This document shows positions 1 to 64,000 of a stretch of 64,000 nt of DNA, piece after piece. The translations under genes were made by a program, and so were the position numbers. Each line of letters starts with the position of its first letter. Position 1 is the first letter of the stretch. The notes under the pieces are model-generated. The model made no database searches. It saw only the letters and a list, made by a program, of their open reading frames with translations, and had not been told where the DNA came from. Origin of the DNA: a virus; IMG/VR virus record IMGVR_UViG_3300036760_000139, positions 1 to 64,000 of that record. The stretch is one strand, 5' to 3'.

Positions 1-1239
1 GCCGCCCTCGTGGCGGTTTTTTTTGTGCCTGCGTTCTTCGCACAAAACCCGAATCCGCCGGAGGGATTTTGTACGAGTCCCGATGGCGAGTGCTGGTCCG
101 TTCCTGGGATCTTCGGGGCGGAGTGTGACGAGCCACCCAATACCTTCAGTGCGCTTCCCTGTGGAACTCCTGCGGTGTACGAAGGCGACATCGAGTGGAA
201 GCCAGAGGCGGCAAACTATGTTCAGGGGCCATCGGCGGTGCGGGACTTTGATGGATCAATCTACATTTTGGGGAACGCGGGCTTTTGCTGTGAGGTCCCG
301 GGGCCTCCGGGGCCAGGGTGGGAGCAGGTCTTCATCGTCCGGTATGGACAGTCTGAAGTAACCGCGCTGTCCCCCGCGATGCCCTGGCCGAACGACCCGC
401 ATGAGATAGCGTTTGTAACGGTCGTTGGGCATGGGGATGGATGGTTGGTCGCCGGGATACGAACGACGTTTCTGTCGTGGGTGATTGACCAGAACAGCAA
501 CAGAACGATGATCTGGTTTGCGTATTATTCCGCACTGACTCGACAGCCCGATGTCGTCTTTTGGGATGTGGTCTCGACGTATGATTACGCCTGCACCTTG
601 CGGAACTCCTGCCCGGGTCTGGGACCGATGATGCCGTCGCTTATCTGGAGCAGCGGCACACTGTGGTTATTTGACGGCGACGGCCTGGGGTTCCTGGCCG
701 GGTCTCCCGGTTTTGTTGCATGGACAATCGACCTCGAACTCAAGGGGCACTTGGATGGCTGGCCGAATCTGACCGCCACCAAACAGTTCTGGACGTTCTG
801 GCCCCCTGGTCACGTGGGTACGCCGGCATCGGACGTTGCACTTGCCGACGACGGTACGGTGCGCGCACTGCTCTCTGGCGGGGGGGCGTCAGCTTGCTGG
901 TGGGGAAATTGTCATCGAATCGACGAGTGGATCTCCAACGACGGGGGACACAATTGGGTGAAGGGTACCCGCTCATGGTCTGATTCTAAGGGCAGATATG
1001 CCTGGGATGCGGGGTATGTCAAGGACCGCACCGGGGGCATATCCCTGGATTCGACCGTACTTGTTGGTCTGGTCAGCACCGTAGAAGCCCCGACCTCCGG
1101 CGAATGGAAACTGCATTGGTGGGCGGACCCGCGCGCCCCGTTGCCCCGGTCCTGGGGTCAGGAACCGGGCTGGAGATTTCAGCGGGTGAGACGGCATTTG
1201 GAACGCGAACCGAAACCGAAAACATTTGTAGAACCCTGA
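1..1239 (+). CDS. Secreted BNR/Asp-box repeat protein, 5' truncated
   Basis: The reading frame is open from the first base of the window, so the true start lies upstream. The first visible residues (AALVAVFFVPAFFAQNP) look like the end of a signal peptide, suggesting export. The rest is rich in Trp, Gly and Pro and contains an Asp-box-like motif (SNDGGHNW) near residue 310, typical of sialidase-fold beta-propellers. It lies directly upstream of the lysis genes with a good ribosome site for the next gene. A virion hydrolase or a secreted carbohydrate-binding protein are both possible. No catalytic residues could be assigned. Confidence 0.55.
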   Translation, partial: AALVAVFFVPAFFAQNPNPPEGFCTSPDGECWSVPGIFGAECDEPPNTFSALPCGTPAVYEGDIEWKPEAANYVQGPSAVRDFDGSIYILGNAGFCCEVPGPPGPGWEQVFIVRYGQSEVTALSPAMPWPNDPHEIAFVTVVGHGDGWLVAGIRTTFLSWVIDQNSNRTMIWFAYYSALTRQPDVVFWDVVSTYDYACTLRNSCPGLGPMMPSLIWSSGTLWLFDGDGLGFLAGSPGFVAWTIDLELKGHLDGWPNLTATKQFWTFWPPGHVGTPASDVALADDGTVRALLSGGGASACWWGNCHRIDEWISNDGGHNWVKGTRSWSDSKGRYAWDAGYVKDRTGGISLDSTVLVGLVSTVEAPTSGEWKLHWWADPRAPLPRSWGQEPGWRFQRVRRHLEREPKPKTFVEP

Positions 1240-1252
1240 AAGGAGAACGAAC

Positions 1253-1471
1253 ATGGGCACCTTAATTGGGATCGTAGTAGTAGTTGTCCTCATCGTCGCT
1301 GCCTACTTCATCGGCAGGAACCGCGGGAAGGCCGCAGTCGCGGCTGAGAACGTGAAGCTGCTCGAGCTCCAGCGGCAGTTGACCGCCGCGCTGGAGAAGG
1401 GCGGGGCCTGGGCTGATACCGAGTGGCAGCAGTTCATGACCTGGCTGAAACAGCGTTACATCAAGCTGTGA
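1253..1471 (+). CDS. Small membrane protein of the lysis cassette
   Basis: A 72-residue protein with one strong N-terminal membrane segment (residues 3-20), then basic residues and a helical, charged C-terminal tail. A strong Shine-Dalgarno (AAAGGAG) precedes ATG 1253. It sits just before a holin candidate and the spanin pair, so it may be a second holin, an antiholin or an accessory membrane protein. The topology (one N-terminal anchor, cytoplasmic coiled tail) does not decide between these. Confidence 0.6.
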   Translation: MGTLIGIVVVVVLIVAAYFIGRNRGKAAVAAENVKLLELQRQLTAALEKGGAWADTEWQQFMTWLKQRYIKL

Positions 1472-1478
1472 GGCAACC

Positions 1479-1715
1479 GTGATCGACCGCCGCCGCAAGA
1501 CCAACTGGATGTCGCGCCGCTTCTGGCAGAGCAACGTCATCATCCTGCTCGCCACCGGACTCACCTACTTCGGCAAGTTGGGTGGTGAGACGTGGGCCGT
1601 CACGGTCTGTGCGGCGGCGGGCTTCTACGGATTCAACCGGACAAAGGAGAACCTAGCATGGGCATCCTCACCTACACCAAGCTCATCGCCGGAGCCGCCG
1701 GCCTCGCAGTCGTAG
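1479..1715 (+). CDS. Putative holin (two membrane segments)
   Basis: A 78-residue protein starting at GTG. A basic N-terminus (MIDRRRKTNW) is followed by two hydrophobic stretches, about residues 18-35 and 40-52, and a short polar tail. This is the size and layout of a class II holin. Its end overlaps the start of the inner-membrane spanin gene by 58 bases, a compact arrangement usual in lysis cassettes. Holin is inferred from topology and neighbours, because holins have no diagnostic sequence motif. Confidence 0.5.
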   Translation: MIDRRRKTNWMSRRFWQSNVIILLATGLTYFGKLGGETWAVTVCAAAGFYGFNRTKENLAWASSPTPSSSPEPPASQS

Positions 1716-2050
1716 CCTGGGGTGCGGCCACCGTCAACGGCTGGCGCGTTGAGGCCAAGGCATCCCGACCGATCATCGTCATCCAAGCCGAGAAGATCGT
1801 GGACCAGGACCGCCAACTCCGGGGCTACGAGATCACCCACAAGGAATTGCGGGCGGTGGACGCGATCAAGGATAGGGTGATTGCCGAGAGCCGGGAACGG
1901 GGCGCCGAACTCGAAAATCGCCTCACCCTGCTCAACCGGAACCTGGCTCAGATCGAGGCGGAGCGGCGCGCCTGGCAGGCGCAGCCGTACCCGGAAGACT
2001 GCGAGCAGGTAATGAGAGAACTTGCACGGAGAGGCGGGGCAAAACCATGA
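1658..2050 (+). CDS. Inner-membrane spanin (Rz-like)
   Basis: A 130-residue protein. ATG 1658 is chosen because AAAGGAGA lies 7 bases upstream. It has a single N-terminal membrane anchor (about residues 8-26) and a long alpha-helical periplasmic domain rich in Glu, Arg and Gln, as in Rz i-spanins. Its last codons overlap the start of the proline-rich lipoprotein downstream. In Gram-negative phages this pair fuses inner and outer membranes after murein degradation. The family varies too much for residue-level proof, but size, topology and partner fit well. Confidence 0.75.
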   Translation: MGILTYTKLIAGAAGLAVVAWGAATVNGWRVEAKASRPIIVIQAEKIVDQDRQLRGYEITHKELRAVDAIKDRVIAESRERGAELENRLTLLNRNLAQIEAERRAWQAQPYPEDCEQVMRELARRGGAKP

Positions 2051-2340
2051 AGTTAGCACTGACCGGCCTTGTTATATTGTTGCTAACATTCGGCTGCGCG
2101 TCCACCAGGCCCTGTCCGCCTTGCCCGCCGGCGGAGATCGTCACGGTGCAAGTCCCGGGTCCCGTCGTGCCGTGTCCGGCACCCCCGACGATCACCCCGC
2201 CGCAACTCTGGCTCCTGAACCTGAGTGCCAGCGGCGCCACGATTCAGGAGATTGCAACCGCCCTTGAACACGACCGGCAGGAACTCGCCCGCGTCCTGGC
2301 AGAGTACGAGGCGGCACTGGCCGTCTATCGGAACCCCTGA
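2047..2340 (+). CDS. Outer-membrane spanin lipoprotein (Rz1-like)
   Basis: A 97-residue lipoprotein candidate. An N-terminal hydrophobic signal ends in a lipobox-like LTFGC with Cys18 as the likely lipidated residue. A proline- and cysteine-rich stretch follows (CPPCPP, VPGPVVPCPAPP), a hallmark of Rz1 o-spanins. ATG 2047 overlaps the stop of the i-spanin gene (ATGA-type), suggesting translational coupling. Phe at the -2 position of the lipobox is unusual. The C-terminal half is helical. Confidence 0.75.
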   Translation: MKLALTGLVILLLTFGCASTRPCPPCPPAEIVTVQVPGPVVPCPAPPTITPPQLWLLNLSASGATIQEIATALEHDRQELARVLAEYEAALAVYRNP

Positions 2341-2341
2341 C

Positions 2342-2476
2342 GTGAAGTACGACGACGACGACCCCGAGAACCCACTTGACGATCAGCAGTGGTTCGGCAC
2401 GATTGCCGAATGGATAAAAAGGTCGGCACTTGTGGTGATCTGTGTACCTTGCTATCCTCGCTGCGCGGGGCTGTAG
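2342..2476 (+). CDS. Small acidic ORF running into the tRNA gene
   Basis: GTG 2342 lies 1 base after the o-spanin stop and opens a 44-codon frame (VKYDDDDPENPLDDQQW...) ending at TAG 2474-2476, inside the 5' end of the tRNA. The acidic N-terminus and the close spacing favour coding. The end overlapping a structural RNA argues against it. No known family is recognised. Confidence 0.3.
   Translation: MKYDDDDPENPLDDQQWFGTIAEWIKRSALVVICVPCYPRCAGL
2430..2458 (+). promoter_or_regulatory. Possible promoter for tRNA-Arg
   Basis: TTGTGG (2430-2435), a 17-base spacer and TATCCT (2453-2458) would start transcription about 2 bases before the mature tRNA. The boxes match sigma-70 only moderately. A dedicated promoter would let the tRNA be expressed from a silent prophage. 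Confidence 0.35.
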
Positions 2477-2544
2477 CTCAGCCTGGATAGAGCGCCAGTT
2501 TCCTAAACTGGATGTCGCCGGTTCGATTCCGGTCAGCCCCTCCA
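2467..2544 (+). tRNA. tRNA-Arg (anticodon CCT), CCA encoded
   Basis: A complete cloverleaf. The acceptor GGGGCTG/CAGCCCC is perfect, the D-stem is GCTC/GAGC, the anticodon stem CCAGT/ACTGG has loop TTCCTAA (anticodon 2502-2504 = CCT, reading AGG), and the T-arm is GCCGG-TTCGATT-CCGGT with one G-T pair. The discriminator T is followed by a genomic CCA. It lies next to the integrase gene. tRNA-Arg(CCT) is a common phage attachment site, so it may be a phage tRNA or a host-derived att tRNA. Confidence 0.93.
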
Positions 2545-2833
2545 CGGCCAATTGAGAAACGCGGTCTCACTGAGACGAGACGCAGAGGACGTGCCGGTTT
2601 GACGCCGGTCCGAATGTCGCGCCCCGTCGTACCGTGTTGTGCTGCGTGGTGCAAGACGTACACCGAGAACGCAGGTGGCACCGCGCTAATCAAGTGGCTT
2701 AAGAAGTTGCGCGAACAAATAAAGGATAGACCCGGGCGGTTTCCTAAGCCGTGTATCGTTCGGCGCGGAACCTGCGTCCTCCGAGTCAATTGCGTGTTTC
2801 TCAACTGGTCCCGCATCCAACTTGACGCCGGCC
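2545..2833. other. Non-coding att-like region between tRNA-Arg and integrase
   Basis: I see no convincing gene in these 289 bases. Imperfect inverted repeats bracket it: 2548-2562 (CCAATTGAGAAACGC) and 2791-2807 (GCGTGTTTCTCAACTGG). Inside are pieces that resemble the neighbouring tRNA. One is a T-arm-like hairpin near 2597-2613 (GCCGG-TTTGACG-CCGGT). The other is an anticodon-arm-like hairpin near 2736-2752 with the same nine bases GTTTCCTAA, preceded by GGATAGA as in the real tRNA. The position beside the integrase suggests an attachment region, but core and arm sites cannot be fixed from one sequence. Confidence 0.4.
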
Positions 2834-3922
2834 TCAAAATTGCCCTCGCCCCGTGGAGGCCCCTGGAAGGCTCCAGGACAGGCGATCGGTTGTCGCCCGC
2901 TCCCCGGTGTCACCCCAGGCCCGATGTCCAGCCAGCGCCCCGAGCAGTACGCGCTCGACCAACTGCGCCATCGGTCTCCTGACCGGCTCGACGGCCTGCG
3001 CCCGGATGTACCCGGGAGTCGCAGTGCCGGATGTCCGATGTCCAAGGGCGTCGGCAACCTGGTCTTGCGTGAATCCCCCGTACCTCACCGCCCACGTCGA
3101 GAACGTCGCGCGCCCGAGTCCGGGTCCGCTCCAGGTCCGCGTTCCGGCGCGCGCCGAGGCACGGACCAGCGCCGACCGGACAGCCGCCTCGGTGGCCGCC
3201 ACCAACGACCCCGACAGTGGGAGCAGGGCAGCGAGGGTGTCCACGACCGGGACGACATGCTCATCGTTGGTCTTGCGCTCCCGCAGGAGCAGTACCTTGT
3301 CGCGCAGCGAGAGGTCGCGGGTGTGGGCGCGCATCGCCTCTGAGGCTCGCATTCCGGTGAACAGGCAGAGACCGACCGCTACCCGTGCGGGGCCTCGCAA
3401 CTCGTGCCAGAGACGCGCCATCTCCTCGGGTTCTGGCACCTGCCGGTGGCGCTCCACGACGCGCAGCCTCGGCATTCGCCACCCCGGTACGATCTCGCAT
3501 TCGAGCGCCTCACCAGCGCGCACCGTCATGCGGTAGAGCAACGCGAGTTCGGCGCGCAGCGTCCGGTTGCCCACGGGACAAGTACCCTGGCGGCGGTGTA
3601 GGACGTACCCCTGGATGTCGGTGCCAGTAAGTCGGTTGAGGATGGCCACCCCCAAAAAGTGTTCCTCAAGCCGGGCGTACTTGACCTTGTAGTAACGGAG
3701 GGTGGTCTCAGGGCTCCCGGCGTCGCGCAGTCCGGTCTTGTAGAGGTTCCACGCTTCTTGTAGCGTCACGATGCGGGGCAACGGGGCAAGTCCCGCCGTC
3801 CTCCTGTCCATGTTCCGTTCCCACTCCTCGGCATCCGGCTTCCGCCGGAAACTCGCCCGATACTCCCTCTTGTTGATCTGTCTCCTGCACCGATACACCC
3901 CGCGCTCCACGTCCCACCTCAT
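2834..3922 (-). CDS. int: Tyrosine site-specific recombinase (integrase)
   Basis: A 362-residue protein. ATG 3922 (MRWDVERGVYRC) is chosen because it overlaps the stop of the small upstream gene. A basic N-terminal DNA-binding region and a core-binding domain (about 50-140) precede the catalytic domain. Catalytic features are Arg in LFTGMRASEA, Lys in RERKTNDEH, Arg in GLGRATF, His in ALGHR and nucleophile Tyr in TPGYIRAQ. The first His of the usual HxxR box appears to be Gly here, which is tolerated in some family members. It is read leftward from the repressor side and ends next to the tRNA and candidate att region. It should integrate and, with an excisionase, excise the phage. Confidence 0.9.
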   Translation of the reverse strand: MRWDVERGVYRCRRQINKREYRASFRRKPDAEEWERNMDRRTAGLAPLPRIVTLQEAWNLYKTGLRDAGSPETTLRYYKVKYARLEEHFLGVAILNRLTGTDIQGYVLHRRQGTCPVGNRTLRAELALLYRMTVRAGEALECEIVPGWRMPRLRVVERHRQVPEPEEMARLWHELRGPARVAVGLCLFTGMRASEAMRAHTRDLSLRDKVLLLRERKTNDEHVVPVVDTLAALLPLSGSLVAATEAAVRSALVRASARAGTRTWSGPGLGRATFSTWAVRYGGFTQDQVADALGHRTSGTATPGYIRAQAVEPVRRPMAQLVERVLLGALAGHRAWGDTGERATTDRLSWSLPGASTGRGQF

Positions 3923-4029
3923 TGAGGTTTTGTCCCTCTGCGCTTTCGTAGTTGGGTCAATAGGAAAATCCAGAGGAGTGCGCCCATCACATACGGCACC
4001 CAAAGGAAGATCCAGAGGAGCGTTCTCAT
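3919..4029 (-). CDS. Small membrane protein between repressor and integrase
   Basis: A 36-residue frame (MRTLLWIFLWVPYVMGALLW...) with one long hydrophobic segment and a basic tail (RKRRGTKPQ). It starts 8 bases after the repressor stop and its stop overlaps the integrase ATG (ATGA), so the three genes look like one translationally coupled leftward unit. The function is unknown. A lysogeny-expressed membrane peptide, for example for exclusion, is a guess from its position. Confidence 0.5.
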   Translation of the reverse strand: MRTLLWIFLWVPYVMGALLWIFLLTQLRKRRGTKPQ

Positions 4030-4037
4030 CTCAACCC

Positions 4038-4724
4038 CTACTTCGTGTTGATCTCCATTTTGACCACCTGCCCGAGTACAGCCAGGTTGTCAGCGTCCTT
4101 GTCGATCACAACGTCGGGGTATGGGGCCCGGTTCATGGACTGGAGAATGACGTGTCGGCGCTCAAGTACGACGTTGCGCACCATCCCCGCCTTGTCGAGG
4201 GTTAGGGCATAGGTGCGCCTGCTTTTGAGGGCCGTCGCCTTGGTGTCAACCAGGAACCGGGTACGCCCGGCAATCCCCGTACACTCCATTGAGTCGTCGT
4301 TGGACACGACCACGACCATCCCATCCCCACCTCGCGGCAGGGCGAAGCGGGGGGCCGCCTCGGGGCCGAACTTTGCTGCTTTGGGGTCTTCCCACCCCTT
4401 GACCGGCACGCCAAGAAAGGCTGGCATCATGATCGTGTCCCCTGCCGTGTAGTTTACGTCTTTCACCGAGATCGTGGCAAAGTCCGCCAGCTGGACTCCC
4501 GGGCCGAGCCAGAACGCGACCCTCTGCTGATAGGGGTCTTTCCCCGGAATGTCGAGTGCCTTGAAAATCGCCCCTTGCGTCTCGTCCGTGGGTGATGCCT
4601 CGCCCCTCTCCCAGGCTCCCACTGCGTTCCCTCCACTGTGCTTGAGCCGCAACCCAAGGTCGCGCTGACTCATCTTCCGGTAGCCTCGCCACTCTTCAAG
4701 TCGGTGTGCAAATGGTTCGGACAT
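4038..4724 (-). CDS. CI-like repressor: HTH plus S24/LexA-type domain
   Basis: A 228-residue protein. ATG 4724 (MSEPFAHRLEEW) is chosen over the upstream in-frame ATG because a purine-rich site (AAAGGGGGGG) precedes it. The N-terminus is a Cro/CI-type helix-turn-helix (about residues 8-65: MSQRDLGLRLK, GNAVGAWERG). The C-terminus resembles the S24 self-cleavage domain with a candidate nucleophile Ser in NDDSMECTG. The usual Lys of the Ser-Lys dyad is not obvious (VVLERR where vKRl is expected), so cleavage activity is uncertain. It is divergent to the rightward early genes, as expected for a lysogeny repressor. Confidence 0.8.
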   Translation of the reverse strand: MSEPFAHRLEEWRGYRKMSQRDLGLRLKHSGGNAVGAWERGEASPTDETQGAIFKALDIPGKDPYQQRVAFWLGPGVQLADFATISVKDVNYTAGDTIMMPAFLGVPVKGWEDPKAAKFGPEAAPRFALPRGGDGMVVVVSNDDSMECTGIAGRTRFLVDTKATALKSRRTYALTLDKAGMVRNVVLERRHVILQSMNRAPYPDVVIDKDADNLAVLGQVVKMEINTK

Positions 4725-4859
4725 GGCCCCCCCCTTTCGCCTGGTCAGTGTATCACAAGCCATTGTTGGCACACGGGTTATTCCTCTTTCCTGGTCCTAC
4801 ATCACAATGCACACCCAAGGGGGGTTGACAAGTGTTCATTGGGGCACTATATTGAGGGT
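4725..4859. promoter_or_regulatory. Immunity control region
   Basis: This lies between the repressor and the rightward regulator. It contains the strong rightward promoter given separately and short repeats that could be operators: ATCACAA at about 4752-4758 and again at 4801-4807, and GTGT/ACAC half-sites around 4749-4775. A leftward -10-like box (TACACT, minus strand 4752-4747) has no good -35, as is common for an autoregulated repressor promoter. Operator spacing cannot be fixed by eye. Confidence 0.45.
4825..4853 (+). promoter_or_regulatory. Strong rightward early promoter
   Basis: TTGACA (4825-4830), a 17-base spacer and TATATT (4848-4853): a near-consensus sigma-70 promoter. The expected start site (about 4860) coincides with the GTG start codon of the next gene, predicting a leaderless mRNA. 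It faces away from the repressor gene, like lambda PR. Confidence 0.75.
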
Positions 4860-5261
4860 GTGAGCACTTCTCCTGAGTCCGCGGCACCCGAAGGTCGGCG
4901 CCGGATTATCGCCGAGGTCGATGCCGGAGTCGCCCGTAGCCTCAGAGTGTTTGCGGCCGAGCACGACACCACGATTAGCGATGTCCTGCGCGACCTGCTC
5001 AAGAACTGGCTCCATTTCAACTTCCCGTCTGTCTTACCCACAATATCGGTCCCTGATCCACCCATTGTCAAGGGCCCTTCCCACCTACTGTGCCTGAAAG
5101 AGGTGGCCAACTACTTCCAGGTGTCACAAGAAACAGTGCGCCGGTGGGTACGTGATCGTCTGATGGTGGCGATCCGCGGTGGTCGGCGCGGCGGGTACCT
5201 GTTTGACCCTGCGGACATCCTCAAATTCCGTAGCAAGCGTACCACCGGGGGGCGCCCGTGA
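4860..5261 (+). CDS. RHH/CopG-like plus HTH_17 regulator (Cro/excisionase candidate)
   Basis: A 133-residue protein from GTG 4860. The N-terminal part (about 12-52: RRRIIAEVDAGVARSLRVFA, TISDVLRDLL) looks like a ribbon-helix-helix or CopG-type domain. The C-terminal part (about 78-128: LCLKEVANYFQVSQETVRRW, ending FDPADILKF) is an excisionase/MerR-type helix-turn-helix of the HTH_17 class. It is the first gene of the rightward early unit opposite CI, the usual place of Cro or an excisionase. No Shine-Dalgarno is seen, and the promoter position predicts leaderless translation. Confidence 0.7.
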   Translation: MSTSPESAAPEGRRRIIAEVDAGVARSLRVFAAEHDTTISDVLRDLLKNWLHFNFPSVLPTISVPDPPIVKGPSHLLCLKEVANYFQVSQETVRRWVRDRLMVAIRGGRRGGYLFDPADILKFRSKRTTGGRP

Positions 5262-5631
5262 CGACCCCCCGCGCTCTCTCCTCCTTCCCCCGGCCGGAGC
5301 CTTCGGGCATACGACCCGTTGGCCTACCGGAGAACCGGGATTTTCAAATTATGGGCGCTGCGGGCACCCCGCGAGGTGACTCTGTGGCAGAGCGACGGAA
5401 GCCACTCAACGTCGCGGACGGTCGGAGACAGCCGGCCAGCGCCCTTCAACCTTCAAGTGTGTGTGCTGCGGCGTGGCGAGATGACACGCACCGAGCCGAA
5501 CACCTGTTGTCCGTTCAGTCCGGCGGATGGGTGAGTCGGGTCTCGACCTTACGAGGTCGCCTCAGCGGCACGGTCAACCGAGAAGCCGGGGCAGGACCGG
5601 CCAGCACACTTCCTCTTCTTTCGAGGCCGCG
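5262..5631. other. Region without a convincing gene
   Basis: Several short frames cross this 370-base stretch. One begins at GTG 5258 and overlaps the previous stop (125 codons). None has a ribosome site or a recognisable protein pattern; compositions are Pro/Arg/Ser-rich, as expected from GC-rich non-coding DNA. It may be a leader or antitermination region for the early operon. Confidence 0.4.
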
Positions 5632-5721
5632 ATGACGACGACTGCGGTACTGCTCATCATCGTTGCCGCCGCCCTGACCTGCGTGGCACTTACACCACCG
5701 AGGAGGCCACCTTATGTCTGA
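5632..5721 (+). CDS. 29-residue membrane peptide
   Basis: ATG 5632 opens MTTTAVLLIIVAAALTCVAL..., almost entirely one membrane segment plus a Pro/Arg tail. Its stop overlaps the start of the zinc-binding protein downstream by 8 bases, suggesting coupled translation. The function is unknown. Confidence 0.4.
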   Translation: MTTTAVLLIIVAAALTCVALTPPRRPPYV

Positions 5722-5935
5722 GGCTTACCGGCTGGGTTGCCAGGAGTGCGGCGAGCGCCATGGGTGCCGGTGCAACGACATGGTGACGTGTGAGGACTGC
5801 GGAGCCGACTACTTCCCGGCCAAGGACGACACCGGCCTGTGCCTAGAGTGTGAACAGACACAAGCCATTCTCGACGCTGAAGATGAGGAAGCTCAAGTTG
5901 AATTAGACGAGTTTGGTTTCGGTGCGAACTACTAA
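5714..5935 (+). CDS. Small Cys-rich zinc-ribbon protein
   Basis: A 73-residue protein with four CxxC or near-CxxC pairs in the first 48 residues (CQECG, CRCND, CEDCG, CLECE), followed by a very acidic tail (EDEEAQVELDE). This suggests a zinc-binding nucleic-acid or protein adaptor. It is followed by a clear ribosome site for the next gene. No family name can be given. Confidence 0.6.
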   Translation: MSEAYRLGCQECGERHGCRCNDMVTCEDCGADYFPAKDDTGLCLECEQTQAILDAEDEEAQVELDEFGFGANY

Positions 5936-5951
5936 ATGAAAGGAGAACACC

Positions 5952-6311
5952 ATGAAGTTAGGTCAGGTACATCGGTACGGTGAGTGGCACGCATTGCGTG
6001 GGGGGTTCGGTTGGTGGCTGATCGGGCTTCTCGGGTTCGGGCGTCCGGTATGCCACATGCGTGGCCGGCAGACGATCGGCGTTTTCGCGGGCGTGGAGGA
6101 ATCGGCCACCTGCAACTGGTGTCGCCAGAAGCTCGGGCTGGTGACATACCGCAAGGGACCCAAGGCGATCCCACCCCCGGGCGAGCCGTTGCCAGTCACA
6201 TTCGAGAGCGCCGTACATGAGGGGCTACTAGCAGGAACCCTCCCGAAGTCGTCCAACGACTTCCCCGGTTACACGCCGAGCATCCTGTTTGATAAGCCGG
6301 ACGGGGGATGA
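5952..6311 (+). CDS. Hypothetical protein with CxxC
   Basis: A 119-residue protein with a strong ribosome site (AAAGGAGA). It has an early aromatic/Gly-rich stretch (GGFGWWLIGLLGFG), then a CNWC motif near residue 54 and a Pro-rich middle. Early-operon position. No family is recognised. Confidence 0.55.
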   Translation: MKLGQVHRYGEWHALRGGFGWWLIGLLGFGRPVCHMRGRQTIGVFAGVEESATCNWCRQKLGLVTYRKGPKAIPPPGEPLPVTFESAVHEGLLAGTLPKSSNDFPGYTPSILFDKPDGG

Positions 6312-6378
6312 TCTGGTGGCTGAGTGGGTCGTATACGACTGCTTTCAACGGATTCTTGACAACCTGTGGAAGGAGACA

Positions 6379-6666
6379 ATGGCGATGGATGGATTGAGAC
6401 GGTGCCCATTTTGCGGTGGCTCTCCCGTAGAAGCAAGGGTGTCGTGGGGATACTACGTGCGGTGCCGTGCATGTATTGCAACTGGCGGCGTTGAAGACAG
6501 TCCCCAAAAGGCTCGCGACAAATGGAACTGCCGCGCCCCCAAGCCTGAGCAGACAGAGGCGCAGCAGGATCTGGAAAAGTTGAAAGCCGCGTTGACCGAC
6601 GCGGATGCGTGGGATGACAACGCGATTCTTCGCACCGTCATCCGTCTCGCAGAGAAGGAGGAGTGA
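6379..6666 (+). CDS. Lar-like restriction-alleviation zinc protein
   Basis: A 95-residue protein. ATG 6379 is chosen because AAGGAGA precedes it; an upstream in-frame start exists at 6289. The N-terminal half has the pattern CPFCGG...W..YVRC..C...G......A...WN.R, characteristic of the Lar family. Lar of the Rac prophage modulates host EcoKI restriction-modification. The C-terminal half is a helical extension. Its place just before the recombination genes matches Lar-type genes in other phages. Restriction alleviation itself is inferred from the family only. Confidence 0.7.
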   Translation: MAMDGLRRCPFCGGSPVEARVSWGYYVRCRACIATGGVEDSPQKARDKWNCRAPKPEQTEAQQDLEKLKAALTDADAWDDNAILRTVIRLAEKEE

Positions 6667-6667
6667 G

Positions 6668-7474
6668 ATGCCCGACAAAGACAAGGTCACGGTCCTGGTC
6701 CCGGGACTCGTCGCCAAACTGACCAAGATCCTCGGCCAAGTCGGCGGCATCCCCAAGGACCAGAAACATCAGCAGGGGTGGATGTATCGGTCGGAGGACG
6801 CACTCATGGAGCGCCTGCGCCCGTTACTCGCTGGCGAGGCCATCCTTTGCCTGCCGTCCGAGGAGTCGGTAACGACTCTCGCGCCCGTGCGATCGAACGA
6901 GGGCAAGGAAGCCTCGCACTTCGTCGTTCGCGTCGGCTACACGTTCATCGACGCGGCCACTGGAGAAACCCTTGGTCCCTGTTACATGAGCGGCGAGGCC
7001 GCCGACTGGGGCGACAGGGCTCTGCAAAAGGCGCAGACATTCGCCGGCAAGGCGTTCCTCTCCAAGGTATTTATGATCTCGTGCGGTGACGATGTGGCCG
7101 ACGGGAACGGAGAAGGCAAGACGACGCCTAGCGTCCAGGTCCCACGCAAGAGCGATCAGCTGGAGACGACCACGCCGCCGCCGCAAGGAACGCCGCCCTC
7201 AACGCCACCGCCACAAGGGCCGCCGCCCGAACGTGAGCCGGGGGACGACGATAATGTGCTGTTGCCGGTCCTGGTCACCAGCGTCACCCCAAGGACGTCC
7301 AAAACCAAGAAACCGTACTTCGTCATTGAGACCTCGGACAGCCAGAGACTAATCACCTTCGACACCAAACTCGGAGAACTCGCCAAGAAGGCACTCGCCG
7401 AACACAACCCCCTGTTGATCCTCTCCGAGGACCAGAACGGGTTCCCAACTGTCGTGACGATGGAGTGGGCGTGA
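6668..7474 (+). CDS. erf: ERF-family single-strand annealing protein
   Basis: A 268-residue protein from ATG 6668, with GGAGGAG just upstream. Residues about 5-150 match the ERF superfamily: a conserved core near 114-150 (SGEAADWGDRALQKAQTFAG, then FLSKVFMISCGDD). A Pro/Gln-rich linker (about 170-195) leads to a separate C-terminal beta-rich domain (about 198-268) that may bind DNA or a partner. ERF proteins anneal complementary single strands during phage recombination or circularisation. The exonuclease gene follows with a GTGA overlap, completing a two-component recombination pair. Confidence 0.85.
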   Translation: MPDKDKVTVLVPGLVAKLTKILGQVGGIPKDQKHQQGWMYRSEDALMERLRPLLAGEAILCLPSEESVTTLAPVRSNEGKEASHFVVRVGYTFIDAATGETLGPCYMSGEAADWGDRALQKAQTFAGKAFLSKVFMISCGDDVADGNGEGKTTPSVQVPRKSDQLETTTPPPQGTPPSTPPPQGPPPEREPGDDDNVLLPVLVTSVTPRTSKTKKPYFVIETSDSQRLITFDTKLGELAKKALAEHNPLLILSEDQNGFPTVVTMEWA

Positions 7475-8064
7475 TCCCAGGCTACACCTTCGACCCGGCA
7501 ACGCACACGCACGCACTCAATGGCGTGGTGTTGCCGGGCGTCACCAGCGTACTCAAGGCCGAGCACTTCGTCGATGACCGCTGGTGGAATGACAACGCCC
7601 GCGACCGCGGCACGTACATCCACCAGTGCATCCAAGCCCTACACGAGAACGACCTCGACGAGTCGCGGTTACTCTCAGAGTACGCCGGGTACGTCGCTGG
7701 CTACAGGGCGTTCCTGGTCGAGAAGGGGTTTGTCGCCATAGAGGTCGAGAGGCCCGTCTGCTCGGTCAGCCGAATGTTTGCCGGCGTCCTCGACCTCATA
7801 GGCGTCTTCCGAGGCAACCCGACCCTAGTGCTGATCGACGCAAAAACCGGAGAACCTGGGGAGGCCGTGAAACTCCAGACCGCCGCCTACAGACTAGCGT
7901 ACCACGAGGAAACCAAAACGTACATTCCCGATAGGTACGCGCTGCAACTATCCCGTGAGGGTACCTACAAGCTCCACGGTCCCTTCCTCGGTCAGTCAGA
8001 CGAAACCGTTTTCCTGTCGGCCGTCAACTGCTGGTGGTGGAGACAGAATCATGCGCGGAGCTAG
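7471..8064 (+). CDS. RecB/Cas4-like PD-(D/E)XK exonuclease
   Basis: A 197-residue protein from GTG 7471, overlapping the annealing-protein stop. It contains an early HQCIQALHEND region and the catalytic signature AGVLDLIG...VLIDAKTGEP (motifs II and III), followed by KLQTAAYRLAY (QxxxY-type motif IV). These define RecB-like phage exonucleases that resect ends for annealing. The C-terminus is short and its last codons overlap the HNH endonuclease gene. Confidence 0.8.
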   Translation: MIPGYTFDPATHTHALNGVVLPGVTSVLKAEHFVDDRWWNDNARDRGTYIHQCIQALHENDLDESRLLSEYAGYVAGYRAFLVEKGFVAIEVERPVCSVSRMFAGVLDLIGVFRGNPTLVLIDAKTGEPGEAVKLQTAAYRLAYHEETKTYIPDRYALQLSREGTYKLHGPFLGQSDETVFLSAVNCWWWRQNHARS

Positions 8065-8527
8065 GAGTTCCCTCCTCGTTCGCTTTTTCGAGAAGGTTCG
8101 TGTGCCATCCGCAGACCCCAATGTTTGTTGGGAGTGGATGGCGGCTATGGATCGAGATGGCTACGGTCGGATCAATGCGGGAGGTCGCGATGAAGGGGAA
8201 CTTCGCGCACATCGCATTGCATGGGAAATCGCCAACGGGCCCATTCCCGCCAGCATAATCGTGTGCCACAAGTGCGACAACCCATCATGCGTTCGCCCAT
8301 CACATCTCTACGTCGGAACCATCGCCGACAACCAGCGCGACATGGCCGCACGGCGCAGGGGTAATCGCAGCGGGGTCGGATTGCCGTATGGGGTGAGTCC
8401 CAATGGGCAACGGTGGAAAGTGCAAATCAGGACTGGCGGCCACAACCAGCATTTCGGCACTTACGACACCATCGACGAAGCCGCTGCCATCGCGCAGCGA
8501 GAACGGGAGAGACTTTATGAGCACTGA
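8051..8527 (+). CDS. HNH homing endonuclease with AP2 domain
   Basis: A 158-residue protein from ATG 8051. An N-terminal HNH_3-type nuclease (CWEWMAAMDRDGYGRI, AHRIAWEIANGPIP, VCHKCDNPSCVRPSHL) is followed by an AP2-like DNA-binding domain (GVSPNGQRWKVQIRTGG, FGTYDTIDEAA). It overlaps both neighbours, inserted between the exonuclease and the coiled-coil gene without visibly breaking either. This is the usual form of free-standing homing endonucleases in phages. Confidence 0.85.
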   Translation: MRGARSSLLVRFFEKVRVPSADPNVCWEWMAAMDRDGYGRINAGGRDEGELRAHRIAWEIANGPIPASIIVCHKCDNPSCVRPSHLYVGTIADNQRDMAARRRGNRSGVGLPYGVSPNGQRWKVQIRTGGHNQHFGTYDTIDEAAAIAQRERERLYEH

Positions 8528-9215
8528 CATCGTGGCGCGAGAGAAACCCGAGCTGGCGACCAAGAGCTCGTCGCTGTTGGTCACCGCCAACGCCATCCAG
8601 ATCCAAACGGATGAGCACTACATGCTGGCCGACGACTTCTTGGGCAACATCAAGGCGTTGCAAAAAGAAATCGACGCCGGCTATAACGAAATCATCGCTG
8701 GAGCCTACGCGAACCACAAGCTCGCGGTCGCCACGAAGAAGCGGTACTCCGACCCGGTAGACGAAGCGGAGAAGGTCGTCAAGCGGAAGATGGGCGACTA
8801 CCAGGCGCAGAGGGAAGCGGAAGCCCGCAGGGAACAGGTGGCGGCCGAGGCCGTAGCGCGCAAGGCCGCCGACGATGCCCAGCTCGCGCAGGCGGTAGCA
8901 CTCGAGGCCGCCGGCCACAAGGAGGCCGCACAAGCTGTACTCAGCGCGCCTCCGGCACCTGCCGCCATCCTTCCGATGGCTGTTGGGGTCCCCGTCCTCG
9001 AGGGTACGTCGTTCCGCAAACTGTACTCGTGCCGCGTGACGGACCTGCACAAGCTCGCGGTATTCGCGGTCGCCAACCCCGCGATCCTCGCCTCGTGCTT
9101 ACTCCCCAATGAGAAGTCGCTTGATGCGATGGCGCGGGCGCAGAAGGACTCGTTTTGCATCCCCGGGTGCGAGGTCGTGGTGGAGAACTGCATCGCAAAG
9201 CGGGCGACGCCATGA
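8517..9215 (+). CDS. Coiled-coil protein of the recombination cluster
   Basis: A 232-residue protein from ATG 8517. The middle (about 50-150) is a long Ala/Glu/Lys/Arg-rich helix (EAEKVVKRKMGDYQAQREAE), followed by a Pro-rich hinge and a compact C-terminal domain (about 168-232). Proteins of this layout are common beside phage ERF/RecT genes. A role in single-strand DNA handling or nuclease inhibition is possible but not shown. ATG is chosen from the reading-frame overlap with the HNH gene. Confidence 0.6.
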   Translation: MSTDIVAREKPELATKSSSLLVTANAIQIQTDEHYMLADDFLGNIKALQKEIDAGYNEIIAGAYANHKLAVATKKRYSDPVDEAEKVVKRKMGDYQAQREAEARREQVAAEAVARKAADDAQLAQAVALEAAGHKEAAQAVLSAPPAPAAILPMAVGVPVLEGTSFRKLYSCRVTDLHKLAVFAVANPAILASCLLPNEKSLDAMARAQKDSFCIPGCEVVVENCIAKRATP

Positions 9216-10165
9216 GCAACGGGACCGGAATGCTCTTTTCTGACTGGCTGCCCCGCTATCAACACATCGAGCGCCTCGGGCATGCCGACGTTGAGGGCCT
9301 GCTCGACGGCGAGGTGATCGTCCAGGAGAAACTCGATGGGGCGAATGCGACGGTCGCCATCGAGCCGGAGACCGGACGCCTGGTGATCGCCAGCCGAAGC
9401 AGTGTCAAGTCGGTGGCTGGAGACCCGCCGAACGGGTTTCGCGGGCTCGTCGAGTACGTGCTCGGAAACGATCCGCTACAGGAACTCGCGGCGTACTACA
9501 TCGTCCGCGGCGAGTGGCTGGTACCGCACTCGGTCAAGGACTACGCGCCCGATACCTACAAACTCTTCTACGTGTTCGATTGCCAGGAATACGACGACGG
9601 AAGATATGTCCATCCTGACGAGTGGAGAAAAATGGCCGAGGCGCTCGGCTGCTTTTGCGTCCCGACGATCGCCCGGCTTCTCAATCCGACCGCCGCCCAG
9701 ATCGCCGAACTGTCGGTGGGGTCGAGTGCCCTTGGTGCTCCGAAACGCGAAGGCGTGGTCGCCAAGCGGTACGGGTTCGTCAACCGGTTCGGACGGGTCA
9801 CTTGGGGCAAGGTGGTGGGCGAGGACTTCCAGCAGCGCCACAAGCTCTCGATGGGCGCTAGCAGATGGGACGCCCCCGAACTGCGGTTCGTCGCCGATGT
9901 CGTGACAGACGGCGCGGTGCTCAAGGTCGTCGGCAAGGTCTCTGACCTGCACGGGGAACCCGCTGACGTTCGGGCGATGGAAGAGGTTCTGGGCCGGCTC
10001 TGGCATGAGTGCGCGTACGAAGAACTAATCGATTGGTGGATCGAAAAGAAGGTGGACATCCTGTCGTTGCGCCAACTCAAAAAGGCTGTGTACCAGCGTG
10101 GGCGAGAGACGGCGCTTGCTTTCTTCAACGGCGTAGTTGGGAGAGGGGCCGAGAATGCCACGTGA
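9212..10165 (+). CDS. RNA ligase (Rnl2-like nucleotidyltransferase)
   Basis: A 317-residue protein from ATG 9212, overlapping the previous stop. Covalent nucleotidyltransferase motifs are visible: motif I EKLDGAN with Lys40 as AMP acceptor, SRSS (motif Ia), the VRGEWLV...YVFDC region (motif III/IIIa), REGVVAKR (motif IV) and WGKVVGEDF (motif V). A helical C-terminal domain (about 235-317) follows. Phage RNA ligases repair tRNAs cleaved by host defences or circularise RNA. The tRNA genes in this genome make tRNA repair plausible, but the substrate is inferred. Confidence 0.85.
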   Translation: MSNGTGMLFSDWLPRYQHIERLGHADVEGLLDGEVIVQEKLDGANATVAIEPETGRLVIASRSSVKSVAGDPPNGFRGLVEYVLGNDPLQELAAYYIVRGEWLVPHSVKDYAPDTYKLFYVFDCQEYDDGRYVHPDEWRKMAEALGCFCVPTIARLLNPTAAQIAELSVGSSALGAPKREGVVAKRYGFVNRFGRVTWGKVVGEDFQQRHKLSMGASRWDAPELRFVADVVTDGAVLKVVGKVSDLHGEPADVRAMEEVLGRLWHECAYEELIDWWIEKKVDILSLRQLKKAVYQRGRETALAFFNGVVGRGAENAT

Positions 10166-10685
10166 TCTAGAGAAGAAGCGCGAGTACCAGCGCAAGCACC
10201 ACGCAGCCAACCTGGAGAAGTACCGCGAGTCCAACCGCAAGTACAGGGCGGCGCACCGCGAGGAACTCAACGCGCTCCACCGCAAGCGGTATGCGGAGAA
10301 TCCCGAGAAAGCGCTCGTGCGCACCCGAGAGTACAGCCGCCGGCGCCGAGTGGAGCATCCCGACAAAACGCGCAGGGCCGCGCGCAAGTGGAGAGAAGGC
10401 AACCCCGAGAGGGTACGTGAATACCAACGCAAAGCCGACCTTCGTCGCAAGTATGGCCTTGCTGTCGAGGAATACGATGCAATGGTGGCCGCGCAAGATG
10501 GTCGTTGTGCGATCTGCGGAGAGATTCCAAGTGGGAGTCGGTCGGTGCTCGATGTGGACCATGACCATGCCACCGGAACTGTCCGTGGCCTGCTCTGCCA
10601 TGGGTGCAACAAGGCCACTGGGTTCTTGCACGACAACCCGGACCTCCTCCAAAAGGCAATCAACTATCTGCGGAGAACTGCGTGA
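10155..10685 (+). CDS. Endonuclease VII-like HNH nuclease, copy 1
   Basis: A 176-residue protein from ATG 10155. A long basic helical N-terminus (about 1-100) has repeated KYR..NR, EYSRRRR and REYQRK elements. It leads into a T4 endonuclease VII-type domain: CAICG, the LDVDHDHATGTVRGLLC core and CHGCN zinc pair, then FLHDNPDLL. The family includes junction-resolving and homing nucleases. Two paralogues with the same core occur at 26870 and 30964, which favours mobile or homing behaviour over a single housekeeping resolvase. It overlaps both neighbours. Confidence 0.85.
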   Translation: MPRDLEKKREYQRKHHAANLEKYRESNRKYRAAHREELNALHRKRYAENPEKALVRTREYSRRRRVEHPDKTRRAARKWREGNPERVREYQRKADLRRKYGLAVEEYDAMVAAQDGRCAICGEIPSGSRSVLDVDHDHATGTVRGLLCHGCNKATGFLHDNPDLLQKAINYLRRTA

Positions 10686-11455
10686 GCACCCTCTACCAGA
10701 TCCGCGATTGGGATCTGCACTTCGAGAACAACAAGAGCCGCGAGCGCGAGCTCTGCGCCTGGTGCCCGATCCCCAACAAGCAGGACGGTCTCGGCTACGG
10801 CCGGGTGATGCGAGCAAGGGACGGCGAGGCGATCTATGGGGCGTTCATGGCGGTGGTCCTGGTGGCGTCCAAACAGAACCGCCCGCGCGCCGGGTACTTG
10901 ACGGACACCGGGCGGGCTGACGGCGTGCCCTACGACTCGGACGCCTTGTCCATCAAGACCAAGGCGCGAGCCTCGATTCTCGCTAGGATGTTGGCGCTCT
11001 GCTCAGACGAAAGTATTGGATGGATAGATACTTTCGATACAAGTGCCTCCGGAGTGCCCGCCAAGTGCCCGCCAGGTGCCATAGAAGTGAAGAGAAGAGA
11101 AGAGAAAGAAGAGAAGAGAAGAGAAGGGAAGGGGGAACATTTCACGCCCCCCACGATCGAGGAAGCACGAGTCTACATCCAAGAAAAGGGCTACCACTTC
11201 ACGGCCGAGGAGTTCATCGGCAAGGGTGAGGCGGTGGGATGGGTGACTGGCAAGAACCGGGCACCCCTGAAATCCTGGAAGGGCTGGATGGCCACCTGGG
11301 AAGCCAATTGGCGGGAGAACCATCCCGAGAGGGCGACCAGCTGGCAAACCCTCTGCACCCGCTGTGGGAAGGAACCCCGCCGGCCGGACTCGGAGATGGG
11401 CGAGAAGTGTTTCAAGGAACTCAGGCTTGGACTAGAAGGAGACGGAGATGAATAA
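10682..11455 (+). CDS. Replication initiation / replisome organiser protein
   Basis: A 257-residue protein from GTG 10682 (overlaps the previous stop). The N-terminus (YQIRDWDLHFENNKSRE, PNKQDGLGYGRVM, GAFMAVVLVASKQ) resembles the N-terminal domain of phage replication initiators. A pure Lys/Arg/Glu linker (about 135-152) is encoded by an unbroken purine tract around 11085-11140. The C-terminus carries a CTRCGKE zinc half-site. Such proteins bind the phage origin and load helicase. No ATPase motif is present. The purine tract could itself be part of the origin. Confidence 0.65.
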   Translation: MSTLYQIRDWDLHFENNKSRERELCAWCPIPNKQDGLGYGRVMRARDGEAIYGAFMAVVLVASKQNRPRAGYLTDTGRADGVPYDSDALSIKTKARASILARMLALCSDESIGWIDTFDTSASGVPAKCPPGAIEVKRREEKEEKRREGKGEHFTPPTIEEARVYIQEKGYHFTAEEFIGKGEAVGWVTGKNRAPLKSWKGWMATWEANWRENHPERATSWQTLCTRCGKEPRRPDSEMGEKCFKELRLGLEGDGDE

Positions 11456-11717
11456 GAGAGTGAGTAGCCAACGTGCCCGACTAATTTCGGAGATGAGTGC
11501 TGGAAGTCTTCTTCTCGTCCCAGAGGATGCAATCACACTTGCTCTTGATCTCCTCGACGCGCGGAACGTTATAGAAAGCATCCGCAAATTGATTGATGGT
11601 GTTGATGTAAACGATCCCTATATCTACGTGAATGCGGCGCAGATCCGCAGTCTTTTGCCGAAAGGCGCGGGCGGCAACGCTGCTCGTGCTGCCGCGAAGG
11701 AGGTCGGGGATGAGTGA
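11448..11717 (+). CDS. Modular array gene 1
   Basis: An 89-residue protein with three features shared along the array: an N-terminal RVSS...RLISEMS element (shared with array gene 6), the element LALDLLDARN near residue 32, and a C-terminal Ala-rich ARAA...GDE tail encoded by the repeated junction sequence. That junction also supplies the ribosome site of the next gene. No family is recognised. It overlaps both neighbours. Confidence 0.6.
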   Translation: MNKRVSSQRARLISEMSAGSLLLVPEDAITLALDLLDARNVIESIRKLIDGVDVNDPYIYVNAAQIRSLLPKGAGGNAARAAAKEVGDE

Positions 11718-12102
11718 CGAGAAGGTAACCGAGGAAGACTGCTTCAACGTCTATTGGAATGGTGAGGGGGCGATGCCGCCTCATCTCTGTCTCGGAGATT
11801 TTGCTCGTGAACTCTCGATTGCCCGTGCCAATCTCCTCGACGTAAGCACAAAGGCAGAAGATCGGGCCACAGAACACCGCAAGGAATACTGTCAGGTTGT
11901 ATCTGAGAACATTGGGCACCGACAGCGCATCGCGGAACTGGAGCGAGAGCGGGATGAGGCGAGGCCCGTGCTGGAGGCGGCGCGTTATCAGGCGATGATT
12001 CATGGTTCAAAGATAGCCTACCGCGAAGCTTGTTACCAAACGGAATTGGCGATCAGCAGTTTTGACGCTGCTCGTGCTGCCGGGGGAGGCGAGGATGAGT
12101 GA
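11710..12102 (+). CDS. Modular array gene 2
   Basis: A 130-residue acidic, helical protein from ATG 11710. It contains ANLLDVSTKAED (a variant of the LLDAR element), the shared ELERERDEARPVLE coiled-coil element near residues 75-90 and the AARAAGGGEDE tail from the junction repeat. Function unknown; the coiled-coil element suggests oligomerisation or partner binding. Confidence 0.6.
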   Translation: MSDEKVTEEDCFNVYWNGEGAMPPHLCLGDFARELSIARANLLDVSTKAEDRATEHRKEYCQVVSENIGHRQRIAELERERDEARPVLEAARYQAMIHGSKIAYREACYQTELAISSFDAARAAGGGEDE

Positions 12103-12394
12103 GCCGAAGATTCTCTACGTCCACTTTGGCCTACTCCCGGCGAATGGCCGATCGCACAATCACCTCACTGGATTGGATGAGGATGGCGTATCCGTCTATG
12201 AGGCCATCGAGCGGGATGACCGTCTCGATGTCATCCTTCCGAGTCTCACCGAGTCGGCCTGCGTCAGTCTGTCCGGCTGCTTGCGTAGGCCCATCTATAT
12301 CGTGACCGGGAGGCAAATCGGCAGAGGCAGCGACGGCGAGTCTCTGTTAAGTGATGTGGAGATAGTGGGGAGGCGAGGATGCCCGAGAGAATGA
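12095..12394 (+). CDS. Modular array gene 3
   Basis: A 99-residue protein from ATG 12095, whose ribosome site lies in the junction repeat. It begins MSEPKILYVHFGLLPANG and is predicted alpha/beta with no coiled coil, so it differs from its neighbours. Only its start-site junction is shared. The 3' end overlaps the next gene by 16 bases. No family is recognised. Confidence 0.55.
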   Translation: MSEPKILYVHFGLLPANGRSHNHLTGLDEDGVSVYEAIERDDRLDVILPSLTESACVSLSGCLRRPIYIVTGRQIGRGSDGESLLSDVEIVGRRGCPRE

Positions 12395-12792
12395 ACGGTG
12401 AGCGGCTGTGTTACCTAGCCTCGATGGCACGATGGACGGAGGTGAAGGAAATGGCCCTTGATCTCCTCGACGCACGCCGAGAGCGGGATGAGGCGCACGA
12501 GACGATCGCGTGGATCACCGGCACCGACGATGTAGAGAGTGTGATCGCCGGGGCAATGGCTGCTCTTGCTGCCAAGGGAGGCGGAGATGGTGAATCCAGA
12601 CTTGAGCGGATTCGCCGACTCATCGAGGAGCAGTACATAGAATGCCCGACGGGCTGCGGTGCGAGTTTCGAGGAGTTGCTTTGCTACGAGTTACACGATG
12701 GCGGCCTAACGTTTCGGGCGCTGGCGCAAAAGTGGAACATCGGCCTCCCGACATTGGGCTCCCTGATCGCTGACCACTGCGAACGGCTATGA
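12379..12792 (+). CDS. Modular array gene 4 with C-terminal HTH-like segment
   Basis: A 137-residue protein from ATG 12379 (site GGGGAGGCGAGG). It contains the shared MALDLLDARRERDEAHE element (about 26-42) and the AALAAKGGGDGES junction tail, here internal rather than terminal. After it comes a second domain with FRALAQKWNIGLPTLGSLI, which resembles a helix-turn-helix. It therefore looks like an array module fused to another small protein, as if the stop codon at the junction had been lost. Confidence 0.55.
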   Translation: MPERMNGERLCYLASMARWTEVKEMALDLLDARRERDEAHETIAWITGTDDVESVIAGAMAALAAKGGGDGESRLERIRRLIEEQYIECPTGCGASFEELLCYELHDGGLTFRALAQKWNIGLPTLGSLIADHCERL

Positions 12793-12803
12793 GGGAGGTG
12801 GGG

Positions 12804-13469
12804 ATGAATGACGAACGAATGTCAACTGCATCAGTAGAGTTAGCCTTACGTGACTTAGTTGACCATCCGACCGGAGTTCTGACCGCCGTTGGGCAGGAAT
12901 GCGTGATGCGTGATCTTCTCGACGCACGGGCGCAAGAGGAAAGCTGGAAGATCCTCGCAAACAAGGCGAACGAGCGGGCGGATTACTTTGAGCGAGAGCG
13001 GGATGAGGCGCTAGATGATAAGTGGAAACTCCTCAAGATTGTTACTGACAAGAATGTGGAGCTTCTGACTTTGCAGCGAGAGCTGATCGCATGGCGTGCT
13101 GCCATTCAGCGCATTACTCCTGGCGGTTCTGAGTTCATGGACCCCGAGAGTGTTGAGCGATGGGCGCAGAAGCAAAATCGTGAACTTGGGCAGGCAAAGA
13201 TGGACGTTGTGAAGCTGCGCCGAGAGCGGGATGAGGCGGGGGTCTTGGCGGCGGTTCTTGCCAAATGGCTTCATCGTGAGTGTGTGATGTCGGGGTTCGA
13301 CCTAGACGGCGGCTCCGTCCAAGAAAAACTTCTCAGCCTCGGTTTCGCTGAGATGCACTTGCCGGAGCCAGGATCACCCGAGGAGGAAGAGTTTGGACAA
13401 GACCAAGTGCTTTGCTACCTCAAACCGGAGTGGGCTGCTCGTACTGCCGGGGGAGGCGGGGATGAGTGA
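12804..13469 (+). CDS. Modular array gene 5 (coiled coil)
   Basis: A 221-residue protein from ATG 12804. It contains MRDLLDARAQEE near residue 33 and two copies of the ERERDEA element (about 63-70 and 138-145), separated by helical segments. It ends with the WAARTAGGGGDE junction tail. The duplicated element suggests growth by internal duplication. It is predicted to be largely coiled coil; function unknown. Confidence 0.6.
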   Translation: MNDERMSTASVELALRDLVDHPTGVLTAVGQECVMRDLLDARAQEESWKILANKANERADYFERERDEALDDKWKLLKIVTDKNVELLTLQRELIAWRAAIQRITPGGSEFMDPESVERWAQKQNRELGQAKMDVVKLRRERDEAGVLAAVLAKWLHRECVMSGFDLDGGSVQEKLLSLGFAEMHLPEPGSPEEEEFGQDQVLCYLKPEWAARTAGGGGDE

Positions 13470-13734
13470 GAGAGTAAGTAGTCACGCCTGCACGCGGATT
13501 GCAAAACTACTCTCCGGGCACACAAAACTGGAACGTGATCTTGCTGCCGATCTCCTCGACGCACGTACCCGCGCGAAGGAGCTGGAGGAGGCGCTGCGGG
13601 AAATCGAAGTACAGACCGCACTATCGAAGGGCTTGGCAACTCGTGCCCTGCGCGGGGAGAACCGCCCACTTGACGTTTCTGGCCCCAATGGGGGAGAAAA
13701 CTCCCCATTGGAACGCGGGGAGGAGAAGGGATGA
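13462..13734 (+). CDS. Modular array gene 6
   Basis: A 90-residue protein from ATG 13462 in the junction repeat. It has the RVSS...RIAKLLS N-terminus seen in array gene 1, AADLLDARTRAKELEEALRE near residue 30, and a divergent Gly/Pro-rich C-terminus. Its stop overlaps the nuclease-like gene downstream. No family is recognised. Confidence 0.55.
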   Translation: MSERVSSHACTRIAKLLSGHTKLERDLAADLLDARTRAKELEEALREIEVQTALSKGLATRALRGENRPLDVSGPNGGENSPLERGEEKG

Positions 13735-14264
13735 GCCTGGACAAGCCGAGGCGCACGACGAGTGAGGCGTTCAGGGAGTGGTTGCGGCCAGCCGGCTGCA
13801 TCATCCAAAGCGGTTCGTGCTGGGGTCGCCTTGAGTTTCACCACGAGAAGAGGCGCGGGGCCAGGGGCAGCGATCCGCTACTCGGCGGCTCCGACTTCTG
13901 CGGATTCTGGACTTGTGTGTTCCACCACAACATCGCGCAGAGTCACCGTGCCCAATTCGAGCTAGAACTCGGCATGCCGATCTGGCAATGGCTGTTCCGC
14001 CAGCTCTATCTCTACGCGATGGAGCGCGGGTTGCTTGAGGTGGACGGCGAGAAGGTCGTCGCGGAGCAACAGTGGCCCGAATCGCTGCAAGAGATTGCGG
14101 CAGGAGCCTTGAGGCAAATTTACGCACAGCGCGAAGAAATCCTGCGGGCTTTCGTCGCCAAGTATGGGTGCCAACCAGACGAGATCGTTCAGGTCGAGCA
14201 GGAGACAGCAAACGGAACGGCATGGCACGTAGAACCTCGTGCTGCTATCGGGGAGTCGGCGTGA
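13731..14264 (+). CDS. HNH-like nuclease (DUF968-like)
   Basis: A 177-residue protein starting in the ATGA overlap. The N-terminal half has a paired His/Cys arrangement: GCIIQSGSCWGRLEFHHEK, GSDPL and CGFWTCVFHHNIAQSHR. This resembles HNH-type phage nucleases in which a Cys pair and His pairs bind metal. The C-terminal half is helical. It is followed by a DUF1064-like endonuclease, so the two may act in recombination or junction processing. The exact family is uncertain. Confidence 0.6.
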   Translation: MSLDKPRRTTSEAFREWLRPAGCIIQSGSCWGRLEFHHEKRRGARGSDPLLGGSDFCGFWTCVFHHNIAQSHRAQFELELGMPIWQWLFRQLYLYAMERGLLEVDGEKVVAEQQWPESLQEIAAGALRQIYAQREEILRAFVAKYGCQPDEIVQVEQETANGTAWHVEPRAAIGESA

Positions 14265-14635
14265 CCCCGAACCCGGCATGGGCAATGCCCGGTCTCCGGA
14301 CGGCCCGCCCCGGGCGAATCAAGAGACCCGGCGAGATGAACAAACTTGAGGAAGCCTACTCATGGGTTCTCGAAGCCCGGAAGCGGGCAGGCGAGATTCA
14401 GTGGTGGGGGTACGAGCAGATGACCCTCAAGCTCGCGGACGGCGTGCGTTATACCCCCGACTTCGCTGTACTCACCCTTGGGATCAATACCACCGGCCAA
14501 CTCGAATTTCACGAGGTCAAAGGCTACATGCGCGATGACGCCCGCGTAAAACTCAAGGTTGCCGCGGCGATGTTCCCGTTCAAGTTCCTCCTCGTCCGCA
14601 AGAGCGGGCAGGGGTGGGAGATCACGGAGGCTTGA
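14261..14635 (+). CDS. DUF1064-like PD-(D/E)XK endonuclease
   Basis: A 124-residue protein from GTG 14261 in a GTGA overlap. MNKLEEAYSWVLEARKRAGEI begins the conserved part at about residue 26. Catalytic elements are YTPDF (Asp) and LEFHEVKG (Glu-x-Lys), followed by DDARVKLKVAAAMFP. This is the DUF1064 phage endonuclease pattern, a small restriction-fold nuclease found in phage recombination clusters, sometimes as a putative Holliday-junction resolvase. Confidence 0.75.
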   Translation: MTPNPAWAMPGLRTARPGRIKRPGEMNKLEEAYSWVLEARKRAGEIQWWGYEQMTLKLADGVRYTPDFAVLTLGINTTGQLEFHEVKGYMRDDARVKLKVAAAMFPFKFLLVRKSGQGWEITEA

Positions 14636-14746
14636 ATGCTGGCTCGAATACTAACGGCGATCGTCGGGACGTACCTGTTTGTGATCCTCGTCGAGATCGA
14701 CAACCGTGCAATCGCGCGCAACATGCAGAAGAGGACGGGACGATGA
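14636..14746 (+). CDS. 36-residue membrane protein
   Basis: ATG 14636 directly follows the endonuclease stop. MLARILTAIVGTYLFVILVE forms one membrane segment with a basic tail (RNMQKRTGR). The stop overlaps the next ATG. Function unknown. Confidence 0.5.
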   Translation: MLARILTAIVGTYLFVILVEIDNRAIARNMQKRTGR

Positions 14747-14991
14747 CGGACCTGGTTGCAGTGGTCGAGCTCCTCGCCCTGCTCGTGGTCGCCGTGGTCT
14801 GGTGGCGTCGGGAACGCAAATGGAAGGCGATCGCCGGTCTGCGTACTGGTCTGGCCAGCGAGTTCACGGACAGGCTGTGCGCCGGGATTCAGCGCAAACT
14901 CGGGCGGCGCAAGGGCATGAGGATCATCAACGAGGCGATGCGCACGGCGCGCGAGGCGTGGAACACGAAGGTCATGGGAATCGCAAAATGA
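14743..14991 (+). CDS. Small membrane-anchored protein
   Basis: An 82-residue protein from ATG 14743. Residues 4-20 form a membrane segment followed by WWRRERKWK and a basic helical domain with GRRKGMRIINEAMRTAREAW. It could be a membrane-tethered early protein. No family is recognised. It overlaps both neighbours. Confidence 0.5.
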   Translation: MTDLVAVVELLALLVVAVVWWRRERKWKAIAGLRTGLASEFTDRLCAGIQRKLGRRKGMRIINEAMRTAREAWNTKVMGIAK

Positions 14992-15215
14992 GGTGCCCGG
15001 AATGCGGTGCCGACCTGGACCGAGGCGCGGAGGGCACCAAGGATGACAGGCGAAACGCCTATCTGCGGACCCAGGACTGCGAGAAGTGTGGGTCAAGGCG
15101 GGTGTCAGTTGACCATCTGTTTCCAGAGGATCGCCAGGCCGAAGAGTTGCATTACCTGTACGCCCTGCGGTACGCCAGGCGTGCAAAGAAGGTCCGTTCC
15201 ACCCAACACACGTAA
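14988..15215 (+). CDS. Zinc-ribbon protein
   Basis: A 75-residue protein from ATG 14988 with two CxxC pairs (CPECG at residue 3, CEKCG near 34), similar in layout to NrdR-like zinc ribbons but without an ATP-cone. It is last in the early operon. Its TAA stop lies inside the 18-base palindrome that precedes the methyltransferase promoter. Confidence 0.6.
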   Translation: MRCPECGADLDRGAEGTKDDRRNAYLRTQDCEKCGSRRVSVDHLFPEDRQAEELHYLYALRYARRAKKVRSTQHT

Positions 15216-15224
15216 TCTAGTGTG
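15207..15224. promoter_or_regulatory. 18-base palindromic operator, copy 1
   Basis: CACACGTAATCTAGTGTG has CACAC/GTGTG arms. The same 18 bases recur at 63416-63433 and a variant at 22248-22265. The centre is about 50 bases upstream of the predicted start site, a position more typical of an activator than a repressor. The binding protein is unknown. Confidence 0.65.
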
Positions 15225-15230
15225 ACACCC

Positions 15231-15259
15231 TTGACATGCGGCGGCACCTGCGCCAGATT
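15231..15259 (+). promoter_or_regulatory. Promoter for the methyltransferase gene
   Basis: TTGACA (15231-15236), a 17-base spacer and a poor -10 (CAGATT, 15254-15259). A perfect -35 with a weak -10 fits an activator-dependent promoter. The expected start site (about 15266) falls on the GTG start codon, predicting a leaderless mRNA. Confidence 0.5.
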
Positions 15260-15265
15260 GTCAGA

Positions 15266-16573
15266 GTGACCATCCGTCTCCTCTGCGGCGACGCGCTCGA
15301 ACAGCTCCGGCTGCTCCCGGATGAAAGCGTGCAGTCCTGCATCACGTCGCCGCCGTATTGGGGCCTGCGCGACTACGGCATCGCGGGGCAACTCGGTCTT
15401 GAGCGCACGCCGGAGGAGTACGTCGAAAAACTGGTCGAGGTGTTCCGCGAGGTGCGGCGGGTGCTGCGCGGGGACGGGACACTGTGGCTCAATCTCGGCG
15501 ACTGCTACAACGCCTACAACGGGGGGGCTGGTCCCGGTTCAAAACTCTCCGATACTCAGACCAGCGAGCGCCCGCACCTTGAAACTGGATACGGTCTTCG
15601 GACGCCCAGCCTCAAGCCCAAGGATCTCGTCGGCATCCCCTGGCGCGTGGCCTTCGCGCTCCAGGCTGATGGATGGTGGCTGCGCCGCGACATTATCTGG
15701 CACAAACCCAACCCGATGCCGGAGAGCGTGACTGACCGACCGACATCTTCGCACGAGTACGTATTCTTGCTCACGAAGTCGGCGCGGTACTACTACGACG
15801 GGGAGGCGATCAAGGAGCCGGCCGATGGTCGAACATGGCATGACCTAACCGGGCCACCGCGATTGGACGTGCCTGGACAGACGAAACAGGACGGCCACGG
15901 GCGCCGACACTCCGGTTTCAATGCACGATATTTTCAGGAACCGCCGCCAGCGTCACGTAATCGCCGCTCCGTCTGGACAATCCCCACGCAATCTTTCCCC
16001 GAGGCGCACTTCGCCACCTTTCCGGAGGCCCTTGTCGAGCCGTGCATCGCGGCGGGGAGCCGTGGACCTGGAAAACGGTGCGATTGCGACAGGTTGGTTC
16101 TGACGCCTACCGGTAGTGGTCCGGTGAACGATCCGACCCTGTCCACGGGGCGAGCTGGCATGAATCGTCCGCGCCGACCGGATGAGGGAACGCGACCAAT
16201 CACAAGGAGGGAACAGCGCCACCACGCGGAGGAGATGAAGAGGAGTCCCGTTCGGGATCAAATTGCCGCTGCGTGTGGATCGGCCTTTACCCATTACATC
16301 CGAACTGACGACAGCGGTGCGCGGCCTCTTCCAGAAGAATTTCGGCGCCGGTTCTTGGCGGCAGGATGGCTCACCGAAGCGCCACCGTGCTCCTGTCCAA
16401 TGGCGGAGGGTGACACTGTTCTCGACCCGTTCTGTGGCTCGGGGACCGTGGGCGTCGTGGCACTGCGAGCTGGGCGGGACTTCATTGGCATTGACCTGAG
16501 CCCGAGATACGTAGAGATGGCGCGCCGCAGGATCGAGGGGACGGCTCCGCTGTTCGCGGAGGTGAAGACGTAA
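15266..16573 (+). CDS. DNA N6-adenine/N4-cytosine methyltransferase
   Basis: A 435-residue protein; GTG 15266 (VTIRLLCGDAL) is preferred over an in-frame start at 15236 that overlaps the -35 box. Motif IV TSPPYWGLRDYG comes first and the SAM-binding motif I DPFCGSGTVG comes near the C-terminus, the beta-class order. A long middle region (about 180-370), including a Cys pair (CDCD), is the likely target-recognition domain. It probably methylates phage DNA to evade host restriction or to regulate genes. The target sequence is unknown. It is expressed from the palindrome-linked promoter. Confidence 0.88.
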   Translation: MTIRLLCGDALEQLRLLPDESVQSCITSPPYWGLRDYGIAGQLGLERTPEEYVEKLVEVFREVRRVLRGDGTLWLNLGDCYNAYNGGAGPGSKLSDTQTSERPHLETGYGLRTPSLKPKDLVGIPWRVAFALQADGWWLRRDIIWHKPNPMPESVTDRPTSSHEYVFLLTKSARYYYDGEAIKEPADGRTWHDLTGPPRLDVPGQTKQDGHGRRHSGFNARYFQEPPPASRNRRSVWTIPTQSFPEAHFATFPEALVEPCIAAGSRGPGKRCDCDRLVLTPTGSGPVNDPTLSTGRAGMNRPRRPDEGTRPITRREQRHHAEEMKRSPVRDQIAAACGSAFTHYIRTDDSGARPLPEEFRRRFLAAGWLTEAPPCSCPMAEGDTVLDPFCGSGTVGVVALRAGRDFIGIDLSPRYVEMARRRIEGTAPLFAEVKT

Positions 16574-17226
16574 TGGGGCAGCTATTCGAGCGCGTGTTCG
16601 ATCCCGAGCAGGTGCTTGATGGAATCGAGCGATGGGCCTCCGGCTACGAGATGTTGCGCGAGTTCGGAGGCCAAGACTTGCCAGGGAGATTCGATGGTCT
16701 ACTCGTCCCGACTGGGAGGGACTGCAACCAGGCGAAGCAGACCGACCGCTGGTGGTGGGAGCGGTTCGGCCTCGCGGTGGTCGAGGTGAAGGTCGAGCGA
16801 GCTGATTTCTTGGCCGCGCTCAAGAACGGACAGCTCGAGAAGTACCGGGACTTCGGCGCGATCGCGGGCGTCTATCTGGCTTCGTGGCGCGGCGTCGCGA
16901 AGACCTCCGAGTTGCCAGAAGGTATCGGTCATCTGATCGTCGGATGGGGGGAACCAAATCCTGCGCTCCGTTACCGGGAGCGCGTCCCGCGTTGTGTCTG
17001 CAAGCGGAAGCCCGAGTGGAGGGCCACGACTCCGACAGTCGCGCTCATGTGGCGGATCATCTTCGCGCTGGAGCAGAAGCACCTAGACGAACAGCATGAG
17101 AGACAAAGACTTGAGCAGAAGTACAGCGAACAGTTGCACTCCCGTCTGGCGGAGAAGTTGTGGAAACCGTTGCATCGACTTGAGGTTGAAGCGGAAGCCG
17201 CGATGGGAGAGAAGGTGAAGCGGTGA
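16573..17226 (+). CDS. Restriction-fold (MmcB-like) nuclease-like protein
   Basis: A 217-residue protein whose ATG overlaps the methyltransferase stop. The segment FDGLLVP...FGLAVVEVKVERADFLAALK contains Asp and Glu-x-Lys in the order of a PD-(D/E)XK site and is close to the MmcB/DNA-repair type. RCVCKRK adds a Cys pair, and the last 60 residues are a charged coiled coil. Pairing with a methyltransferase raises a modification-associated or restriction-like role, but such proteins also occur alone. Confidence 0.55.
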   Translation: MGQLFERVFDPEQVLDGIERWASGYEMLREFGGQDLPGRFDGLLVPTGRDCNQAKQTDRWWWERFGLAVVEVKVERADFLAALKNGQLEKYRDFGAIAGVYLASWRGVAKTSELPEGIGHLIVGWGEPNPALRYRERVPRCVCKRKPEWRATTPTVALMWRIIFALEQKHLDEQHERQRLEQKYSEQLHSRLAEKLWKPLHRLEVEAEAAMGEKVKR

Positions 17227-17265
17227 GACAACATCCTAAGTCACGGGCTTTGTGGAGGTGAAGAC

Positions 17266-17439
17266 ATGAAACGGATTGATGATCTTGTAGGGGCGACTGT
17301 CAGGCGGATCGAGGTTGGACGCTACGGCACGATGCACCTGTATTTCAAACCAACGGACGGGACCTTCTGTCCTCGGGACTGGGACCCAATGATCGTGCAG
17401 ATCCCCAAGGAGCCGAAGAAGCGGAAGGTCAAACGATGA
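17266..17439 (+). CDS. 57-residue hypothetical protein
   Basis: ATG 17266 follows GGAGGTG. It begins MKRIDDLVGATVRRIEVGRY and ends in a Lys/Arg-rich tail (PKEPKKRKVKR). Predicted small beta-barrel plus basic tail, so nucleic-acid binding is possible. The stop overlaps the next start. Confidence 0.55.
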   Translation: MKRIDDLVGATVRRIEVGRYGTMHLYFKPTDGTFCPRDWDPMIVQIPKEPKKRKVKR

Positions 17440-18209
17440 AGAGAGGGCAGGTGCGCCCGCTGTTGATGGTCGGCCGCGGCATCCGACTCCCGGGTTGGAT
17501 GCTCGATGCCATCCTTGATCGGTGGCTGGAGCGCGCCGACGGACGGGGGGCACCGGCCCTACGCCTCGACGGGGAACCTCTCGTGGACCGGCAGGGGTAC
17601 ACCGAACCCTCGGAACTGCTGTGGATCTGCACCGTGGGCTGCAAACTCGCGCGGTGTCCATCACAGCCAGTTGACCCCCAAAACCCGAACTCCACTCGGA
17701 TGCCGGTGGTCGAACAGGTGGTGCGCCTGAACGCCGCCATCGCCGAACGCAACAACAAGCTCGAACACCTGCGCTCGGACATCAAGCGGCTCGGTCCACC
17801 CCCAGGGAAGAAGGCACCCAAGTCCACGGCGGGCATCCTCTCCGAACTCAAGGAGGACGAGACGCTGATGGATGCGGAACTCAAGTGGGCCGCAGGCCGA
17901 GTCGCGCAACTTGCTGGTAGCCGCGACTACCGGGACGGTCGCAGGTATCTGACGCAGGCGTTCACCGGGGCGATACTCGATGACCCCACGTTCCTGGCCT
18001 GGAGTGAGTATGCCTGCTGGCTGGTGTCACCCAACCTGCTGCTGAGGCCGGCGATGGAGCGAGCCGGGATCACGCCCACACAGCTTGCCGAGCGCCTGGG
18101 CGTGACCTACGAGACCGTAAGTCGCTGGCTTGCCGACCGCAGCTCGCGGCGATGGGTCCTCATCCCGATACATCACGCTCCGGCGCTCAGAGAACTGTTG
18201 ACTGCTTGA
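17436..18209 (+). CDS. Coiled-coil protein with C-terminal HTH
   Basis: A 257-residue protein. The N-terminal part (1-80) has scattered Cys (LLWICTVGCKLARC). A coiled coil (about 88-150: RLNAAIAERNNKLEHLRSDI) follows. The C-terminus has a clear helix-turn-helix, ITPTQLAERLGVTYETVSRW (about 208-235). It may be a transcription regulator and is one candidate for binding the repeated 18-base palindrome. No family match is recalled. Confidence 0.55.
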   Translation: MKRGQVRPLLMVGRGIRLPGWMLDAILDRWLERADGRGAPALRLDGEPLVDRQGYTEPSELLWICTVGCKLARCPSQPVDPQNPNSTRMPVVEQVVRLNAAIAERNNKLEHLRSDIKRLGPPPGKKAPKSTAGILSELKEDETLMDAELKWAAGRVAQLAGSRDYRDGRRYLTQAFTGAILDDPTFLAWSEYACWLVSPNLLLRPAMERAGITPTQLAERLGVTYETVSRWLADRSSRRWVLIPIHHAPALRELLTA

Positions 18210-18221
18210 GAGGAGACGACC

Positions 18222-18524
18222 ATGCGGGTCCTGGACTTTGACCCCGAGTTTACCTGGGACGCGGGCGAGCCGTTCCCCGTCGCGCTGATCGGGCGAGCTC
18301 GCGAACACGCGAGACGCAACGATCACCGCCAACTTGAGGCCCCCATCGCTTTCGAGGGGGCCGCTTCTTGCTGGAACCCACTGGGCGATTGGCGGGGGAT
18401 CTCCTTTGTGGTGCTGGCGTGCGCGGCCTGCGGCCAAGAGATCGGACGGGGCATCGTGTGGCGCACACCGCCCTCGGACGACGCCTACCCTTGGCAGGCG
18501 GGGTACTGGTCGAGGGTTGGGTGA
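18222..18524 (+). CDS. Hypothetical protein with CxxC
   Basis: A 100-residue protein from ATG 18222 (GGAGACGACC upstream). It has ACAACGQEIGRG (Cys pair) near residue 70 and many Trp residues in the C-terminal half. The stop overlaps the GTG of the methyltransferase fragment. No family is recognised. Confidence 0.5.
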   Translation: MRVLDFDPEFTWDAGEPFPVALIGRAREHARRNDHRQLEAPIAFEGAASCWNPLGDWRGISFVVLACAACGQEIGRGIVWRTPPSDDAYPWQAGYWSRVG

Positions 18525-18727
18525 ATGTCCTCCACCTCTTCGCGGGAGCCGGGGGCGGGGTCCTTGCCGACAGACTCCTTGGATTCAGGAGCGTCGGCTA
18601 CGTCGAAATCGAACCGTACTGTCAGGCGGTCCTCAAGGCGAGGATTGCGGACGGCAGCATTGATCCTGCCCCCATCTTCGGGGACGTGCGGGAGTTCATT
18701 CGCGTCGGCGCTTTTCGCGTAACATAA
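18521..18727 (+). pseudogene. Truncated C5-cytosine DNA methyltransferase
   Basis: A 68-residue frame from GTG 18521. It begins NVLHLFAGAGGGVLADRLLG (SAM-binding motif I of Dcm-type enzymes), then VEIEPYCQAVLKARI and DPAPIFGDVREF (motifs II-III), and stops before the catalytic PCQ motif. Normal enzymes exceed 300 residues. The break coincides with the convergent leftward operon, whose last gene overlaps it tail to tail by 32 bases, so a recombination event probably removed the rest. Confidence 0.75.
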
Positions 18728-18872
18728 GGAAGCGCCCGAGCCTGCGGAGGGTTCTCAGTGCAGTCACCACTGAACATCCTGTGGCGCCCGCCAATTCCTC
18801 CGCCGTCACCCCTTGTGAGCGAAGGGCGAGACAGGTAGCCACCGCCGCGAGTTCGCGGGTCCGGGTGCTCAT
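18696..18872 (-). CDS. Winged-HTH-like small protein
   Basis: A 58-residue protein from ATG 18872 (AAAGGAG upstream on the minus strand). RELAAVATCLALRSQGVTAE, then LAGATGCSVVTALRTLRRLG looks like the helix-turn-helix core of IclR/MarR-type winged helices, ending in a basic tail. It is the last gene of the leftward operon and overlaps the truncated methyltransferase. Confidence 0.55.
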   Translation of the reverse strand: MSTRTRELAAVATCLALRSQGVTAEELAGATGCSVVTALRTLRRLGRFLMLREKRRRE

Positions 18873-19480
18873 GGCATCACTCCTTTCTGTAACAACAAGT
18901 TCCCCGACATCTCTCTTTCGCGTGTTTCCAAGTCATCGAGAAATCTGGCCGCCTCGGCCAGGTCGCCCGCGACCTTAACAGTGAGTGGGCCGAACCACTG
19001 TTCGACTACATTCCAAGGGCGGGCAATGAGGATACCGGTACCCTGGGGGTTCGTGGCCATCCATGTGACAAGGTTCTGCGGGCGGTCGTCGATGAGTGCG
19101 TCGGCAAAAAGTAACTCTTTGTGCTTGATGCAGATAAGGCGCTCAATGTCGAACCACGGGGCAGTCCTTTTGAGCCATGCCACCTTGCCGGGCACCGCGA
19201 TGTCGGGGCGAGGTCCGGGTTGCGTAGCAATGTAGGTGTCATGTGTCAAACAGAGTTCGCGCAAGGCCACAATCGCCCCCGGGTAGGCGGTACCCTCGGT
19301 CCACAGCCGAGACGACTTGGTGATCGCAGACTTGGCCTTGGTGTTCGGGAGTTGCCTCATGAAGTGCCACTCCCAGCGGAAGTCCGGCGGCAATTCTTCG
19401 CCGCTCAACTCGTGGTACAGACGGAGGTAGATCCCCGTCCAATCGTAAACGACTCCGTCAAGATCGACTAGGACGCGCAT
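18869..19480 (-). CDS. 5'(3')-deoxyribonucleotidase-like HAD phosphatase
   Basis: A 203-residue protein from ATG 19480. The HAD nucleophile motif is MRVLVDLDGVVYDW (Asp6, Asp8). Further motifs are YIATQP (motif II Thr) and LLFADALIDDRP (motif IV Asp pair). This fits the NT5C family of phage deoxyribonucleotidases that dephosphorylate dNMPs, possibly adjusting pools during infection. It overlaps the next gene by 4 bases. Confidence 0.8.
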   Translation of the reverse strand: MRVLVDLDGVVYDWTGIYLRLYHELSGEELPPDFRWEWHFMRQLPNTKAKSAITKSSRLWTEGTAYPGAIVALRELCLTHDTYIATQPGPRPDIAVPGKVAWLKRTAPWFDIERLICIKHKELLFADALIDDRPQNLVTWMATNPQGTGILIARPWNVVEQWFGPLTVKVAGDLAEAARFLDDLETREREMSGNLLLQKGVMP

Positions 19481-19608
19481 CACGCCCCCAGTCGGTCGAA
19501 CAGCCAATTCGCAGCCCGACAGAACCATCGGGGCGGAGGGATGAGGATGCCGAGCACCAGACCCACGAAACTGCCTACCAGCACTCCCACTAGGATGCTG
19601 AGGGTCAT
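19480..19608 (-). CDS. 42-residue membrane protein
   Basis: From ATG 19608 with AAAGGAGG upstream on the minus strand. MTLSILVGVLVGSFVGLVLG is a Gly-zipper-like membrane segment followed by IPPPRWFCRAANWLF. Function unknown. Confidence 0.55.
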   Translation of the reverse strand: MTLSILVGVLVGSFVGLVLGILIPPPRWFCRAANWLFDRLGA

Positions 19609-19817
19609 GCTGCCTCCTTTCCCTGCCGCCCGCCTGTGAGTCGCGCGGCCAGCATCGCCCGTTCGCGGACGTGTTGGGTGCGGACCTCGCTGATGTTCTT
19701 GTTGTTGACCTGGCACCAACAGGGGACGCAAAGCGAGTAGTTGCCGCCGTCGATGCGCCCGGGCTTGTGGCAGGCGGTACACTCCTCGTCATTGACCCAG
19801 ATGATCGGTCTAGTCAT
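19605..19817 (-). CDS. Zinc-finger protein (HNH-like Cys pairs)
   Basis: A 70-residue protein from ATG 19817. CTACHKPG and CVPCWCQVNN give two Cys pairs about 18 residues apart, followed by a basic helix (VRERAMLAARLTGGRQGK). A small treble-clef or zinc-ribbon fold is likely. Function unknown. Confidence 0.55.
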   Translation of the reverse strand: MTRPIIWVNDEECTACHKPGRIDGGNYSLCVPCWCQVNNKNISEVRTQHVRERAMLAARLTGGRQGKEAA

Positions 19818-20178
19818 CACTTCCTCCGCAGGTCGGACACCGCTTGCCTTCTGGTCTTCCGCAAGTCGGGCACTTTCTCTGGATTTCCAATGTGAACGTG
19901 TCGGTGGGGCCAAGCGAAGTCGCCCGCATTGGCGGCTCGGTTGCAAGTTCACCAATGCAGTGGCCACCCACCTCCTGATCCCAAACGCCAATCCAGGCAA
20001 AGGGCTGAAACGACAAGTGTGTCCATTCCACCCTGAATGGCCCGGAGAACTCCTCTGAGGTTATCGGCATCCGACGATACCCGTCTCGCTTTTTCTTGTT
20101 CACGAGTTCCGTGCCGCGGGGACCATGGCGCGAACCGGAATGGAGTGCCAGCCACAATGTAATCGGTCCAATGCTCAT
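19810..20178 (-). CDS. Hypothetical protein with C-terminal zinc knuckle
   Basis: A 122-residue protein from ATG 20178. A Trp-rich middle is followed by a C-terminal pair CPTCGRPEGKRCPTCGG, a compact four-Cys zinc site. Its end overlaps the next gene in the operon by 8 bases. No family is recognised. Confidence 0.55.
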   Translation of the reverse strand: MSIGPITLWLALHSGSRHGPRGTELVNKKKRDGYRRMPITSEEFSGPFRVEWTHLSFQPFAWIGVWDQEVGGHCIGELATEPPMRATSLGPTDTFTLEIQRKCPTCGRPEGKRCPTCGGSDD

Positions 20179-20273
20179 AATCCCTCCTCCATCGCGGCCT
20201 CTCGATCTCGGAGAGGACCAATTGCCTCGCTCGGCCGCATACTCTCAGATGCAATGACGTAGAACTCGGTCAT
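20175..20273 (-). CDS. 32-residue hypothetical peptide
   Basis: ATG 20273 opens MTEFYVIASESMRPSEAIGP and ends ...REAAMEEGL. Its start overlaps the stop of the gene before it and its stop overlaps the gene after it. It is kept because it fits the gapless operon; it is otherwise unsupported. Confidence 0.4.
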   Translation of the reverse strand: MTEFYVIASESMRPSEAIGPLRDREAAMEEGL

Positions 20274-20410
20274 GGCGTCACCCGCACCACCCAACAGCAC
20301 CACATCAGCAGCACGAATCCCATGAGAATCAGCGGAGCGAGCCAACCGCCACCTTCGGAAATGCCGAGTTCGCTGTTGACCTTGCGTGCTGCCCATTCCA
20401 CGTTGGTCAT
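20270..20410 (-). CDS. 46-residue membrane protein
   Basis: From ATG 20410. A polar N-terminus (MTNVEWAARKVNSELG) is followed by one membrane segment (WLAPLILMGFVLLMWCCWVV). It overlaps neighbours on both sides by 4 bases. Function unknown. Confidence 0.5.
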   Translation of the reverse strand: MTNVEWAARKVNSELGISEGGGWLAPLILMGFVLLMWCCWVVRVTP

Positions 20411-20700
20411 GCGTGGCCCCTGTCGAACACGGCTCGTATGTCCACCGGGCCGAGCCTCAGTTCCTCCTCGGACTCGGGACAGGAGACGGCTTGCAGGGAG
20501 CTAATGGCGCTCGTGGCGCGGTCATCGAGGAAAAGGTTGAGCGTTAGAACCTGGCCGTCCCTGGCTTCAACGAACATCTTCATGATCGAGTAGGGCGGGC
20601 AAACAAAGCCCTTCCCGTCAAGGGTTGCCCCGCGAGGCATGGGGTTGTGCTCGGTGACAAGCTGTACGTTGCGAACGCCGTGAACCGTGATGTCTGACAT
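20407..20700 (-). CDS. Hypothetical protein
   Basis: A 97-residue protein from ATG 20700, with AGGAGAGG upstream on the minus strand. It begins MSDITVHGVRNVQLVTEHNP and ends with an acidic segment (CPESEEELRLGPVDI). Predicted mostly beta. No family is recognised. Confidence 0.55.
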   Translation of the reverse strand: MSDITVHGVRNVQLVTEHNPMPRGATLDGKGFVCPPYSIMKMFVEARDGQVLTLNLFLDDRATSAISSLQAVSCPESEEELRLGPVDIRAVFDRGHA

Positions 20701-20714
20701 GGCCTCTCCTTTCG

Positions 20715-20960
20715 TTACGCAGCCTTGCGGCGGCTCAGGCCGAGGAAGCCGGCGAGCTTGGCCATCACCCGCGAGATCATCGGCTTGAACGGTAGCGGCT
20801 CGGCCTGTTTGGCCGGGTGCTGCTCGTACGTCCGTGGGCCGCGGGAACTCCGGCTCCGGCCCCTGGTCCCGGGTGTGGATGCGGCACGGCGCGTCGCCGG
20901 CCGGTGCTCGAGCAGCCACTTTCCTTTTCGGCCTAATCCCTGCTTGATGGGCACGAGCAT
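20715..20960 (-). CDS. Basic hypothetical protein
   Basis: An 81-residue, strongly basic, Arg/Ser/Pro-rich protein from ATG 20960. The C-terminus forms a short amphipathic helix (ISRVMAKLAGFLGLSRRK). Coding is supported mainly by its fit between two tightly packed genes. Membrane or nucleic-acid binding is possible. Confidence 0.45.
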   Translation of the reverse strand: MLVPIKQGLGRKGKWLLEHRPATRRAASTPGTRGRSRSSRGPRTYEQHPAKQAEPLPFKPMISRVMAKLAGFLGLSRRKAA

Positions 20961-20961
20961 C

Positions 20962-21288
20962 TCAGTAGTCCTCCGGGTCCTGAAGCGGGGGGATCTCGCC
21001 GATGGCCTTGGTTATGAAGTCGCGCGCCGCCTGCACCCAGCTCGGTTCTATGGCGTCGAAATGCCGGGGGTAACGGTGCCACCAGATCAGTGCGTTTTTC
21101 GCGACGGAAAGGCCGTCTGGCGCTGCGGCGATGAGGTAGGCGTCTGCCTGGTAGAAATCACCTCGTCCGAAGGGTGTTTCTGGTCCTATCACTTCCCACT
21201 GAAGAAATTCTTCCTTGGACCATTCACCGCCCTTGTAAGAAGCAGAGCGGCAGTCTGCTGTCCACGGTCCAGGTGTGTGTTTATCCAT
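20962..21288 (-). CDS. Conserved phage protein (TPGPW ... LIAAAPD type)
   Basis: A 108-residue protein from ATG 21288. It begins MDKHTPGPWTADCRSASYKG and later has ADAYLIAAAPDGL, the paired signature of a widespread phage early protein of unknown function. The spacing between the two motifs is normal. Confidence 0.7.
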   Translation of the reverse strand: MDKHTPGPWTADCRSASYKGGEWSKEEFLQWEVIGPETPFGRGDFYQADAYLIAAAPDGLSVAKNALIWWHRYPRHFDAIEPSWVQAARDFITKAIGEIPPLQDPEDY

Positions 21289-21289
21289 G

Positions 21290-21688
21290 TTAGAAATCCT
21301 CCGGCAATCCGATTGTCAGGACTGGCTCAGGGGTGTCGCCCGGCCCGCAGTGCAGCCAAAGCGTGACCAGCCACTTGCGCGTGCCATTGGTCGGCAGCCT
21401 GAGCTGGTAGGGCACAAGGTCGGTGCCCATGGGGGCGTCGTGGGCGGCGCATCTCGCCATCCACACCACGTCCCACAGTCGCCCCTTGACATCCTGGCAA
21501 CTGCCACGCAGACCCGCCGGGATGTCCTCGATCATCGCCCAAACGGCAGCCGTTACCACCGTGGGCCACTTGAGTCCCGCCTCGCGGGCGACCTCACTCA
21601 CGTCAATGAGCTGGCCGTCCTCGATGGCCTGGACCCGGGTGTATGAGCTGATGATTTCACCAAAGATGTCGTCGATGAGCGTGTCCAT
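21290..21688 (-). CDS. DUF6573-like phage protein
   Basis: A 132-residue protein from ATG 21688 (GAGGAGTGAG upstream on the minus strand). VQAIEDGQLIDVSEVAREAG followed by KWPTVVTAAVWAMIED matches the DUF6573 pattern seen in phage and plasmid accessory genes. Function unknown. Confidence 0.65.
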   Translation of the reverse strand: MDTLIDDIFGEIISSYTRVQAIEDGQLIDVSEVAREAGLKWPTVVTAAVWAMIEDIPAGLRGSCQDVKGRLWDVVWMARCAAHDAPMGTDLVPYQLRLPTNGTRKWLVTLWLHCGPGDTPEPVLTIGLPEDF

Positions 21689-21689
21689 C

Positions 21690-21875
21690 TCACTCCTCCT
21701 CGCCGCACCAGCGGCGCGCTTCTTGGGTGGCCTCAACCTCGGTGTGTCCGAAGTGTTCCGACCCGTCGGAGCAGACAGCGATCCAGTCATTGCAACCCTG
21801 CTCGATCTGCTCATCTAGAGGCAGGTTTGGTGTGTAGGTGTTGGGGGCTTCGTAGACCTCAACGATGTGCGGCAT
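21690..21875 (-). CDS. 61-residue hypothetical protein
   Basis: From ATG 21875 with GAGGAGGAG upstream on the minus strand. It begins MPHIVEVYEAPNTYTPNLPL and ends EATQEARRWCGEEE. Small alpha/beta protein of unknown function. Confidence 0.5.
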   Translation of the reverse strand: MPHIVEVYEAPNTYTPNLPLDEQIEQGCNDWIAVCSDGSEHFGHTEVEATQEARRWCGEEE

Positions 21876-21876
21876 C

Positions 21877-22092
21877 TCACTCCTCCTCTCGGTCGGCACA
21901 TGAGTTGCACTGGTAGCCACGGTGGACATCTTCGGGGGTGAGCCGGTTCTCGCCGCCGCACGTCGGGCACGGACGGTTGCGAGGGTTGCGCCTTGAGGCT
22001 GCCCGTAGCGCGGAGCGGCCACCTGGGTCAGCGAACTGCGGGCCGCCGTCGTACTCACCGTGGTATTCCTCTTCCCTGTAGGACCTGGCCAT
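21877..22092 (-). CDS. Zinc-ribbon protein, first gene of the leftward operon
   Basis: A 71-residue protein from ATG 22092 (GGGAGGGACACC upstream on the minus strand). A charged N-terminus is followed by CPTCGGENRL...YQCNSCADREEE, a four-Cys zinc ribbon. It is the promoter-proximal gene of the unit. Confidence 0.6.
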   Translation of the reverse strand: MARSYREEEYHGEYDGGPQFADPGGRSALRAASRRNPRNRPCPTCGGENRLTPEDVHRGYQCNSCADREEE

Positions 22093-22115
22093 GGTGTCCC
22101 TCCCTCTCACCACTC

Positions 22116-22144
22116 AATATAAGTCCTGGTACACACTTTGTCAA
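22116..22144 (-). promoter_or_regulatory. Strong leftward promoter
   Basis: On the minus strand TTGACA (22144-22139), a 17-base spacer and TATATT (22121-22116). The -10 and flanks (TATATTGAG) match the early promoter at 4825-4853. It should drive the whole 18.7-22.1 kb small-gene operon. Confidence 0.75.
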
Positions 22145-22345
22145 GGGGGCCAGAGATCGAGGGTACCACGGAGGCCATGTTACCCCCCTGGGCCGATGCG
22201 TTGCCCCCTTTCTGACCGGTTCAGAGGCGGACACCACGGATCGCTAACACACGACATCTAGTGTGGCGTACAAAATCGGGGGGGGTGATGTGGTAAGATG
22301 GGTATGTGGACTAGAGGCAGTGGACTTTAACCCGGGGAGGGGATA
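22145..22345. promoter_or_regulatory. Divergent control region with operator copy 3
   Basis: About 200 bases without a gene separate the leftward operon from the packaging genes. CACACGACATCTAGTGTG at 22248-22265 differs from the other two palindrome copies at two central bases and lacks the TTGAC box at the same distance. TAAGAT (22294-22299) could be a -10, but no -35 is clear. The late rightward operon must start here or be read through from upstream. Confidence 0.5.
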
Positions 22346-22630
22346 GTGCCAGTGACTATCACCTTCGCGGCCTCGATCAGCGATAGAAAGACAGCAATCC
22401 AACGCTCTGGCCTGCTCGAGGGCGGGGGGGCCGTGACGTTCGACCTGCCCGAGACCGAACTCGGCGCACTGGCCGCACTCCTGCCACTCGCCCGGGTCCC
22501 ACTGCGGATCACAGTCGAAGTAGACACCGAGACGGCCATCATCCCGCAGCAGGAGGAGCCAGCAGACACCGGCGAGGAGCCGAGACCAACATGGGCAGGG
22601 CAACGAAAGGCGCACAAGAGGCGGGATTAA
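22346..22630 (+). CDS. Hypothetical protein upstream of terminase
   Basis: A 94-residue protein from GTG 22346 with a GGGAGGGG ribosome site. The N-terminal beta-rich half (VTITFAASISDRKTAIQRSG) is followed by an acidic linker and a basic tail (WAGQRKAHKRRD). Its last 40 bases overlap the small terminase gene. Function unknown. Confidence 0.5.
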   Translation: MPVTITFAASISDRKTAIQRSGLLEGGGAVTFDLPETELGALAALLPLARVPLRITVEVDTETAIIPQQEEPADTGEEPRPTWAGQRKAHKRRD

Positions 22631-23169
22631 GCAATGACCGCCAGGAAATGTTCTGTCATGCGTATCTTGCCAATGGGCTGAATGCGAAGGCCGCTTGTAT
22701 TGCAGTTGGTTACAGCGCCAAGGGCGCAGAGGTGCAGGCGGCAAGACTGTTAGGCAGTGCTAGGGTGCAGGCTCGCATAGCTCAGTTGCAGGCGCCCATC
22801 ATCGAAAAGCTGGAGATCAGCACCGAACGTGTCCTCGACGAGGTCGCGGCTTGCGCCTTTGGTCGCGCTGACCGCATCTTCAAGTGGGGACCCGGCGGCG
22901 TGCTGATCGTAGACATGGACCAGGTGCCAGAGGACCAGAGGGCTGCGGTCGCCGAGGTTTCGCAGACGTTCAGCGAGAGTAGCAGCACTGTGCGCCTAAA
23001 GATGCACGACAAACTCTCGGCCCTCAGACTCTTGGGCCAATACCTCAAATTGTGGGGCGACAACAAGATTGAACTTACGGTACCTTGGGCCAAGGAGTTG
23101 GCGGCCATGACCGCTGACGAACTCCGGGCCCGGGCAGACGCCTTGCGGGCGGCGCGGGAGAAGGGATGA
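22591..23169 (+). CDS. terS: Terminase small subunit
   Basis: A 192-residue protein. LSNDRQEMFCHAYLANGLNA, then AACIAVGYSAKGAEVQAARLLG is the N-terminal helix-turn-helix of the Terminase_2 family. A central oligomerisation region and a basic-acidic C-terminal helix follow. It binds the packaging site on phage DNA and hands it to the large subunit, encoded about 660 bases downstream after three small genes. Confidence 0.88.
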   Translation: MGRATKGAQEAGLSNDRQEMFCHAYLANGLNAKAACIAVGYSAKGAEVQAARLLGSARVQARIAQLQAPIIEKLEISTERVLDEVAACAFGRADRIFKWGPGGVLIVDMDQVPEDQRAAVAEVSQTFSESSSTVRLKMHDKLSALRLLGQYLKLWGDNKIELTVPWAKELAAMTADELRARADALRAAREKG

Positions 23170-23360
23170 GGCGCGTGTCGGCAGCGTTGCGCCAGGCTCA
23201 GGCTCGGCAGATGAAACTCGAGCAGTGGAGCATCGTGGACGCGGGCCGTCGGCAGCGGCTCCAGGACGCCCTGTGGGAGTTGGTGTGGGCCGTGGAATCG
23301 GGCATCCAGGGCAGAGTCGAATCAGCAATGACCGCCGCCCGCGTGCGGCTCGAGGAGTGA
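23166..23360 (+). CDS. 64-residue helical protein
   Basis: ATG 23166 overlaps the terS stop. MRRVSAALRQAQARQMKLEQ continues as a single amphipathic, Arg/Gln-rich helix. It may be a terminase accessory protein; only its position supports this. Confidence 0.5.
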   Translation: MRRVSAALRQAQARQMKLEQWSIVDAGRRQRLQDALWELVWAVESGIQGRVESAMTAARVRLEE

Positions 23361-23362
23361 AC

Positions 23363-23548
23363 ATGACCCTCCGCCGTGGTTTCGAGGTCACGGGTGGCTG
23401 TGCCGTGATCGCTGGCGCCGCACTCTTCTTCTACACGATACAGGACGCGCTACTCCGGCTGGCGCGCGCCACTCACCCGGAGCACTTTGACGCCGGCCTG
23501 GTGCTGGCCTTCGTCGGGGCGTTGCTCCTGTACCTCGGGAGGGAATAG
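23363..23548 (+). CDS. Small membrane protein (two segments)
   Basis: A 61-residue protein from ATG 23363. Two hydrophobic segments (about 10-26 GCAVIAGAALFFYTI and 44-58 GLVLAFVGALLLYLG) flank a short polar loop. Unusual inside a packaging cluster; a holin-like role cannot be excluded. Confidence 0.5.
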   Translation: MTLRRGFEVTGGCAVIAGAALFFYTIQDALLRLARATHPEHFDAGLVLAFVGALLLYLGRE

Positions 23549-23835
23549 TGAGAGACCAAGGGTGTCGGCAGTGCCAGCAACTCACGTGCGGCGATTGCGG
23601 GATGCACGACGGCTACTACCTGGATGGCGTCTATCACTGGGCGGATATCGGAAATGCCCAGTTCACGACCAACCAACGTCCATTCGCATGTCCCGTTTGC
23701 AACGGTGGCGGCACGGTCTCGCGTCCGCCTTTCGTAGCTGGTGATTGTCCGCAGTGGGTGCAAGGTGGTGGACCATACGTATACCCATGCGAGGCTTGCA
23801 ATGGCTCCGGGATTGTGTGGGGTCCTCTGCGGTGA
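23548..23835 (+). CDS. DnaJ-type zinc-finger protein
   Basis: A 95-residue protein from GTG 23548. It carries CRQCQQLTCGDCG at the N-terminus and two CxxCxGxG-like repeats, CPVCNGGGTV and CEACNGSGIV, the pattern of the DnaJ/HSP40 zinc-binding region. No J-domain is present. It overlaps the terminase start by 4 bases (GTGA). Confidence 0.65.
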   Translation: MRDQGCRQCQQLTCGDCGMHDGYYLDGVYHWADIGNAQFTTNQRPFACPVCNGGGTVSRPPFVAGDCPQWVQGGGPYVYPCEACNGSGIVWGPLR

Positions 23836-24515
23836 GCCGTGACCACGAGTTGCAGCGGTACTTGACCGAACTGGCCATCGACGAGCAGCGGTACAAGGCA
23901 GACTGCTGGACGTGGCTGGTCGAGCAAGTTGTGACGATCGACGAGGCGACCAAGTCCGAGCGCCGGTGGCCCGCGCATCTCGACTACCTGCACGACTTCG
24001 TTGACGTGCTCAGCGACCCGGACGAGCATTACATCGCCGTCCCCAAGAGTCGCCGGATGATGGTCTCCTGGTGCCTGGCCGCCTGGTGCGCACACCTGGC
24101 CCGGTACCACGAGAACGTCCTTGTACTCTGGCAGTCCGAGACCGAGGCCAAGGCCGCCGAGGCCGTAGACCGGCGCATGGTGTTCATCGAGGACCACCTG
24201 ATCGAACCCGTTCTCCGGCGACCCTACAAGGGACAGCGGACCAAGGACGGACTGATCGGCCGGCTGACGTACCTGCCTACTGGCAGTCGGGTGATTGCCG
24301 TTGCCCAGGGCGCTGATGTGTTCAGGTTCTACACGCCTAGCGTGGTTGTTCTCGACGAGGCGGACTTCCAGGACGAGGGGCACGATGCGCTGGTGGCGGC
24401 TATCCCGTTCGGCGAAAAGGGCGGCAAGGTCATCCTCGTTTCCTCGAGTAACGGCCCCGGGCGGCCAGTGGCAACGATCTGCAAGGGCGTGGGTTTCGTT
24501 CGGTATCGATCCTAA
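23832..24515 (+). CDS. terL: Terminase large subunit, ATPase half (split gene)
   Basis: A 227-residue protein from GTG 23832. Variant Walker A is PKSRRMMVSW (71-80), Walker B with catalytic Glu is VVVLDEADF (171-179) and the coupling motif is ILVSSSNG (201-208). It ends 19 residues later at TAA 24513-24515, before any nuclease domain. The missing nuclease half is at 27205-28071 in another reading frame. The two halves together cover a normal large terminase with no visible duplication. It powers DNA translocation into the prohead, if the halves assemble or the RNA is spliced. Confidence 0.88.
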   Translation: MSRDHELQRYLTELAIDEQRYKADCWTWLVEQVVTIDEATKSERRWPAHLDYLHDFVDVLSDPDEHYIAVPKSRRMMVSWCLAAWCAHLARYHENVLVLWQSETEAKAAEAVDRRMVFIEDHLIEPVLRRPYKGQRTKDGLIGRLTYLPTGSRVIAVAQGADVFRFYTPSVVVLDEADFQDEGHDALVAAIPFGEKGGKVILVSSSNGPGRPVATICKGVGFVRYRS

Positions 24516-24528
24516 CATTGGAGAAATT

Positions 24529-24819
24529 ATGCGAGTAAGTGACAAACAGATCGAGAAGATGGCTCAATCAGGGGCAGATGACATGCTCGAATTGATAGCA
24601 CAAGAATGCAGGGACGCTCGTTACGAACTGAAAATCTCTATGAATGAACACAAAAAGACCATCACTGAATTAAAACACGCCGAGGCACTGACTGAGAAAA
24701 AAGAGGCAGAACTGACCGCGTTGCGTGCGTATATCGCTACGCATAACGCGCCTGTCCATGACCCGCTGAGACAGTATCGGGTACATCGAGGGCCGTGCGG
24801 CGAAGATGGTTGTCACTAA
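24529..24819 (+). CDS. Hypothetical coiled-coil protein inside the terminase insert
   Basis: A 96-residue protein from ATG 24529 (GGAGAAATT upstream), starting 13 bases after the terminase stop. Visibly lower in GC than its neighbours. The middle is a charged coiled coil (KTITELKHAEALTEKKEAEL) and the C-terminus has HRGPCGEDGCH. It looks like recently acquired cargo. Function unknown. Confidence 0.6.
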   Translation: MRVSDKQIEKMAQSGADDMLELIAQECRDARYELKISMNEHKKTITELKHAEALTEKKEAELTALRAYIATHNAPVHDPLRQYRVHRGPCGEDGCH

Positions 24820-24890
24820 GTAAGCGGGCGTCGTGCGGTCGGCATCGCGTTCCGACCAGCCGGATGATCCGGTCGGCGCCCTGATTTTGT

Positions 24891-24961
24891 CGCGGGGTCT
24901 CTGGTGAGGAGCGCGGGCCCATAACCCGGGCAGGAGAGTTCAACTCTCTCCCCCGCAACCA
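24891..24961 (+). tRNA. Initiator-type tRNA-fMet (CAT) with short D-arm
   Basis: The acceptor CGCGGGG/CCCCGCA leaves the first pair as C-A, the mark of bacterial initiator tRNA. The anticodon arm has GGG/CCC next to loop CCCATAA (CAT at 24920-24922), also an initiator feature. The T-arm GAGAG-TTCAACT-CTCTC is perfect, and discriminator A plus CCA are encoded. The D-arm is short (CTC/GAG, 3 pairs, 7-base loop) and there is a G-G mismatch at the base of the anticodon stem, so the body is 68 bases rather than about 74. It may be functional or degenerating. Confidence 0.7.
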
Positions 24962-25409
24962 CCTTGAGGCTCGCGCCTGCATTGTATTTCACGCGGATGG
25001 TTTCAGCGGCCATCCAGGAGAAATAAACGTGGATCTGAACCCTCGCTCGTCGGGGCAGTAGGATCCCTCCGAGCCCCACAGAGCTGGTGCTGATTCATGC
25101 CGGCCAGGGGCTCCCTTGCCCGGAGGTGTCAGGGTTTAATGAAGACACCTGGCGCGTCACCTGCGCCAATGCGTGTCCGGAACACGCGGGAGTCGGATTG
25201 GCTATAGAGCTCAAGCCGACGACAGTGGTGAGCTAGGCGGGAGGCAGTCCCGCCAATCTTGCTACGCAATGCCGCGCAAAACAGGATTGCGCAGGATGAA
25301 TGACACGTCGCCGCCCTCTGACGAGCGGGTGGATAGGGTAAAGCCCAAGGTCTAGACCAAGGATGACGGCCCCCAGGTGGATCTAAAGGCCACCCGGCGA
25401 CTCCAGATC
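24962..25409. ncRNA. Hairpin-rich non-coding stretch in the terminase insert
   Basis: About 450 bases without a convincing gene between two tRNAs. Strong hairpins are AGGTGTC/GACACCT (25124-25130 with 25144-25150), GCGTGT/ACACGC (25171-25176 with 25182-25187), GGCGGGA/TCCCGCC (25236-25242 with 25248-25254) and GCAAT/ATTGC (25266-25270 with 25285-25289). Such density is unusual in this gapless genome and suggests a structured RNA, perhaps part of an intron. I could not find group I core motifs by eye. Confidence 0.4.
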
Positions 25410-25485
25410 GCGCTGATAGCTCAATTGGTAGAGTCCCGGTCTCCAAAACCGGTGGCTGGGGGTTCGAGTCCCTCTCGGCGCGCCA
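25410..25485 (+). tRNA. tRNA-Trp (CCA anticodon), CCA end encoded
   Basis: Full cloverleaf. The acceptor GCGCTGA/TCGGCGC has one T-G pair, the D-stem GCTC/GAGT ends in G-T, the anticodon stem CCGGT/ACCGG has loop CTCCAAA (anticodon 25443-25445 = CCA), and the T-arm is GGGGG-TTCGAGT-CCCTC. Discriminator G is the expected Trp identity base. CCA is at 25483-25485. It lies inside the split terminase locus. Confidence 0.92.
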
Positions 25486-25590
25486 ATCGTATACGCCCGC
25501 CTGACGCGCAGGGCGTACAACTGGTCCAGGGTGACACCTAGAGGCGGCCGACTACCCATCGCCTGTCTCAGAGGCAAGGAGAGGCACGCA

Positions 25591-25809
25591 ATGGCAAGGA
25601 CGAAGAAGAAAGCGCGCCCGGTCAACCCCCGCTTCCTCCGGGACCTGACCTGTGACCGCGTAATCGTCGGCCGCAACCCTCGGGTGTGCGAGACGTGCCT
25701 TGGGGCCAGTGTTTTGTTCAACATACCCGGCAAGATATACGACTGTCCGGCGTGCTTCGGGATGGCGATTGAGTGGAACGGCAGTCTGGATGGAGGCGAT
25801 GGGCAGTAA
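25591..25809 (+). CDS. Zinc-ribbon protein
   Basis: A 72-residue protein from ATG 25591 with CAAGGAGAGG upstream. A basic start (MARTKKKARPVNPRFLRDL) is followed by CETCLG...YDCPACFG, two Cys pairs 20 residues apart. Its end overlaps the next gene. Function unknown. Confidence 0.55.
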   Translation: MARTKKKARPVNPRFLRDLTCDRVIVGRNPRVCETCLGASVLFNIPGKIYDCPACFGMAIEWNGSLDGGDGQ

Positions 25810-25966
25810 CCAGAATGTGAAGGCCAAGCGTAACAAGCGTGGCGCGACCGGCCTGAAGAAGGTCAGGCATCACAAGGGCAACCCGCCCGGCAGAATTGGG
25901 GACGGCTCGGCAAAGTTCCCAGCACGGCAACCACAGGGCGCGAAACAGAAGAGGGGGCAGCCATGA
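25799..25966 (+). CDS. Basic 55-residue protein
   Basis: ATG 25799 has GGAGG 2 bases upstream; ATG 25790 is an alternative. Very rich in Lys, Arg and Gly (NVKAKRNKRGATGLKKVRHH), with no hydrophobic core, so probably nucleic-acid binding or disordered. It overlaps the next gene by 4 bases. Confidence 0.5.
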   Translation: MGSNQNVKAKRNKRGATGLKKVRHHKGNPPGRIGDGSAKFPARQPQGAKQKRGQP

Positions 25967-26868
25967 AGTCCTTCACCGAGATCCTGGCCGCTGTCTACGA
26001 CCCGGGGTTCTGGCAGGTCATTGACGAGTGGGGCGATTACTGCATCTTCTGTGGGGCGTCCGATGGCAGGGACCAGTTCGAGCGGGGTGAGATCCACCAC
26101 TACGGCTCCTGCCTGTTGCGCGAGATACGGGTTCACCTGATGCAGCAGGTTGCCATGCCCCGCCGGTTCAGGGAGGCAGCCATCGAGCAACTCGCGGCGT
26201 TTCAGGCGATCAAGGCCGAGAGGGCCGAGGCCGACCCGTCGTACCCGGACTACGGGAGTGGCGGACTGTCGCCGACTGCCGCCGAGGCCGAAGCGATGCC
26301 AGCGGCAGAAGTAGTGCCCGAGGCGGAGGTCTACCGCACTGCGCGCGCCGAACCCGAGGTGGTGCCTGTAGTCCAACCTGAGCGTTTGCACAGTTGGCAG
26401 TCAATGAAGAACGGCAAGGCCGCGCGCTGCACGAACTGTGGCCTGGTCGCGCTCAATGGCGCTCCGGCCCTCAACGTCGGTGTGGTCCGATGTCAAGCTC
26501 CCCACCATCCAGAACCAAGCCAGTCTGATGTGTGTCCCGGCCGCAACCCAGACTTGCCAGCGCCCGCTGAGGTCAAGGCCGTTCAGCCAGCGGTCCCCTT
26601 GGTCCAGGTCATGTGCCCGCGGTGCCACGCCACCGAGGTCGTTCCGGCAACCGGCGGCGTTCTACCGGACCTGCCGCAGATCACACTAGGCAACGGCCCG
26701 TTCATGGTCGTCTCATGGGTACAGCCTGCCCTCGGCAGGCAGACAGGGGTTTACTGCAAGACGTGTTGGTCGGACACCATTGCCTCGTTCATCACGGCGA
26801 CTCTCCCGCCCGCCGTCATCTGCCATCCGGCACAGACCAGTGATCCCGGTCCCGGCCAACCGGCCTGA
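25963..26868 (+). CDS. Zinc-finger protein with a captured virion-gene fragment
   Basis: A 301-residue protein from ATG 25963. The N-terminal domain (about 1-90) has CIFCGASDGRDQF and HHYGSC, like an HNH-type treble clef. After an Ala/Glu/Pro linker, Cys pairs recur (CTNCG near 151, CPRCH near 212, CKTCW near 266). The segment NVGVVRCQAPHHPEPSQSD (about 171-189) is encoded by 55 bases nearly identical to a virion gene at 52008-52062 but read in a different frame. Function unknown; parts of the C-terminal half may be of chimeric origin. Confidence 0.55.
   Translation: MKSFTEILAAVYDPGFWQVIDEWGDYCIFCGASDGRDQFERGEIHHYGSCLLREIRVHLMQQVAMPRRFREAAIEQLAAFQAIKAERAEADPSYPDYGSGGLSPTAAEAEAMPAAEVVPEAEVYRTARAEPEVVPVVQPERLHSWQSMKNGKAARCTNCGLVALNGAPALNVGVVRCQAPHHPEPSQSDVCPGRNPDLPAPAEVKAVQPAVPLVQVMCPRCHATEVVPATGGVLPDLPQITLGNGPFMVVSWVQPALGRQTGVYCKTCWSDTIASFITATLPPAVICHPAQTSDPGPGQPA
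26476..26530 (+). repeat. 55-base copy of a segment at 52008-52062
   Basis: GTCGGTGTGGTCCGATGTCA onward matches 52008-52062 at 52 of 55 positions. In the 52 kb gene it encodes SVWSDVKLPTIQNQASLM; here it is read one base out of register. The match ends abruptly on both sides. It is direct evidence of recombination between the virion region and the terminase insert. Confidence 0.85.
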
Positions 26869-26869
26869 T

Positions 26870-27208
26870 ATGCCAAGAGACATCAAGAAGAGGCGCGAGA
26901 ACAACCGGAGGTATCAGGCAAGGCTTCGTAAGGAGAATCCCGAGAGAGAACACGCGAACACACGTAGGCGTTTTCTCATGCGTGCGTATGGTCTCACCCC
27001 CGGAGAGTACGACGCGCTGGTGGTTACTCAAAATGGACGGTGTTCCATCTGTGGGTGTGGAGATGAACGCCTATGTGTTGACCATGACCACGTAACCGGA
27101 ATTGTCCGTGGCCTGCTCTGCCGTAACTGCAATGGCGGTATCGGACTCTTGCAAGATAATCCAGACCTGACCGAGAAGGCAACCGCCTACCTGCGGGGGG
27201 GTGCGTGA
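26870..27208 (+). CDS. Endonuclease VII-like HNH nuclease, copy 2
   Basis: A 112-residue protein from ATG 26870. A basic N-terminus (MPRDIKKRRENNRRYQARLR) is followed by YGLTPGEYDALVVTQNGRC, the CSICGCG zinc pair, LCVDHDHVTGIVRGLLC and CRNCNGGIGLLQDNPDL. The core is close to copies 1 (10155) and 3 (30964), also at DNA level (GTTGACCATGACCACGTAAC). Its stop overlaps the GTG of the terminase nuclease half, so it sits exactly at the downstream boundary of the insert, as expected of a homing endonuclease that brought the insert. Confidence 0.85.
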   Translation: MPRDIKKRRENNRRYQARLRKENPEREHANTRRRFLMRAYGLTPGEYDALVVTQNGRCSICGCGDERLCVDHDHVTGIVRGLLCRNCNGGIGLLQDNPDLTEKATAYLRGGA

Positions 27209-28071
27209 GTGTTTCTTTGCGCGTCTTGCGGCCCATTAAGACTGCTGGCGGGTGGACGGTTTTGCCTATTCATTATTCTCACGATCCAGCCAAGACTCGC
27301 GAATGGGCAGCCGAGGCCAAGATGACGTATCCCCAAGAGGCGGACTGGGATCGAGAGTTAGAGATTGATTTCGGCGCCCTGAGTGGCGTGAGAGCTTATC
27401 CAAAATTCGCTCGCCCGCTGCACCTTCGCCATGCTGCCGATGTCATCTATAACCCCATGCTCCCACTTTGTTTGTGCATCGACTTCAATGTCGGGTTCAT
27501 GAGTTGGCCGGTCGCGCAGATCGTCAACAACGAGCCGGTGGCCATTACCGAGATCACGTTGGAGCCAGCAGACATCCCGAGCATGGCCAGGGCTTTCCGC
27601 AACAGGTTCCCGGCGCACCCCGCCGAACTCTGGATCTTCGGCGACGCCTCGGGTCACGCGCGCTCAGTCCAGAGCCAGCAGAGCAACTACGACCTACTGC
27701 GCCTGGCGCTTTCCGACTACTCGGCGCCCGTGGTGATGATGGTCCCGGAGGTCAACCCTCCGATCCACACCCGCCTGAACAGCGTCAACACGAAACTGAT
27801 GACGCCGGCGGGCAAGCCGGGATGCGTGATCTCGGATGCCTGCCTGAATCTGATTGCGGACTTCGAGGAAGTGCTCCTCGATCCGAAGGGCCACGGCGTA
27901 GTCAAAGTGTCGGACCCCCGGCACCCCTACTTCAAGCGCACCCACAGTTCGGACGGATGGGGGTACTTCTGCGCCAGGGAATGGCCAGTGGTCGAGGAAC
28001 TGTTCCGTAGCGAGACCAAACCCGAGAAGATGCCCGAGTTGGTGTACGGGCGCCTCGCGGGAGACCTGTAA
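27205..28071 (+). CDS. terL: Terminase large subunit, nuclease half (split gene)
   Basis: A 288-residue frame from GTG 27205 that overlaps the endonuclease stop. WTVLPIHYSHDPAKTREWA corresponds to the segment following the ATPase coupling motif in intact terminases. The RNase H-like nuclease has Asp93 in CIDFNVGF, Asp147 in IFGDASG and Asp250 in THSSDGWGYF. The start used in the cell is uncertain; a spliced mRNA would not need this GTG. It would cut the concatemer during packaging. Confidence 0.85.
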   Translation: MSVSLRVLRPIKTAGGWTVLPIHYSHDPAKTREWAAEAKMTYPQEADWDRELEIDFGALSGVRAYPKFARPLHLRHAADVIYNPMLPLCLCIDFNVGFMSWPVAQIVNNEPVAITEITLEPADIPSMARAFRNRFPAHPAELWIFGDASGHARSVQSQQSNYDLLRLALSDYSAPVVMMVPEVNPPIHTRLNSVNTKLMTPAGKPGCVISDACLNLIADFEEVLLDPKGHGVVKVSDPRHPYFKRTHSSDGWGYFCAREWPVVEELFRSETKPEKMPELVYGRLAGDL

Positions 28072-28080
28072 GGAGACCCG

Positions 28081-28773
28081 ATGATCTACTACCCCATTAT
28101 CCACCAGGATGTCTACGCAATCGGCGGCATCACGTGTGTCGCCAAGGCCAACCTGATTGACGGCGAGACACTCATCATCAGCGACGGCACAACTGCCTAC
28201 GTCTTCGAGTTCGACGTTGCTGGAGACGGGGTTGCTGGCACGAATGTACAGGTCAACGTCTCGACCGACACCTCGGCAATCCAGGTTGCGGCGCGCCTGA
28301 ACACGGCCATCAACGGTACGGCAATCGGTGTCACCTCAACCGCCGTCGGTGACGGAACGCTCGCCCTGGCGAACGACGCCTACGGTGAGGCGGCCAACGT
28401 CGCGATCACCGACACCGTGTTCGACCCCAACTTCGCGCACACCGGAATGGCGGGTGGCGATGCCGGACTCGGCAAGCAGTCGGATGTCGTCGAACTTGGC
28501 TTCGAGGCGCCCATCACCATCTACATGCCAGCTGCGTGGACGGCTGCCGACATCTCGTTCCTCGCCAGTTTCGACGGTATCACGTACGGCACACTGAAGT
28601 ACGAGGGCGCCGAGGTTCACCACACGGCAGTTGCCGGTGACTGTCTCGTACTCGACCACTTCAGGTTCAAGGCCGTCCGCTATCTCAAACTTCGGTCGGG
28701 GGTGGCAACAACCGAGGTCGAGCAGGCGGCCACGCGCACCTTCACCCTTGTCTCCAGTCCCGTTGCCTGGTAG
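28081..28773 (+). CDS. Virion-associated hypothetical protein
   Basis: A 230-residue protein from ATG 28081. Predicted beta-rich with Thr/Ala/Gly-rich repeats (TSTAVGDGTLALANDAYGEA) and a C-terminal jelly-roll-like segment. It lies between terminase and portal, so a head decoration or fibre-like role is plausible. No family is recognised. Confidence 0.5.
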   Translation: MIYYPIIHQDVYAIGGITCVAKANLIDGETLIISDGTTAYVFEFDVAGDGVAGTNVQVNVSTDTSAIQVAARLNTAINGTAIGVTSTAVGDGTLALANDAYGEAANVAITDTVFDPNFAHTGMAGGDAGLGKQSDVVELGFEAPITIYMPAAWTAADISFLASFDGITYGTLKYEGAEVHHTAVAGDCLVLDHFRFKAVRYLKLRSGVATTEVEQAATRTFTLVSSPVAW

Positions 28774-28780
28774 TTGACCC

Positions 28781-30964
28781 ATGCCGATCCTGCCCCCTGT
28801 CCCGGGCGGCCTGCCGCCGGTGCCGCCACCGTTCGCCAGCGCGATGATGGCCCCGATGATGCCGGCGCAAGCTCCGGCACCGCCAACCCCTGAGACCCAG
28901 GACGTTGACGCCGTGATCCGCCAACTCGAGGCTCCGATCGAGGAGCGTTTGCTCTACAAGCAGGGCGGGGCCAACGTCTTCCACGCGAAGATCCTCCGAT
29001 TCCTGATCTCCCGGCGCGACGAGTCGCTCAACGCCATGAAGAACAGGCGTGAGCGGTGGGACGACGTTGACGACCACATGCAGATGCGCGTGGACTTGAC
29101 GCAAGGGGCCCGCCTCGGCGATGGCAGCCGGGACTCGCGCAAGAAGGAGATGCCGGTCCGCAGGTCTGTCGTCGTCCCCCTGATGTTCGCCACGCTGTCG
29201 GTTCGCCATGCTCAGGGACTCTCGTTGCTACTCGCCCGGGAACCTGAGTGGCAAGTCGAGGGTACGGAACCCGGCGACGTGTGGCGCGCGAAGCTCATGG
29301 AGGCGCTGATCGCCTACGACCTCCGCGAGACACGCTACCCGCTCGCCGCTCACCAGTTGGTGTACGACCTCGAACGGTACGGCCTGGCGGCCTGGTACGT
29401 GACGTTCGAACGCGAGAAGGGTGTTCTCCTGACCCCGCCACTCATCACCCCCGGGAAGTGGCCGGAGTTGGCGGAGCGGGCGATTCGGATGGTCATGCCG
29501 GGAGCCTTCGAACCGGGGCGCGAGTGGGCGCTGCGGCGCGAGTTCAACAACATCTCTCCGGTCAACCCTCGGCGTTTCTACTCCGATCCCCGCCGGTCAA
29601 TCGCCGACCTCCAGCGTGGCGAGTGGTGCGGTCACGGGTGGGACACGGGGTACATCGCGCTCAAGGAGAAGGACCAGGAACTTGACGGCCCGTACTTCAA
29701 TCTCGAGGCCGTGAAGAAGAACTGCGGCTCAGCGCATCGCCGTGACAACCGCAGGCGCGACGAACGGCAGCAGGCGCAGACCAAGATCGACGACTACGAT
29801 ACCGGGCCGATGGAAGCGCACCACCTCCAAGTACGACTCATCCCGCGCGACCTTGATCTGGCCGACTCGGAAAAGCCCGAGATTTGGTGGTTTACGTGGA
29901 TCGACGACGAGGTGATTGTACGTTGCCACCCGACGCCCTACGGGCACGGCAACTATACGTACGGTGCCGCCGAGGGAATTCCCGATGCACACTCCCTTGA
30001 GAACCCGGGGTGGGGCGAGAACCTGGCGGGCCTGCAGTTGCTCGCAAACTGGGTTTTCAACGTGCGCATCGACGCACTCCGCAAGTTGCTCAATGGCGGC
30101 GGCCTGGTGTACTCGCCAAATTTCTTCAACGAGCACGACATCACACATCCGCATCCGGGCGGTGCCGTGCGGCTGACCAAGAAGGCGGAGGAAGCGGTAC
30201 TCAACGGGCGCATTCCTGTGACCGCCATGTTTGGCCAGTTGGTGACCGGCGACCCGACGGCCGGCCACCTTCGGGACCTCCAGTACATCACTGAGCTGGT
30301 AGCCAGACTTGCAGGGGCCAACGACCCGACGCAGGGCATCCCGTTGCCCGAGAGCCGGACCCTCGGCGAGGTCAAGGCGGTGCTCGCCGCCAGTTCGCAG
30401 CGCATCGCTACGACCGTTCGCCTCGCGGATGTGCAGGCGATCAAGCCGGCCGCCGAGCAGTGCTTTGCGAATCGGCGCCAGTGGACATCGGAGGAGAAGT
30501 GGTATCGGATCACGGGCGACCTGGCCAAGGAGCTCGAAGGGAACGTGGCGAAGTTCGGCAAGCGGATCAGCCGCGAGGGTGGCTCGTTACGGGCGCTCAT
30601 CGGCCCAAACGACGTGTGGGGCAACTACGACTACATTTCGCATACCGGCAACCTTTCGGTTGACCCCTCCAAGAGTCCCGAGACGTGGCTCAAGGGACTC
30701 GATGTGATCCAGAAGTTGATTCCGCTCCTCAGCAATAAGCAGATCAATCCCGAGGGTATGTTCCCCGACATTACCATGTGGTTGTCGGAATTCATGCGGT
30801 CCCTCGGCATCAAGAATGTCGAGCAAATGTACAGGACTCTGGCGCCGATGGCCCCCCCGGGCCCGCCGGGAATGCCGCCGCCTGGCGGCCCACCGGCAGG
30901 ACCGCCGGGGGTGGTACCAGACCAGCAATTTCAAGATCAAGTCCGCGCCGGAAACTTTGCGTGA
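28781..30964 (+). CDS. Portal protein
   Basis: A 727-residue protein from ATG 28781. A Pro-rich N-terminus leads to RRERWDDVDDHMQMRVDLTQ, RRSVVVPLMFATLSVRHAQG and a long alpha/beta body (to about 620) typical of large podovirus portals. The segment LQLLANWVFNVRIDALRKLL resembles the portal stem. The tail is Pro/Gly-rich (PPGPPGMPPPGGPPAGPPG). Its size and place after terminase support the call. It forms the 12-fold ring for DNA entry and tail attachment. Confidence 0.85.
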   Translation: MPILPPVPGGLPPVPPPFASAMMAPMMPAQAPAPPTPETQDVDAVIRQLEAPIEERLLYKQGGANVFHAKILRFLISRRDESLNAMKNRRERWDDVDDHMQMRVDLTQGARLGDGSRDSRKKEMPVRRSVVVPLMFATLSVRHAQGLSLLLAREPEWQVEGTEPGDVWRAKLMEALIAYDLRETRYPLAAHQLVYDLERYGLAAWYVTFEREKGVLLTPPLITPGKWPELAERAIRMVMPGAFEPGREWALRREFNNISPVNPRRFYSDPRRSIADLQRGEWCGHGWDTGYIALKEKDQELDGPYFNLEAVKKNCGSAHRRDNRRRDERQQAQTKIDDYDTGPMEAHHLQVRLIPRDLDLADSEKPEIWWFTWIDDEVIVRCHPTPYGHGNYTYGAAEGIPDAHSLENPGWGENLAGLQLLANWVFNVRIDALRKLLNGGGLVYSPNFFNEHDITHPHPGGAVRLTKKAEEAVLNGRIPVTAMFGQLVTGDPTAGHLRDLQYITELVARLAGANDPTQGIPLPESRTLGEVKAVLAASSQRIATTVRLADVQAIKPAAEQCFANRRQWTSEEKWYRITGDLAKELEGNVAKFGKRISREGGSLRALIGPNDVWGNYDYISHTGNLSVDPSKSPETWLKGLDVIQKLIPLLSNKQINPEGMFPDITMWLSEFMRSLGIKNVEQMYRTLAPMAPPGPPGMPPPGGPPAGPPGVVPDQQFQDQVRAGNFA

Positions 30965-31287
30965 TGCCCTACAAAGATCCCGAGAAGCAACGCGAGGCCT
31001 CCCGCAAGTGGAACGCGGCGCACCCCGAGAAGAGACGCGCGGCCAATCACAAATGGAGTGCGGCACATCCCGAGAAGGTACGCGACCGGCACCTTGCGAT
31101 GGCGGCCGCACAACATGGCCAGTGCGCCATTTGTAGGCGCGGTGACAGGGTGTTGTGTGTTGACCACAACCACGTTACCGGCACCGTTCGCGGTCTGATC
31201 TGTCAGAAGTGCAACTCCGGAATTGGGATGTTATGCGACAGCCCCGACATTCTTCGTGGTGCGGCTGACTATCTAGAAAAGGAGTAA
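30964..31287 (+). CDS. Endonuclease VII-like HNH nuclease, copy 3
   Basis: A 107-residue protein; ATG 30964 overlaps the portal stop. MPYKDPEKQREASRKWNAAH and NHKWSAAHPEKVRDRHL are basic repeats, followed by CAICRRG, LCVDHNHVTGTVRGLIC and CQKCNSGIGMLCDSPDIL. It is a paralogue of the proteins at 10155 and 26870. It lies at the 3' edge of an essential gene without disrupting it. Confidence 0.85.
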   Translation: MPYKDPEKQREASRKWNAAHPEKRRAANHKWSAAHPEKVRDRHLAMAAAQHGQCAICRRGDRVLCVDHNHVTGTVRGLICQKCNSGIGMLCDSPDILRGAADYLEKE

Positions 31288-31291
31288 TGAA

Positions 31292-31567
31292 ATGGCAAAC
31301 GTAGAAAGCGTCACCATTCGGCAGGCGAGGGGCGGCTTTATTGTAGAGGCGCAATATCCGTGGGTGGCCAGCATTGGCGGCGAATCGATGGTTCCAGCAA
31401 GGAATATCCCAACGGTCGCTGGTAGTTTAGGCGCTGCACTCGAGAAGGTCGCCAAGTTGCTCGGTGGCCGCGTGTCGGTGTCCGAGGAACCCGGGCTCGC
31501 ACTCGCCGAAGAGCCCGAGGACCTGTTCGATAGGGGCGGCGGCAGTCCCGGGATGCAATTCCTGTGA
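31292..31567 (+). CDS. Hypothetical virion-region protein
   Basis: A 91-residue protein from ATG 31292 (AAAGGAGTAATG upstream). It begins with a beta-rich domain (VESVTIRQARGGFIVEAQYP) and ends with an acidic, Gly-rich tail. No family is recognised. Confidence 0.5.
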   Translation: MANVESVTIRQARGGFIVEAQYPWVASIGGESMVPARNIPTVAGSLGAALEKVAKLLGGRVSVSEEPGLALAEEPEDLFDRGGGSPGMQFL

Positions 31568-31911
31568 GCGACGATCGCCCGGCTCTCTCGTTCGAGGACA
31601 AGGCGTACCTCAAGCGATGTGCCGAAGAGGCGCGAGAAGCCAAGCGTCTCGCGAAAACGGCGGCCAGGAAACTGGACAGCGGCGAGTACAACGAGGCATT
31701 CGTCTCTCTCCTCGACGTGTTGTCGAAGTGGGCGGACGGCGGTGACGGCAACCTCGCCATCGCGGTCGTCTCCCAGGCCGCGTGCCATGCGCGCAAGCTC
31801 CGGGCGCCGCGGGACATCATCGAAGCTGCCGAGGAAGCGCAGCGGTCGTTGATCCTGGCCCGCAAGGAACTCGGCATGTCACCACGCGACGAAGAATCCG
31901 AAGAGGAGTAG
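31564..31911 (+). CDS. Helical hypothetical protein
   Basis: A 115-residue protein from GTG 31564, overlapping the previous stop. It is almost entirely helical and highly charged (AEEAREAKRLAKTAARKLDS) with an acidic end. It could be a small scaffold or assembly factor. No family is recognised. Confidence 0.5.
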   Translation: MSDDRPALSFEDKAYLKRCAEEAREAKRLAKTAARKLDSGEYNEAFVSLLDVLSKWADGGDGNLAIAVVSQAACHARKLRAPRDIIEAAEEAQRSLILARKELGMSPRDEESEEE

Positions 31912-31916
31912 AGCCA

Positions 31917-32213
31917 ATGGAACATGACCACGTTGACATCGCTGTGGATGGCTGGAGATCCGTCATCACGCGCATCAAGCGCGCCGTGTCATGGCGGCGG
32001 ACGTTGGTGACGCAGGTCATCGACCTCCAGGGACAGGTGCTGGAGTTACACCGCGCGGTCAGTGAGCCCAAGATGCGTGCGCTTATGGACGATGTCGTGA
32101 CCATGCGCTCGGACGAGATCACCAAACTCACGAACCATGCGGTGAAAGCCCTGCGGCTGCTGATTGACGCGAAAGTCATCACACAGGAACAGGCAAACGA
32201 GGCAATCCAATGA
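31917..32213 (+). CDS. Helical hypothetical protein
   Basis: A 98-residue protein from ATG 31917. A long coiled-coil-like segment (about 15-75) contains WRRTLVTQVIDLQGQVLELH. The stop overlaps the start of the beta-helix protein. It may be an N-terminal adaptor or chaperone for the spike; this is inferred from position only. Confidence 0.5.
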   Translation: MEHDHVDIAVDGWRSVITRIKRAVSWRRTLVTQVIDLQGQVLELHRAVSEPKMRALMDDVVTMRSDEITKLTNHAVKALRLLIDAKVITQEQANEAIQ

Positions 32214-33745
32214 GCGCATACTACATTGACGCTGCGGGCGACAATGAAAACTCCGGCGAATCCGAACTCCTGCCCTGGGCAACGATTGCCCATGCTCAGG
32301 GAGAACTGACCGGCGACCAGTCCGATAATTCTCTCCTCTTCAAGTGTGGCTGTACCTGGAGAGAGGAGTTCGCGGATGGGGCTTACGGAACGAGTGGCCA
32401 TCCATTCACGATAAGTTCGTACAGCACCGGAGCGAAGCCGATCATCACCGCCTCTGATCTTTTCGCATCGTGGACAGCGGAAGACGTTCTCTGGTATGCA
32501 ACTACCGCGACGGAGCCGCAACAGGTTTTCTACGATGGCCCGAGACTCGTGCAGGTTGCGCTCAAGGCATCACTCGGGGCGGGGAAATGGTGGTGGGATT
32601 CCGCCAATACCCGGATCTACATCGGCAGTGATCCATCCGGCCACGCCCTTGAGGCAGGCCAAAGATATGGATGCCTAGATTTCAATGGGAAGAGTTACGT
32701 CACAGTTGACGGTTTGACATTGAAGCACGGACAGAGGGATGGACTTGACCTCTACACCAGCAGTTACCTCATCATCAACAACTGTCTGATCGAGTACAAC
32801 TATATCTGGGGCGTATTGCAGGATGCCAACGGGACCAAGAACAATTACAACACCTTTCACGGCAACGAGGTTTGCTACAATGGCGGTAACGGGATGGCGA
32901 ACGTCGGGAACACCGATGGCCTCACCGTTTGCCATAACGAGTTCCACCACAACTGTTGCCTGTACGATTCCGGTGTAGAGGCCAGCGGTCACGAGTGGAC
33001 CGGCGCGATCAGGTCACTCAATTCGAGTTGCACAAATATCGTTATTGAATACAACTTGATTCACGACAACGGGCGAACGGATACTTACTGGTGCGGAGCC
33101 GGTGTCTGGTTCGATGGTTGTGGGGCCGGGTGCATCGTCAGATACAATCGTCTCTACGACAACAAGTTTCACGGCATCCATCCTGAGTTGACTTCTGGTG
33201 CCGCAGTCTACGGGAACGTGGTTTCAGGAACGCACGGTCTTGATGGTCACGTCGCGGGAATCTGCATCTACGGGCGATTCTCAGAGGCTCCGAGCAACAA
33301 CAACCTCATCTACAACAACAGTGTCTACGGCAACGACATCGGAATCCTCGTTCGCGGAGAGACGGGGCAAAACGCCTCCGTTGTTGGCAATCTCGTCAAG
33401 AACAACATCTCCAGCGGGAACACGGTCTGCGAACTCTCCACCAAACTCGGCGGGGAGAATGACGGTTCTCTTGGGAGCGGGAACGTCTACGAGTACAACT
33501 GTTTCGGAGCGGAAGGCTCCAACTTCATCGAGTGGGGCGACACGGTTTTCAAGGCCACCTATGATGCTTGGGAGACGGCCTACGGCGGCACGACTCATTC
33601 GATAGAGGCCGATCCACTCTTCACGAACCCCGCCGGGGGTGATTTCACACTCCAGGCGGCTTCCCCCTGCATTGACACAGGAGTGGATCTTGGGGCGACG
33701 TATCAGATGGCACTTCGGCCCGGGACAATGTGGCCGGGGCAATGA
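32210..33745 (+). CDS. Parallel beta-helix protein (tailspike/depolymerase-like)
   Basis: A 511-residue protein from ATG 32210. Repeated short strands rich in Asn, Gly and Tyr (YLIINNCLIEYNYIWG, NVVIEYN-type turns, NNNLIYNNSVYGNDIGI) form the right-handed beta-helix pattern of pectate-lyase-fold proteins, followed by the DPLFTNPAGGDFTLQAASPC motif often ending such domains. Probably a virion glycan-binding or degrading protein. Catalytic residues cannot be assigned by eye. Confidence 0.7.
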   Translation: MSAYYIDAAGDNENSGESELLPWATIAHAQGELTGDQSDNSLLFKCGCTWREEFADGAYGTSGHPFTISSYSTGAKPIITASDLFASWTAEDVLWYATTATEPQQVFYDGPRLVQVALKASLGAGKWWWDSANTRIYIGSDPSGHALEAGQRYGCLDFNGKSYVTVDGLTLKHGQRDGLDLYTSSYLIINNCLIEYNYIWGVLQDANGTKNNYNTFHGNEVCYNGGNGMANVGNTDGLTVCHNEFHHNCCLYDSGVEASGHEWTGAIRSLNSSCTNIVIEYNLIHDNGRTDTYWCGAGVWFDGCGAGCIVRYNRLYDNKFHGIHPELTSGAAVYGNVVSGTHGLDGHVAGICIYGRFSEAPSNNNLIYNNSVYGNDIGILVRGETGQNASVVGNLVKNNISSGNTVCELSTKLGGENDGSLGSGNVYEYNCFGAEGSNFIEWGDTVFKATYDAWETAYGGTTHSIEADPLFTNPAGGDFTLQAASPCIDTGVDLGATYQMALRPGTMWPGQ

Positions 33746-33753
33746 GGTTCTAA

Positions 33754-35295
33754 ATGGCCGACCTAACCTCTGACGTAAACCTCCAAGGACTCTGGTATCT
33801 GGAGGAAGCATCCGGGGATAGACTCGATGTCAGTGGGAAGGGGAATACTCTCACCGACACCAATACGGTGACGCAGAGCGCGACCTGCAAACAGGGTACA
33901 TACTCTGCGGAGTTCGTTGCCGCAAATAGCGAATCCCTTATCCGTGTGAGTGCCGACCTCTCGGCAGCGTTCCCCGGCAAGAATGGGACGACTCAGTATG
34001 ATTTCACCGTCGGGGCCTGGTGTCAGTTCGCCTCACATGCCGCTCGCCACACGATCATGGGGAAGGACTATTGGACGAACAACCCGTCATTCCTGTTGGA
34101 GTTCAACGAACTCGGAAGTGACCATAAATTTACTCTTGGTATGTACAATGGCGGCAATTGGCCACACATATACAGTAACACAGCGACAACATCTACTGGC
34201 ACATGGTATCACGTTGTCGGTCGTTTTCAGGGTTCGACCGACAAAGAAATGTCACTCTGGATCAACGGCGTCAAGCAAACTGAGACAGTCATCGCAACCC
34301 TTGCCGCGATAGATGCCAACGTTGGTGATTTTGTCATCGGTCAATACGGAACCGTCGGTATCTCGTTCTGGGATGGCCTCATCGATGAGGCATTCGTCTT
34401 CAACCGAGCTCTCTCCGATGCTGAGATTCTTGGCATCTACACCGACGGGATCGCGGGTCCCGCGAGTCCCGAGGGTTCTGCCGTGATCTCTGGTGTTGGT
34501 CATGTCGTTGCGGCTGGGATCAAGTTGGCCGTGGGCGCTGCCGTTCTCTCTGCTGTAGCCACGGTGGCTGCGGCCGGAATCGCAACCATGCCCGGAGTTG
34601 CGGCCCTCTCTGCACATGGGACCGTGGCGGCGGCCGGAGGGGGTGTACATTCGGGGTCCGCGATACTATCTGCCCATGGAACCGTTGCGGGAACCGGAAC
34701 AAAGGCCGCATCGGGCAGTGCGGCGCTCAGTGCCCCCGGTGAGATCGTGGCCACGGGCAACCAGGGGGTCGTACTCGGTAGTCAGAACTCCTACGGTATC
34801 GGATGGGAGATTGGCGCATATATCTACGATGCCGAGGGGCCCTCGGGTTCCGCCGTTCTTTCTGCTGTGGGCACAATGGCTGCAGCCGGAACAAAGCAGG
34901 GCTCGGGCATTGCCGCCATCTCCACCCCTGCCCACGTTGTCGCCACTGGCACCAAGGCAACGTCCTCGGTTTCTGCCATCTCGGCCCCCGCCGAGATTGT
35001 GGCGACCGGGACGAAGGCCGACTCTGGTTCTGCCGTTCTCTCTGCTCCTGGCCACGTTGTCGGGGCCGGGACGAAGGCTGACTCCGGTTCCGCTGTTCTC
35101 TCTACTCCTGGCCACGTTGTCGCTGCCGGAGAAAAGGTCGCCCTAAGCTCTGGTGGGGTGCTACTTGCGAATCAGAATGGGTGGGGTGCCGGGTGGGACA
35201 TCGGGGCCTATGTCTATGTGAGTGATGAGCAGCGGCGCCGTGGCAGTCAACACCGCAAAAGGCACAGCGGACAAATCCGCAAAAAGAAGAAATAG
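33754..35295 (+). CDS. LamG-domain protein with ten 20-residue repeats
   Basis: A 513-residue protein. Residues about 8-232 form a concanavalin/LamG-type domain (WYLEEASGDRLDVSGKGN, MSLWINGVKQ, GLIDEAFVFNRALSDAEI). From about 240 come ten 20-residue repeats of the form GSAVLSAPGHVVAAGTKADS, with a 24-residue interruption after repeat five, and related segments GWEIGAYIY and GWDIGAYVY. The tail is basic (RKRHSGQIRKKKK). Probably an adhesive virion appendage that binds glycans. Confidence 0.7.
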   Translation: MADLTSDVNLQGLWYLEEASGDRLDVSGKGNTLTDTNTVTQSATCKQGTYSAEFVAANSESLIRVSADLSAAFPGKNGTTQYDFTVGAWCQFASHAARHTIMGKDYWTNNPSFLLEFNELGSDHKFTLGMYNGGNWPHIYSNTATTSTGTWYHVVGRFQGSTDKEMSLWINGVKQTETVIATLAAIDANVGDFVIGQYGTVGISFWDGLIDEAFVFNRALSDAEILGIYTDGIAGPASPEGSAVISGVGHVVAAGIKLAVGAAVLSAVATVAAAGIATMPGVAALSAHGTVAAAGGGVHSGSAILSAHGTVAGTGTKAASGSAALSAPGEIVATGNQGVVLGSQNSYGIGWEIGAYIYDAEGPSGSAVLSAVGTMAAAGTKQGSGIAAISTPAHVVATGTKATSSVSAISAPAEIVATGTKADSGSAVLSAPGHVVGAGTKADSGSAVLSTPGHVVAAGEKVALSSGGVLLANQNGWGAGWDIGAYVYVSDEQRRRGSQHRKRHSGQIRKKKK

Positions 35296-35379
35296 GCGGC
35301 AGGGGGCCGCCAGATAACGCGCTAAGTCCACCAGGTAACGCGCCAAACGCATCTCGCGCCAGGTCTGCCTCAGTGAACC

Positions 35380-35402
35380 AAGCCCGCTTCGGCGGGCTTT
35401 TT
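35380..35402 (+). terminator. Rho-independent terminator
   Basis: AGCCCGC-TTCG-GCGGGCT followed by TTTTT: a 7-pair GC stem with an ultrastable TTCG loop and a U-tract. It ends the transcript carrying the repeat protein; about 140 bases around it are non-coding. Confidence 0.85.
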
Positions 35403-35434
35403 GATTGACCAAAAAGGTCAAGGGAGATGAAGAA

Positions 35435-35794
35435 ATGGCAGGAATCTTTTCAGCAAACGCAAAGAACTCGATGTTGGATCACCTGGGGTCCGAGGCGGTT
35501 TTCGTCTCACTCCACACAGACGATCCAGGCACGAACGGAGCCAGCGAGGTTACGGGCGGGACACCCGCCTACGCTCGAAAGGCGATGACCTGGGGCGCAG
35601 CAAACGCCGGGGCGATGGCCCACGCCGCCGCACCCACGTTCGACGTTCCGTCTGGAACGACCGTCAAGTACGTCGGCTTGTTCTCGGCGTCAACGAGCGG
35701 GACGTTCTACGGTTCGGACGACGTGACGAACGAGGTGTACGGCGCGCAGGGGACATACACCCTGACCGGCATAGATTTGGATCTTAACGCCTGA
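35435..35794 (+). CDS. Virion structural protein (tail-type)
   Basis: A 119-residue protein from ATG 35435 (AGGGAGATG upstream). It starts MAGIFSANAKNSMLDHLGSE, then VFVSLHTDDPGTNGASEVTG and VKYVGLFSASTSGTFYGSDD. This pattern is common in small phage tail or fibre-associated proteins. The related protein at 37224 has a similar size. Confidence 0.55.
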   Translation: MAGIFSANAKNSMLDHLGSEAVFVSLHTDDPGTNGASEVTGGTPAYARKAMTWGAANAGAMAHAAAPTFDVPSGTTVKYVGLFSASTSGTFYGSDDVTNEVYGAQGTYTLTGIDLDLNA

Positions 35795-35884
35795 GTCTAG
35801 GTGTTTCACGGACCGGGGCGGGTTCGCAAGGACCCGCCCGCCTCTTTTCCAGAACGCAACAAGAATCACCATCAAGGAGGCGTG

Positions 35885-37219
35885 ATGAGTGAGATCGTCG
35901 CAAGCAAGTCGCTGGAACCGGGGGGGCACAAGTTCACGGGAATGTTCATCGGGATACCGTCAGGAAGATCAAGCCCGAGGCTCGAGACGGCAATCTCTCT
36001 TACCGAGACGACCCTCTTGCTGGAGAGGGAGGGCATTCGAGGGGACTTCAGAGTAGCACCGAACGATGTTTACATCGAACAAGCCAGGTCGGCTCTCGCG
36101 TCCCTGTTCGTGGCGTCGTCCTGCTCTCACATGCTTTGCATAGACGACGACCTTCAGTGGGACGCCAGAGACGTTCTGCGTCTGCTTGCCGCTGACAAGG
36201 ACTTCGTTTGTGCCGCATACAGAAAGAAGATCGACCAGGAAATCTACACCGTGACGCCGTTCCGCGAGGCGTCTCCGGTCTGTCCTCACTGTGGCTGCAT
36301 AGAGATGAAACGCGCCAACGTGGGGTTCGCCCTGATTCACAGGTCGGTTTTCGAAAGACTGTTCGAGGCGCACCCGGAGCTCAAGTGCATCAACCCGCCC
36401 TCGTATGCTCGGGAGATCAAGGACAACTACTACGTCATCTTCCACTCTGCCGTCGAGGACGGGATGCTGTGGGAAGAGGACGATATGTTCTGCCGGCGGT
36501 GGGCGCGGATCGGCGGGCGAATGTGGCTCGACCCGGCGATCAACTTGACGCACTACGGCACAAAGGGTTGGACGGGCGACATCCGGCGCCTCTTCGTCGC
36601 CAAGGACAAACCGAAAAGGGAACCCATCGAGATTACAGACGACTGGGAAAAAATCCAAGGCTGGTTGACGGTACTCCAGGCCAAGACGCTGATCGAGAAG
36701 GTCGAGGAACTCCCGCCGGGCGCGAAGATTCTGGAGTTGGGTTCCTGGTGTGGGCGCTCGACCGCCATTCTTGGGATGGCGGCGGCGAAAGCCGACAGAG
36801 GAATCCGGGTGTACGCGGTTGACCATTTTGAAGGAACACCCAGCCAGAGAGTCGATGCGATGCGGGCCGCGACACTTGACGACGATGGCGTCTACCCGGA
36901 CTTCCTTGAAAACATGGGCAGGCTTGGCCTACTCGGGCACACGGTCATACCGTTGCGCGAGGATCATGCCACTGCCGTCGGGCGCATGAAGGACGAATCG
37001 GTAGACCTTGTTTTTCTTGACGGCGACCACTCGGCGGGAGCAACGACCAGCTTGTTCAAGATGGTCGAGCCCAAACTGAAACCCGGCGGGGCCATCGTAA
37101 TCCACGATTACGAATGGGATGACGTCAGGGCAGACATTGACGGCATGGGTCTGAAAGTCACCGAAGTAGACGACATGGCCATCTGGCGAAAGCCCGGGAA
37201 GTCATTAGAGGAGAGGTAA
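35885..37219 (+). CDS. Glycosyltransferase-methyltransferase fusion
   Basis: A 444-residue protein from ATG 35885 (AAGGAGG upstream). Residues about 15-245 look like a GT-A glycosyltransferase: PNDVYIEQARSALASLFV, then LCIDDDLQWDA (metal-binding Asp run), a CPHCGC zinc pair and WEEDDMFCRRW. Residues about 265-440 are a class I methyltransferase: ILELGSWCGRSTAILGMA (motif I), VYAVDHF and DLVFLDGDHSAGAT. It may glycosylate and methylate a virion surface or host glycan. Its placement among virion genes suggests a particle-related substrate. Confidence 0.75.
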   Translation: MSEIVASKSLEPGGHKFTGMFIGIPSGRSSPRLETAISLTETTLLLEREGIRGDFRVAPNDVYIEQARSALASLFVASSCSHMLCIDDDLQWDARDVLRLLAADKDFVCAAYRKKIDQEIYTVTPFREASPVCPHCGCIEMKRANVGFALIHRSVFERLFEAHPELKCINPPSYAREIKDNYYVIFHSAVEDGMLWEEDDMFCRRWARIGGRMWLDPAINLTHYGTKGWTGDIRRLFVAKDKPKREPIEITDDWEKIQGWLTVLQAKTLIEKVEELPPGAKILELGSWCGRSTAILGMAAAKADRGIRVYAVDHFEGTPSQRVDAMRAATLDDDGVYPDFLENMGRLGLLGHTVIPLREDHATAVGRMKDESVDLVFLDGDHSAGATTSLFKMVEPKLKPGGAIVIHDYEWDDVRADIDGMGLKVTEVDDMAIWRKPGKSLEER

Positions 37220-37223
37220 GACA

Positions 37224-37631
37224 ATGGCAAACGCAATCTACCCGAAGTGGAAAGAGGCGCTGGAACAGGCCAGCGCGAACAGTGCGCTGACCGGTACCGT
37301 CAAGGCAGTGCTCCTGGACCTGGGCGTGTACTCGTACAACGCGGCGCACGACATGTACGACGACCTGACGGGCGTGGTCGGGTCCCCGTCGCCCGCGTTC
37401 ACGACCAAGACCTACGTGAACGGCGTGTTCGATGCCGACCCAATCACGTTCACGGCCGTTACCGGGAACAGTGTCGAGGCGCTAGGCATCTTCATCGACA
37501 CGGGCACGCCCGCGACCTCGCGGTTGGTCTACTACGGAGACACTGGCATCACGGGGTTGCCCGTTACCCCGAACGGTGGCGACATCATTGTGACATGGGA
37601 CGACGGCGCGAACAAAATCTTTGTGCTGTAA
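37224..37631 (+). CDS. Virion-region hypothetical protein
   Basis: A 135-residue protein from ATG 37224 (GAGGAGAGG upstream). MANAIYPKWKEALEQASANS, then VKAVLLDLGVYSYNAAHDMY and SVEALGIFIDTGTPATSRLV. It resembles small phage structural proteins encoded near fibres. No exact family is recalled. Confidence 0.55.
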   Translation: MANAIYPKWKEALEQASANSALTGTVKAVLLDLGVYSYNAAHDMYDDLTGVVGSPSPAFTTKTYVNGVFDADPITFTAVTGNSVEALGIFIDTGTPATSRLVYYGDTGITGLPVTPNGGDIIVTWDDGANKIFVL

Positions 37632-37640
37632 GGGGATTGC

Positions 37641-38294
37641 GTGTCTACTATTCTCTGGCTCCCGTCGAGTGGCACTGCGGCTGTCAGTCCGACGCCCAGC
37701 GCAACCGACTGGACCCTGCACGTCAATACCGTCAGCCGCCCACTCCAGTTCACGCGCCAGAACACCGCGCTCACGACGCTGGCGTACAACCCGGACGCGG
37801 CGGACCACCTAGTAGCAGGCACCTCGATGATCGCGCAGTTCGTATCGCAGATCCTCCCGCCGCAGACCATCGCGGCGCAGCAGGTCGCCCTGGGATTGAG
37901 GATGCTGGAGGTTGCGACCGGCAACAACCTCACGCTGAGGTGGAAGGTCTACGGGTGCAACGTCTCTGGCAGTTCGAACCTCGGGGACATCCTCGCGATC
38001 GATTCTGGAGCCAGCGAACTCAGCACGTCAATTTCAGGGATAACCCGCGCAGCTCTCACCACGGCGCGAACCTTCAACGAGCCGTGGCGGCTCGTCGTCG
38101 AGATCGGAGTAGGTGGCACGCCCACGACGCCGGGGACGCACAACGCGAGCGCCGCATTCGGCGACCCAATGGCGACGGGAACTTTCCAAATGCCGCAGGA
38201 CGCGGACACGACCGCCTGCACGCCGCTGCTCATCTTCTCAAACGACATCGTGACGACGTTCGGCGTGTACCCGTCATACAACCTGGGGGTGTGA
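37641..38294 (+). CDS. Virion-region beta-rich protein
   Basis: A 217-residue protein from GTG 37641 (AAGGGG upstream). Ser/Thr/Ala-rich and predicted beta sandwich (TLRWKVYGCNVSGSSNLGD). Probably a fibre- or baseplate-associated protein. No family is recognised. Confidence 0.5.
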   Translation: MSTILWLPSSGTAAVSPTPSATDWTLHVNTVSRPLQFTRQNTALTTLAYNPDAADHLVAGTSMIAQFVSQILPPQTIAAQQVALGLRMLEVATGNNLTLRWKVYGCNVSGSSNLGDILAIDSGASELSTSISGITRAALTTARTFNEPWRLVVEIGVGGTPTTPGTHNASAAFGDPMATGTFQMPQDADTTACTPLLIFSNDIVTTFGVYPSYNLGV

Positions 38295-38295
38295 G

Positions 38296-38610
38296 ATGGT
38301 CGCTCCGTACAATCCGCCAGTCAAGGGCGAGGATTTCCTCGTTAGAGTCGCGCTGGCCGATGCCTTGGTGCCGACGAGCTTCAAGTCCACTCCGACCCTC
38401 GCGGCAGGCGACTTCAAGGTGGACAAGGATGGTGGCGGACTGAACAATCTGAATACGCTGCCGAGTGTGAGTCCCGCCGCGTCGGTACTCGTACTGCTCA
38501 CGCTCTCGGCAACGGAGATGACTGCGGATGTCGTAACCGTTGTTGGCATCGACCAAACCTCGCCGAAGGAGTGGTGCGATTTCGTGTTGTCCATCCCGAC
38601 GACAGCGTAG
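38296..38610 (+). CDS. Virion-region hypothetical protein
   Basis: A 104-residue protein from ATG 38296, 1 base after the previous stop. It begins MVAPYNPPVKGEDFLVRVAL and is predicted beta-rich. No family is recognised. Confidence 0.5.
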   Translation: MVAPYNPPVKGEDFLVRVALADALVPTSFKSTPTLAAGDFKVDKDGGGLNNLNTLPSVSPAASVLVLLTLSATEMTADVVTVVGIDQTSPKEWCDFVLSIPTTA

Positions 38611-38618
38611 AGTAACCA

Positions 38619-39566
38619 ATGCAGATATACCGTGCCTTCCTTGGGAATGTCCCGGGCGGCCCGTATACCAAGTATTTGTATCCAACCGGGTACGCGGACC
38701 CTGATGCGTTCGGCGCCCCGGTCGTCACTCGCGGGCACGTGGACCTGGCCCCGACCGGGTACGTGGACCCGGATGCCTTTGGCAGTCCGGCCGTCACCGC
38801 CCATGCGCACCTAGCCCCGACGGGATACACGGACCCGGATCTTTTCGGCGCCGTGAATGTGGGGCGGGGCATCCGCCCGACAGGGTACGCGGATGCCGAT
38901 GCGTTCGGAGTGCCTGCGGTCACGGCGCACGCGCACCTTGCGCCCACGGGCTACTCGGATGCGGATGGCTTCGGAAGTCCGAGTCTGGCATGGCACTCGC
39001 ACCTCGCGCCAGGCGGCTTCGCCGACGCCGACGGATTTGGGTCGCCTGCGGTCACTTGGCACAATGACCTGACGCCCACGGGGTACGCGGACCCCGACTT
39101 GTTTGGGACGCCCGCGATCTCGGCTCATGCGCACTTGGCACCCACAGGGTACGCAGATCCGGATGGATTTGGGGCACCGGCGGTCACAGCCCATTACCAC
39201 CTTGCGCCCACGGGTTACGTTGACGAGGACGCCTTCGGCACCCCGATCGTCACTCCTGGTCCCGTGGGTCTGTTCCCGGCGGGGTACAACGACCCGGATA
39301 CCTTTGGTGCCCCGACGGTCACGGTCAAGAACTACCTGATCCAAGGTCACACCAGGGACAACGCCGGAGCGCCACTCGGCGGTTGTTCCTTCAACCTGTT
39401 CTACTCGGATACCGACATTCTGGCCGACAGTATGGTGTCGGGCGGGGACGGTTGGTACTCGTTCATCGTTGACCCGACCAAAGACTACTACGGGGTGGCG
39501 TACAAGGACGGCACGCCGCCGGTCGCCGGGACCACGGTGAGAACGCTGAGGGGTATCCGCGAATGA
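38619..39566 (+). CDS. Repeat protein: ten 22-residue TGYxDPDxFG units
   Basis: A 315-residue protein from ATG 38619. Ten tandem units of about 22 residues (consensus LAPTGYADPDAFGAPAVTAH, bases about 38670-39332) carry regularly spaced Asp-x-Asp and His residues that could bind metal. A C-terminal domain (about 238-315: HTRDNAGAPLGGCSFNLFYS) resembles carboxypeptidase-regulatory-like beta domains. Likely an extended virion fibre or adhesin. Confidence 0.65.
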   Translation: MQIYRAFLGNVPGGPYTKYLYPTGYADPDAFGAPVVTRGHVDLAPTGYVDPDAFGSPAVTAHAHLAPTGYTDPDLFGAVNVGRGIRPTGYADADAFGVPAVTAHAHLAPTGYSDADGFGSPSLAWHSHLAPGGFADADGFGSPAVTWHNDLTPTGYADPDLFGTPAISAHAHLAPTGYADPDGFGAPAVTAHYHLAPTGYVDEDAFGTPIVTPGPVGLFPAGYNDPDTFGAPTVTVKNYLIQGHTRDNAGAPLGGCSFNLFYSDTDILADSMVSGGDGWYSFIVDPTKDYYGVAYKDGTPPVAGTTVRTLRGIRE

Positions 39567-39706
39567 TCGACGTGTACCTGTACCCCGGCGAACCGAACCC
39601 GATGGATGTAAGGCTCTCGGACCCCACGCAGCTCCGGGACCTTGAGTTGCCTCATGAGGAGGAGAGGCGTCGCACTCGTCAGCGTCCTCGCTGTCGTCGT
39701 CGTTAA
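39563..39706 (+). CDS. 47-residue basic-tailed protein
   Basis: ATG 39563 overlaps the repeat-protein stop. MIDVYLYPGEPNPMDVRLSD continues to an Arg-rich end (EEERRRTRQRPRCRRR). Similar short genes follow tail proteins in other phages. Function unknown. Confidence 0.5.
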   Translation: MIDVYLYPGEPNPMDVRLSDPTQLRDLELPHEEERRRTRQRPRCRRR

Positions 39707-39737
39707 GCACCAGTAACGCCACACAGTACGCATCGAC

Positions 39738-39773
39738 CGTTGGGCGCGCCAACGACCTGACGGTTTTTGTTTT
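39738..39773 (+). terminator. Possible terminator
   Basis: CGTTGG-GCGCG-CCAACG stem followed 9 bases later by TTTTTGTTTT. The gap between stem and U-tract is longer than usual; an alternative pairing of CCGT with ACGG closes it. It lies in the 147-base gap before the scaffold gene. Confidence 0.4.
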
Positions 39774-39853
39774 CGGGGCCCACCCATCCCGGGAGCCCCA
39801 ATGACCCGCTGCCAACCCGTGTAACGGGAGCAGCAAGAAAGGAAGCAGCCATC

Positions 39854-40933
39854 ATGGCCAAGCGCCAAAGTGTCACCTCCGAGTCCACTCCCGAGCCGAC
39901 CTCGGCCTACGAGATGGCGGACTCGCCGGCAGCTTTGTTTGCCCGCCCCGCACCCGCGGCAACCTCCACCGAGAAGCCCACTGAGGCCAACCTCGACGAG
40001 GAGCCCGGGAAGACGGACGACCAGAGTACCAAGGAGCCGGATGGCACCACCGAACCCGAAGTAGAACCGGAGTCACCAGAAGAGGGCAAAGAGAAGCCCC
40101 CGGATGCCAAGGTCGAGACCGTCGCGCCCAAGAAGTTCAAGCTGTGGACCGGGCGCGAGATCACGGCTGCGGAACTCGCCACCAACCCCGAGTTGGTGGA
40201 GGACATCATCCAGACTGCGAACCAGTTCCCCAACCTCCAACGGAAGCACGTTGAGATGCTGGAGGCACTGGCCAAGCAGACAACCGCCAAGCCGGACGGG
40301 AAACCGGCGGAGCGGCCGACGACCGAGCCAGAACCCAAGGCCATGTCCATTGACGAGGCGCGTGAAGCCTTCGTCAAGGAGATGACGCCGAAGGTCGGAA
40401 TCCTGGTCGAGCGCGGCCTGCTCACGCAGGACACGGTCGATGTGAACCCCGATCTCGCAACGCTGGCCGCCTACCTGATTCAACAGGATCAGCGCAGGCA
40501 GGCGTTCGAGGCCGAGGTGAACAAGGCGTGGACCAACCTGTTCGTGCCGATGTTCAAGGCGGCCGAGGAAGCATACGGGAGCCAGCAGCAGCGGGAAAAG
40601 GACGTGAAGCTCGAAACACGGCTGACCGCCCTTGCCTCGTCGCACAGCGCGCTCAAGCCCCTGGGCGACACCGAAGTACGCAGTTCGTACATTCGCCACC
40701 TGCGCGAGACGGTAAAGGCAGAGGACGAAGCGATGGACGACCGCTTCCTGATGGGTCAGTTCCTCGCGTTCCAGGCAGATCCGATGTTACAGGCGTTGGC
40801 GACCGTCGCCGAGGCCAGGGACAAGCAAGTTGCTCGTGACACGAAACGCGCCACGGGAGACGGCGGCGGCCCTGCCAAGACGAAGGTGCCGGGAAAGAAC
40901 GCCGACATCAAGGACCTGTTCTCGGGCGGCTGA
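39854..40933 (+). CDS. Scaffolding protein
   Basis: A 359-residue protein from ATG 39854 (AAGGAAGCAGCC upstream). A disordered Glu/Pro/Thr-rich N-terminus (to about 90) is followed by FKLWTGREITAAELATNPEL and long charged helices. The C-terminus is Lys/Gly-rich. It lies directly upstream of the major capsid gene, the usual scaffold position. Composition and place support the call; the family diverges too fast for motifs. Confidence 0.7.
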   Translation: MAKRQSVTSESTPEPTSAYEMADSPAALFARPAPAATSTEKPTEANLDEEPGKTDDQSTKEPDGTTEPEVEPESPEEGKEKPPDAKVETVAPKKFKLWTGREITAAELATNPELVEDIIQTANQFPNLQRKHVEMLEALAKQTTAKPDGKPAERPTTEPEPKAMSIDEAREAFVKEMTPKVGILVERGLLTQDTVDVNPDLATLAAYLIQQDQRRQAFEAEVNKAWTNLFVPMFKAAEEAYGSQQQREKDVKLETRLTALASSHSALKPLGDTEVRSSYIRHLRETVKAEDEAMDDRFLMGQFLAFQADPMLQALATVAEARDKQVARDTKRATGDGGGPAKTKVPGKNADIKDLFSGG

Positions 40934-40978
40934 GCCCGAACCTAACTCGCGCCGGGAGGCCAAACAGGAGTAACGAAC

Positions 40979-42154
40979 ATGGCTTTTCTCGGAATGCAAC
41001 ACTACGGAACCCTCGAGGAGCTGGAGCGCCCGAAGGCATGGCGCCAGGGCATCTACGAGGAGTACCCCAACGCAACTCCACTCTGCCACCTCACCTACCG
41101 GACCGGCAAGGAGAAGACCTCCGATGTCGAGTTCTTCTGGTATGAGCGCCGGTTCCCGACCCGTATCATGACGGTCGCCACCGCGCCCGGCACCGGCAGT
41201 GCCGGTGACACCGACGCGCTGGTTGTCGATGCGGGCGAGGCGTACAACTCCAAGAAGGACAGCCTCCTCATCTCGCTCTCGACGTATGAGCGCGCGTTGG
41301 TGTTGGCTGATACGGCCGACGGCATCACGCTGAGCATCAAGCGCGGCGTGGGCATCACCGGGGCGGTCGCCGACTGGGCCATCGACACCAAGGTAGCGGT
41401 CTTTTCAACGGCCATCGCCTCGGGTGCCGACGTTGGCACGGCGATCAACTTCGCACCGGTCAAGAAGCAGGGCGCGTGCCAGATTTTCAGGAACGTCGCT
41501 GACGTAACCCGTACCCTCAACAAGACCCTCACCCGCACCGGCAACAAGTTCAAGGATGCGCAGAAGAACTCCCTGCTCCTCCATGAACTTGACAAGGAAG
41601 GCGTGGCTCTGTGGGGAATCAGGTCTGAGGATCTCACCGCAAGTCCCGGCCCCCGGTATACCTCTGACGGCCTGTTTGCGAAGATCGAAACCAACATCGT
41701 TGACTTCACGGCCGGCCTGACCCTCAAGGGTTGGAACACGTACATCGCCAATGTCCTGTCCAAGGGCAGCGACGAGAAGATTCTGTACGCCGGCTCTGAC
41801 CTGATCGGCGCCATCAACGACATGGCGCGGATGTACACGTTCCAGTGGGAGCAGATGTCCAAGCAGGACACCTTCGGCCAGGACATCACCGTGCTGCGGT
41901 CTCCGGGCGGAAAGCGCCTGGCGATCCAGGAGCACAGGCTCATGACCGAGAACCCCACGTTCAAGTCCTGGGGGTTTGTCGTGGACCCCGACGCGATCTA
42001 CTACCGCGTCGTGGACGATACCGAGTGGCTGCCGAACCGTGAGGACAACGGTGCCGACCGGATCATCGGCGAGTACCTGGCTGAGGTCGGATTCGAGATC
42101 CAGCAGGAGTACCGCCACGGCGTCATCAAGAACTGCTCCACGTTCCTCGGCTAA
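40979..42154 (+). CDS. Major capsid protein (DUF5309/SU10-like)
   Basis: A 391-residue protein from ATG 40979 (AGGAGTAACGAAC upstream). It contains EFFWYERRFPTRI, YTFQWEQMSKQDTFGQDITV and SWGFVVDPDAIYYRVVDDTE, the pattern of the DUF5309 group of HK97-fold capsid proteins. The length is normal. It follows the scaffold and precedes a decoration-type protein and an adaptor. Confidence 0.8.
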   Translation: MAFLGMQHYGTLEELERPKAWRQGIYEEYPNATPLCHLTYRTGKEKTSDVEFFWYERRFPTRIMTVATAPGTGSAGDTDALVVDAGEAYNSKKDSLLISLSTYERALVLADTADGITLSIKRGVGITGAVADWAIDTKVAVFSTAIASGADVGTAINFAPVKKQGACQIFRNVADVTRTLNKTLTRTGNKFKDAQKNSLLLHELDKEGVALWGIRSEDLTASPGPRYTSDGLFAKIETNIVDFTAGLTLKGWNTYIANVLSKGSDEKILYAGSDLIGAINDMARMYTFQWEQMSKQDTFGQDITVLRSPGGKRLAIQEHRLMTENPTFKSWGFVVDPDAIYYRVVDDTEWLPNREDNGADRIIGEYLAEVGFEIQQEYRHGVIKNCSTFLG

Positions 42155-42177
42155 ACACCCGTCAACGCAGCACTAGT

Positions 42178-42208
42178 GCGAGGGGGGCGGCTTAACCGCT
42201 CCCCTCGC
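42178..42208 (+). terminator. Strong hairpin after the capsid gene
   Basis: GCGAGGGG...CCCCTCGC (8 pairs), a single-base bulge pair and GCGG/CCGC (4 pairs) around loop CTTAA. There is no U-tract, so it is more likely an RNA-stability element or partial terminator that sets the capsid mRNA level above the downstream genes. Confidence 0.55.
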
Positions 42209-42228
42209 TGCACCAAAGGAGGATTCAA

Positions 42229-42930
42229 ATGGCTAAGGGTAACACTACTTTCGGAACCCCTGTCTTCGCAAAGCCGGAGTGGGGGGGGCTCAAGAAGGTG
42301 TACGGCAAGGTCACGCTCGTCGATAACTACGAGACGGGCGGCTACGACTTTGCGCTCGACACCATCCTCAACCTCGGCGACGTTCTGTTCGTGGGCCTGC
42401 CGCCAACCGTACTCGGGTATATCCCGGAAGCAAACCTCACCACCGACAAGCTCCTGTTCTACATGGCCGGAGTCGGGGCGGGGGCAAACATCATCGACCG
42501 TAAGGCCGTCGAGGCCGCCAAGGCTGCGGTTGCCATTTCGCAGACGGCCGCCGAGGTCTTCCAGTACACCGTACCAGAGAACGCATCTCTGGTCAGCGTA
42601 CGGGTCTACTGCACGGCCACTGCCGCAACCGCATCCGTGGATGTCAAGAAGCAGGGCACCACTGTTCTGACTGGCACGGTGACCCCGGTTGCGGGTAGCG
42701 ACGTAGCAGGCACCCTCACCGGCGGTGCTGCGGCACTTACGGCCGCCGACGTACTGACCGTACTCGTCACCACGAACGGGTCCGGCACGATCACTGACCT
42801 CCAGGTGGTACTCGAAATCGAGACCCTGCGGGCAGTGTCCTTGGCTGGTGGACTGACGCAGCTCACCGACAACAGTGCAGTCCTCGCGGGACAGGTTGTG
42901 TCCTTCGAGGTAATCCACAGGGGAGTCTAA
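42229..42930 (+). CDS. Head decoration-type protein
   Basis: A 233-residue protein from ATG 42229 (AAAGGAGG upstream). The N-terminus (MAKGNTTFGTPVFAKPEWGG) leads to two beta-rich domains with Thr/Val/Ala-rich strands (TASVDVKKQGTTVLTGTVTP). Located right after the capsid gene, as head decoration proteins often are. Assignment is by position and composition. Confidence 0.55.
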   Translation: MAKGNTTFGTPVFAKPEWGGLKKVYGKVTLVDNYETGGYDFALDTILNLGDVLFVGLPPTVLGYIPEANLTTDKLLFYMAGVGAGANIIDRKAVEAAKAAVAISQTAAEVFQYTVPENASLVSVRVYCTATAATASVDVKKQGTTVLTGTVTPVAGSDVAGTLTGGAAALTAADVLTVLVTTNGSGTITDLQVVLEIETLRAVSLAGGLTQLTDNSAVLAGQVVSFEVIHRGV

Positions 42931-42931
42931 C

Positions 42932-43576
42932 ATGACGGCCCCCAAAACCTACCGCTGTCTTTCCTACCCCTCACTCCAGCTCGGCGAGCTCAAGTTCGAG
43001 AACGGCACCTTCACTACCGCCGAACCCCGAGAGCAACGCTTCGTCGAGCGGCACCCGGAGTTCATCCGGGGCGCGATCAAGGTTGCTGACGGGTTCCAGG
43101 TGGCGGGGGCCGCTTTTTCTACCGAGATGCGACTGGACCCGGCGGTGCGCAACAACGAATTTCCGAACTTCGTCCCCGAACCCATTCCCCCGCCTGATCC
43201 CAGGTTGCTAAAGATGCACGGCCTACTTCCTCCAGAACCTATCCCAGAACCCGTCCCGGAACTTCCCCCGGAACCCACGTTGACCTCTGAAGAGAAAGTG
43301 GCCCTCGACAAGATCATCAACGGAGAACTGCCGCCCGTGATCCAGCCGGAGGACATCCCGCCGGACGGTCCCGTGTTGAGCGATGAGGAATTCGACAAGA
43401 TCACGGCAGAGACGCAAGCCGCCGTGGTGCAGCCCGGGAAGTTGCCCTACCCGTCGATCGCCCGCCGGTGGGGAATCGCGCGTCTCATCAAGTTCGCCAA
43501 GGACCGCGGGATTGCACTCCCCGAGACCGTGACCAAGGACATGATGATCGACCTGCTGTACCCGGACGCGGAGTAA
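42932..43576 (+). CDS. Virion protein with C-terminal HeH/SAP-like helices
   Basis: A 214-residue protein. The N-terminal beta-rich part (to about 80) is followed by a Pro/Glu-rich spacer (PPEPIPEPVPELPPEP). The C-terminus (IARLIKFAKDRGIALPETVT, KDMMIDLLY) has the helix-extended-helix pattern of HeH/SAP/Rho-N-type domains, often nucleic-acid binding. It lies between decoration and adaptor genes, so a head-completion role is possible. Confidence 0.5.
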   Translation: MTAPKTYRCLSYPSLQLGELKFENGTFTTAEPREQRFVERHPEFIRGAIKVADGFQVAGAAFSTEMRLDPAVRNNEFPNFVPEPIPPPDPRLLKMHGLLPPEPIPEPVPELPPEPTLTSEEKVALDKIINGELPPVIQPEDIPPDGPVLSDEEFDKITAETQAAVVQPGKLPYPSIARRWGIARLIKFAKDRGIALPETVTKDMMIDLLYPDAE

Positions 43577-43579
43577 CCC

Positions 43580-44230
43580 ATGACTCGCGGCGAGATCAAG
43601 GCTCACGTCCGAGGGTGGCTCGGCATCCCATCTAACGACACCCGGCGCCTGCCCGAGACCACACTCCACAACTGCATCACCGACGCAATCGAGAGCATCT
43701 GCGTCCGTCGCAACTGGCCTTTCCTGCTCACTCAAATTACGCCCACCGAAACCCTCACCGCAGGCGAGTGGCAGGTGGAACTTCCAGACGACTTTGCGCG
43801 ACCGTTTCTCGTCCTCATCAAGTCGGGTGCGGAGGAACCGTTTGAACCCGAGGCCGCCACCTACGAAGAGTTGCTTGCGGCGTATCCCGACCCGACCAAC
43901 TCGGCAACATGGGGGGAACCCAGCGTCGCGGCGCTCGTCGGCCGGACCATATTGGCCTTCGGACCTCCGGCGCAGAGCACCGTTACCGTGCTGTGCCACT
44001 ACTACAAGTTCCCCGAGGTACTCGCCGACGACGACGAGGACAACGAGGTCACGACCAACCTGGCGCGCGCCGTCAAGTGGTTTGCGACCGCCGAGGCCGC
44101 CGACTACATCTTTGAGTCGCAGCGCGGCGAACTCGCCAGGGCTAAGGGCGAAATGGCACTTGCCGAGGTGGAGATCGACTTGACCGACGCCGCGCGCCTC
44201 AACCAGACACCACAGATCGAAGAACCCTAG
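43580..44230 (+). CDS. Head-tail adaptor (DUF6682-like)
   Basis: A 216-residue protein from ATG 43580. Short helices (MTRGEIKAHVRGWLGIPSND) are followed by LHNCITDAIESICVRRNWPF, a beta insertion and a long C-terminal helix (FATAEAADYIFESQRGELAR). This is the pattern of podovirus adaptor proteins that bind under the portal. Placed after the head genes and before the tail. Confidence 0.65.
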   Translation: MTRGEIKAHVRGWLGIPSNDTRRLPETTLHNCITDAIESICVRRNWPFLLTQITPTETLTAGEWQVELPDDFARPFLVLIKSGAEEPFEPEAATYEELLAAYPDPTNSATWGEPSVAALVGRTILAFGPPAQSTVTVLCHYYKFPEVLADDDEDNEVTTNLARAVKWFATAEAADYIFESQRGELARAKGEMALAEVEIDLTDAARLNQTPQIEEP

Positions 44231-44239
44231 GAGACGCAG

Positions 44240-45079
44240 ATGGTCTACCGCCTCAAGACAGCCCGACTCGACGACCAGGACATCGGCGACCTCATTGACA
44301 ATGCACTCGGCGAAGCCGAGGTCAATGCGGCAGGCTTGATCGGGGTCAACCCGGATCAGGACTATGCGAGTGCGCACGACCATGGTGCCGTGGGAGGTGT
44401 TCAGGTTTCCCACGTTGACCTCGCCAGCAAGGGTACGGCCACCCACGCGCAGATCGACTCCCACATTGCGAGTACCAGCAACCCGCACGTGGTCACGGCG
44501 GCACAGGCCGGAGCTGACCCGGCCGGCACCGGGCACACGGAGGCCGGGGCGCACGTCGCGGCACACGAGGCCGCAGGCGATCCGCACACCGGATACCAGA
44601 AGGAGTCTGAGAAGGGTACTGCCGGAGGTTACGCCGGACTCAACGCAAGCAGTCAACTTGCGTACAACATGCTGCTGAATGCGGACCCCGGAACCGGAGC
44701 GGCGTCGGGGGTCGTAGATCCCGGGGTTGCAGGGGAAACCCTCGCGTTCGGTGATGCGGCCTACTACGAGGTTACTACCTCCCGATGGTGGAAGACGGAC
44801 GCAGACGCGGCGGCCACCGCTGGGCCGGTTCGGGTCGCTATCTGCCTGACTGCGGCATCGGCCGCCGGGGCCATCGTCCTCCTCGATCTTGGCTACATCG
44901 AACTCTCAAGTTGGTCGTGGGCCACGGTCGGGGCACCCGTTTACCTGTCGGGCACGGCCGGTGCCCTGACGCTGACCGCGCCGACCGGCACCGGGAAGAT
45001 CGTGCGGCCCGTGGGGACCGTCCACGATGCGACGACCCTGTTCATCAATGCGCCGCTGGTGTGGGTGGAGTTGGCGTAA
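44240..45079 (+). CDS. Tail fibre-like protein
   Basis: A 279-residue protein from ATG 44240 (AGGAGACGC upstream). It has the fibre signature THAQIDSHIASTSNPHVVTA, then His-rich repeats (GHTEAGAHVAAHEAAGDPHT) and a globular C-terminal domain (about 155-279) of DUF2190 or knob type. It probably trimerises. Confidence 0.65.
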   Translation: MVYRLKTARLDDQDIGDLIDNALGEAEVNAAGLIGVNPDQDYASAHDHGAVGGVQVSHVDLASKGTATHAQIDSHIASTSNPHVVTAAQAGADPAGTGHTEAGAHVAAHEAAGDPHTGYQKESEKGTAGGYAGLNASSQLAYNMLLNADPGTGAASGVVDPGVAGETLAFGDAAYYEVTTSRWWKTDADAAATAGPVRVAICLTAASAAGAIVLLDLGYIELSSWSWATVGAPVYLSGTAGALTLTAPTGTGKIVRPVGTVHDATTLFINAPLVWVELA

Positions 45080-45693
45080 TGGCGAGCCAGGGCCCGCTAA
45101 TGCCCGCTACCTACACTACGGTCTATGACTACAGCAGGCCGTGGGTCAACCACGAGAACATCCAAGTTGAGGACGGCATTTTTTCAACAAATCAACACGC
45201 CCTTCCGTACGGATGGTCCGCGGATGCCGTTCGTCTAACGAATTTCGGCTTTTCAATCCCCACCGATGCAACGATTGGCGGCATTCTTCTTGAGGTCAAG
45301 GCGAAGTGCAATTACTATGCCGACTATCCAAATTACCAACACGCGTCACATTCAGCGTGGCTTTGGTGGGGCGGGGCGCTGCACGGAAACAATCAATACT
45401 CTGCCGCCTGGGGAACCACACTCTCGGTGATTTCCATCGGGGGGACAAACAACAAATGGGGGGCCTCTCCCACTCCCGCGAATTTTAACGATTCGGGGTT
45501 TGGCATCTACTTCAATTCGGGGTATGAGTCTTTTGCAACCGATGATGCGATCCTTTCGATTGATGTCGTCAAGATGACCGTCTACTACACGTTGGCCGGC
45601 TACAAGCACAAGGTTTCCGGTGTTCCCGCCGCCAACATCGCCAAGATCATGGGTATCCCCATCGCCAACGTCGGCAAGTTCTGTGGAGTCTAG
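45079..45693 (+). CDS. Tail-associated beta-sandwich protein
   Basis: A 204-residue protein from ATG 45079, overlapping the previous stop. Predicted beta sandwich (NFGFSIPTDATIGGILLEVK), with more AT than neighbours around 45160-45600. It ends with KVSGVPAANIAKIMGIPIAN, a short repeat tail found at the end of many phage virion proteins. Confidence 0.55.
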   Translation: MASQGPLMPATYTTVYDYSRPWVNHENIQVEDGIFSTNQHALPYGWSADAVRLTNFGFSIPTDATIGGILLEVKAKCNYYADYPNYQHASHSAWLWWGGALHGNNQYSAAWGTTLSVISIGGTNNKWGASPTPANFNDSGFGIYFNSGYESFATDDAILSIDVVKMTVYYTLAGYKHKVSGVPAANIAKIMGIPIANVGKFCGV

Positions 45694-45696
45694 CCC

Positions 45697-47229
45697 GTGC
45701 CTACCTCTCTCCCCCTGGTCCCGTGCCTCCCGAGCAAGGGCGGCATCCGCCGTGACCTGTCACGCCTCGAGGCTGCGTGGGATTTCTACTCCGACTGCGA
45801 GAACGTCATCTACCACCGGGGAGAGTCCCGTGTGCGCCACGGACTTGCGAAGTTCGGGGACGCGCTCGGCCAGCGCCCCGTCGGGATGGTCTCGTACCCT
45901 TGCGAGGATGAGCAGGCGCGACTTGTGGTCCTAACCGACACCGGGATGGCCCACTACGACATCGGTGATGGTACTTGGACCGACCTGACGGACCCGGACA
46001 ACCTACTCACCGGGGGAGCAGGGAACCTCGGTGTGTTCCGCGTTTTCCTAGGTAGTGTGTCTCTGCTGACGATCGCCGTCAATGGCAAGGATGAGCCGGT
46101 TGTCTGGGAGAACGAGGACGCCGCCCACTACCGGAAACTCGACTGCGAGACGCCGCGCACCGCGCTGTGCCAGGTCGTGTGCGGCGACCGCCTGGTGTTC
46201 GGGAACATCCGCGAACTGGCCGCCAACGGCATTGACTTCTCGGCGTTCAACGACCCGGATCATGGGTGGGGGAGCAACGAACTGCTCCTCGGCGACACGC
46301 CTGGGGACATCGTTGCGATGCGCGAGTTCGGCAATCTCGCGTTTGTGGTCTACAAGTCTGACGCCACCTACATCGGGAAAGCCACCGGTGGTCCCGAGAC
46401 CTTCGCCTTCGAACTCAAGAGTGCATACAACGTCGGCCCCGTAGGGCCGAATGCCGTGCTGTCGATGGGCGAGGGGCTTCACCTGTACCTCGGGTCTGAT
46501 GGTGGAGTCTACAAATTCGACGGCGTGCAGCCCGTGGTACTCAGCGAACCCCTGCGCGTCTACATCGCGCAACGTCTCGACCCCGCACGAATGGGCCGCT
46601 CATTTGCGTTCATGGACCCCGAGACCAACCTTGCGTGGTTCTTGTTTCCGGTCAAGGGCAGTGACGAGATCAACTCGGCGGTGATCGTGGACCTGGCTGG
46701 CGGCGCGGCGTGGCCGATGCGCTGGCCCGATCGCGGTCTGTCGTGTGGCATCGCGGCGCAGGCGCAGTCCGGTATCCGAATCGGCGACCTTCCGCGCATC
46801 TGCGACATGACCATGACCTTCGCCGAGCTGGTGTCGGCGGTTCCCGCAGTGATTCTTGGGGGCGTGGGCGGGCAGTGTTACCGGGAGTCGGGGTACACCG
46901 ACGACAGCGATGCGATCCCGTTCTTCTTCGAGACCGGCGACAAGCCCCTCGGCAACATGACCGCGCTCAACCCCGTGACCCACTCGACCCACCGATTCAA
47001 GCCTACTGCGTCCGCTCAGGTAGTTGGATTTGAGATCGGCGTGTCGGTGGATGGCGAGTCCCTGGAGTGGGAAGGTGAGCAGACGTTCGACCTGTCCGAG
47101 TCGGGGGCACACGAGCTCGGGCACCGGGTCTCGGGTCTCACCTATGCCCTGAGATTCAGCGGGCAGGCCACGCAGCCGGTGACCTGGCTCATTTCGCAGA
47201 TCGGCGCCTATGAGGGAGGAATCCGGTGA
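45697..47229 (+). CDS. Tail nozzle-like protein (P22 gp10-like propeller)
   Basis: A 510-residue protein from GTG 45697. Repeated blade-like motifs are CENVIYHRGESRVRHGLAKF, RLVFGNIRELAANGIDFSAF, FVVYKSDATYIGKATGG and GLHLYLGSDGGVYKFDGVQP. The pattern matches podovirus tail proteins that combine a beta-propeller with tail-tip domains. It would form the tail below the adaptor. No long-tail genes are seen, supporting a short-tailed particle. Confidence 0.65.
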   Translation: MPTSLPLVPCLPSKGGIRRDLSRLEAAWDFYSDCENVIYHRGESRVRHGLAKFGDALGQRPVGMVSYPCEDEQARLVVLTDTGMAHYDIGDGTWTDLTDPDNLLTGGAGNLGVFRVFLGSVSLLTIAVNGKDEPVVWENEDAAHYRKLDCETPRTALCQVVCGDRLVFGNIRELAANGIDFSAFNDPDHGWGSNELLLGDTPGDIVAMREFGNLAFVVYKSDATYIGKATGGPETFAFELKSAYNVGPVGPNAVLSMGEGLHLYLGSDGGVYKFDGVQPVVLSEPLRVYIAQRLDPARMGRSFAFMDPETNLAWFLFPVKGSDEINSAVIVDLAGGAAWPMRWPDRGLSCGIAAQAQSGIRIGDLPRICDMTMTFAELVSAVPAVILGGVGGQCYRESGYTDDSDAIPFFFETGDKPLGNMTALNPVTHSTHRFKPTASAQVVGFEIGVSVDGESLEWEGEQTFDLSESGAHELGHRVSGLTYALRFSGQATQPVTWLISQIGAYEGGIR

Positions 47230-47420
47230 CACTTCCCCTTTTCCTGCCGCAGCCACCGGCCAACGTGTTGCAGATCCCCGACTATCTTCGGCGACTCAAC
47301 GTGGCCATCCAATCACTCTACACGCAACTTGCGGGGGCGACGGCGAGTTACAACCTCGACGGCGGGATGGCCGCCTCGGTATACACCCCGGGGCAGTTCA
47401 TTGATGGCGGGGGGGCGTAG
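47226..47420 (+). CDS. 64-residue tail-region protein
   Basis: GTG 47226 overlaps the previous stop. MTLPLFLPQPPANVLQIPDY, then LRRLNVAIQSLYTQLAGATA. It ends exactly where the tailspike begins. Small proteins like this often link tail to fibre. Function unknown. Confidence 0.5.
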   Translation: MTLPLFLPQPPANVLQIPDYLRRLNVAIQSLYTQLAGATASYNLDGGMAASVYTPGQFIDGGGA

Positions 47421-50351
47421 ATGGCGATTCAGATTCAACTCAGGCGCGATACCGCAACACAGTGGACCGCGCTCAATCCTACGCTTGCCCAAGGCGAACT
47501 CGCGGTCGAGATCGACACCCTGAAGTTCAAAATCGGTGACGGGACGACCGTATGGGCTTCGCTGGGCTATTTCACTCAAGGCACACAGGGTAGTCAGGGG
47601 TCCGTCTGGTACAGCGGTGCGGGTGTCCCGGGTGCCGGTCTCGGGGTCCTCGGTGATTGGTACCTCGATACGACGAACGCAGCCTATTACGAGAAAACGG
47701 GCACTAGCACCTGGACTCAGAGGGGAACCCTCGGGCAGGATCACGGGTCCCTGGTCGGACTCGGTGACAACGACCACCCACAGTACATCAAGCATTCGCT
47801 GGCGGAGGCGATCAGCGACTTCCTGGTGGCGTCCGGCGCCGGGGCGTTCATCAAGAAGACGCTTGCGGAAGTGAAGACGATCCTCGGACTCGGGAGCGCG
47901 GCCTACACCGCGTCCACCGACTACGCGGTAGCGGCGAAGGGCGTCACCGGCGGTGACTCGCACGATCACGCAGGTGGAGACGGTGGGCAGATTGACCACG
48001 GTGGCCTGGCCGGACTGGCCGATGATGACCACCCACAGTACATCAAACACTCACTGGCGACAGCGATCAGTGACTTCCTAGTTGCGAGTGGGGCTGGAGC
48101 GTTTGTCAAGAAGACGCTGGCCGAGGTCAAGACGATTCTTGGACTTAGGAGTGCGGCCTACACTCCATCCACCGATTATGCCGTGGCAGCCAAGGGCGTC
48201 ACTGGCGGCGACTCGCACGATCACGCAGGCGGAGACGGGGCGCAGATCGACCACGGCGGACTTGCGGGACTTGCCGACGACGACCACAGCCAATACCACA
48301 CGGACGGCCGTGCCGACGCTCGCTACATCCAACTTCCCGCGACCCCGGAGCAGGGCGATGTTCTGTACCGCAGCGGTTCAACGTGGGCCCGCCTGGCGCA
48401 TGGCAATTCCGGCCAGGTTCTCATTACGGGAGGCCATGCGGCCAATCCAGCATGGGGGAATGCCTCATCTGATGACGCGGTATTTGATGTAGTCACCGAC
48501 TATGGGGCGGACCCAACTGGAGTAAATGACTCCACAACGGAAATTGGAAACGCAATTGCAGCAGCCGCAGGCGTCAGCCCCCGCGGTACCGTGCGCTTTC
48601 CCCGTGGGACATTCAAGACAACAGGAGGGTATTCACTTAACGGTCTAGATGGTCTGAAAATTGACGGGGCCGGACCGGGCTCGACAATTATCGACCTGAA
48701 TCATGCCACCAATACTCTTTTTGCAATTGGCGCAGCCACAACTTCAAACCTGTATATCGGCAAGATGTTAATCACAAGTCTTTCGGCCGCCAGAACGGGC
48801 GGGTGGGTGCTCAGTGTGACAAGCACTTATAACAGCGGCACGGGCATCCTCAAAAAGAGCCACCTTGAAAACATAGAAATACGCAAACAACTAAATGGAA
48901 TTTGGATTGGGAAATATGAGTTTGTGTGGCTTGACAATGTTTTGGGGTGGGACTGGGTGCAAAGCGGCGGAGTTGGCGGCATTGGAATATACCTTGGGCA
49001 GCCAACCGCCACTTACTATAACCAGGGCTCAGAACTGTATCTGAAGAATTGTCAAATCTATGGATCGGACCTTGCTGGCGGTGGAGTAAAACTTGACATC
49101 GCATACAAACTTGAGAACTGCGATGCGGCATATTTTGTTGCAACAGGCGCCGATCAAGTAGTGAACAACAACCTTTTGATCAAGGTGGACCAGTACTTAG
49201 GGAACCACTTCTTTGAGGGGTCGGTTTTTGATTCAACCAAGAGTGGGCATTCCGTTTATGTCACCGGGAACGGGGAAGCGTGGAGATTGGCGTTCACGGA
49301 CTGCTGGATGTGTAGCGCTGGACGGGATGCGGGCGGAACCAATGTAAATGGCATGCGAATTGACGCGGCGTCCGTTGGTGAATTGAAAGTAGTCGGTTGT
49401 ACGGTCTACAATTCGCGCGGGACCGGATTGTATATTGCGCCGACCAATGGTGTTTGCACTGGAGTAATATCAAATAACGTATTTGCTGAAAACGGAATCG
49501 GCGCTGCCGCGAACAATAATGACGGACTTTATGTGGATCTTGATGTAGATGAGTCTGGACTGTTAGTTAGTGGGAACTTGGGATACTCTAATGACGGCGT
49601 TGACATTCGAACCAGCGCCACCTCCAACAAGTTGACCGTGGGTGCGAATCTTTGGACAACTGGAACTAGTTATGGGGTTGCTCCGTGCAGTCCCGAGGAC
49701 CTCGCAGTCAACATGGGGATCGTGCCGGACACGCACATGGTATCCACGTCCATCCCCGCCGGGTACACGTGGGTCACTACGTCCGGCATCTTCTACGGGA
49801 CACCAAGCAACGCCACCTACGGCTATCGGGGGGATTACTTCGCTGGCGCACCGAATGGCGCTTCCTATGCTCACTTCTTGCAACGGGCCGTGACGAACGC
49901 AGCCGCGAACTGGCAGAACAAGCTCCTCCAGGCACGATGCGCGGCCGGCGGCTCGATGATCGCAGGACTGCGGGTTGACGACGGAAGCGATCTCTCGACA
50001 CACCCATTCTTCGAACTCGTGTGTGACGGGACAGCGAATAACGGAACATTCACCGTCAAAATGCGGCACCAGGATACCGTCGGGGGCGGAATCACCACCA
50101 CGGCGTCAAGTATTGTTTTGCCTGTTACGAATTTCGTCATCCTTTCCCTCAACATCTACTACTCGGGCGGCCAGTATTACATCAGTGGCTACCTATGGGG
50201 TGAGGTCAAGAACAACTTCGGCATCGGACTCGGCATCGGGCCGGTGTCGTGGATGCCGTGCGCGGGCCGGGCGGGAATCTTCTTGAAGGCTGATGCTGCT
50301 GGCAGCGCCTTCAATGGGTACTGGGACTTCCTCTACAACGAGTTCGTCTAA
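47421..50351 (+). CDS. Tailspike/fibre with duplicated stalk and pectate-lyase-like helix
   Basis: A 976-residue protein from ATG 47421. The N-terminal attachment domain is IQLRRDTATQWTALNPTLAQ, then KIGDGTTVW. An 85-residue stalk module (DHPQYIKHSLAEAISDFLVA...GGDSHDHAGGDG) is present twice plus a partial copy (period 255 bases from 47772). Then VVTDYGADPTGVNDSTTEIG opens a pectate-lyase-type beta-helix (about 355-750), followed by a C-terminal domain. The helix-coding DNA (about 48480-49680) is clearly AT-richer than the flanks, suggesting module exchange. Probably the main receptor-binding or depolymerase protein. Confidence 0.8.
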   Translation: MAIQIQLRRDTATQWTALNPTLAQGELAVEIDTLKFKIGDGTTVWASLGYFTQGTQGSQGSVWYSGAGVPGAGLGVLGDWYLDTTNAAYYEKTGTSTWTQRGTLGQDHGSLVGLGDNDHPQYIKHSLAEAISDFLVASGAGAFIKKTLAEVKTILGLGSAAYTASTDYAVAAKGVTGGDSHDHAGGDGGQIDHGGLAGLADDDHPQYIKHSLATAISDFLVASGAGAFVKKTLAEVKTILGLRSAAYTPSTDYAVAAKGVTGGDSHDHAGGDGAQIDHGGLAGLADDDHSQYHTDGRADARYIQLPATPEQGDVLYRSGSTWARLAHGNSGQVLITGGHAANPAWGNASSDDAVFDVVTDYGADPTGVNDSTTEIGNAIAAAAGVSPRGTVRFPRGTFKTTGGYSLNGLDGLKIDGAGPGSTIIDLNHATNTLFAIGAATTSNLYIGKMLITSLSAARTGGWVLSVTSTYNSGTGILKKSHLENIEIRKQLNGIWIGKYEFVWLDNVLGWDWVQSGGVGGIGIYLGQPTATYYNQGSELYLKNCQIYGSDLAGGGVKLDIAYKLENCDAAYFVATGADQVVNNNLLIKVDQYLGNHFFEGSVFDSTKSGHSVYVTGNGEAWRLAFTDCWMCSAGRDAGGTNVNGMRIDAASVGELKVVGCTVYNSRGTGLYIAPTNGVCTGVISNNVFAENGIGAAANNNDGLYVDLDVDESGLLVSGNLGYSNDGVDIRTSATSNKLTVGANLWTTGTSYGVAPCSPEDLAVNMGIVPDTHMVSTSIPAGYTWVTTSGIFYGTPSNATYGYRGDYFAGAPNGASYAHFLQRAVTNAAANWQNKLLQARCAAGGSMIAGLRVDDGSDLSTHPFFELVCDGTANNGTFTVKMRHQDTVGGGITTTASSIVLPVTNFVILSLNIYYSGGQYYISGYLWGEVKNNFGIGLGIGPVSWMPCAGRAGIFLKADAAGSAFNGYWDFLYNEFV

Positions 50352-50361
50352 GGAGAAGCAT

Positions 50362-50802
50362 ATGAATGGCGGCATTTCGGACACAAATACAACCTCCCCG
50401 CTCAACACATTGCTGACATCCGCAGACATGGGAAACGCCGATCTCCAGGGCGGCACGGCCGGAGGTGCTGCGGGTGGTGCCACTGGCGGGCCCGGTCCCG
50501 GTCAGAACGGGTATCTCTGGTCGGACGGGACGTTCCACGCTACCCCGGAACCGTCGGCTGGCGGCGGCACGACTGGGGGCGCCGCGGGTGGCGGGGCGAA
50601 GGACAACGAACGCACCAGATACACAGACGTTGTAGAGGAAGTCCCCAACGAGGACGCGCGCAAGCGCGGCGAGATGTTGAGCGCCTTCTTGGCGAGTTTC
50701 CAGGCGGCGTATCGGCGCAACAACCCAAACTTCAACTTCACTCGCAACCCACGGCTCGCAAAGAGTCTGGGTCTGCCGTTTTCCGGGGATATCGGACGAT
50801 GA
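50362..50802 (+). CDS. Gly-rich virion-region protein
   Basis: A 146-residue protein from ATG 50362 (AAGGAGAAGC upstream). A long Gly/Ala/Thr-rich stretch (GGTAGGAAGGATGGPGPGQ) precedes a charged helical end (ARKRGEMLSAFLASFQAAYR). Function unknown; possibly an internal head protein. Confidence 0.5.
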   Translation: MNGGISDTNTTSPLNTLLTSADMGNADLQGGTAGGAAGGATGGPGPGQNGYLWSDGTFHATPEPSAGGGTTGGAAGGGAKDNERTRYTDVVEEVPNEDARKRGEMLSAFLASFQAAYRRNNPNFNFTRNPRLAKSLGLPFSGDIGR

Positions 50803-51263
50803 CCATTGGCGTGCTGCACCGCCTCGACCCCGGCGCGTGGAGTCTGATGCCTGAACTGCTGGCCAGAGTCCGGGCGCTCAGTGAACAGCTTGAGGGGGTC
50901 GGCGATCCCGGAATCTTGTGCCGGGCGATCGAACTCAACTTCATGGCGGACGATCCGCAGATCATCGCCATCGTCGCCGTAGACGACGGGCAACTCATGG
51001 GGCATGCGATTCTCAGCCTCGATCATTGGCTCGGGCACAAGTACGTCATGGTGCAACAGTACCAACTCGACAAGGCACTGTCGCGCGAGGCCGTGCGCAA
51101 GCACATCGCCAAGATCGAGGAGTGGGGCCGCAACCACGGTGCCGTGGAGTTGCGCGCCCTTGTCACGGGCGACACTCTCGAGCGCGCATACCGCGCCTTC
51201 TACGGATTCCAGCGCAAGCAGGTTCTCATGACCAGATCAATTCCACAGCGGCAGGAGGCATAA
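50799..51263 (+). CDS. GNAT-like acetyltransferase
   Basis: A 154-residue protein; ATG 50799 overlaps the previous stop. DGQLMGHAILSLDHWLGHKY, VMVQQYQLDKALSREAVRKH and EWGRNHGAVELRALVTGDTL, then AYRAFYGFQRKQVLMTRSI follow the order of GNAT strands and the acetyl-CoA loop, although the canonical Q/RxxGxG/A is not obvious. GNAT-like genes recur in podovirus virion operons. The substrate is unknown. Confidence 0.6.
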   Translation: MTIGVLHRLDPGAWSLMPELLARVRALSEQLEGVGDPGILCRAIELNFMADDPQIIAIVAVDDGQLMGHAILSLDHWLGHKYVMVQQYQLDKALSREAVRKHIAKIEEWGRNHGAVELRALVTGDTLERAYRAFYGFQRKQVLMTRSIPQRQEA

Positions 51264-51264
51264 C

Positions 51265-52617
51265 ATGGGCGGCGGCGGTTCAACCACCAATCCAGTCATC
51301 CCACAGGCTCTACTTCAACTCCTCGGGGGGACTGTAAGTAACGTTCTCCCGAATCAGAATGCCGCATGGAAAGGAACATGGCAAAAGAACGGAACCGATG
51401 CCACCCCCCAAGAAGCGGCAAACAACCAAGCTATACAGACGAAAATCGACCAGATGCAGCAGGCGCTTTCCAATCCAAACCTGCCTCCGGCGACGCGCAC
51501 CTCGATCGAAGCACAACTCGCTGCGGAAACGGAGAAACTCGCCGGGTGGACGACGAAGCCCAGCGAGTTCATGCAGAAGCAGAATTACGGGGATTACTAC
51601 GGCAATGTCCAGGTACCGGACACCGCGGCCGCCGCCCTCGAACAGGCGCTCGGCGGGCAGGGCATAGAGGGGTTCTCCGCTCCGTCGGTCTATGAGGGGT
51701 TGGCCGCGAGCTCGGCGCTCCAGAATCCGAGTCAGACGCTATTCGGCCAGGAGTTCACGGACCCGAATGCCCGCCAGATCGCGAACTTCAACCCGGCCCA
51801 GACCGAGATCGCAAGTTACCTCGGCAACTCGTGGCTCCCTCCGACTACCACGGGCGGACGGTCGCAGTATGTCGATGCGCGCCAGACCGCAGGCGAGAAG
51901 GCCGCCCTCACGCAGGCCGGACAGTTGCAGGGCATCGGGGCGAAGACCCCCGACCTCAGCGACTTTGCGAAGAACATCAACACCAATCCAGCAATCAAGA
52001 ATGCCCTGTCGGTGTGGTCCGATGTCAAACTCCCCACCATCCAGAACCAGGCCAGTCTCATGGGTCTTGGCCGCTCGTCGTCGCTACTCAAGGGCATTGA
52101 CACCTCACAGAATCAGTTCCTCCAGCCGATCATCCAAGACCAACTCAACCGCGAGGAGAACGCGATCAGCCGCGGATTCACGGGCGCACAGGCCAATGTC
52201 GCGGCGCAACAGACCGCAGCACAGGCCCAGGCCCAACGTGAGGCCGAGGACTACGCCCGGAAACTCTCCGCCGGCAATCAGGTTCAGGCCCAGGACCAGG
52301 CCACACTTGATGCCCAGCAGGCAGACTACTTGCGGCGGCAGGGCCTCAACGAGCAGGAAGTCGCCAACGCCATGACCTCCGGTCAGAACCAGTTCGGCAA
52401 CCTGTTCAACCTGTCGAATGCCGACACCCAGCGCAAGTTAGCTGCCAGCCAGCAACTCACAAGCATGGCGGGAACCGAGCGCGATTGGGCGAAGGAGCAG
52501 GGAGACTTCGAACTACAAGATGCGTTGCGTCGCCAGGCACTCGGCGAGAACCTGCTGTTCCAGCCGCTCGGCGGCACGGCGTCGATGGTCGGGTCAAAGA
52601 CCACCGGCGGGAAGTAG
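51265..52617 (+). CDS. Internal virion/ejection-like protein
   Basis: A 450-residue protein. MGGGGSTTNPVIPQALLQLL, then Gln/Ala-rich helices (AAQQTAAQAQAQREAEDYAR). The composition and place before two similar proteins and the giant protein fit DNA-ejection proteins of podoviruses. Bases 52008-52062 are the source or partner of the copy in the terminase insert. No enzymatic motif is seen. Confidence 0.55.
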   Translation: MGGGGSTTNPVIPQALLQLLGGTVSNVLPNQNAAWKGTWQKNGTDATPQEAANNQAIQTKIDQMQQALSNPNLPPATRTSIEAQLAAETEKLAGWTTKPSEFMQKQNYGDYYGNVQVPDTAAAALEQALGGQGIEGFSAPSVYEGLAASSALQNPSQTLFGQEFTDPNARQIANFNPAQTEIASYLGNSWLPPTTTGGRSQYVDARQTAGEKAALTQAGQLQGIGAKTPDLSDFAKNINTNPAIKNALSVWSDVKLPTIQNQASLMGLGRSSSLLKGIDTSQNQFLQPIIQDQLNREENAISRGFTGAQANVAAQQTAAQAQAQREAEDYARKLSAGNQVQAQDQATLDAQQADYLRRQGLNEQEVANAMTSGQNQFGNLFNLSNADTQRKLAASQQLTSMAGTERDWAKEQGDFELQDALRRQALGENLLFQPLGGTASMVGSKTTGGK

Positions 52618-52626
52618 GAGGCGGAC

Positions 52627-53148
52627 ATGGACCCGATTACATGGGCCGCCATCATCAGCGCACTCGGCTCGCTCGGTGCCGCATACATGAGTTCCAAGAA
52701 GAAGATCCCCGGCCCCACCGGGCAGGGGCAGATGGGCGGGTTTCATCCATCGGCTGAAAACTTCAAGAAGGGAGTCGGTTCCGATTCTGCCGATCAACTT
52801 GCAGCCATCCTTGGCGGTAGCGGCTCACCGGCGGCTGACGTTGCTCTCCAGCAGCCCGTCGAGACGCCAACTCCGCAGAGGCCGGACTTCGCGGCCATGC
52901 AAGAGAAACAGATACTCGACGCGGCCGGACCCGAAGTCACGGGGGGGCCTGCGGCTCCAGAAGGTTTCGATCTCGCTGCACTGCTGCCGTACATCAACGC
53001 TGCCTCACAGGTCGGCGGGGCGATCTCTGAGGGCAACCGCGGAACCCCGGTCGCACTTCAAAAGGGTCACATGGGCGGGTACAACCCGACCGTGCCCGAC
53101 GCTCAAGAACTTCTCCGCATGATGCTCGCAAAACTGTTCCGGAGGTAG
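52627..53148 (+). CDS. Small ejection-cluster protein
   Basis: A 173-residue protein from ATG 52627 (GGAGGCGGAC upstream). The N-terminal hydrophobic helix (ITWAAIISALGSLGAAYMSS) is followed by Lys-Lys-Lys and a disordered Gly/Pro-rich part. HMGGYNPTVPDAQELLRMML near the end echoes QMGGFHPSAENFKKG earlier. A membrane-active ejection peptide is plausible. Confidence 0.5.
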   Translation: MDPITWAAIISALGSLGAAYMSSKKKIPGPTGQGQMGGFHPSAENFKKGVGSDSADQLAAILGGSGSPAADVALQQPVETPTPQRPDFAAMQEKQILDAAGPEVTGGPAAPEGFDLAALLPYINAASQVGGAISEGNRGTPVALQKGHMGGYNPTVPDAQELLRMMLAKLFRR

Positions 53149-53149
53149 T

Positions 53150-54064
53150 ATGCCCAACTTCACACTCCAAGACTTCCTCAAGGTGCTCATTCCCGTCATT
53201 GCTGGTGGGGCCTCTGCCTACTCAGCTCCGGCCGCCCGCGCGATTCACGGTGCCAGCGGATCACTCATGGCTCTCCAGGAGGACAAACGGCGCGAGAAGG
53301 AACTCGAACAGGAGATGGCGCTGCGTGCGTCCGAAGGCGAACGCAGGGGGCGCACTCTCGGCCTCCAGGAGCAAGAAGCGAAGGGTGTACTTGAAGACAG
53401 GGCGAGCAAGCGGAAGGGCCAGCAGGGCATGTTTGACGCACTTGGGGCGGCCCTCGCCCAGCTCACTGGCGAGGCGCAGGCCCCGGGAGCATTCGGTGGT
53501 GGTGGGCCGTTGTCGCCCGAGACCATCGACCGGCAGACCGCAGCGCGTGAAGTGGCGCCGGACATCCCACTCATCCAGTCGATCATGGCCAAGGCCGGTC
53601 CAGAGGGGGCTGCGGCGGCCCTAGCACAACTCGGCGAGGCGCAGACTGCGGCCCGTGGCCGGGGCGAGACCCGGGGGAAGGAAGAGCGCGCGGCCGGACG
53701 CGAGGGCGCGCAGTTCGAGAAGACCCTCGGTGTGCGCAAACAGGAAGCTGGGAGTCAGGCGGCCTACTGGAAGGAGATGGGTGCGGCCCGCACAGAAGAG
53801 GCAGAGACGCACAAGAAGGCACAGGCAGCGACGGAGAAAGCAAAGGGCGAACCTGACATCGATGCCCTGTCCAAGGTCAACAAGCGAATCGCCGAACTAA
53901 CTGAGAAGGGGGCCTTGCCTGGGGCTGGAGGTCTGACCCCCGGAGAGATGGCCGAACTCAAGCTCCTCCAGTTGAAAGCGGCCAGACTCGGCGGTCTCAA
54001 CACCCCCGCCGGATACTTGGCATACCTCGGCCTTGGCCCTGGACCGCAGGCTGGAAGACCCTAA
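53150..54064 (+). CDS. Helical ejection-cluster protein
   Basis: A 304-residue protein from ATG 53150. A hydrophobic start (FLKVLIPVIAGGASAYSA) is followed by long Glu/Arg/Ala-rich helices (KRREKELEQEMALRASEGER). The stop overlaps the giant gene start. Likely part of the ejectosome with its neighbours; inferred from place and composition. Confidence 0.5.
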   Translation: MPNFTLQDFLKVLIPVIAGGASAYSAPAARAIHGASGSLMALQEDKRREKELEQEMALRASEGERRGRTLGLQEQEAKGVLEDRASKRKGQQGMFDALGAALAQLTGEAQAPGAFGGGGPLSPETIDRQTAAREVAPDIPLIQSIMAKAGPEGAAAALAQLGEAQTAARGRGETRGKEERAAGREGAQFEKTLGVRKQEAGSQAAYWKEMGAARTEEAETHKKAQAATEKAKGEPDIDALSKVNKRIAELTEKGALPGAGGLTPGEMAELKLLQLKAARLGGLNTPAGYLAYLGLGPGPQAGRP

Positions 54065-57000
54065 TGCCCCGTTTTCTCGGAGAACTTCCGACCTGGCCCG
54101 AGGTCGAGGAGGAGCTGAAAAAGCGCCAGGCTGACCCGGCGACCATCGCCACTGTCCGCACGAAGTATTGGGCTGACTACGCCAGCACCGAGGAGATCAA
54201 GGCGTTACCCCCGATCCATGTGGAGGCGACGCGCTCTCGGTTCTTCCAGCAGCCGGTAACACCGGATGAACCGAGGCTCAGTCTCATAGAGAAAGCGGCG
54301 GCTCTCATCAGTCCGCCGGGTCCGCCCCCTGCGACACCCGTCGCCGCGCTGCCGCCTACGGCCCCGCCACTCGTCGCTGCCCGTCAACCCATACAGGGGT
54401 GGACAGCCGAGCAAATGATGGGCCAACTTGCTGCGGGCCAGGCACCTGCCATCGCACCGCCATCAGAAGTCCCCCCACTCGCTACTAGCCATCGTCCCCC
54501 GTTGCCGGGTCCCATGAATGTCGCGGAGGCCGTTGTCGCGCCCGGAACCGGGCGAACGATGGCCGAACTCGCCGCACCCCCGGCGCGCGTCCCCGTGAAC
54601 CCGGTCAGCGAAGCGGCGACCGTCGCCGAGGATGTTGCGCGGAGTGTTGGAAGCGCCCTCACGTCACTCGCCGCGATTCAACCGGGCGTCCAGGAGCGGG
54701 CGTTTGGCGACCTTCGCCGACTGGTCGGTGCTGGTGCCCCCGCTGCCGAGTACGAGACGGTGAACGTCGAGGGACCGAACGGCAAGGTGATCTCAGTCCG
54801 TCGGCGCAAAGCAGTCATCCGGGGTCCCGAGACCGGGGGCGAGAGAATGCGCGCGACCGCCGAGTCGCTGGAGGCTAACGCCCCGGTGCCCGAGACCAAG
54901 GCCGGGAAGATTGCCGCTGAGACCGGACGGGCAGGCGCCGGGTTCCTCAAGGCGGCCCCGGTGATCGCGCTGGCTTCGGTGCTCAGCAAGACCCCGGCCG
55001 CCGCCTTCGCCCCGGAACTTGCGGGTTTCTTACTCGGATCGCTCGAGGCGTACGGGAGTGGCGCGGGCGCGCGCGAGGTCGGCAAGACGGGGCTGGGTGG
55101 CGCGACGCAGATGGCTTTGTACCGCGCGGGCAGGTGGACCGGCGGCAAGGCAACCGGGGGGTTGATTGCGCAACTTGCGAATCGCATGCCAGCCGCCACC
55201 GCCAAGGCCGCGCCGCTCATTGAGGCTGCGGGGGGCGCACTTGGCGCTGGTGTGACGACCACCGCAGGAGCCGTTGCGGAGGGCATGGACTTCGGGCAGT
55301 CGATCAAGGAAGTGGGCGTGCCGATGGTCGTGGCGTCTTTCCTCGCTGACATGGCGGGGCTGCCAAACCCCGTCAAGCGCGGTGCCAAGGTATTGCAACG
55401 CATAGGACTGTCGGCGAAAGAGGCGCGTGACGCCTCAGCGACCGTGATAGGTCTCGCCCAGGCGGGCGATGCGGAGGGTGCCGCCATGACCCTCCAAGAC
55501 ATCCTGGAGTCGGCCGCAAGGCGGAGGCGTGGGGAAGTGAGACCGCCAGAGGGTCCCCCACTCCCCGCAGAGGCCCCCCCACGGCCCCCCACGGCCCCCC
55601 CACAGGCCCCCCAGCAGCCCCCCACGCCACCACAGGAGGTAGTCAATGCCAGCGCAATACGAACACATCAGGGACAGCGAGTACCGGAGGCTGCGCAAGA
55701 AGGGCCTCAAGCACAAGGCGGCGCTCAAGAAGGCCAAGGAGATCGCGGCGCGCACCTGGAACAAGCGCCACCCCGAGGACCCGAACCCGTGGTCGAGGGA
55801 GGCAAAGGACCTGTTCAAGAAGTAGCCAAACAACCGTGGGAGATGAGCCGGGACGAGTGGAACGCGGCAACCCGCTTCTACCGTTCTGGAAAGACAAAGA
55901 ACGCACAGTTGCCAACCGGGCAGCGCGTGATCTTGACGAACGAATCGACGGCCGGGAACTTCCTTAAGCAAAGCGGGCCGTTCCTCGAAACCCTCAGAAG
56001 GCAGACGGTTGAGGCCGCCCTTCGTCAAGGCAAGCCCGTCCCGTCCGAAGTCCTCACTGAATTGGGTCTCGCCCCCGCCGTAGAAAAGGTCGGCACTTCC
56101 GCAGAAGTGCCGATAGTTTCACCCGTCAAGACAACTGCCGCTACCGAGCAACCGCCCGAGCACGTTGTCCGCGCGCTCCAGAAGCCCTGGCGGGTGGTAT
56201 CCGATTCCGTCATCACCAAAACCAAGGAGCAGGCCAAGGAGACCCTACGCGAGGCCATCGCCAACGGCACCGTGACCCGCGACACTCCCGTTCGGCTGAC
56301 CGACACCAGGGAACTGCACAATCTTGCCACGTCCGGCGAACTCGCCGAGGAGAAGTCGGCGCAGATCGTTGTCGGGGAAAACGGCGAGGTACTACCCATC
56401 ATGGGCTACGGCCACGGGATCTCGGCTGCCATCATCCTCCCCGAGGGTTACAGCCGCAAGGCTGCGGGTCTCGAACACGCGCAACCCAACGAAGTCAAGA
56501 TCGACCCGAAGGCTCCCGCCGGGGAGATGCAGTTCATTGTGGCCGGTTACAAGCGGCTTTTGACCTACGCCGAGCTCGCGGAGTTGATCGAGACGGGCAA
56601 GCTGGCTGCCCTGGAGCAGGCGGCGGCCTTGCATGGCGAGAAGCCGGAGATTATACTCAAGGGCGGAGAGATACTTCCAGGTGAACCAGCCGCCGTCCCC
56701 GGACCCGAAGTTGGCACCCCGAAGGCAGCAGGGAGAGAGCCTGGCGGACTACATCCGACGGCTGGAGAGGTTGGGATTCAAGGTGGCGGGCCTGCGGTGG
56801 GTGCCGAAGGAACCATCACCCCCGGCGCCGCTCCCGCGCCTCCTCCTGTTCCGCAGGCCGTCGCAGAAGTAGCACCCGCCGTACAGTCCTACACCATCGA
56901 ACCAGCCAGTTACGCGAAGAACGCCATCATCGTCCGCATCCAGGGCGGTGCGGAAGGCTTCAAGGGTCCGCTGCACGACGCCATCGAGACCCTCAAGGGC

Positions 57001-60000
57001 CGATACGTCAAGCGCGAGCGCGGCTACATCCTCCCCAAGAGCAAGGAGGCAAAGGTTCGCGCCGCACTGGACGCGGCACTTACACCCCCGCCCCCTGCGG
57101 CAGCAGCCATCACCCCGGCAGAGGTGCCCGTCAAGCAACCGTGGGAGATGACGCGGGAAGAATGGTTGCGCGAGGTCAATGCGGCAAAGATTAACTTCAC
57201 CGGCACTGGCGGTGAGGGGGAATATGGCATGGGCCGGGTTACAAAGGAAGGAAACTTCAACACCGGGGTGGATCGGTTGCGGTTTCTACGCGACAATTTG
57301 CCGGACCATCACGATGTTGAGGGCTTGCAGTATCCAGCGGATCATCAGGAGGTTGTTGCTAAGGCCCTTTCCGAAGGAAAACCTGTCCCCCCCGAAGTCC
57401 TAACCGAGTACCCTGACCTTAAGAATGTTAACAAGAATGTAACAAAACCCGAAATTGCTAACATTCTTCCACCCGCAGTTTCACCCATAGTCGAAAAGAC
57501 AGGCGAGCAAATTCCACCCCCGAAAGTTCCTGCCGTCGAATCCGAGGCCGTCACCGCCGCCATCGCCTCCTACCAGCGCAAGACCCCGACTGACGTGTCG
57601 GGGGTTCGCGCGCGCCGGGACAAGCTAGAGATTCGGCAGGAAGAGATCAACCGCCCGCTGGAAACGCTCAAGAAGGACTACGAGGCGCGACGGAGGGGGA
57701 GCAAGACCCGGGAGGCGGCACAGAAGCGGTACACGACTGCGGTGACCGCCGCCGACGAGGAGATGCGCGGCATCGGCATGGAGCTGGGCAGCCTTCGCAA
57801 ACAAAGTTACGATGCCAGTCTCGAAAACGCGCTTCTCGCCGACCCACAGCGCGAACTCAATGTTGACGACGCAGAGTTGTCGAGACTCGGCGCGGCGATG
57901 AGACTACTGCCAAAGGGCGCCGCAGACGCGGCCCGGCGCCTTGCAACCGAGAGGCTCCGGGTCGTAGCCGAGAAGGAGTCGGCGGGCAAGTCCACTCCCG
58001 AGGAGATCGAACAGGCTACCGAGGATGGCGTGAGGTCTCTGGAATCGTTGCCCCTCATGTCGGCGGATCAGCACCGAGGGGCCATCATCAACAGTCTTGT
58101 CGGAGACCGTCGCGAGCGGATCAAGGAAGCGACGAAGGACGACCCTGACCTCGAGGCCGAGGGCCACGGCTATGGCGGCAGGAAGTGGCAGCAGGATCTC
58201 AAGGCCGCTGGCAGCATGAAGGACCTGGACGGAACCGAACTGGAGATCGCGGATGCCCGCCCGCGCGGGGCCGCGATCCTGGTCAAACAAGAAGCCGACC
58301 GCAAGGCCACCGACCTCGCTGAGCAGAAGCGCGTGGAGAACCTGCGCCGTCCGCTGCCCGAGGGGGTCCGGGAGTTCTCCTACAAGCTCACGAAAGCCGA
58401 GCATCAGGCGCTCGACGAAGCGGATCTTGGGGGGGAGCATGCGGCGGTTGTTTTGTATGGAACGAGGGGACACGCACAGCACGAGAAGGCGGTAGCCCGC
58501 CTCCGTTCTCGCGGACTCATCGCCCCCGACTCGCCGTTCTTGACTCCGCGTGGCGAGGATGTCGCCCGCGCCATCCAGCAAGAGCGCATGGGCCTGCCCT
58601 ACGACCAGCGCCCCGGCATCAACTGGGTGCCGCCCGATCCCGCCGCAATGACTAAGGGATGGGAGGGAGTTGCTGGCAAGGCCGTCGGTGGACTCTTCGC
58701 AGACAAGAACGGCGATCCCTGGATCACCGACGGGTATTTCCTTGTGCGGGCGAAACCTGGAACGAAGGTCCCCGAGGGACCGGCACCCGAGATCGGGCCA
58801 ATCGTCAACGTCACCAAGGCGGACCTCGATCCTGTTAGCGGGTCGGTTGCATGGTATCGCACGCGGGTCCGCGACAACGTCATCCTGTCCAACGGGTTGA
58901 TAGTGAATGCCGATCTCCTAGCCGCCGTCCTCGGTAAGGAAGGCGGAGACCTCTACCATCGGAAGACCGACACGGGCCAGCCGCTCGAGACCAGCACCGG
59001 GCTCTACGTCCTGCGCGGAGATCAGGTCCACGGCGTCATCATGCCGATTCGGGTTGACGGCACGCAAGACCTCCCCGAGAACTACCGCTGGATGTGGGAG
59101 GACGGCAAGATCCACGAGCGCGACCTGACGAAAGCACCTGCGGGCGAAGTCCCGGCTCTGGAGCCGACCGAGGACGGTGGGGTGCAGGAGTCGCTTCCCT
59201 TCGAGGGCGTCGGGACTGAACCCCTTTTGCGGAAAGCCACTCTACCGACCGAACGCATCCCCGTCGCCCCACTCCCCGGGGGCACCGAGGGCGAGACCGG
59301 CCAGCTCATCCCGACCCTCGCCAAGTCACTTGCCCGCCGGATTCGCGTCGCCAAGATGAAGCGCGGGCGGCTCGGCCAGTACGAACCGTCGAGCACCGCG
59401 ACCAGCATCCGGTATCAAGGCGACCTTGCGACTACCTCACACGAGATCGGCCACGACCTTGACGATGCCTACGGGATCACCCCGTTGTTCTCGTCGGGTC
59501 AGTACGATGCCGAGCTCAAGCCGTTCTGGAATCTCGGGACCAAGATCCCGGCCAGCAAGCCCAATGCCATCGTCCTCCGCCGTCAGGAGGGGTGGGCCGA
59601 GTTCCTGCGCGCGATGATCGGGAATCCCGACGAGACACGCACGCAGGCCCCGAAGCTGGCGAAGGTCTACGACGAGCGACTTCCGACGCAGGTCCGTACG
59701 ATTCTCGGCAACTACTCCGACGGGGTGCGTAGGTTTGCTGGATTGTCGCCCGAGGAGATGGTGCGGAGCAACGTCGAGATGGAGGCCGCCACCCGCACTC
59801 AGCGACTCCGTCAGGATCTCGCGGGCACCGGCTATGAGTTCAACACGATGGGGTGGGCCGACAAGCTCGGCTCCAAGATCATCGACGACCTCGGACGAGT
59901 GACGAAGGGGATCGAGACGGCGAAGGAGTTGCGTGGTATTGACCGTCTCCTGCCACAGAACGACCCCGCCATCCTCATCCGCAACTGGTTCGGATGGACC

Positions 60001-62370
60001 GAAGAGCGGTTTGTGGATATACTTGCAAATGGCGTGCCAATCTACGATAAGTACCGGGAGCGGGCCACCGGGCCGTTCGCCGACATCTTCGAGTCCCTGG
60101 ACAACTCGCATGCCGACAAACTCCAGGCGGACTACCGTGACACGGTGGCCCTGTTGCTCGCCGAGCGGGTTGGCGAGAAAGCCGGGTTCATCGACGCCGA
60201 GACTCAAGCCAAGATCGACCAGTGGGATGAGGCGGTCGCCGATGGCAGGATGAAAGTTGAGCGCCGTGATGCGGCGGTGGCCCGGCTGAAGAAGATCACC
60301 GAAGCCCGCAAGGGGCGGCTCGCCGGGTGGGGTCACGGCGTCTACTCGGATACGGAAATTGCAGCATCGGCCATCGAAAACCTCAAGCGCGACCCGGAAC
60401 GGTTTGCCAGGCTCCAGAAGACCGCCGACGCCTACCGCAAGTGGGCCAACGCCACGCTCCGGTACAACGTGGACTCCGGCCGCATGTCCGAGGAGTCCTT
60501 CGCGCAGATCAAGGCGCGGAACCAGCAGTATGCGGCGATGCACCGCGTCGCCTCGGAGATCGACCCCAATTACCAGACCGGGGGCCGGGCCGGGGGCCGG
60601 AAACTCGGGACACCGACGGAGACCGTCCAGAAGTTCACCGGCTCGACCAAGAAACTCGGGAATCCGATTGTCAACCTCATGATGCAGACGGCGGCCATCC
60701 TCCGCGAGGCCGAGCGCAATGCCGGGGTCCGCGCGTTCACCGACATCCTCACCAGCCCGCGCAAGATGGGCGAGGGCACACCGATCCCCTTGGAGCAGAT
60801 TGGGCGACGGGTCAAGGAGGGGACCAAGGACGCGATCACCGTATGGGTCAATGGGAAGCCCCAGGCGTGGCAGTTTGAGGAAGGGTTGCACGCAGAGTTA
60901 CAGGCCCTTGGCAAGTTGCCGATGACCCCGGCGGTCCTCCGGGTGCCTGCCAGTATTCTGCGGTGGTCGGTGGTTCACAGTCCTCCATTCCAAATCCGCA
61001 ACGCGATCCGCGACGCCCTTGAGAGGTTCCGGGTGTCGGACGTGAATTCATTGCCGTGGGACACGCTGAAGGGCTACACCAAGGAGCAACTCTCCGACTA
61101 CCTGCGGGCCGGCGGCGCTACGGGTTGGTACTTCCACGACCGCACTCGCTACGCACTCAAACTCAAGGAGACACTCGACGACCTGGCCAAGGACGAGACC
61201 ACGATTCTCGCCTCCTTCCACAGTCTACGGCGCGGAGCCGAGCGTTTCTACCGGGGGTCGGAGCTCATCGGCCGGATGGCCGAGTACCGCAGGGCATTCG
61301 TCTATGGCAAGGAAAAGCTCGGGTACGACGACTACAATGCCTCGCTGTTTGCTGCGAATAAGGCGCGCGGGCTCATGGACTTCAACACTGCGGGCTCGTG
61401 GATCAGGTGGGTGAATCAGATCATCCCATTCACCAACCCATCGGTTCGTGGTGTCGTCCGCAACCTCCAGGCAATGCAGCAGCATCCAGGAAGGTTCCTG
61501 GCTGCGTGGGCCGCCTCCATCCTCATCCCCAAGCTCATCGAGTATCTGTGGAACTCGACGGGCGATGACGCCGAGGAGTACCGACAACTCCCGGACTATC
61601 AGCGGGACCTGTTCTTCAATTTCAAGATCGCGCCGAATCTCTGGCTCCGCATCCCCCTCGGGTTTGAGGTGGCGGTGTGGGGTGGGTCAGTGACCCGGGC
61701 CATCGACTACGCGCGGGGAAACAAGAACGCATTCGACGGGCACATCGGGCAACTGATGAGAGCTACGTTGCCCCTCGATGAGACTGCCCTTGCCGGGCCG
61801 TTCCGCGGGATCGTACAGATGGCACTCAACTACGACCTGTTCCGCAACCAGCACATCATCCCGGCATGGGAAGAGGGTAAGGACGTTCGGTTGCGGGACA
61901 CCAGCCGCGGCTCGCGCCTTGGTCAGGCGGTCCAGCAGGTTCTCGGTGTGGATGCCCGGAAAGTGGACTTCCTGCTCGTGGAGTCCCTTGGCGATCTCGG
62001 GCGGTACATCCAGGAGGCGTCGAACGTTGGGCGGGCAGAGAAACGTCCGCACACGACCGCCGACATTCTGCGGCAGGTGGGCGCGGTGTTCGCCACGTCA
62101 CCCGCTGGCCAGGCCAAGGACGTGCAGGCGATCTTCGACACTGCACAACGGGCCGGCATGGAACAGGACAAGCAGGTGGCGCACCTCCGCGGCCTACTGA
62201 AGCAAGCCTATGAATCGCCCACGGACAAGGAGCGCGACGCCCTCTTGAAGCGAGTGCGCGAGTACGCGACCAGAATCCGGCCGTTGATCGAGAGACGGGC
62301 TGAGCAGGCCATACAAACCAAGGGACAGAAGATGCAACGCAAGATGTACGGGGCAGAAGCCACCGACTAG
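54064..62370 (+). CDS. Giant polyvalent ejection protein (LPD38-like, with HExxH)
   Basis: A 2768-residue protein. Ala/Gly-rich amphipathic helices at about 290-440 could insert into membrane. Two related modules begin KQPWEM[ST]R[DE]EW (about 589 and 1024) and end GKPVP.EVLTE. A coiled coil lies at about 1190-1260. A metallopeptidase-like site SHEIGHDLDD (His1793, Glu1794, His1797) is followed by EGWAEF (Glu1842/1846 as third ligand). The last 480 residues (about 2290 onward) resemble the large polyvalent protein domain LPD38, including FAANKARGLMDFNTAGSWIR and IIPFTNPSVRG. It is probably carried in the particle and injected with DNA. Two linkers are overlapped by small out-of-frame genes. 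Confidence 0.75.
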   Translation: MPRFLGELPTWPEVEEELKKRQADPATIATVRTKYWADYASTEEIKALPPIHVEATRSRFFQQPVTPDEPRLSLIEKAAALISPPGPPPATPVAALPPTAPPLVAARQPIQGWTAEQMMGQLAAGQAPAIAPPSEVPPLATSHRPPLPGPMNVAEAVVAPGTGRTMAELAAPPARVPVNPVSEAATVAEDVARSVGSALTSLAAIQPGVQERAFGDLRRLVGAGAPAAEYETVNVEGPNGKVISVRRRKAVIRGPETGGERMRATAESLEANAPVPETKAGKIAAETGRAGAGFLKAAPVIALASVLSKTPAAAFAPELAGFLLGSLEAYGSGAGAREVGKTGLGGATQMALYRAGRWTGGKATGGLIAQLANRMPAATAKAAPLIEAAGGALGAGVTTTAGAVAEGMDFGQSIKEVGVPMVVASFLADMAGLPNPVKRGAKVLQRIGLSAKEARDASATVIGLAQAGDAEGAAMTLQDILESAARRRRGEVRPPEGPPLPAEAPPRPPTAPPQAPQQPPTPPQEVVNASAIRTHQGQRVPEAAQEGPQAQGGAQEGQGDRGAHLEQAPPRGPEPVVEGGKGPVQEVAKQPWEMSRDEWNAATRFYRSGKTKNAQLPTGQRVILTNESTAGNFLKQSGPFLETLRRQTVEAALRQGKPVPSEVLTELGLAPAVEKVGTSAEVPIVSPVKTTAATEQPPEHVVRALQKPWRVVSDSVITKTKEQAKETLREAIANGTVTRDTPVRLTDTRELHNLATSGELAEEKSAQIVVGENGEVLPIMGYGHGISAAIILPEGYSRKAAGLEHAQPNEVKIDPKAPAGEMQFIVAGYKRLLTYAELAELIETGKLAALEQAAALHGEKPEIILKGGEILPGEPAAVPGPEVGTPKAAGREPGGLHPTAGEVGIQGGGPAVGAEGTITPGAAPAPPPVPQAVAEVAPAVQSYTIEPASYAKNAIIVRIQGGAEGFKGPLHDAIETLKGRYVKRERGYILPKSKEAKVRAALDAALTPPPPAAAAITPAEVPVKQPWEMTREEWLREVNAAKINFTGTGGEGEYGMGRVTKEGNFNTGVDRLRFLRDNLPDHHDVEGLQYPADHQEVVAKALSEGKPVPPEVLTEYPDLKNVNKNVTKPEIANILPPAVSPIVEKTGEQIPPPKVPAVESEAVTAAIASYQRKTPTDVSGVRARRDKLEIRQEEINRPLETLKKDYEARRRGSKTREAAQKRYTTAVTAADEEMRGIGMELGSLRKQSYDASLENALLADPQRELNVDDAELSRLGAAMRLLPKGAADAARRLATERLRVVAEKESAGKSTPEEIEQATEDGVRSLESLPLMSADQHRGAIINSLVGDRRERIKEATKDDPDLEAEGHGYGGRKWQQDLKAAGSMKDLDGTELEIADARPRGAAILVKQEADRKATDLAEQKRVENLRRPLPEGVREFSYKLTKAEHQALDEADLGGEHAAVVLYGTRGHAQHEKAVARLRSRGLIAPDSPFLTPRGEDVARAIQQERMGLPYDQRPGINWVPPDPAAMTKGWEGVAGKAVGGLFADKNGDPWITDGYFLVRAKPGTKVPEGPAPEIGPIVNVTKADLDPVSGSVAWYRTRVRDNVILSNGLIVNADLLAAVLGKEGGDLYHRKTDTGQPLETSTGLYVLRGDQVHGVIMPIRVDGTQDLPENYRWMWEDGKIHERDLTKAPAGEVPALEPTEDGGVQESLPFEGVGTEPLLRKATLPTERIPVAPLPGGTEGETGQLIPTLAKSLARRIRVAKMKRGRLGQYEPSSTATSIRYQGDLATTSHEIGHDLDDAYGITPLFSSGQYDAELKPFWNLGTKIPASKPNAIVLRRQEGWAEFLRAMIGNPDETRTQAPKLAKVYDERLPTQVRTILGNYSDGVRRFAGLSPEEMVRSNVEMEAATRTQRLRQDLAGTGYEFNTMGWADKLGSKIIDDLGRVTKGIETAKELRGIDRLLPQNDPAILIRNWFGWTEERFVDILANGVPIYDKYRERATGPFADIFESLDNSHADKLQADYRDTVALLLAERVGEKAGFIDAETQAKIDQWDEAVADGRMKVERRDAAVARLKKITEARKGRLAGWGHGVYSDTEIAASAIENLKRDPERFARLQKTADAYRKWANATLRYNVDSGRMSEESFAQIKARNQQYAAMHRVASEIDPNYQTGGRAGGRKLGTPTETVQKFTGSTKKLGNPIVNLMMQTAAILREAERNAGVRAFTDILTSPRKMGEGTPIPLEQIGRRVKEGTKDAITVWVNGKPQAWQFEEGLHAELQALGKLPMTPAVLRVPASILRWSVVHSPPFQIRNAIRDALERFRVSDVNSLPWDTLKGYTKEQLSDYLRAGGATGWYFHDRTRYALKLKETLDDLAKDETTILASFHSLRRGAERFYRGSELIGRMAEYRRAFVYGKEKLGYDDYNASLFAANKARGLMDFNTAGSWIRWVNQIIPFTNPSVRGVVRNLQAMQQHPGRFLAAWAASILIPKLIEYLWNSTGDDAEEYRQLPDYQRDLFFNFKIAPNLWLRIPLGFEVAVWGGSVTRAIDYARGNKNAFDGHIGQLMRATLPLDETALAGPFRGIVQMALNYDLFRNQHIIPAWEEGKDVRLRDTSRGSRLGQAVQQVLGVDARKVDFLLVESLGDLGRYIQEASNVGRAEKRPHTTADILRQVGAVFATSPAGQAKDVQAIFDTAQRAGMEQDKQVAHLRGLLKQAYESPTDKERDALLKRVREYATRIRPLIERRAEQAIQTKGQKMQRKMYGAEATD
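55646..55825 (+). CDS. Nested out-of-frame small gene with consensus ribosome site
   Basis: A 59-residue frame wholly inside the giant gene, in the +1 frame. AGGAGGT (55634-55640) lies 5 bases before ATG 55646. The protein (MPAQYEHIRDSEYRRLRKKG, then LKHKAALKKAKEIAARTWNK and PWSREAKDLFKK) is basic, helical and looks like a normal small protein, whereas the giant protein here is a Gln/Gly/Pro linker. Either an expressed overlapping gene or the remains of a gene absorbed into the giant frame. Confidence 0.6.
   Translation: MPAQYEHIRDSEYRRLRKKGLKHKAALKKAKEIAARTWNKRHPEDPNPWSREAKDLFKK
56681..56872 (+). CDS. Second nested out-of-frame ORF
   Basis: A 63-residue frame from GTG 56681, also in the +1 frame of the giant gene. 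The middle (GESLADYIRRLERLGFKVAG, LRWVPKE) looks like a real folded segment, while the giant protein here is a Gly/Pro/Ala linker. Ribosome site is weak (GGAG 12 bases upstream). Lower confidence than the first nested gene. Confidence 0.35.
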   Translation: MNQPPSPDPKLAPRRQQGESLADYIRRLERLGFKVAGLRWVPKEPSPPAPLPRLLLFRRPSQK

Positions 62371-62391
62371 GCGCCGTACACAGAGGGGAAC

Positions 62392-62667
62392 ATGGCAGAA
62401 AACAACAAACTGAACGGCTGGCTCAAACTCCTGGGAATGCTTGTGTCCTTGTTCGTTTCCATACTCGCGATGTTCTTCACGATGGTCAAACCTGCCGTCG
62501 GGACCGCCGTTGCCGAACAGGTCAAGGTTGAAACCGTTCGGCGGGAGGATGCCATATCGAAAACCGTGGCCTGGGGCACTGAAGAACACAAGCAGATAGA
62601 GAACCGCCTGGACAGGCGGTTAGATCGCATGGAGTCCAAGATGGACCGCTTGCTGGAGCGGCGATGA
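62392..62667 (+). CDS. Membrane protein with coiled-coil tail, beside endolysin
   Basis: A 91-residue protein from ATG 62392 (GAGGGGAAC upstream). One membrane segment (about 13-35: LGMLVSLFVSILAMFFTMV) is followed by a charged helical tail (IENRLDRRLDRMESKMDRLL). This resembles hemolysin-XhlA or holin-associated proteins. Its stop overlaps the endolysin start, so a lysis role is likely; a second holin candidate is at 1479. Confidence 0.6.
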   Translation: MAENNKLNGWLKLLGMLVSLFVSILAMFFTMVKPAVGTAVAEQVKVETVRREDAISKTVAWGTEEHKQIENRLDRRLDRMESKMDRLLERR

Positions 62668-63203
62668 GGCCGGTCCTCGACTTCAAGAACGCATCCAACC
62701 GCGAGCAGGTGAAGGCGTCCGCGCTGCGCTTCGGGCTTGAGCCGGAGCTGGTTGCCGCCCTCGTCATGCAGGAGTCCGGGGGCAAGTCCGACGCCTGGAA
62801 CCCCGAGCCCCGCTATCAGTGGTTTTGGGATGTGAAAGCCCAAAGGCCCTTTCGGAGGGTCACGCAGGCAGAGGTCGCGTCGAAGTTCCCGCCGGCCGAC
62901 TTCCCGTGCCGGGCCGGGGACCGCGATCAAGAATGGTGGGGCCAGCAGGCGTCATGGGGACTCCTTCAGATCATGGGGGCTTGCGCCCGCGAGGCTGGCT
63001 GCCATCTTGAGTACCTGCCGGGCCTGTGCGATCCGACCGAGGGCCTGGAGTGGGGCTGCCGGTGGCTTGCCAAGCTGGTGAGCCGGTTCGCGGCGGGTGC
63101 CGTGAGTGCCTACAACGCCGGTCATCCACAACCCGGAAGTGTATACGAGCAGGGTGTTTTGGCCTGGAGAGACAAACTTCGTCCGCTGTTCGTTTCCACC
63201 TGA
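62664..63203 (+). CDS. Endolysin: lytic transglycosylase (SLT type)
   Basis: A 179-residue protein; ATG 62664 overlaps the previous stop. Catalytic Glu37 is in LVAALVMQESGGKSDAWNPE, followed by QASWGLLQIMG and AVSAYNAGHP, the three SLT/lysozyme-fold motifs. An insertion (about 52-90) holds a Cys. No signal peptide or wall-binding domain, so export needs a holin. Cleaves murein glycan strands. Confidence 0.87.
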   Translation: MRPVLDFKNASNREQVKASALRFGLEPELVAALVMQESGGKSDAWNPEPRYQWFWDVKAQRPFRRVTQAEVASKFPPADFPCRAGDRDQEWWGQQASWGLLQIMGACAREAGCHLEYLPGLCDPTEGLEWGCRWLAKLVSRFAAGAVSAYNAGHPQPGSVYEQGVLAWRDKLRPLFVST

Positions 63204-63250
63204 GTAACGTAACGCCGGGTGTTCGTTTTCCTCGGCGATTCCGTCCAAGT

Positions 63251-63326
63251 GTGGCCGTAGCTCAATTGGTAGAGCGGCAGACTGTGGCTCTGCTGGTTCG
63301 GGATTCGAGGTCCCGCGGCCACCCCA
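63251..63326 (+). tRNA. tRNA-His (GTG), CCA encoded
   Basis: Acceptor GTGGCCG/CGGCCAC, D-stem GCTC/GAGC, anticodon stem GCAGA/TCTGC with anticodon GTG at 63283-63285, and a T-arm with TTCGAGG-type loop. Discriminator C and CCA (63324-63326) are encoded. The base before the acceptor (63250) is T, so the G-1 normally encoded in bacteria is absent. Confidence 0.9.
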
Positions 63327-63415
63327 AAACACGGGCAAACAGCCCCCGGGCGAGTAACCCGGGCCCGGCGACCCCGTAGACGCCTCGGACCCGTAGGCGG
63401 GAGTCGTCCTCTTCT

Positions 63416-63468
63416 CACACGTAATCTAGTGTGACACCCTTGACGTGTGCCCCTCTCGGCCCCATTGT
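63416..63468 (+). promoter_or_regulatory. Operator copy 2 plus promoter
   Basis: CACACGTAATCTAGTGTG (63416-63433) followed by ACACCC and TTGACG (63440-63445), with a poor -10 (CATTGT, 63463-63468) after 17 bases. A run of 29 bases from the palindrome through TTGAC is identical to 15207-15235. It drives the phosphoesterase unit. Confidence 0.65.
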
Positions 63469-63510
63469 TAGCGGTGGGCGAGAGGCATGACGTTGGCCCA
63501 AGGAGGCTAC

Positions 63511-64000
63511 GTGGCGAGACCCTGGATGACTCCAGAGGTAGTTGAGAAAGCACGGCAGTTGGTTCGCGGGGGAGATGGGCGGTACAGGCTGATGAAAAAC
63601 CTCGGTCTCAGCGAGGACAAGGTTAGGACATTGCTCGCCGAGGTGAAACGGGGGGGCGAACCGATCACCGAGACGGCTCCCATCGTCCCGCCCACCAGCG
63701 AACTTGCGACGGCGATCAGCGATTCGATCCGGGCGCTTCCCGCGCTCCAGGTGAAGCGCATTGTGCGGAAGGTGGACCCCGAGCTCGACGAGGAGGATGT
63801 GATTCTCCACGTCTCTGATTGTCACGTCGGGTCTCTTGTCTCCGCGACCCAAACCGGAGGACTCGGCCATTACGACTTCGAGGTGTTCACCGAGCGCATG
63901 GAGCGACTGTGTTCCGGTGTCGCCAAGATCCTGCGCTATACCCCGAACCCGGTCAAGCGGGTCCACCTGGTACTCGGCGGGGACATCATCGACGGCTCGA
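63511..64000 (+). CDS. Calcineurin-like metallophosphoesterase, 3' truncated by window
   Basis: The frame is open to the window end (163 codons visible). GTG 63511 is chosen because AAGGAGG lies 5 bases upstream; ATG 63487 is in frame. The N-terminus (about 1-50) looks like a small helix-turn-helix (RYRLMKNLGLSEDKVRTLLA). Then VILHVSDCHVG (Asp-x-His) and VHLVLGGDIIDG (Gly-Asp) are the first two metal-binding motifs of the phosphoesterase fold. Remaining motifs lie beyond the window. Possibly a DNA-processing phosphatase or nuclease of SbcD/Mre11 type. Confidence 0.75.
   Translation, partial: MARPWMTPEVVEKARQLVRGGDGRYRLMKNLGLSEDKVRTLLAEVKRGGEPITETAPIVPPTSELATAISDSIRALPALQVKRIVRKVDPELDEEDVILHVSDCHVGSLVSATQTGGLGHYDFEVFTERMERLCSGVAKILRYTPNPVKRVHLVLGGDIIDGS

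Follow-up and report, generated by a model that had tools for sequence, protein, structure and literature searches.

How can a phage make a large terminase from two separated reading frames? This question is raised by the window analysed here, the stretch of 64,000 nucleotides at positions 1 to 64,000 of the virus record IMGVR_UViG_3300036760_000139 (65,684 bases in full). The large terminase (TerL) consists of two ORFs, at 23832-24515 (part 1) and 27205-28071 (part 2). An intervening stretch of 2,689 bp (24516-27204) lies between them. The terminase small subunit is found upstream (22591-23169; PF03592, E 2.9e-27) and a portal protein of the SU10 type downstream (28781-30964; PF23899, E 1.5e-10). 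These features, and all those of the window described below, are on the + strand.

The original prediction was of a large terminase in two halves, and the motifs and homology matches in both ORFs bear it out. An intact second TerL had been named in advance as evidence against it. A tblastn search of the 65,684-base record gave none that matches either half. Both ends of this record align colinearly with a related contig (G001), which spans the junction between them; the genome of ~65.7 kb is thus nearly complete. Another contig, G002, is independent and ~90% identical to the window. It has the two halves collinear, which speaks against an assembly error as the cause.

Part 1 is the catalytic core of the ATPase. 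It has 227 amino acids, begins with GTG and stops with TAA straight after motif III and its helix. The three elements of a P-loop ATPase are present: a deviant Walker A (K72-SRRMMV-S79), a Walker B (VVVLDEAD, 171-178) and the coupling motif III (SSSNGPG, 204-210). Among the PHROG families it matches the terminase phrog_2 (E 1.4e-7). T4 gp17 is matched at E 5e-23 by a profile that combines the window with G002 and phage immuto. The counterpart in G002 shows 91% identity and ends at the same point. By codon position, the differences between the two are 19/12/68. In the last 12 codons they are 2/1/6, with TAA/TAG and CGA/AGA among them. This bias means that part 1 is read as protein right to its stop.

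Part 2 (288 amino acids) carries the lid subdomain of the ATPase at about residues 1-65, followed by an RNase H-like nuclease. Its GTG start overlaps the stop of the endonuclease gene upstream. The three acidic residues of the nuclease are D93 (DFN), D147 (GDASG) and D250 (HSSDGWGY), aligned with those of known TerLs. This nuclease belongs to the DFN...GDASG type seen in SSU5-like and KBS-S-2A terminases. Part 2 matches the terminase phrog_10250 (E 1.7e-9) and known phage TerLs in tblastn (E as low as 1e-12). From its GTG onward, the differences from G002 follow the same codon-position pattern as in part 1. AlphaFold models of the single parts, built from few sequences, were poor (pLDDT 44 and 45).

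The gap begins with an ORF of 96 amino acids, a predicted coiled coil (24529-24819). It is AT-rich (48% vs 62% GC) and missing from G002, and was probably inserted later, where part 1 ends. A noncoding double hairpin (24826-24883) is common to the window and G002, and a second noncoding stretch (25204-25295) has 93% identity with G002. Between them, at ~24889-24961, the original prediction placed an initiator tRNA. This segment does take a tRNA-like fold, whose central hairpin loop contains a CAT triplet. However, neither ARAGORN nor the Rfam cut-off calls it. In Rfam, the models of tRNA-Sec and the tymovirus tRNA-like structure reach 23 bits (E 0.07-0.16). The predicted tRNA-Trp (CCA; 25410-25485) is confirmed by ARAGORN and by Rfam (66 bits); it sits within a 190-bp stretch missing from G002. 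Two ORFs with CxxC motifs follow, and both are kept in G002. One is small and zinc-ribbon-like (25591-25809; 69% identity), and the other has 301 amino acids (25963-26868; 357 in G002, 55% identity). The last gene is of the endonuclease VII type (26870-27208; HNH, PF02945, E 6e-21). It occupies the space from the stop of the 301-aa ORF to the start of part 2, which it overlaps, exactly at the downstream edge of the insert as predicted.

In G002 the two TerL ORFs are as in the window, with identical ends. Conversely, the gap differs in content and measures 1,858 bp. The endonuclease VII gene, both tRNA features and the 96-aa ORF are all missing from it. G002 is split without these elements, which suggests that they arrived later. 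The final 339 bp upstream of part 2 are the endonuclease gene in the window, versus the end of the unrelated 357-aa ORF in G002. The stop of this ORF is one base upstream of the part 2 start. The third contig, G001, is truncated inside part 1.

We sought further relatives by the portal, the small terminase, the conserved noncoding DNA, the lid and both halves, in viral and genome contigs, phages and plasmids. The only members of the split type were G002, G001 and L023, which makes two independent lineages. L023 is a 44.7-kb phage contig in a bacterial genome assembly, with portal-like and capsid-like ORFs. It has an ATPase-only ORF of 219 amino acids whose end point matches that of part 1. A lid-nuclease ORF of 310 amino acids lies 2.5 kb farther on. 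The gap holds two genes unrelated to those of the window, and no HNH gene. So in the window, G002 and L023 alike, ATPase and nuclease are found in separate ORFs. No more split members appeared in ~770 bacterial genomes searched with the N half, 379 searched with the C half, the plasmid collection or the viral contigs. L015, L016, L022, API480, RM378, immuto and LR756508 have intact TerLs in a single ORF.

The N halves of the window and L023 match at E 5e-14, and their lids share 43% identity over 53 amino acids (E 2e-11). These lids have no good match in 12 intact TerLs, nor does the lid of the window in 50,697 phage records. In trees of core plus lid, the split TerLs form one clade, supported at 99/98 with 12 intact TerLs and 99/99 with 10. 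This clade is nested in the T4-type terminases (100/99 and 100/100). With the core only, its support is moderate (88/92). In the tree of the nuclease domain, a single clade of split terminases is rejected (AU p = 2e-5).

The position of the endonuclease VII gene invites a simple explanation. It would have inserted recently in an intact terL and split it, as mobE did in nrdA of phage Aeh1. The gene has three relatives elsewhere in the same genome. Moreover, the third-position divergence from G002 peaks beside it and falls off downstream, from 13/20 codons to 1/20. Had homing split the gene, relatives free of the endonuclease would have it intact. However, G002 is free of it and still split, which refutes the present endonuclease as the cause, and L023 shares the break with no HNH gene. 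We consider a recent fracture very improbable. An ancient homing event, with the nuclease lost later, is a possible origin of the split. A split caused by the HNH nuclease or by the tRNAs is thus not supported, since G002 is split with neither and the same break occurs with a different cargo in the distant L023. For the same reason, the emphasis of the original prediction on a packaging motor with this cargo was wrong: the cargo varies and the break is conserved. A self-splicing group I or II intron that carries the ORFs and tRNAs, with full-length TerL made from a spliced mRNA, also deserves attention. Introns in terL are well documented. They are group I introns in Pectobacterium phage CB7 (PMC7344957), SIOphi (PMC11878797) and the Jug phages, whose terL is in 2-3 fragments (PMC12363816). 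Splicing of these RNAs was observed by RT-PCR, nanopore cDNA or RNA-seq (PMC7344957, PMC11878797, PMC12363816). As in these phages, terL is in pieces here, with an HNH gene between them, as is often the case there. The noncoding stretches at 93% conservation inside the gap would suit an intron. An Rfam intron search of the window and G002 gave no match; the same search misses the T4 td intron used as control, so it is not valid as a negative. Unlike in CB7, SIOphi and the Jug phages, the gap ends are coding and differ between relatives. Unrelated coding sequences reach the start codon of part 2 in the window and G002, and therefore the two have no common site for an intron 3' end. In neither of them does a 3' domain adjoin the second exon. 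Part 1 of the window is moreover followed immediately after its stop by a gene of 300 bp, and the part 2 start codon overlaps the upstream stop. The gap of L023 is filled with unrelated genes, and the joined ORFs would be ~15 residues longer than intact T4-type TerLs. Cis-splicing of the TerL mRNA is disfavoured by these comparisons, and we regard an intron as quite unlikely.

The two parts might also not form one enzyme. The terminase could be degraded in a defective phage, or the halves could act separately, and the Walker A without the usual GKT would fit. Nevertheless, the motifs are all intact, and deviant Walker A motifs are known in functional TerLs too. In both parts the amino acids are strongly conserved relative to synonymous change, and the split persists in a distant lineage. 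We give this explanation hardly any weight. A split intein is rejected, in agreement with the original prediction. Part 1 continues for only ~10 residues beyond the motif III helix, and the lid of part 2 starts after ~13, which leaves no space for the N and C segments of an intein. Finally, a favoured break point may have been hit separately in each of the two lineages; this variant is compatible with two polypeptides. The moderate support of the core-only clade points this way. The nuclease domains come from different families, and in BLAST the N half scores as high against intact TerLs (phage immuto) as split against split. Against it are the core-plus-lid clade at 99/99 and the specific match of the lids to one another. 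Independent splits seem unlikely to us.

Our preferred reading, with a probability of about 0.78, is an old and stable TerL whose two polypeptides are made by separate translation and then form a complex. The break would fall between the lid and motif III, and at least one exchange of the nuclease would have taken place. The original prediction had left a choice between a spliced RNA and two polypeptides. The second is the better option, and the comparison with relatives has weakened the first. At the sequence level, own starts, own stops and the stop-start overlap at part 2 suggest that both ORFs are translated in one late operon. Part 1 would supply the ATPase catalytic core to motif III, and part 2 the lid joined to the nuclease. 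The parts would assemble non-covalently, and the lid of part 2 would complete the ATPase fold. According to the tree, the break probably happened once, in an ancestor common to the lineages of the window and L023. Genes in the gap may then have come and gone freely. The endonuclease VII gene and the ORF at 24529-24819 would be later insertions at the two gap edges, with co-conversion-like tracts in the terminase sequence beside both. The tree also supports at least one swap of the nuclease domain from one terminase family to another, along with the split or after it.

Essential enzymes made as two ORFs are known. The DNA polymerase gene 43 of Aeromonas phages 25 and 44RR (43A/43B) and nrdA-mobE of Aeh1 encode such proteins, which co-purify or assemble (PMC2988022). 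The gene 43 gap holds a seg endonuclease in phage 25 and only untranslated sequence in 44RR (PMC2988022). The window and G002 resemble this pair, with an endonuclease in one gap and none in the other. Unlike gene 43 and nrdA, our case is a packaging ATPase broken between core and lid, and the break is shared by a distant lineage whose gap contains different genes. In Parabacteroides phage PDS1, the large terminase is annotated as two CDS, gp45 and gp46, with no explanation (PMC10773633). There, the break follows the lid, within the nuclease, and the gap is 92 bp. It may be a frameshift or a sequence error, and we set PDS1 aside as a further member because its break point is elsewhere. The core of part 1 is T4-type, like those of T4 gp17, Flavobacterium phage immuto and Rhodothermus phage RM378. 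In these enzymes, however, one chain also carries the nuclease, which is T4-type, unlike that of the window.

TerL is generally treated as a single chain, and packaging models assume that lid and nuclease are covalently joined to the ATPase core. A natural break between the coupling motif and the lid, selected in distant phages, would mean that this covalent link is dispensable. The split enzyme offers a system for asking what the lid does. TerL is also a marker gene. Pipelines that expect one full-length TerL would overlook such phages or report two TerLs, and the core and nuclease of one phage may differ in history. With somewhat better than even odds, these phages form a long-lived clade of tailed phages whose ATPase is completed in trans, with the core on one protein and the lid plus nuclease on a second one. 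A second gene that stands apart would have let the nuclease change while the motor was kept.

The large terminase (TerL) is encoded in two ORFs on the plus strand, as originally predicted. Part 1 (23832-24515, 227 aa) carries the ATPase motifs, and part 2 (27205-28071, 288 aa) carries the nuclease triad. Both sit between the small terminase gene (22591-23169, PF03592) upstream and the portal gene (28781-30964) downstream. The record has 65,684 b, of which the window covers bases 1-64000. At both ends the record is colinear with a related contig, G001, which spans the junction between them; little of the genome is therefore missing. An intact copy elsewhere would have spoken against the split; no second copy of either half is present in the 65,684 b record.

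Compared with intact TerLs, part 1 ends directly past coupling motif III and the helix after it. Part 2 starts shortly before a strand and helix (GGWTVLPIHYSHDPAKTREWAAEA), followed by the nuclease. We take this segment to be the lid, from general knowledge of TerL structures and the alignment; structure models of the TerL parts were too poor to support the naming. The break therefore appears to fall inside the ATPase and not at the ATPase/nuclease hinge. Nothing of an intact TerL is missing from the two halves, and the joint has ~15 extra residues.

A second split terminase was found in a search of 379 genomes of one bacterial phylum, where the part 1 profile matched one short ORF. It lies on L023, a 44.7 kb phage contig with large ORFs judged portal-like and capsid-like by eye. 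Its part 1 (219 aa) ends ...GGGKLILISSPAPGEFQSIFEGRWSA-stop, at the same place as in the window. Its part 2 (310 aa) is on the same strand, 2.5 kb downstream. It begins with the lid (GWNAVSYHYSSHPEKTTEWAEHEALSYP...) and beyond it is a terminase nuclease (phrog_5653, E 1.5e-12). The gap holds a short CxxC ORF, a weakly MptE-like ORF (E 0.0075), a 335-aa ORF with no family match, and no tRNA. The N halves of window and L023 match at E 5e-14, and the lids are 43% identical over 53 aa (E 2e-11). Among twelve intact TerLs the window lid matches none, only that of L023; in 50,697 phage records it had no match at a meaningful E-value. The Walker A GKT is missing in the split clade, which has KSRRMMVS (window, 24045-24068, residues 72-79) and KSRQLMCS (L023 part 1).

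The HNH nuclease and tRNAs had been tied to the split. This does not hold in G002 (IMGVR_UViG_3300032053_009225, 6,148 b; loci L002/L005), a close relative. Its TerL parts are 91% (part 1) and 89% (part 2) identical to those of the window, with the same ends. However, its 1,858 b gap has no endonuclease VII gene, no tRNA-Trp segment and no AT-rich 96-aa ORF. It retains two noncoding stretches together with two ORFs, a small one with CxxC and a larger one of 357 aa. The larger ORF stops one base ahead of the part 2 GTG, whereas in the window the endonuclease gene (26870-27208) is placed precisely between the two, overlapping that GTG. The split thus predates its cargo.

Within the window gap, the first description holds for the tRNA-Trp and for the endonuclease VII gene. 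The proposed initiator-type tRNA scores below ARAGORN and Rfam thresholds. The ~100 bp before tRNA-Trp with its first bases (25306-25433) are 75% like the region upstream of the G001 tRNA-His, and the segment may originate from the phage's other tRNA locus. The noncoding stretch 25204-25295 forms stable hairpins and is 93% identical in G002, above the adjoining ORFs; it has no Rfam family. Upstream of the CxxC ORF, 62 bp (25506-25567) resemble 2938-2877 (minus strand), the 3' end of a tyrosine-integrase-like ORF (2834-4003, minus strand). The likeness is 74% in the window genome and 85% in G001, where the counterpart lies near tRNA-Arg. A shared leader, an att-like site and a recombination remnant are all candidates. 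Inside a 301-aa ORF, 26476-26533 is a short templated insertion, 58 bp that duplicate a piece of another gene (52008-52065) at 93%; most of this segment is absent from G002.

Differences between window and G002 are mainly at third codon positions, up to the part 1 stop itself. The last 12 codons of part 1 differ 2/1/6 by codon position, with TAA vs TAG as stop. In part 2 the bias is present from the first codons onward. Third-position differences peak beside the endonuclease (13/20 codons) and drop to 1/20 within ~500 bp; part 1 shows a weaker rise toward the 96-aa ORF. These gradients are as expected from co-conversion during homing. The window has three endonuclease VII-type HNH genes, a spreading family: besides the gap copy (26870-27208), two more sit at the edges of other genes (10203-10685, also in G001; 30964-31287, immediately 3' of the portal gene). 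The gap copy is 41-52% identical to the others.

How would such a gene yield a working enzyme? An intein is excluded, as originally stated, because the TerL ORFs have no sequence for one. Introns are known to fragment terL (PMC7344957, PMC11878797, PMC12363816). Nevertheless, it is unlikely that the gap is an intron and TerL comes from spliced RNA, because the would-be 3' ends are unrelated coding sequence in window and G002. Our Rfam search is no test of this, since at the gathering cut-off it also missed the T4 td and nrdB group I introns, and td even at a loose E-value. We favor two chains. Both ORFs would be translated separately and the enzyme would assemble from the products, with the ATPase receiving its lid from part 2. 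At the sequence level it is evident that the ORFs are separate, that each is under selection, that their ends are conserved and that a stop and a start overlap; co-transcription, assembly and function of a two-part TerL are inferred.

There are precedents for split phage enzymes that function as two polypeptides: Aeh1 NrdA, phage 25/44RR polymerase and T4 topoisomerase (PMC2988022). The 25/44RR polymerase pair likewise has the gap with and without an endonuclease, as in window and G002 (PMC2988022). One terL was noted as two CDS without explanation; its break is elsewhere (PMC10773633). None of the open-access literature searched describes a terL broken between the ATPase core and the lid.

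In the core+lid trees, the split TerLs group together as a single clade, with support of 99/98 when 12 intact TerLs are included and 99/99 with 10, seven of them T4-type; the clade lies inside the T4 type (100/99 or better). The core-only tree gives 88/92. In contrast, the nuclease-domain tree rejects a single split clade (AU p = 2e-5). The window has the same nuclease type as L015 and L016 (intact TerLs) and the SSU5-like and KBS-S-2A terminases; L023 shares its nuclease type with Paenibacillus phage API480. Therefore, the motor and its break appear common to both lineages, and the nuclease was probably exchanged at least once. Recombination downstream of the lid would replace the remainder of part 2 and let the lid keep the history of the motor.
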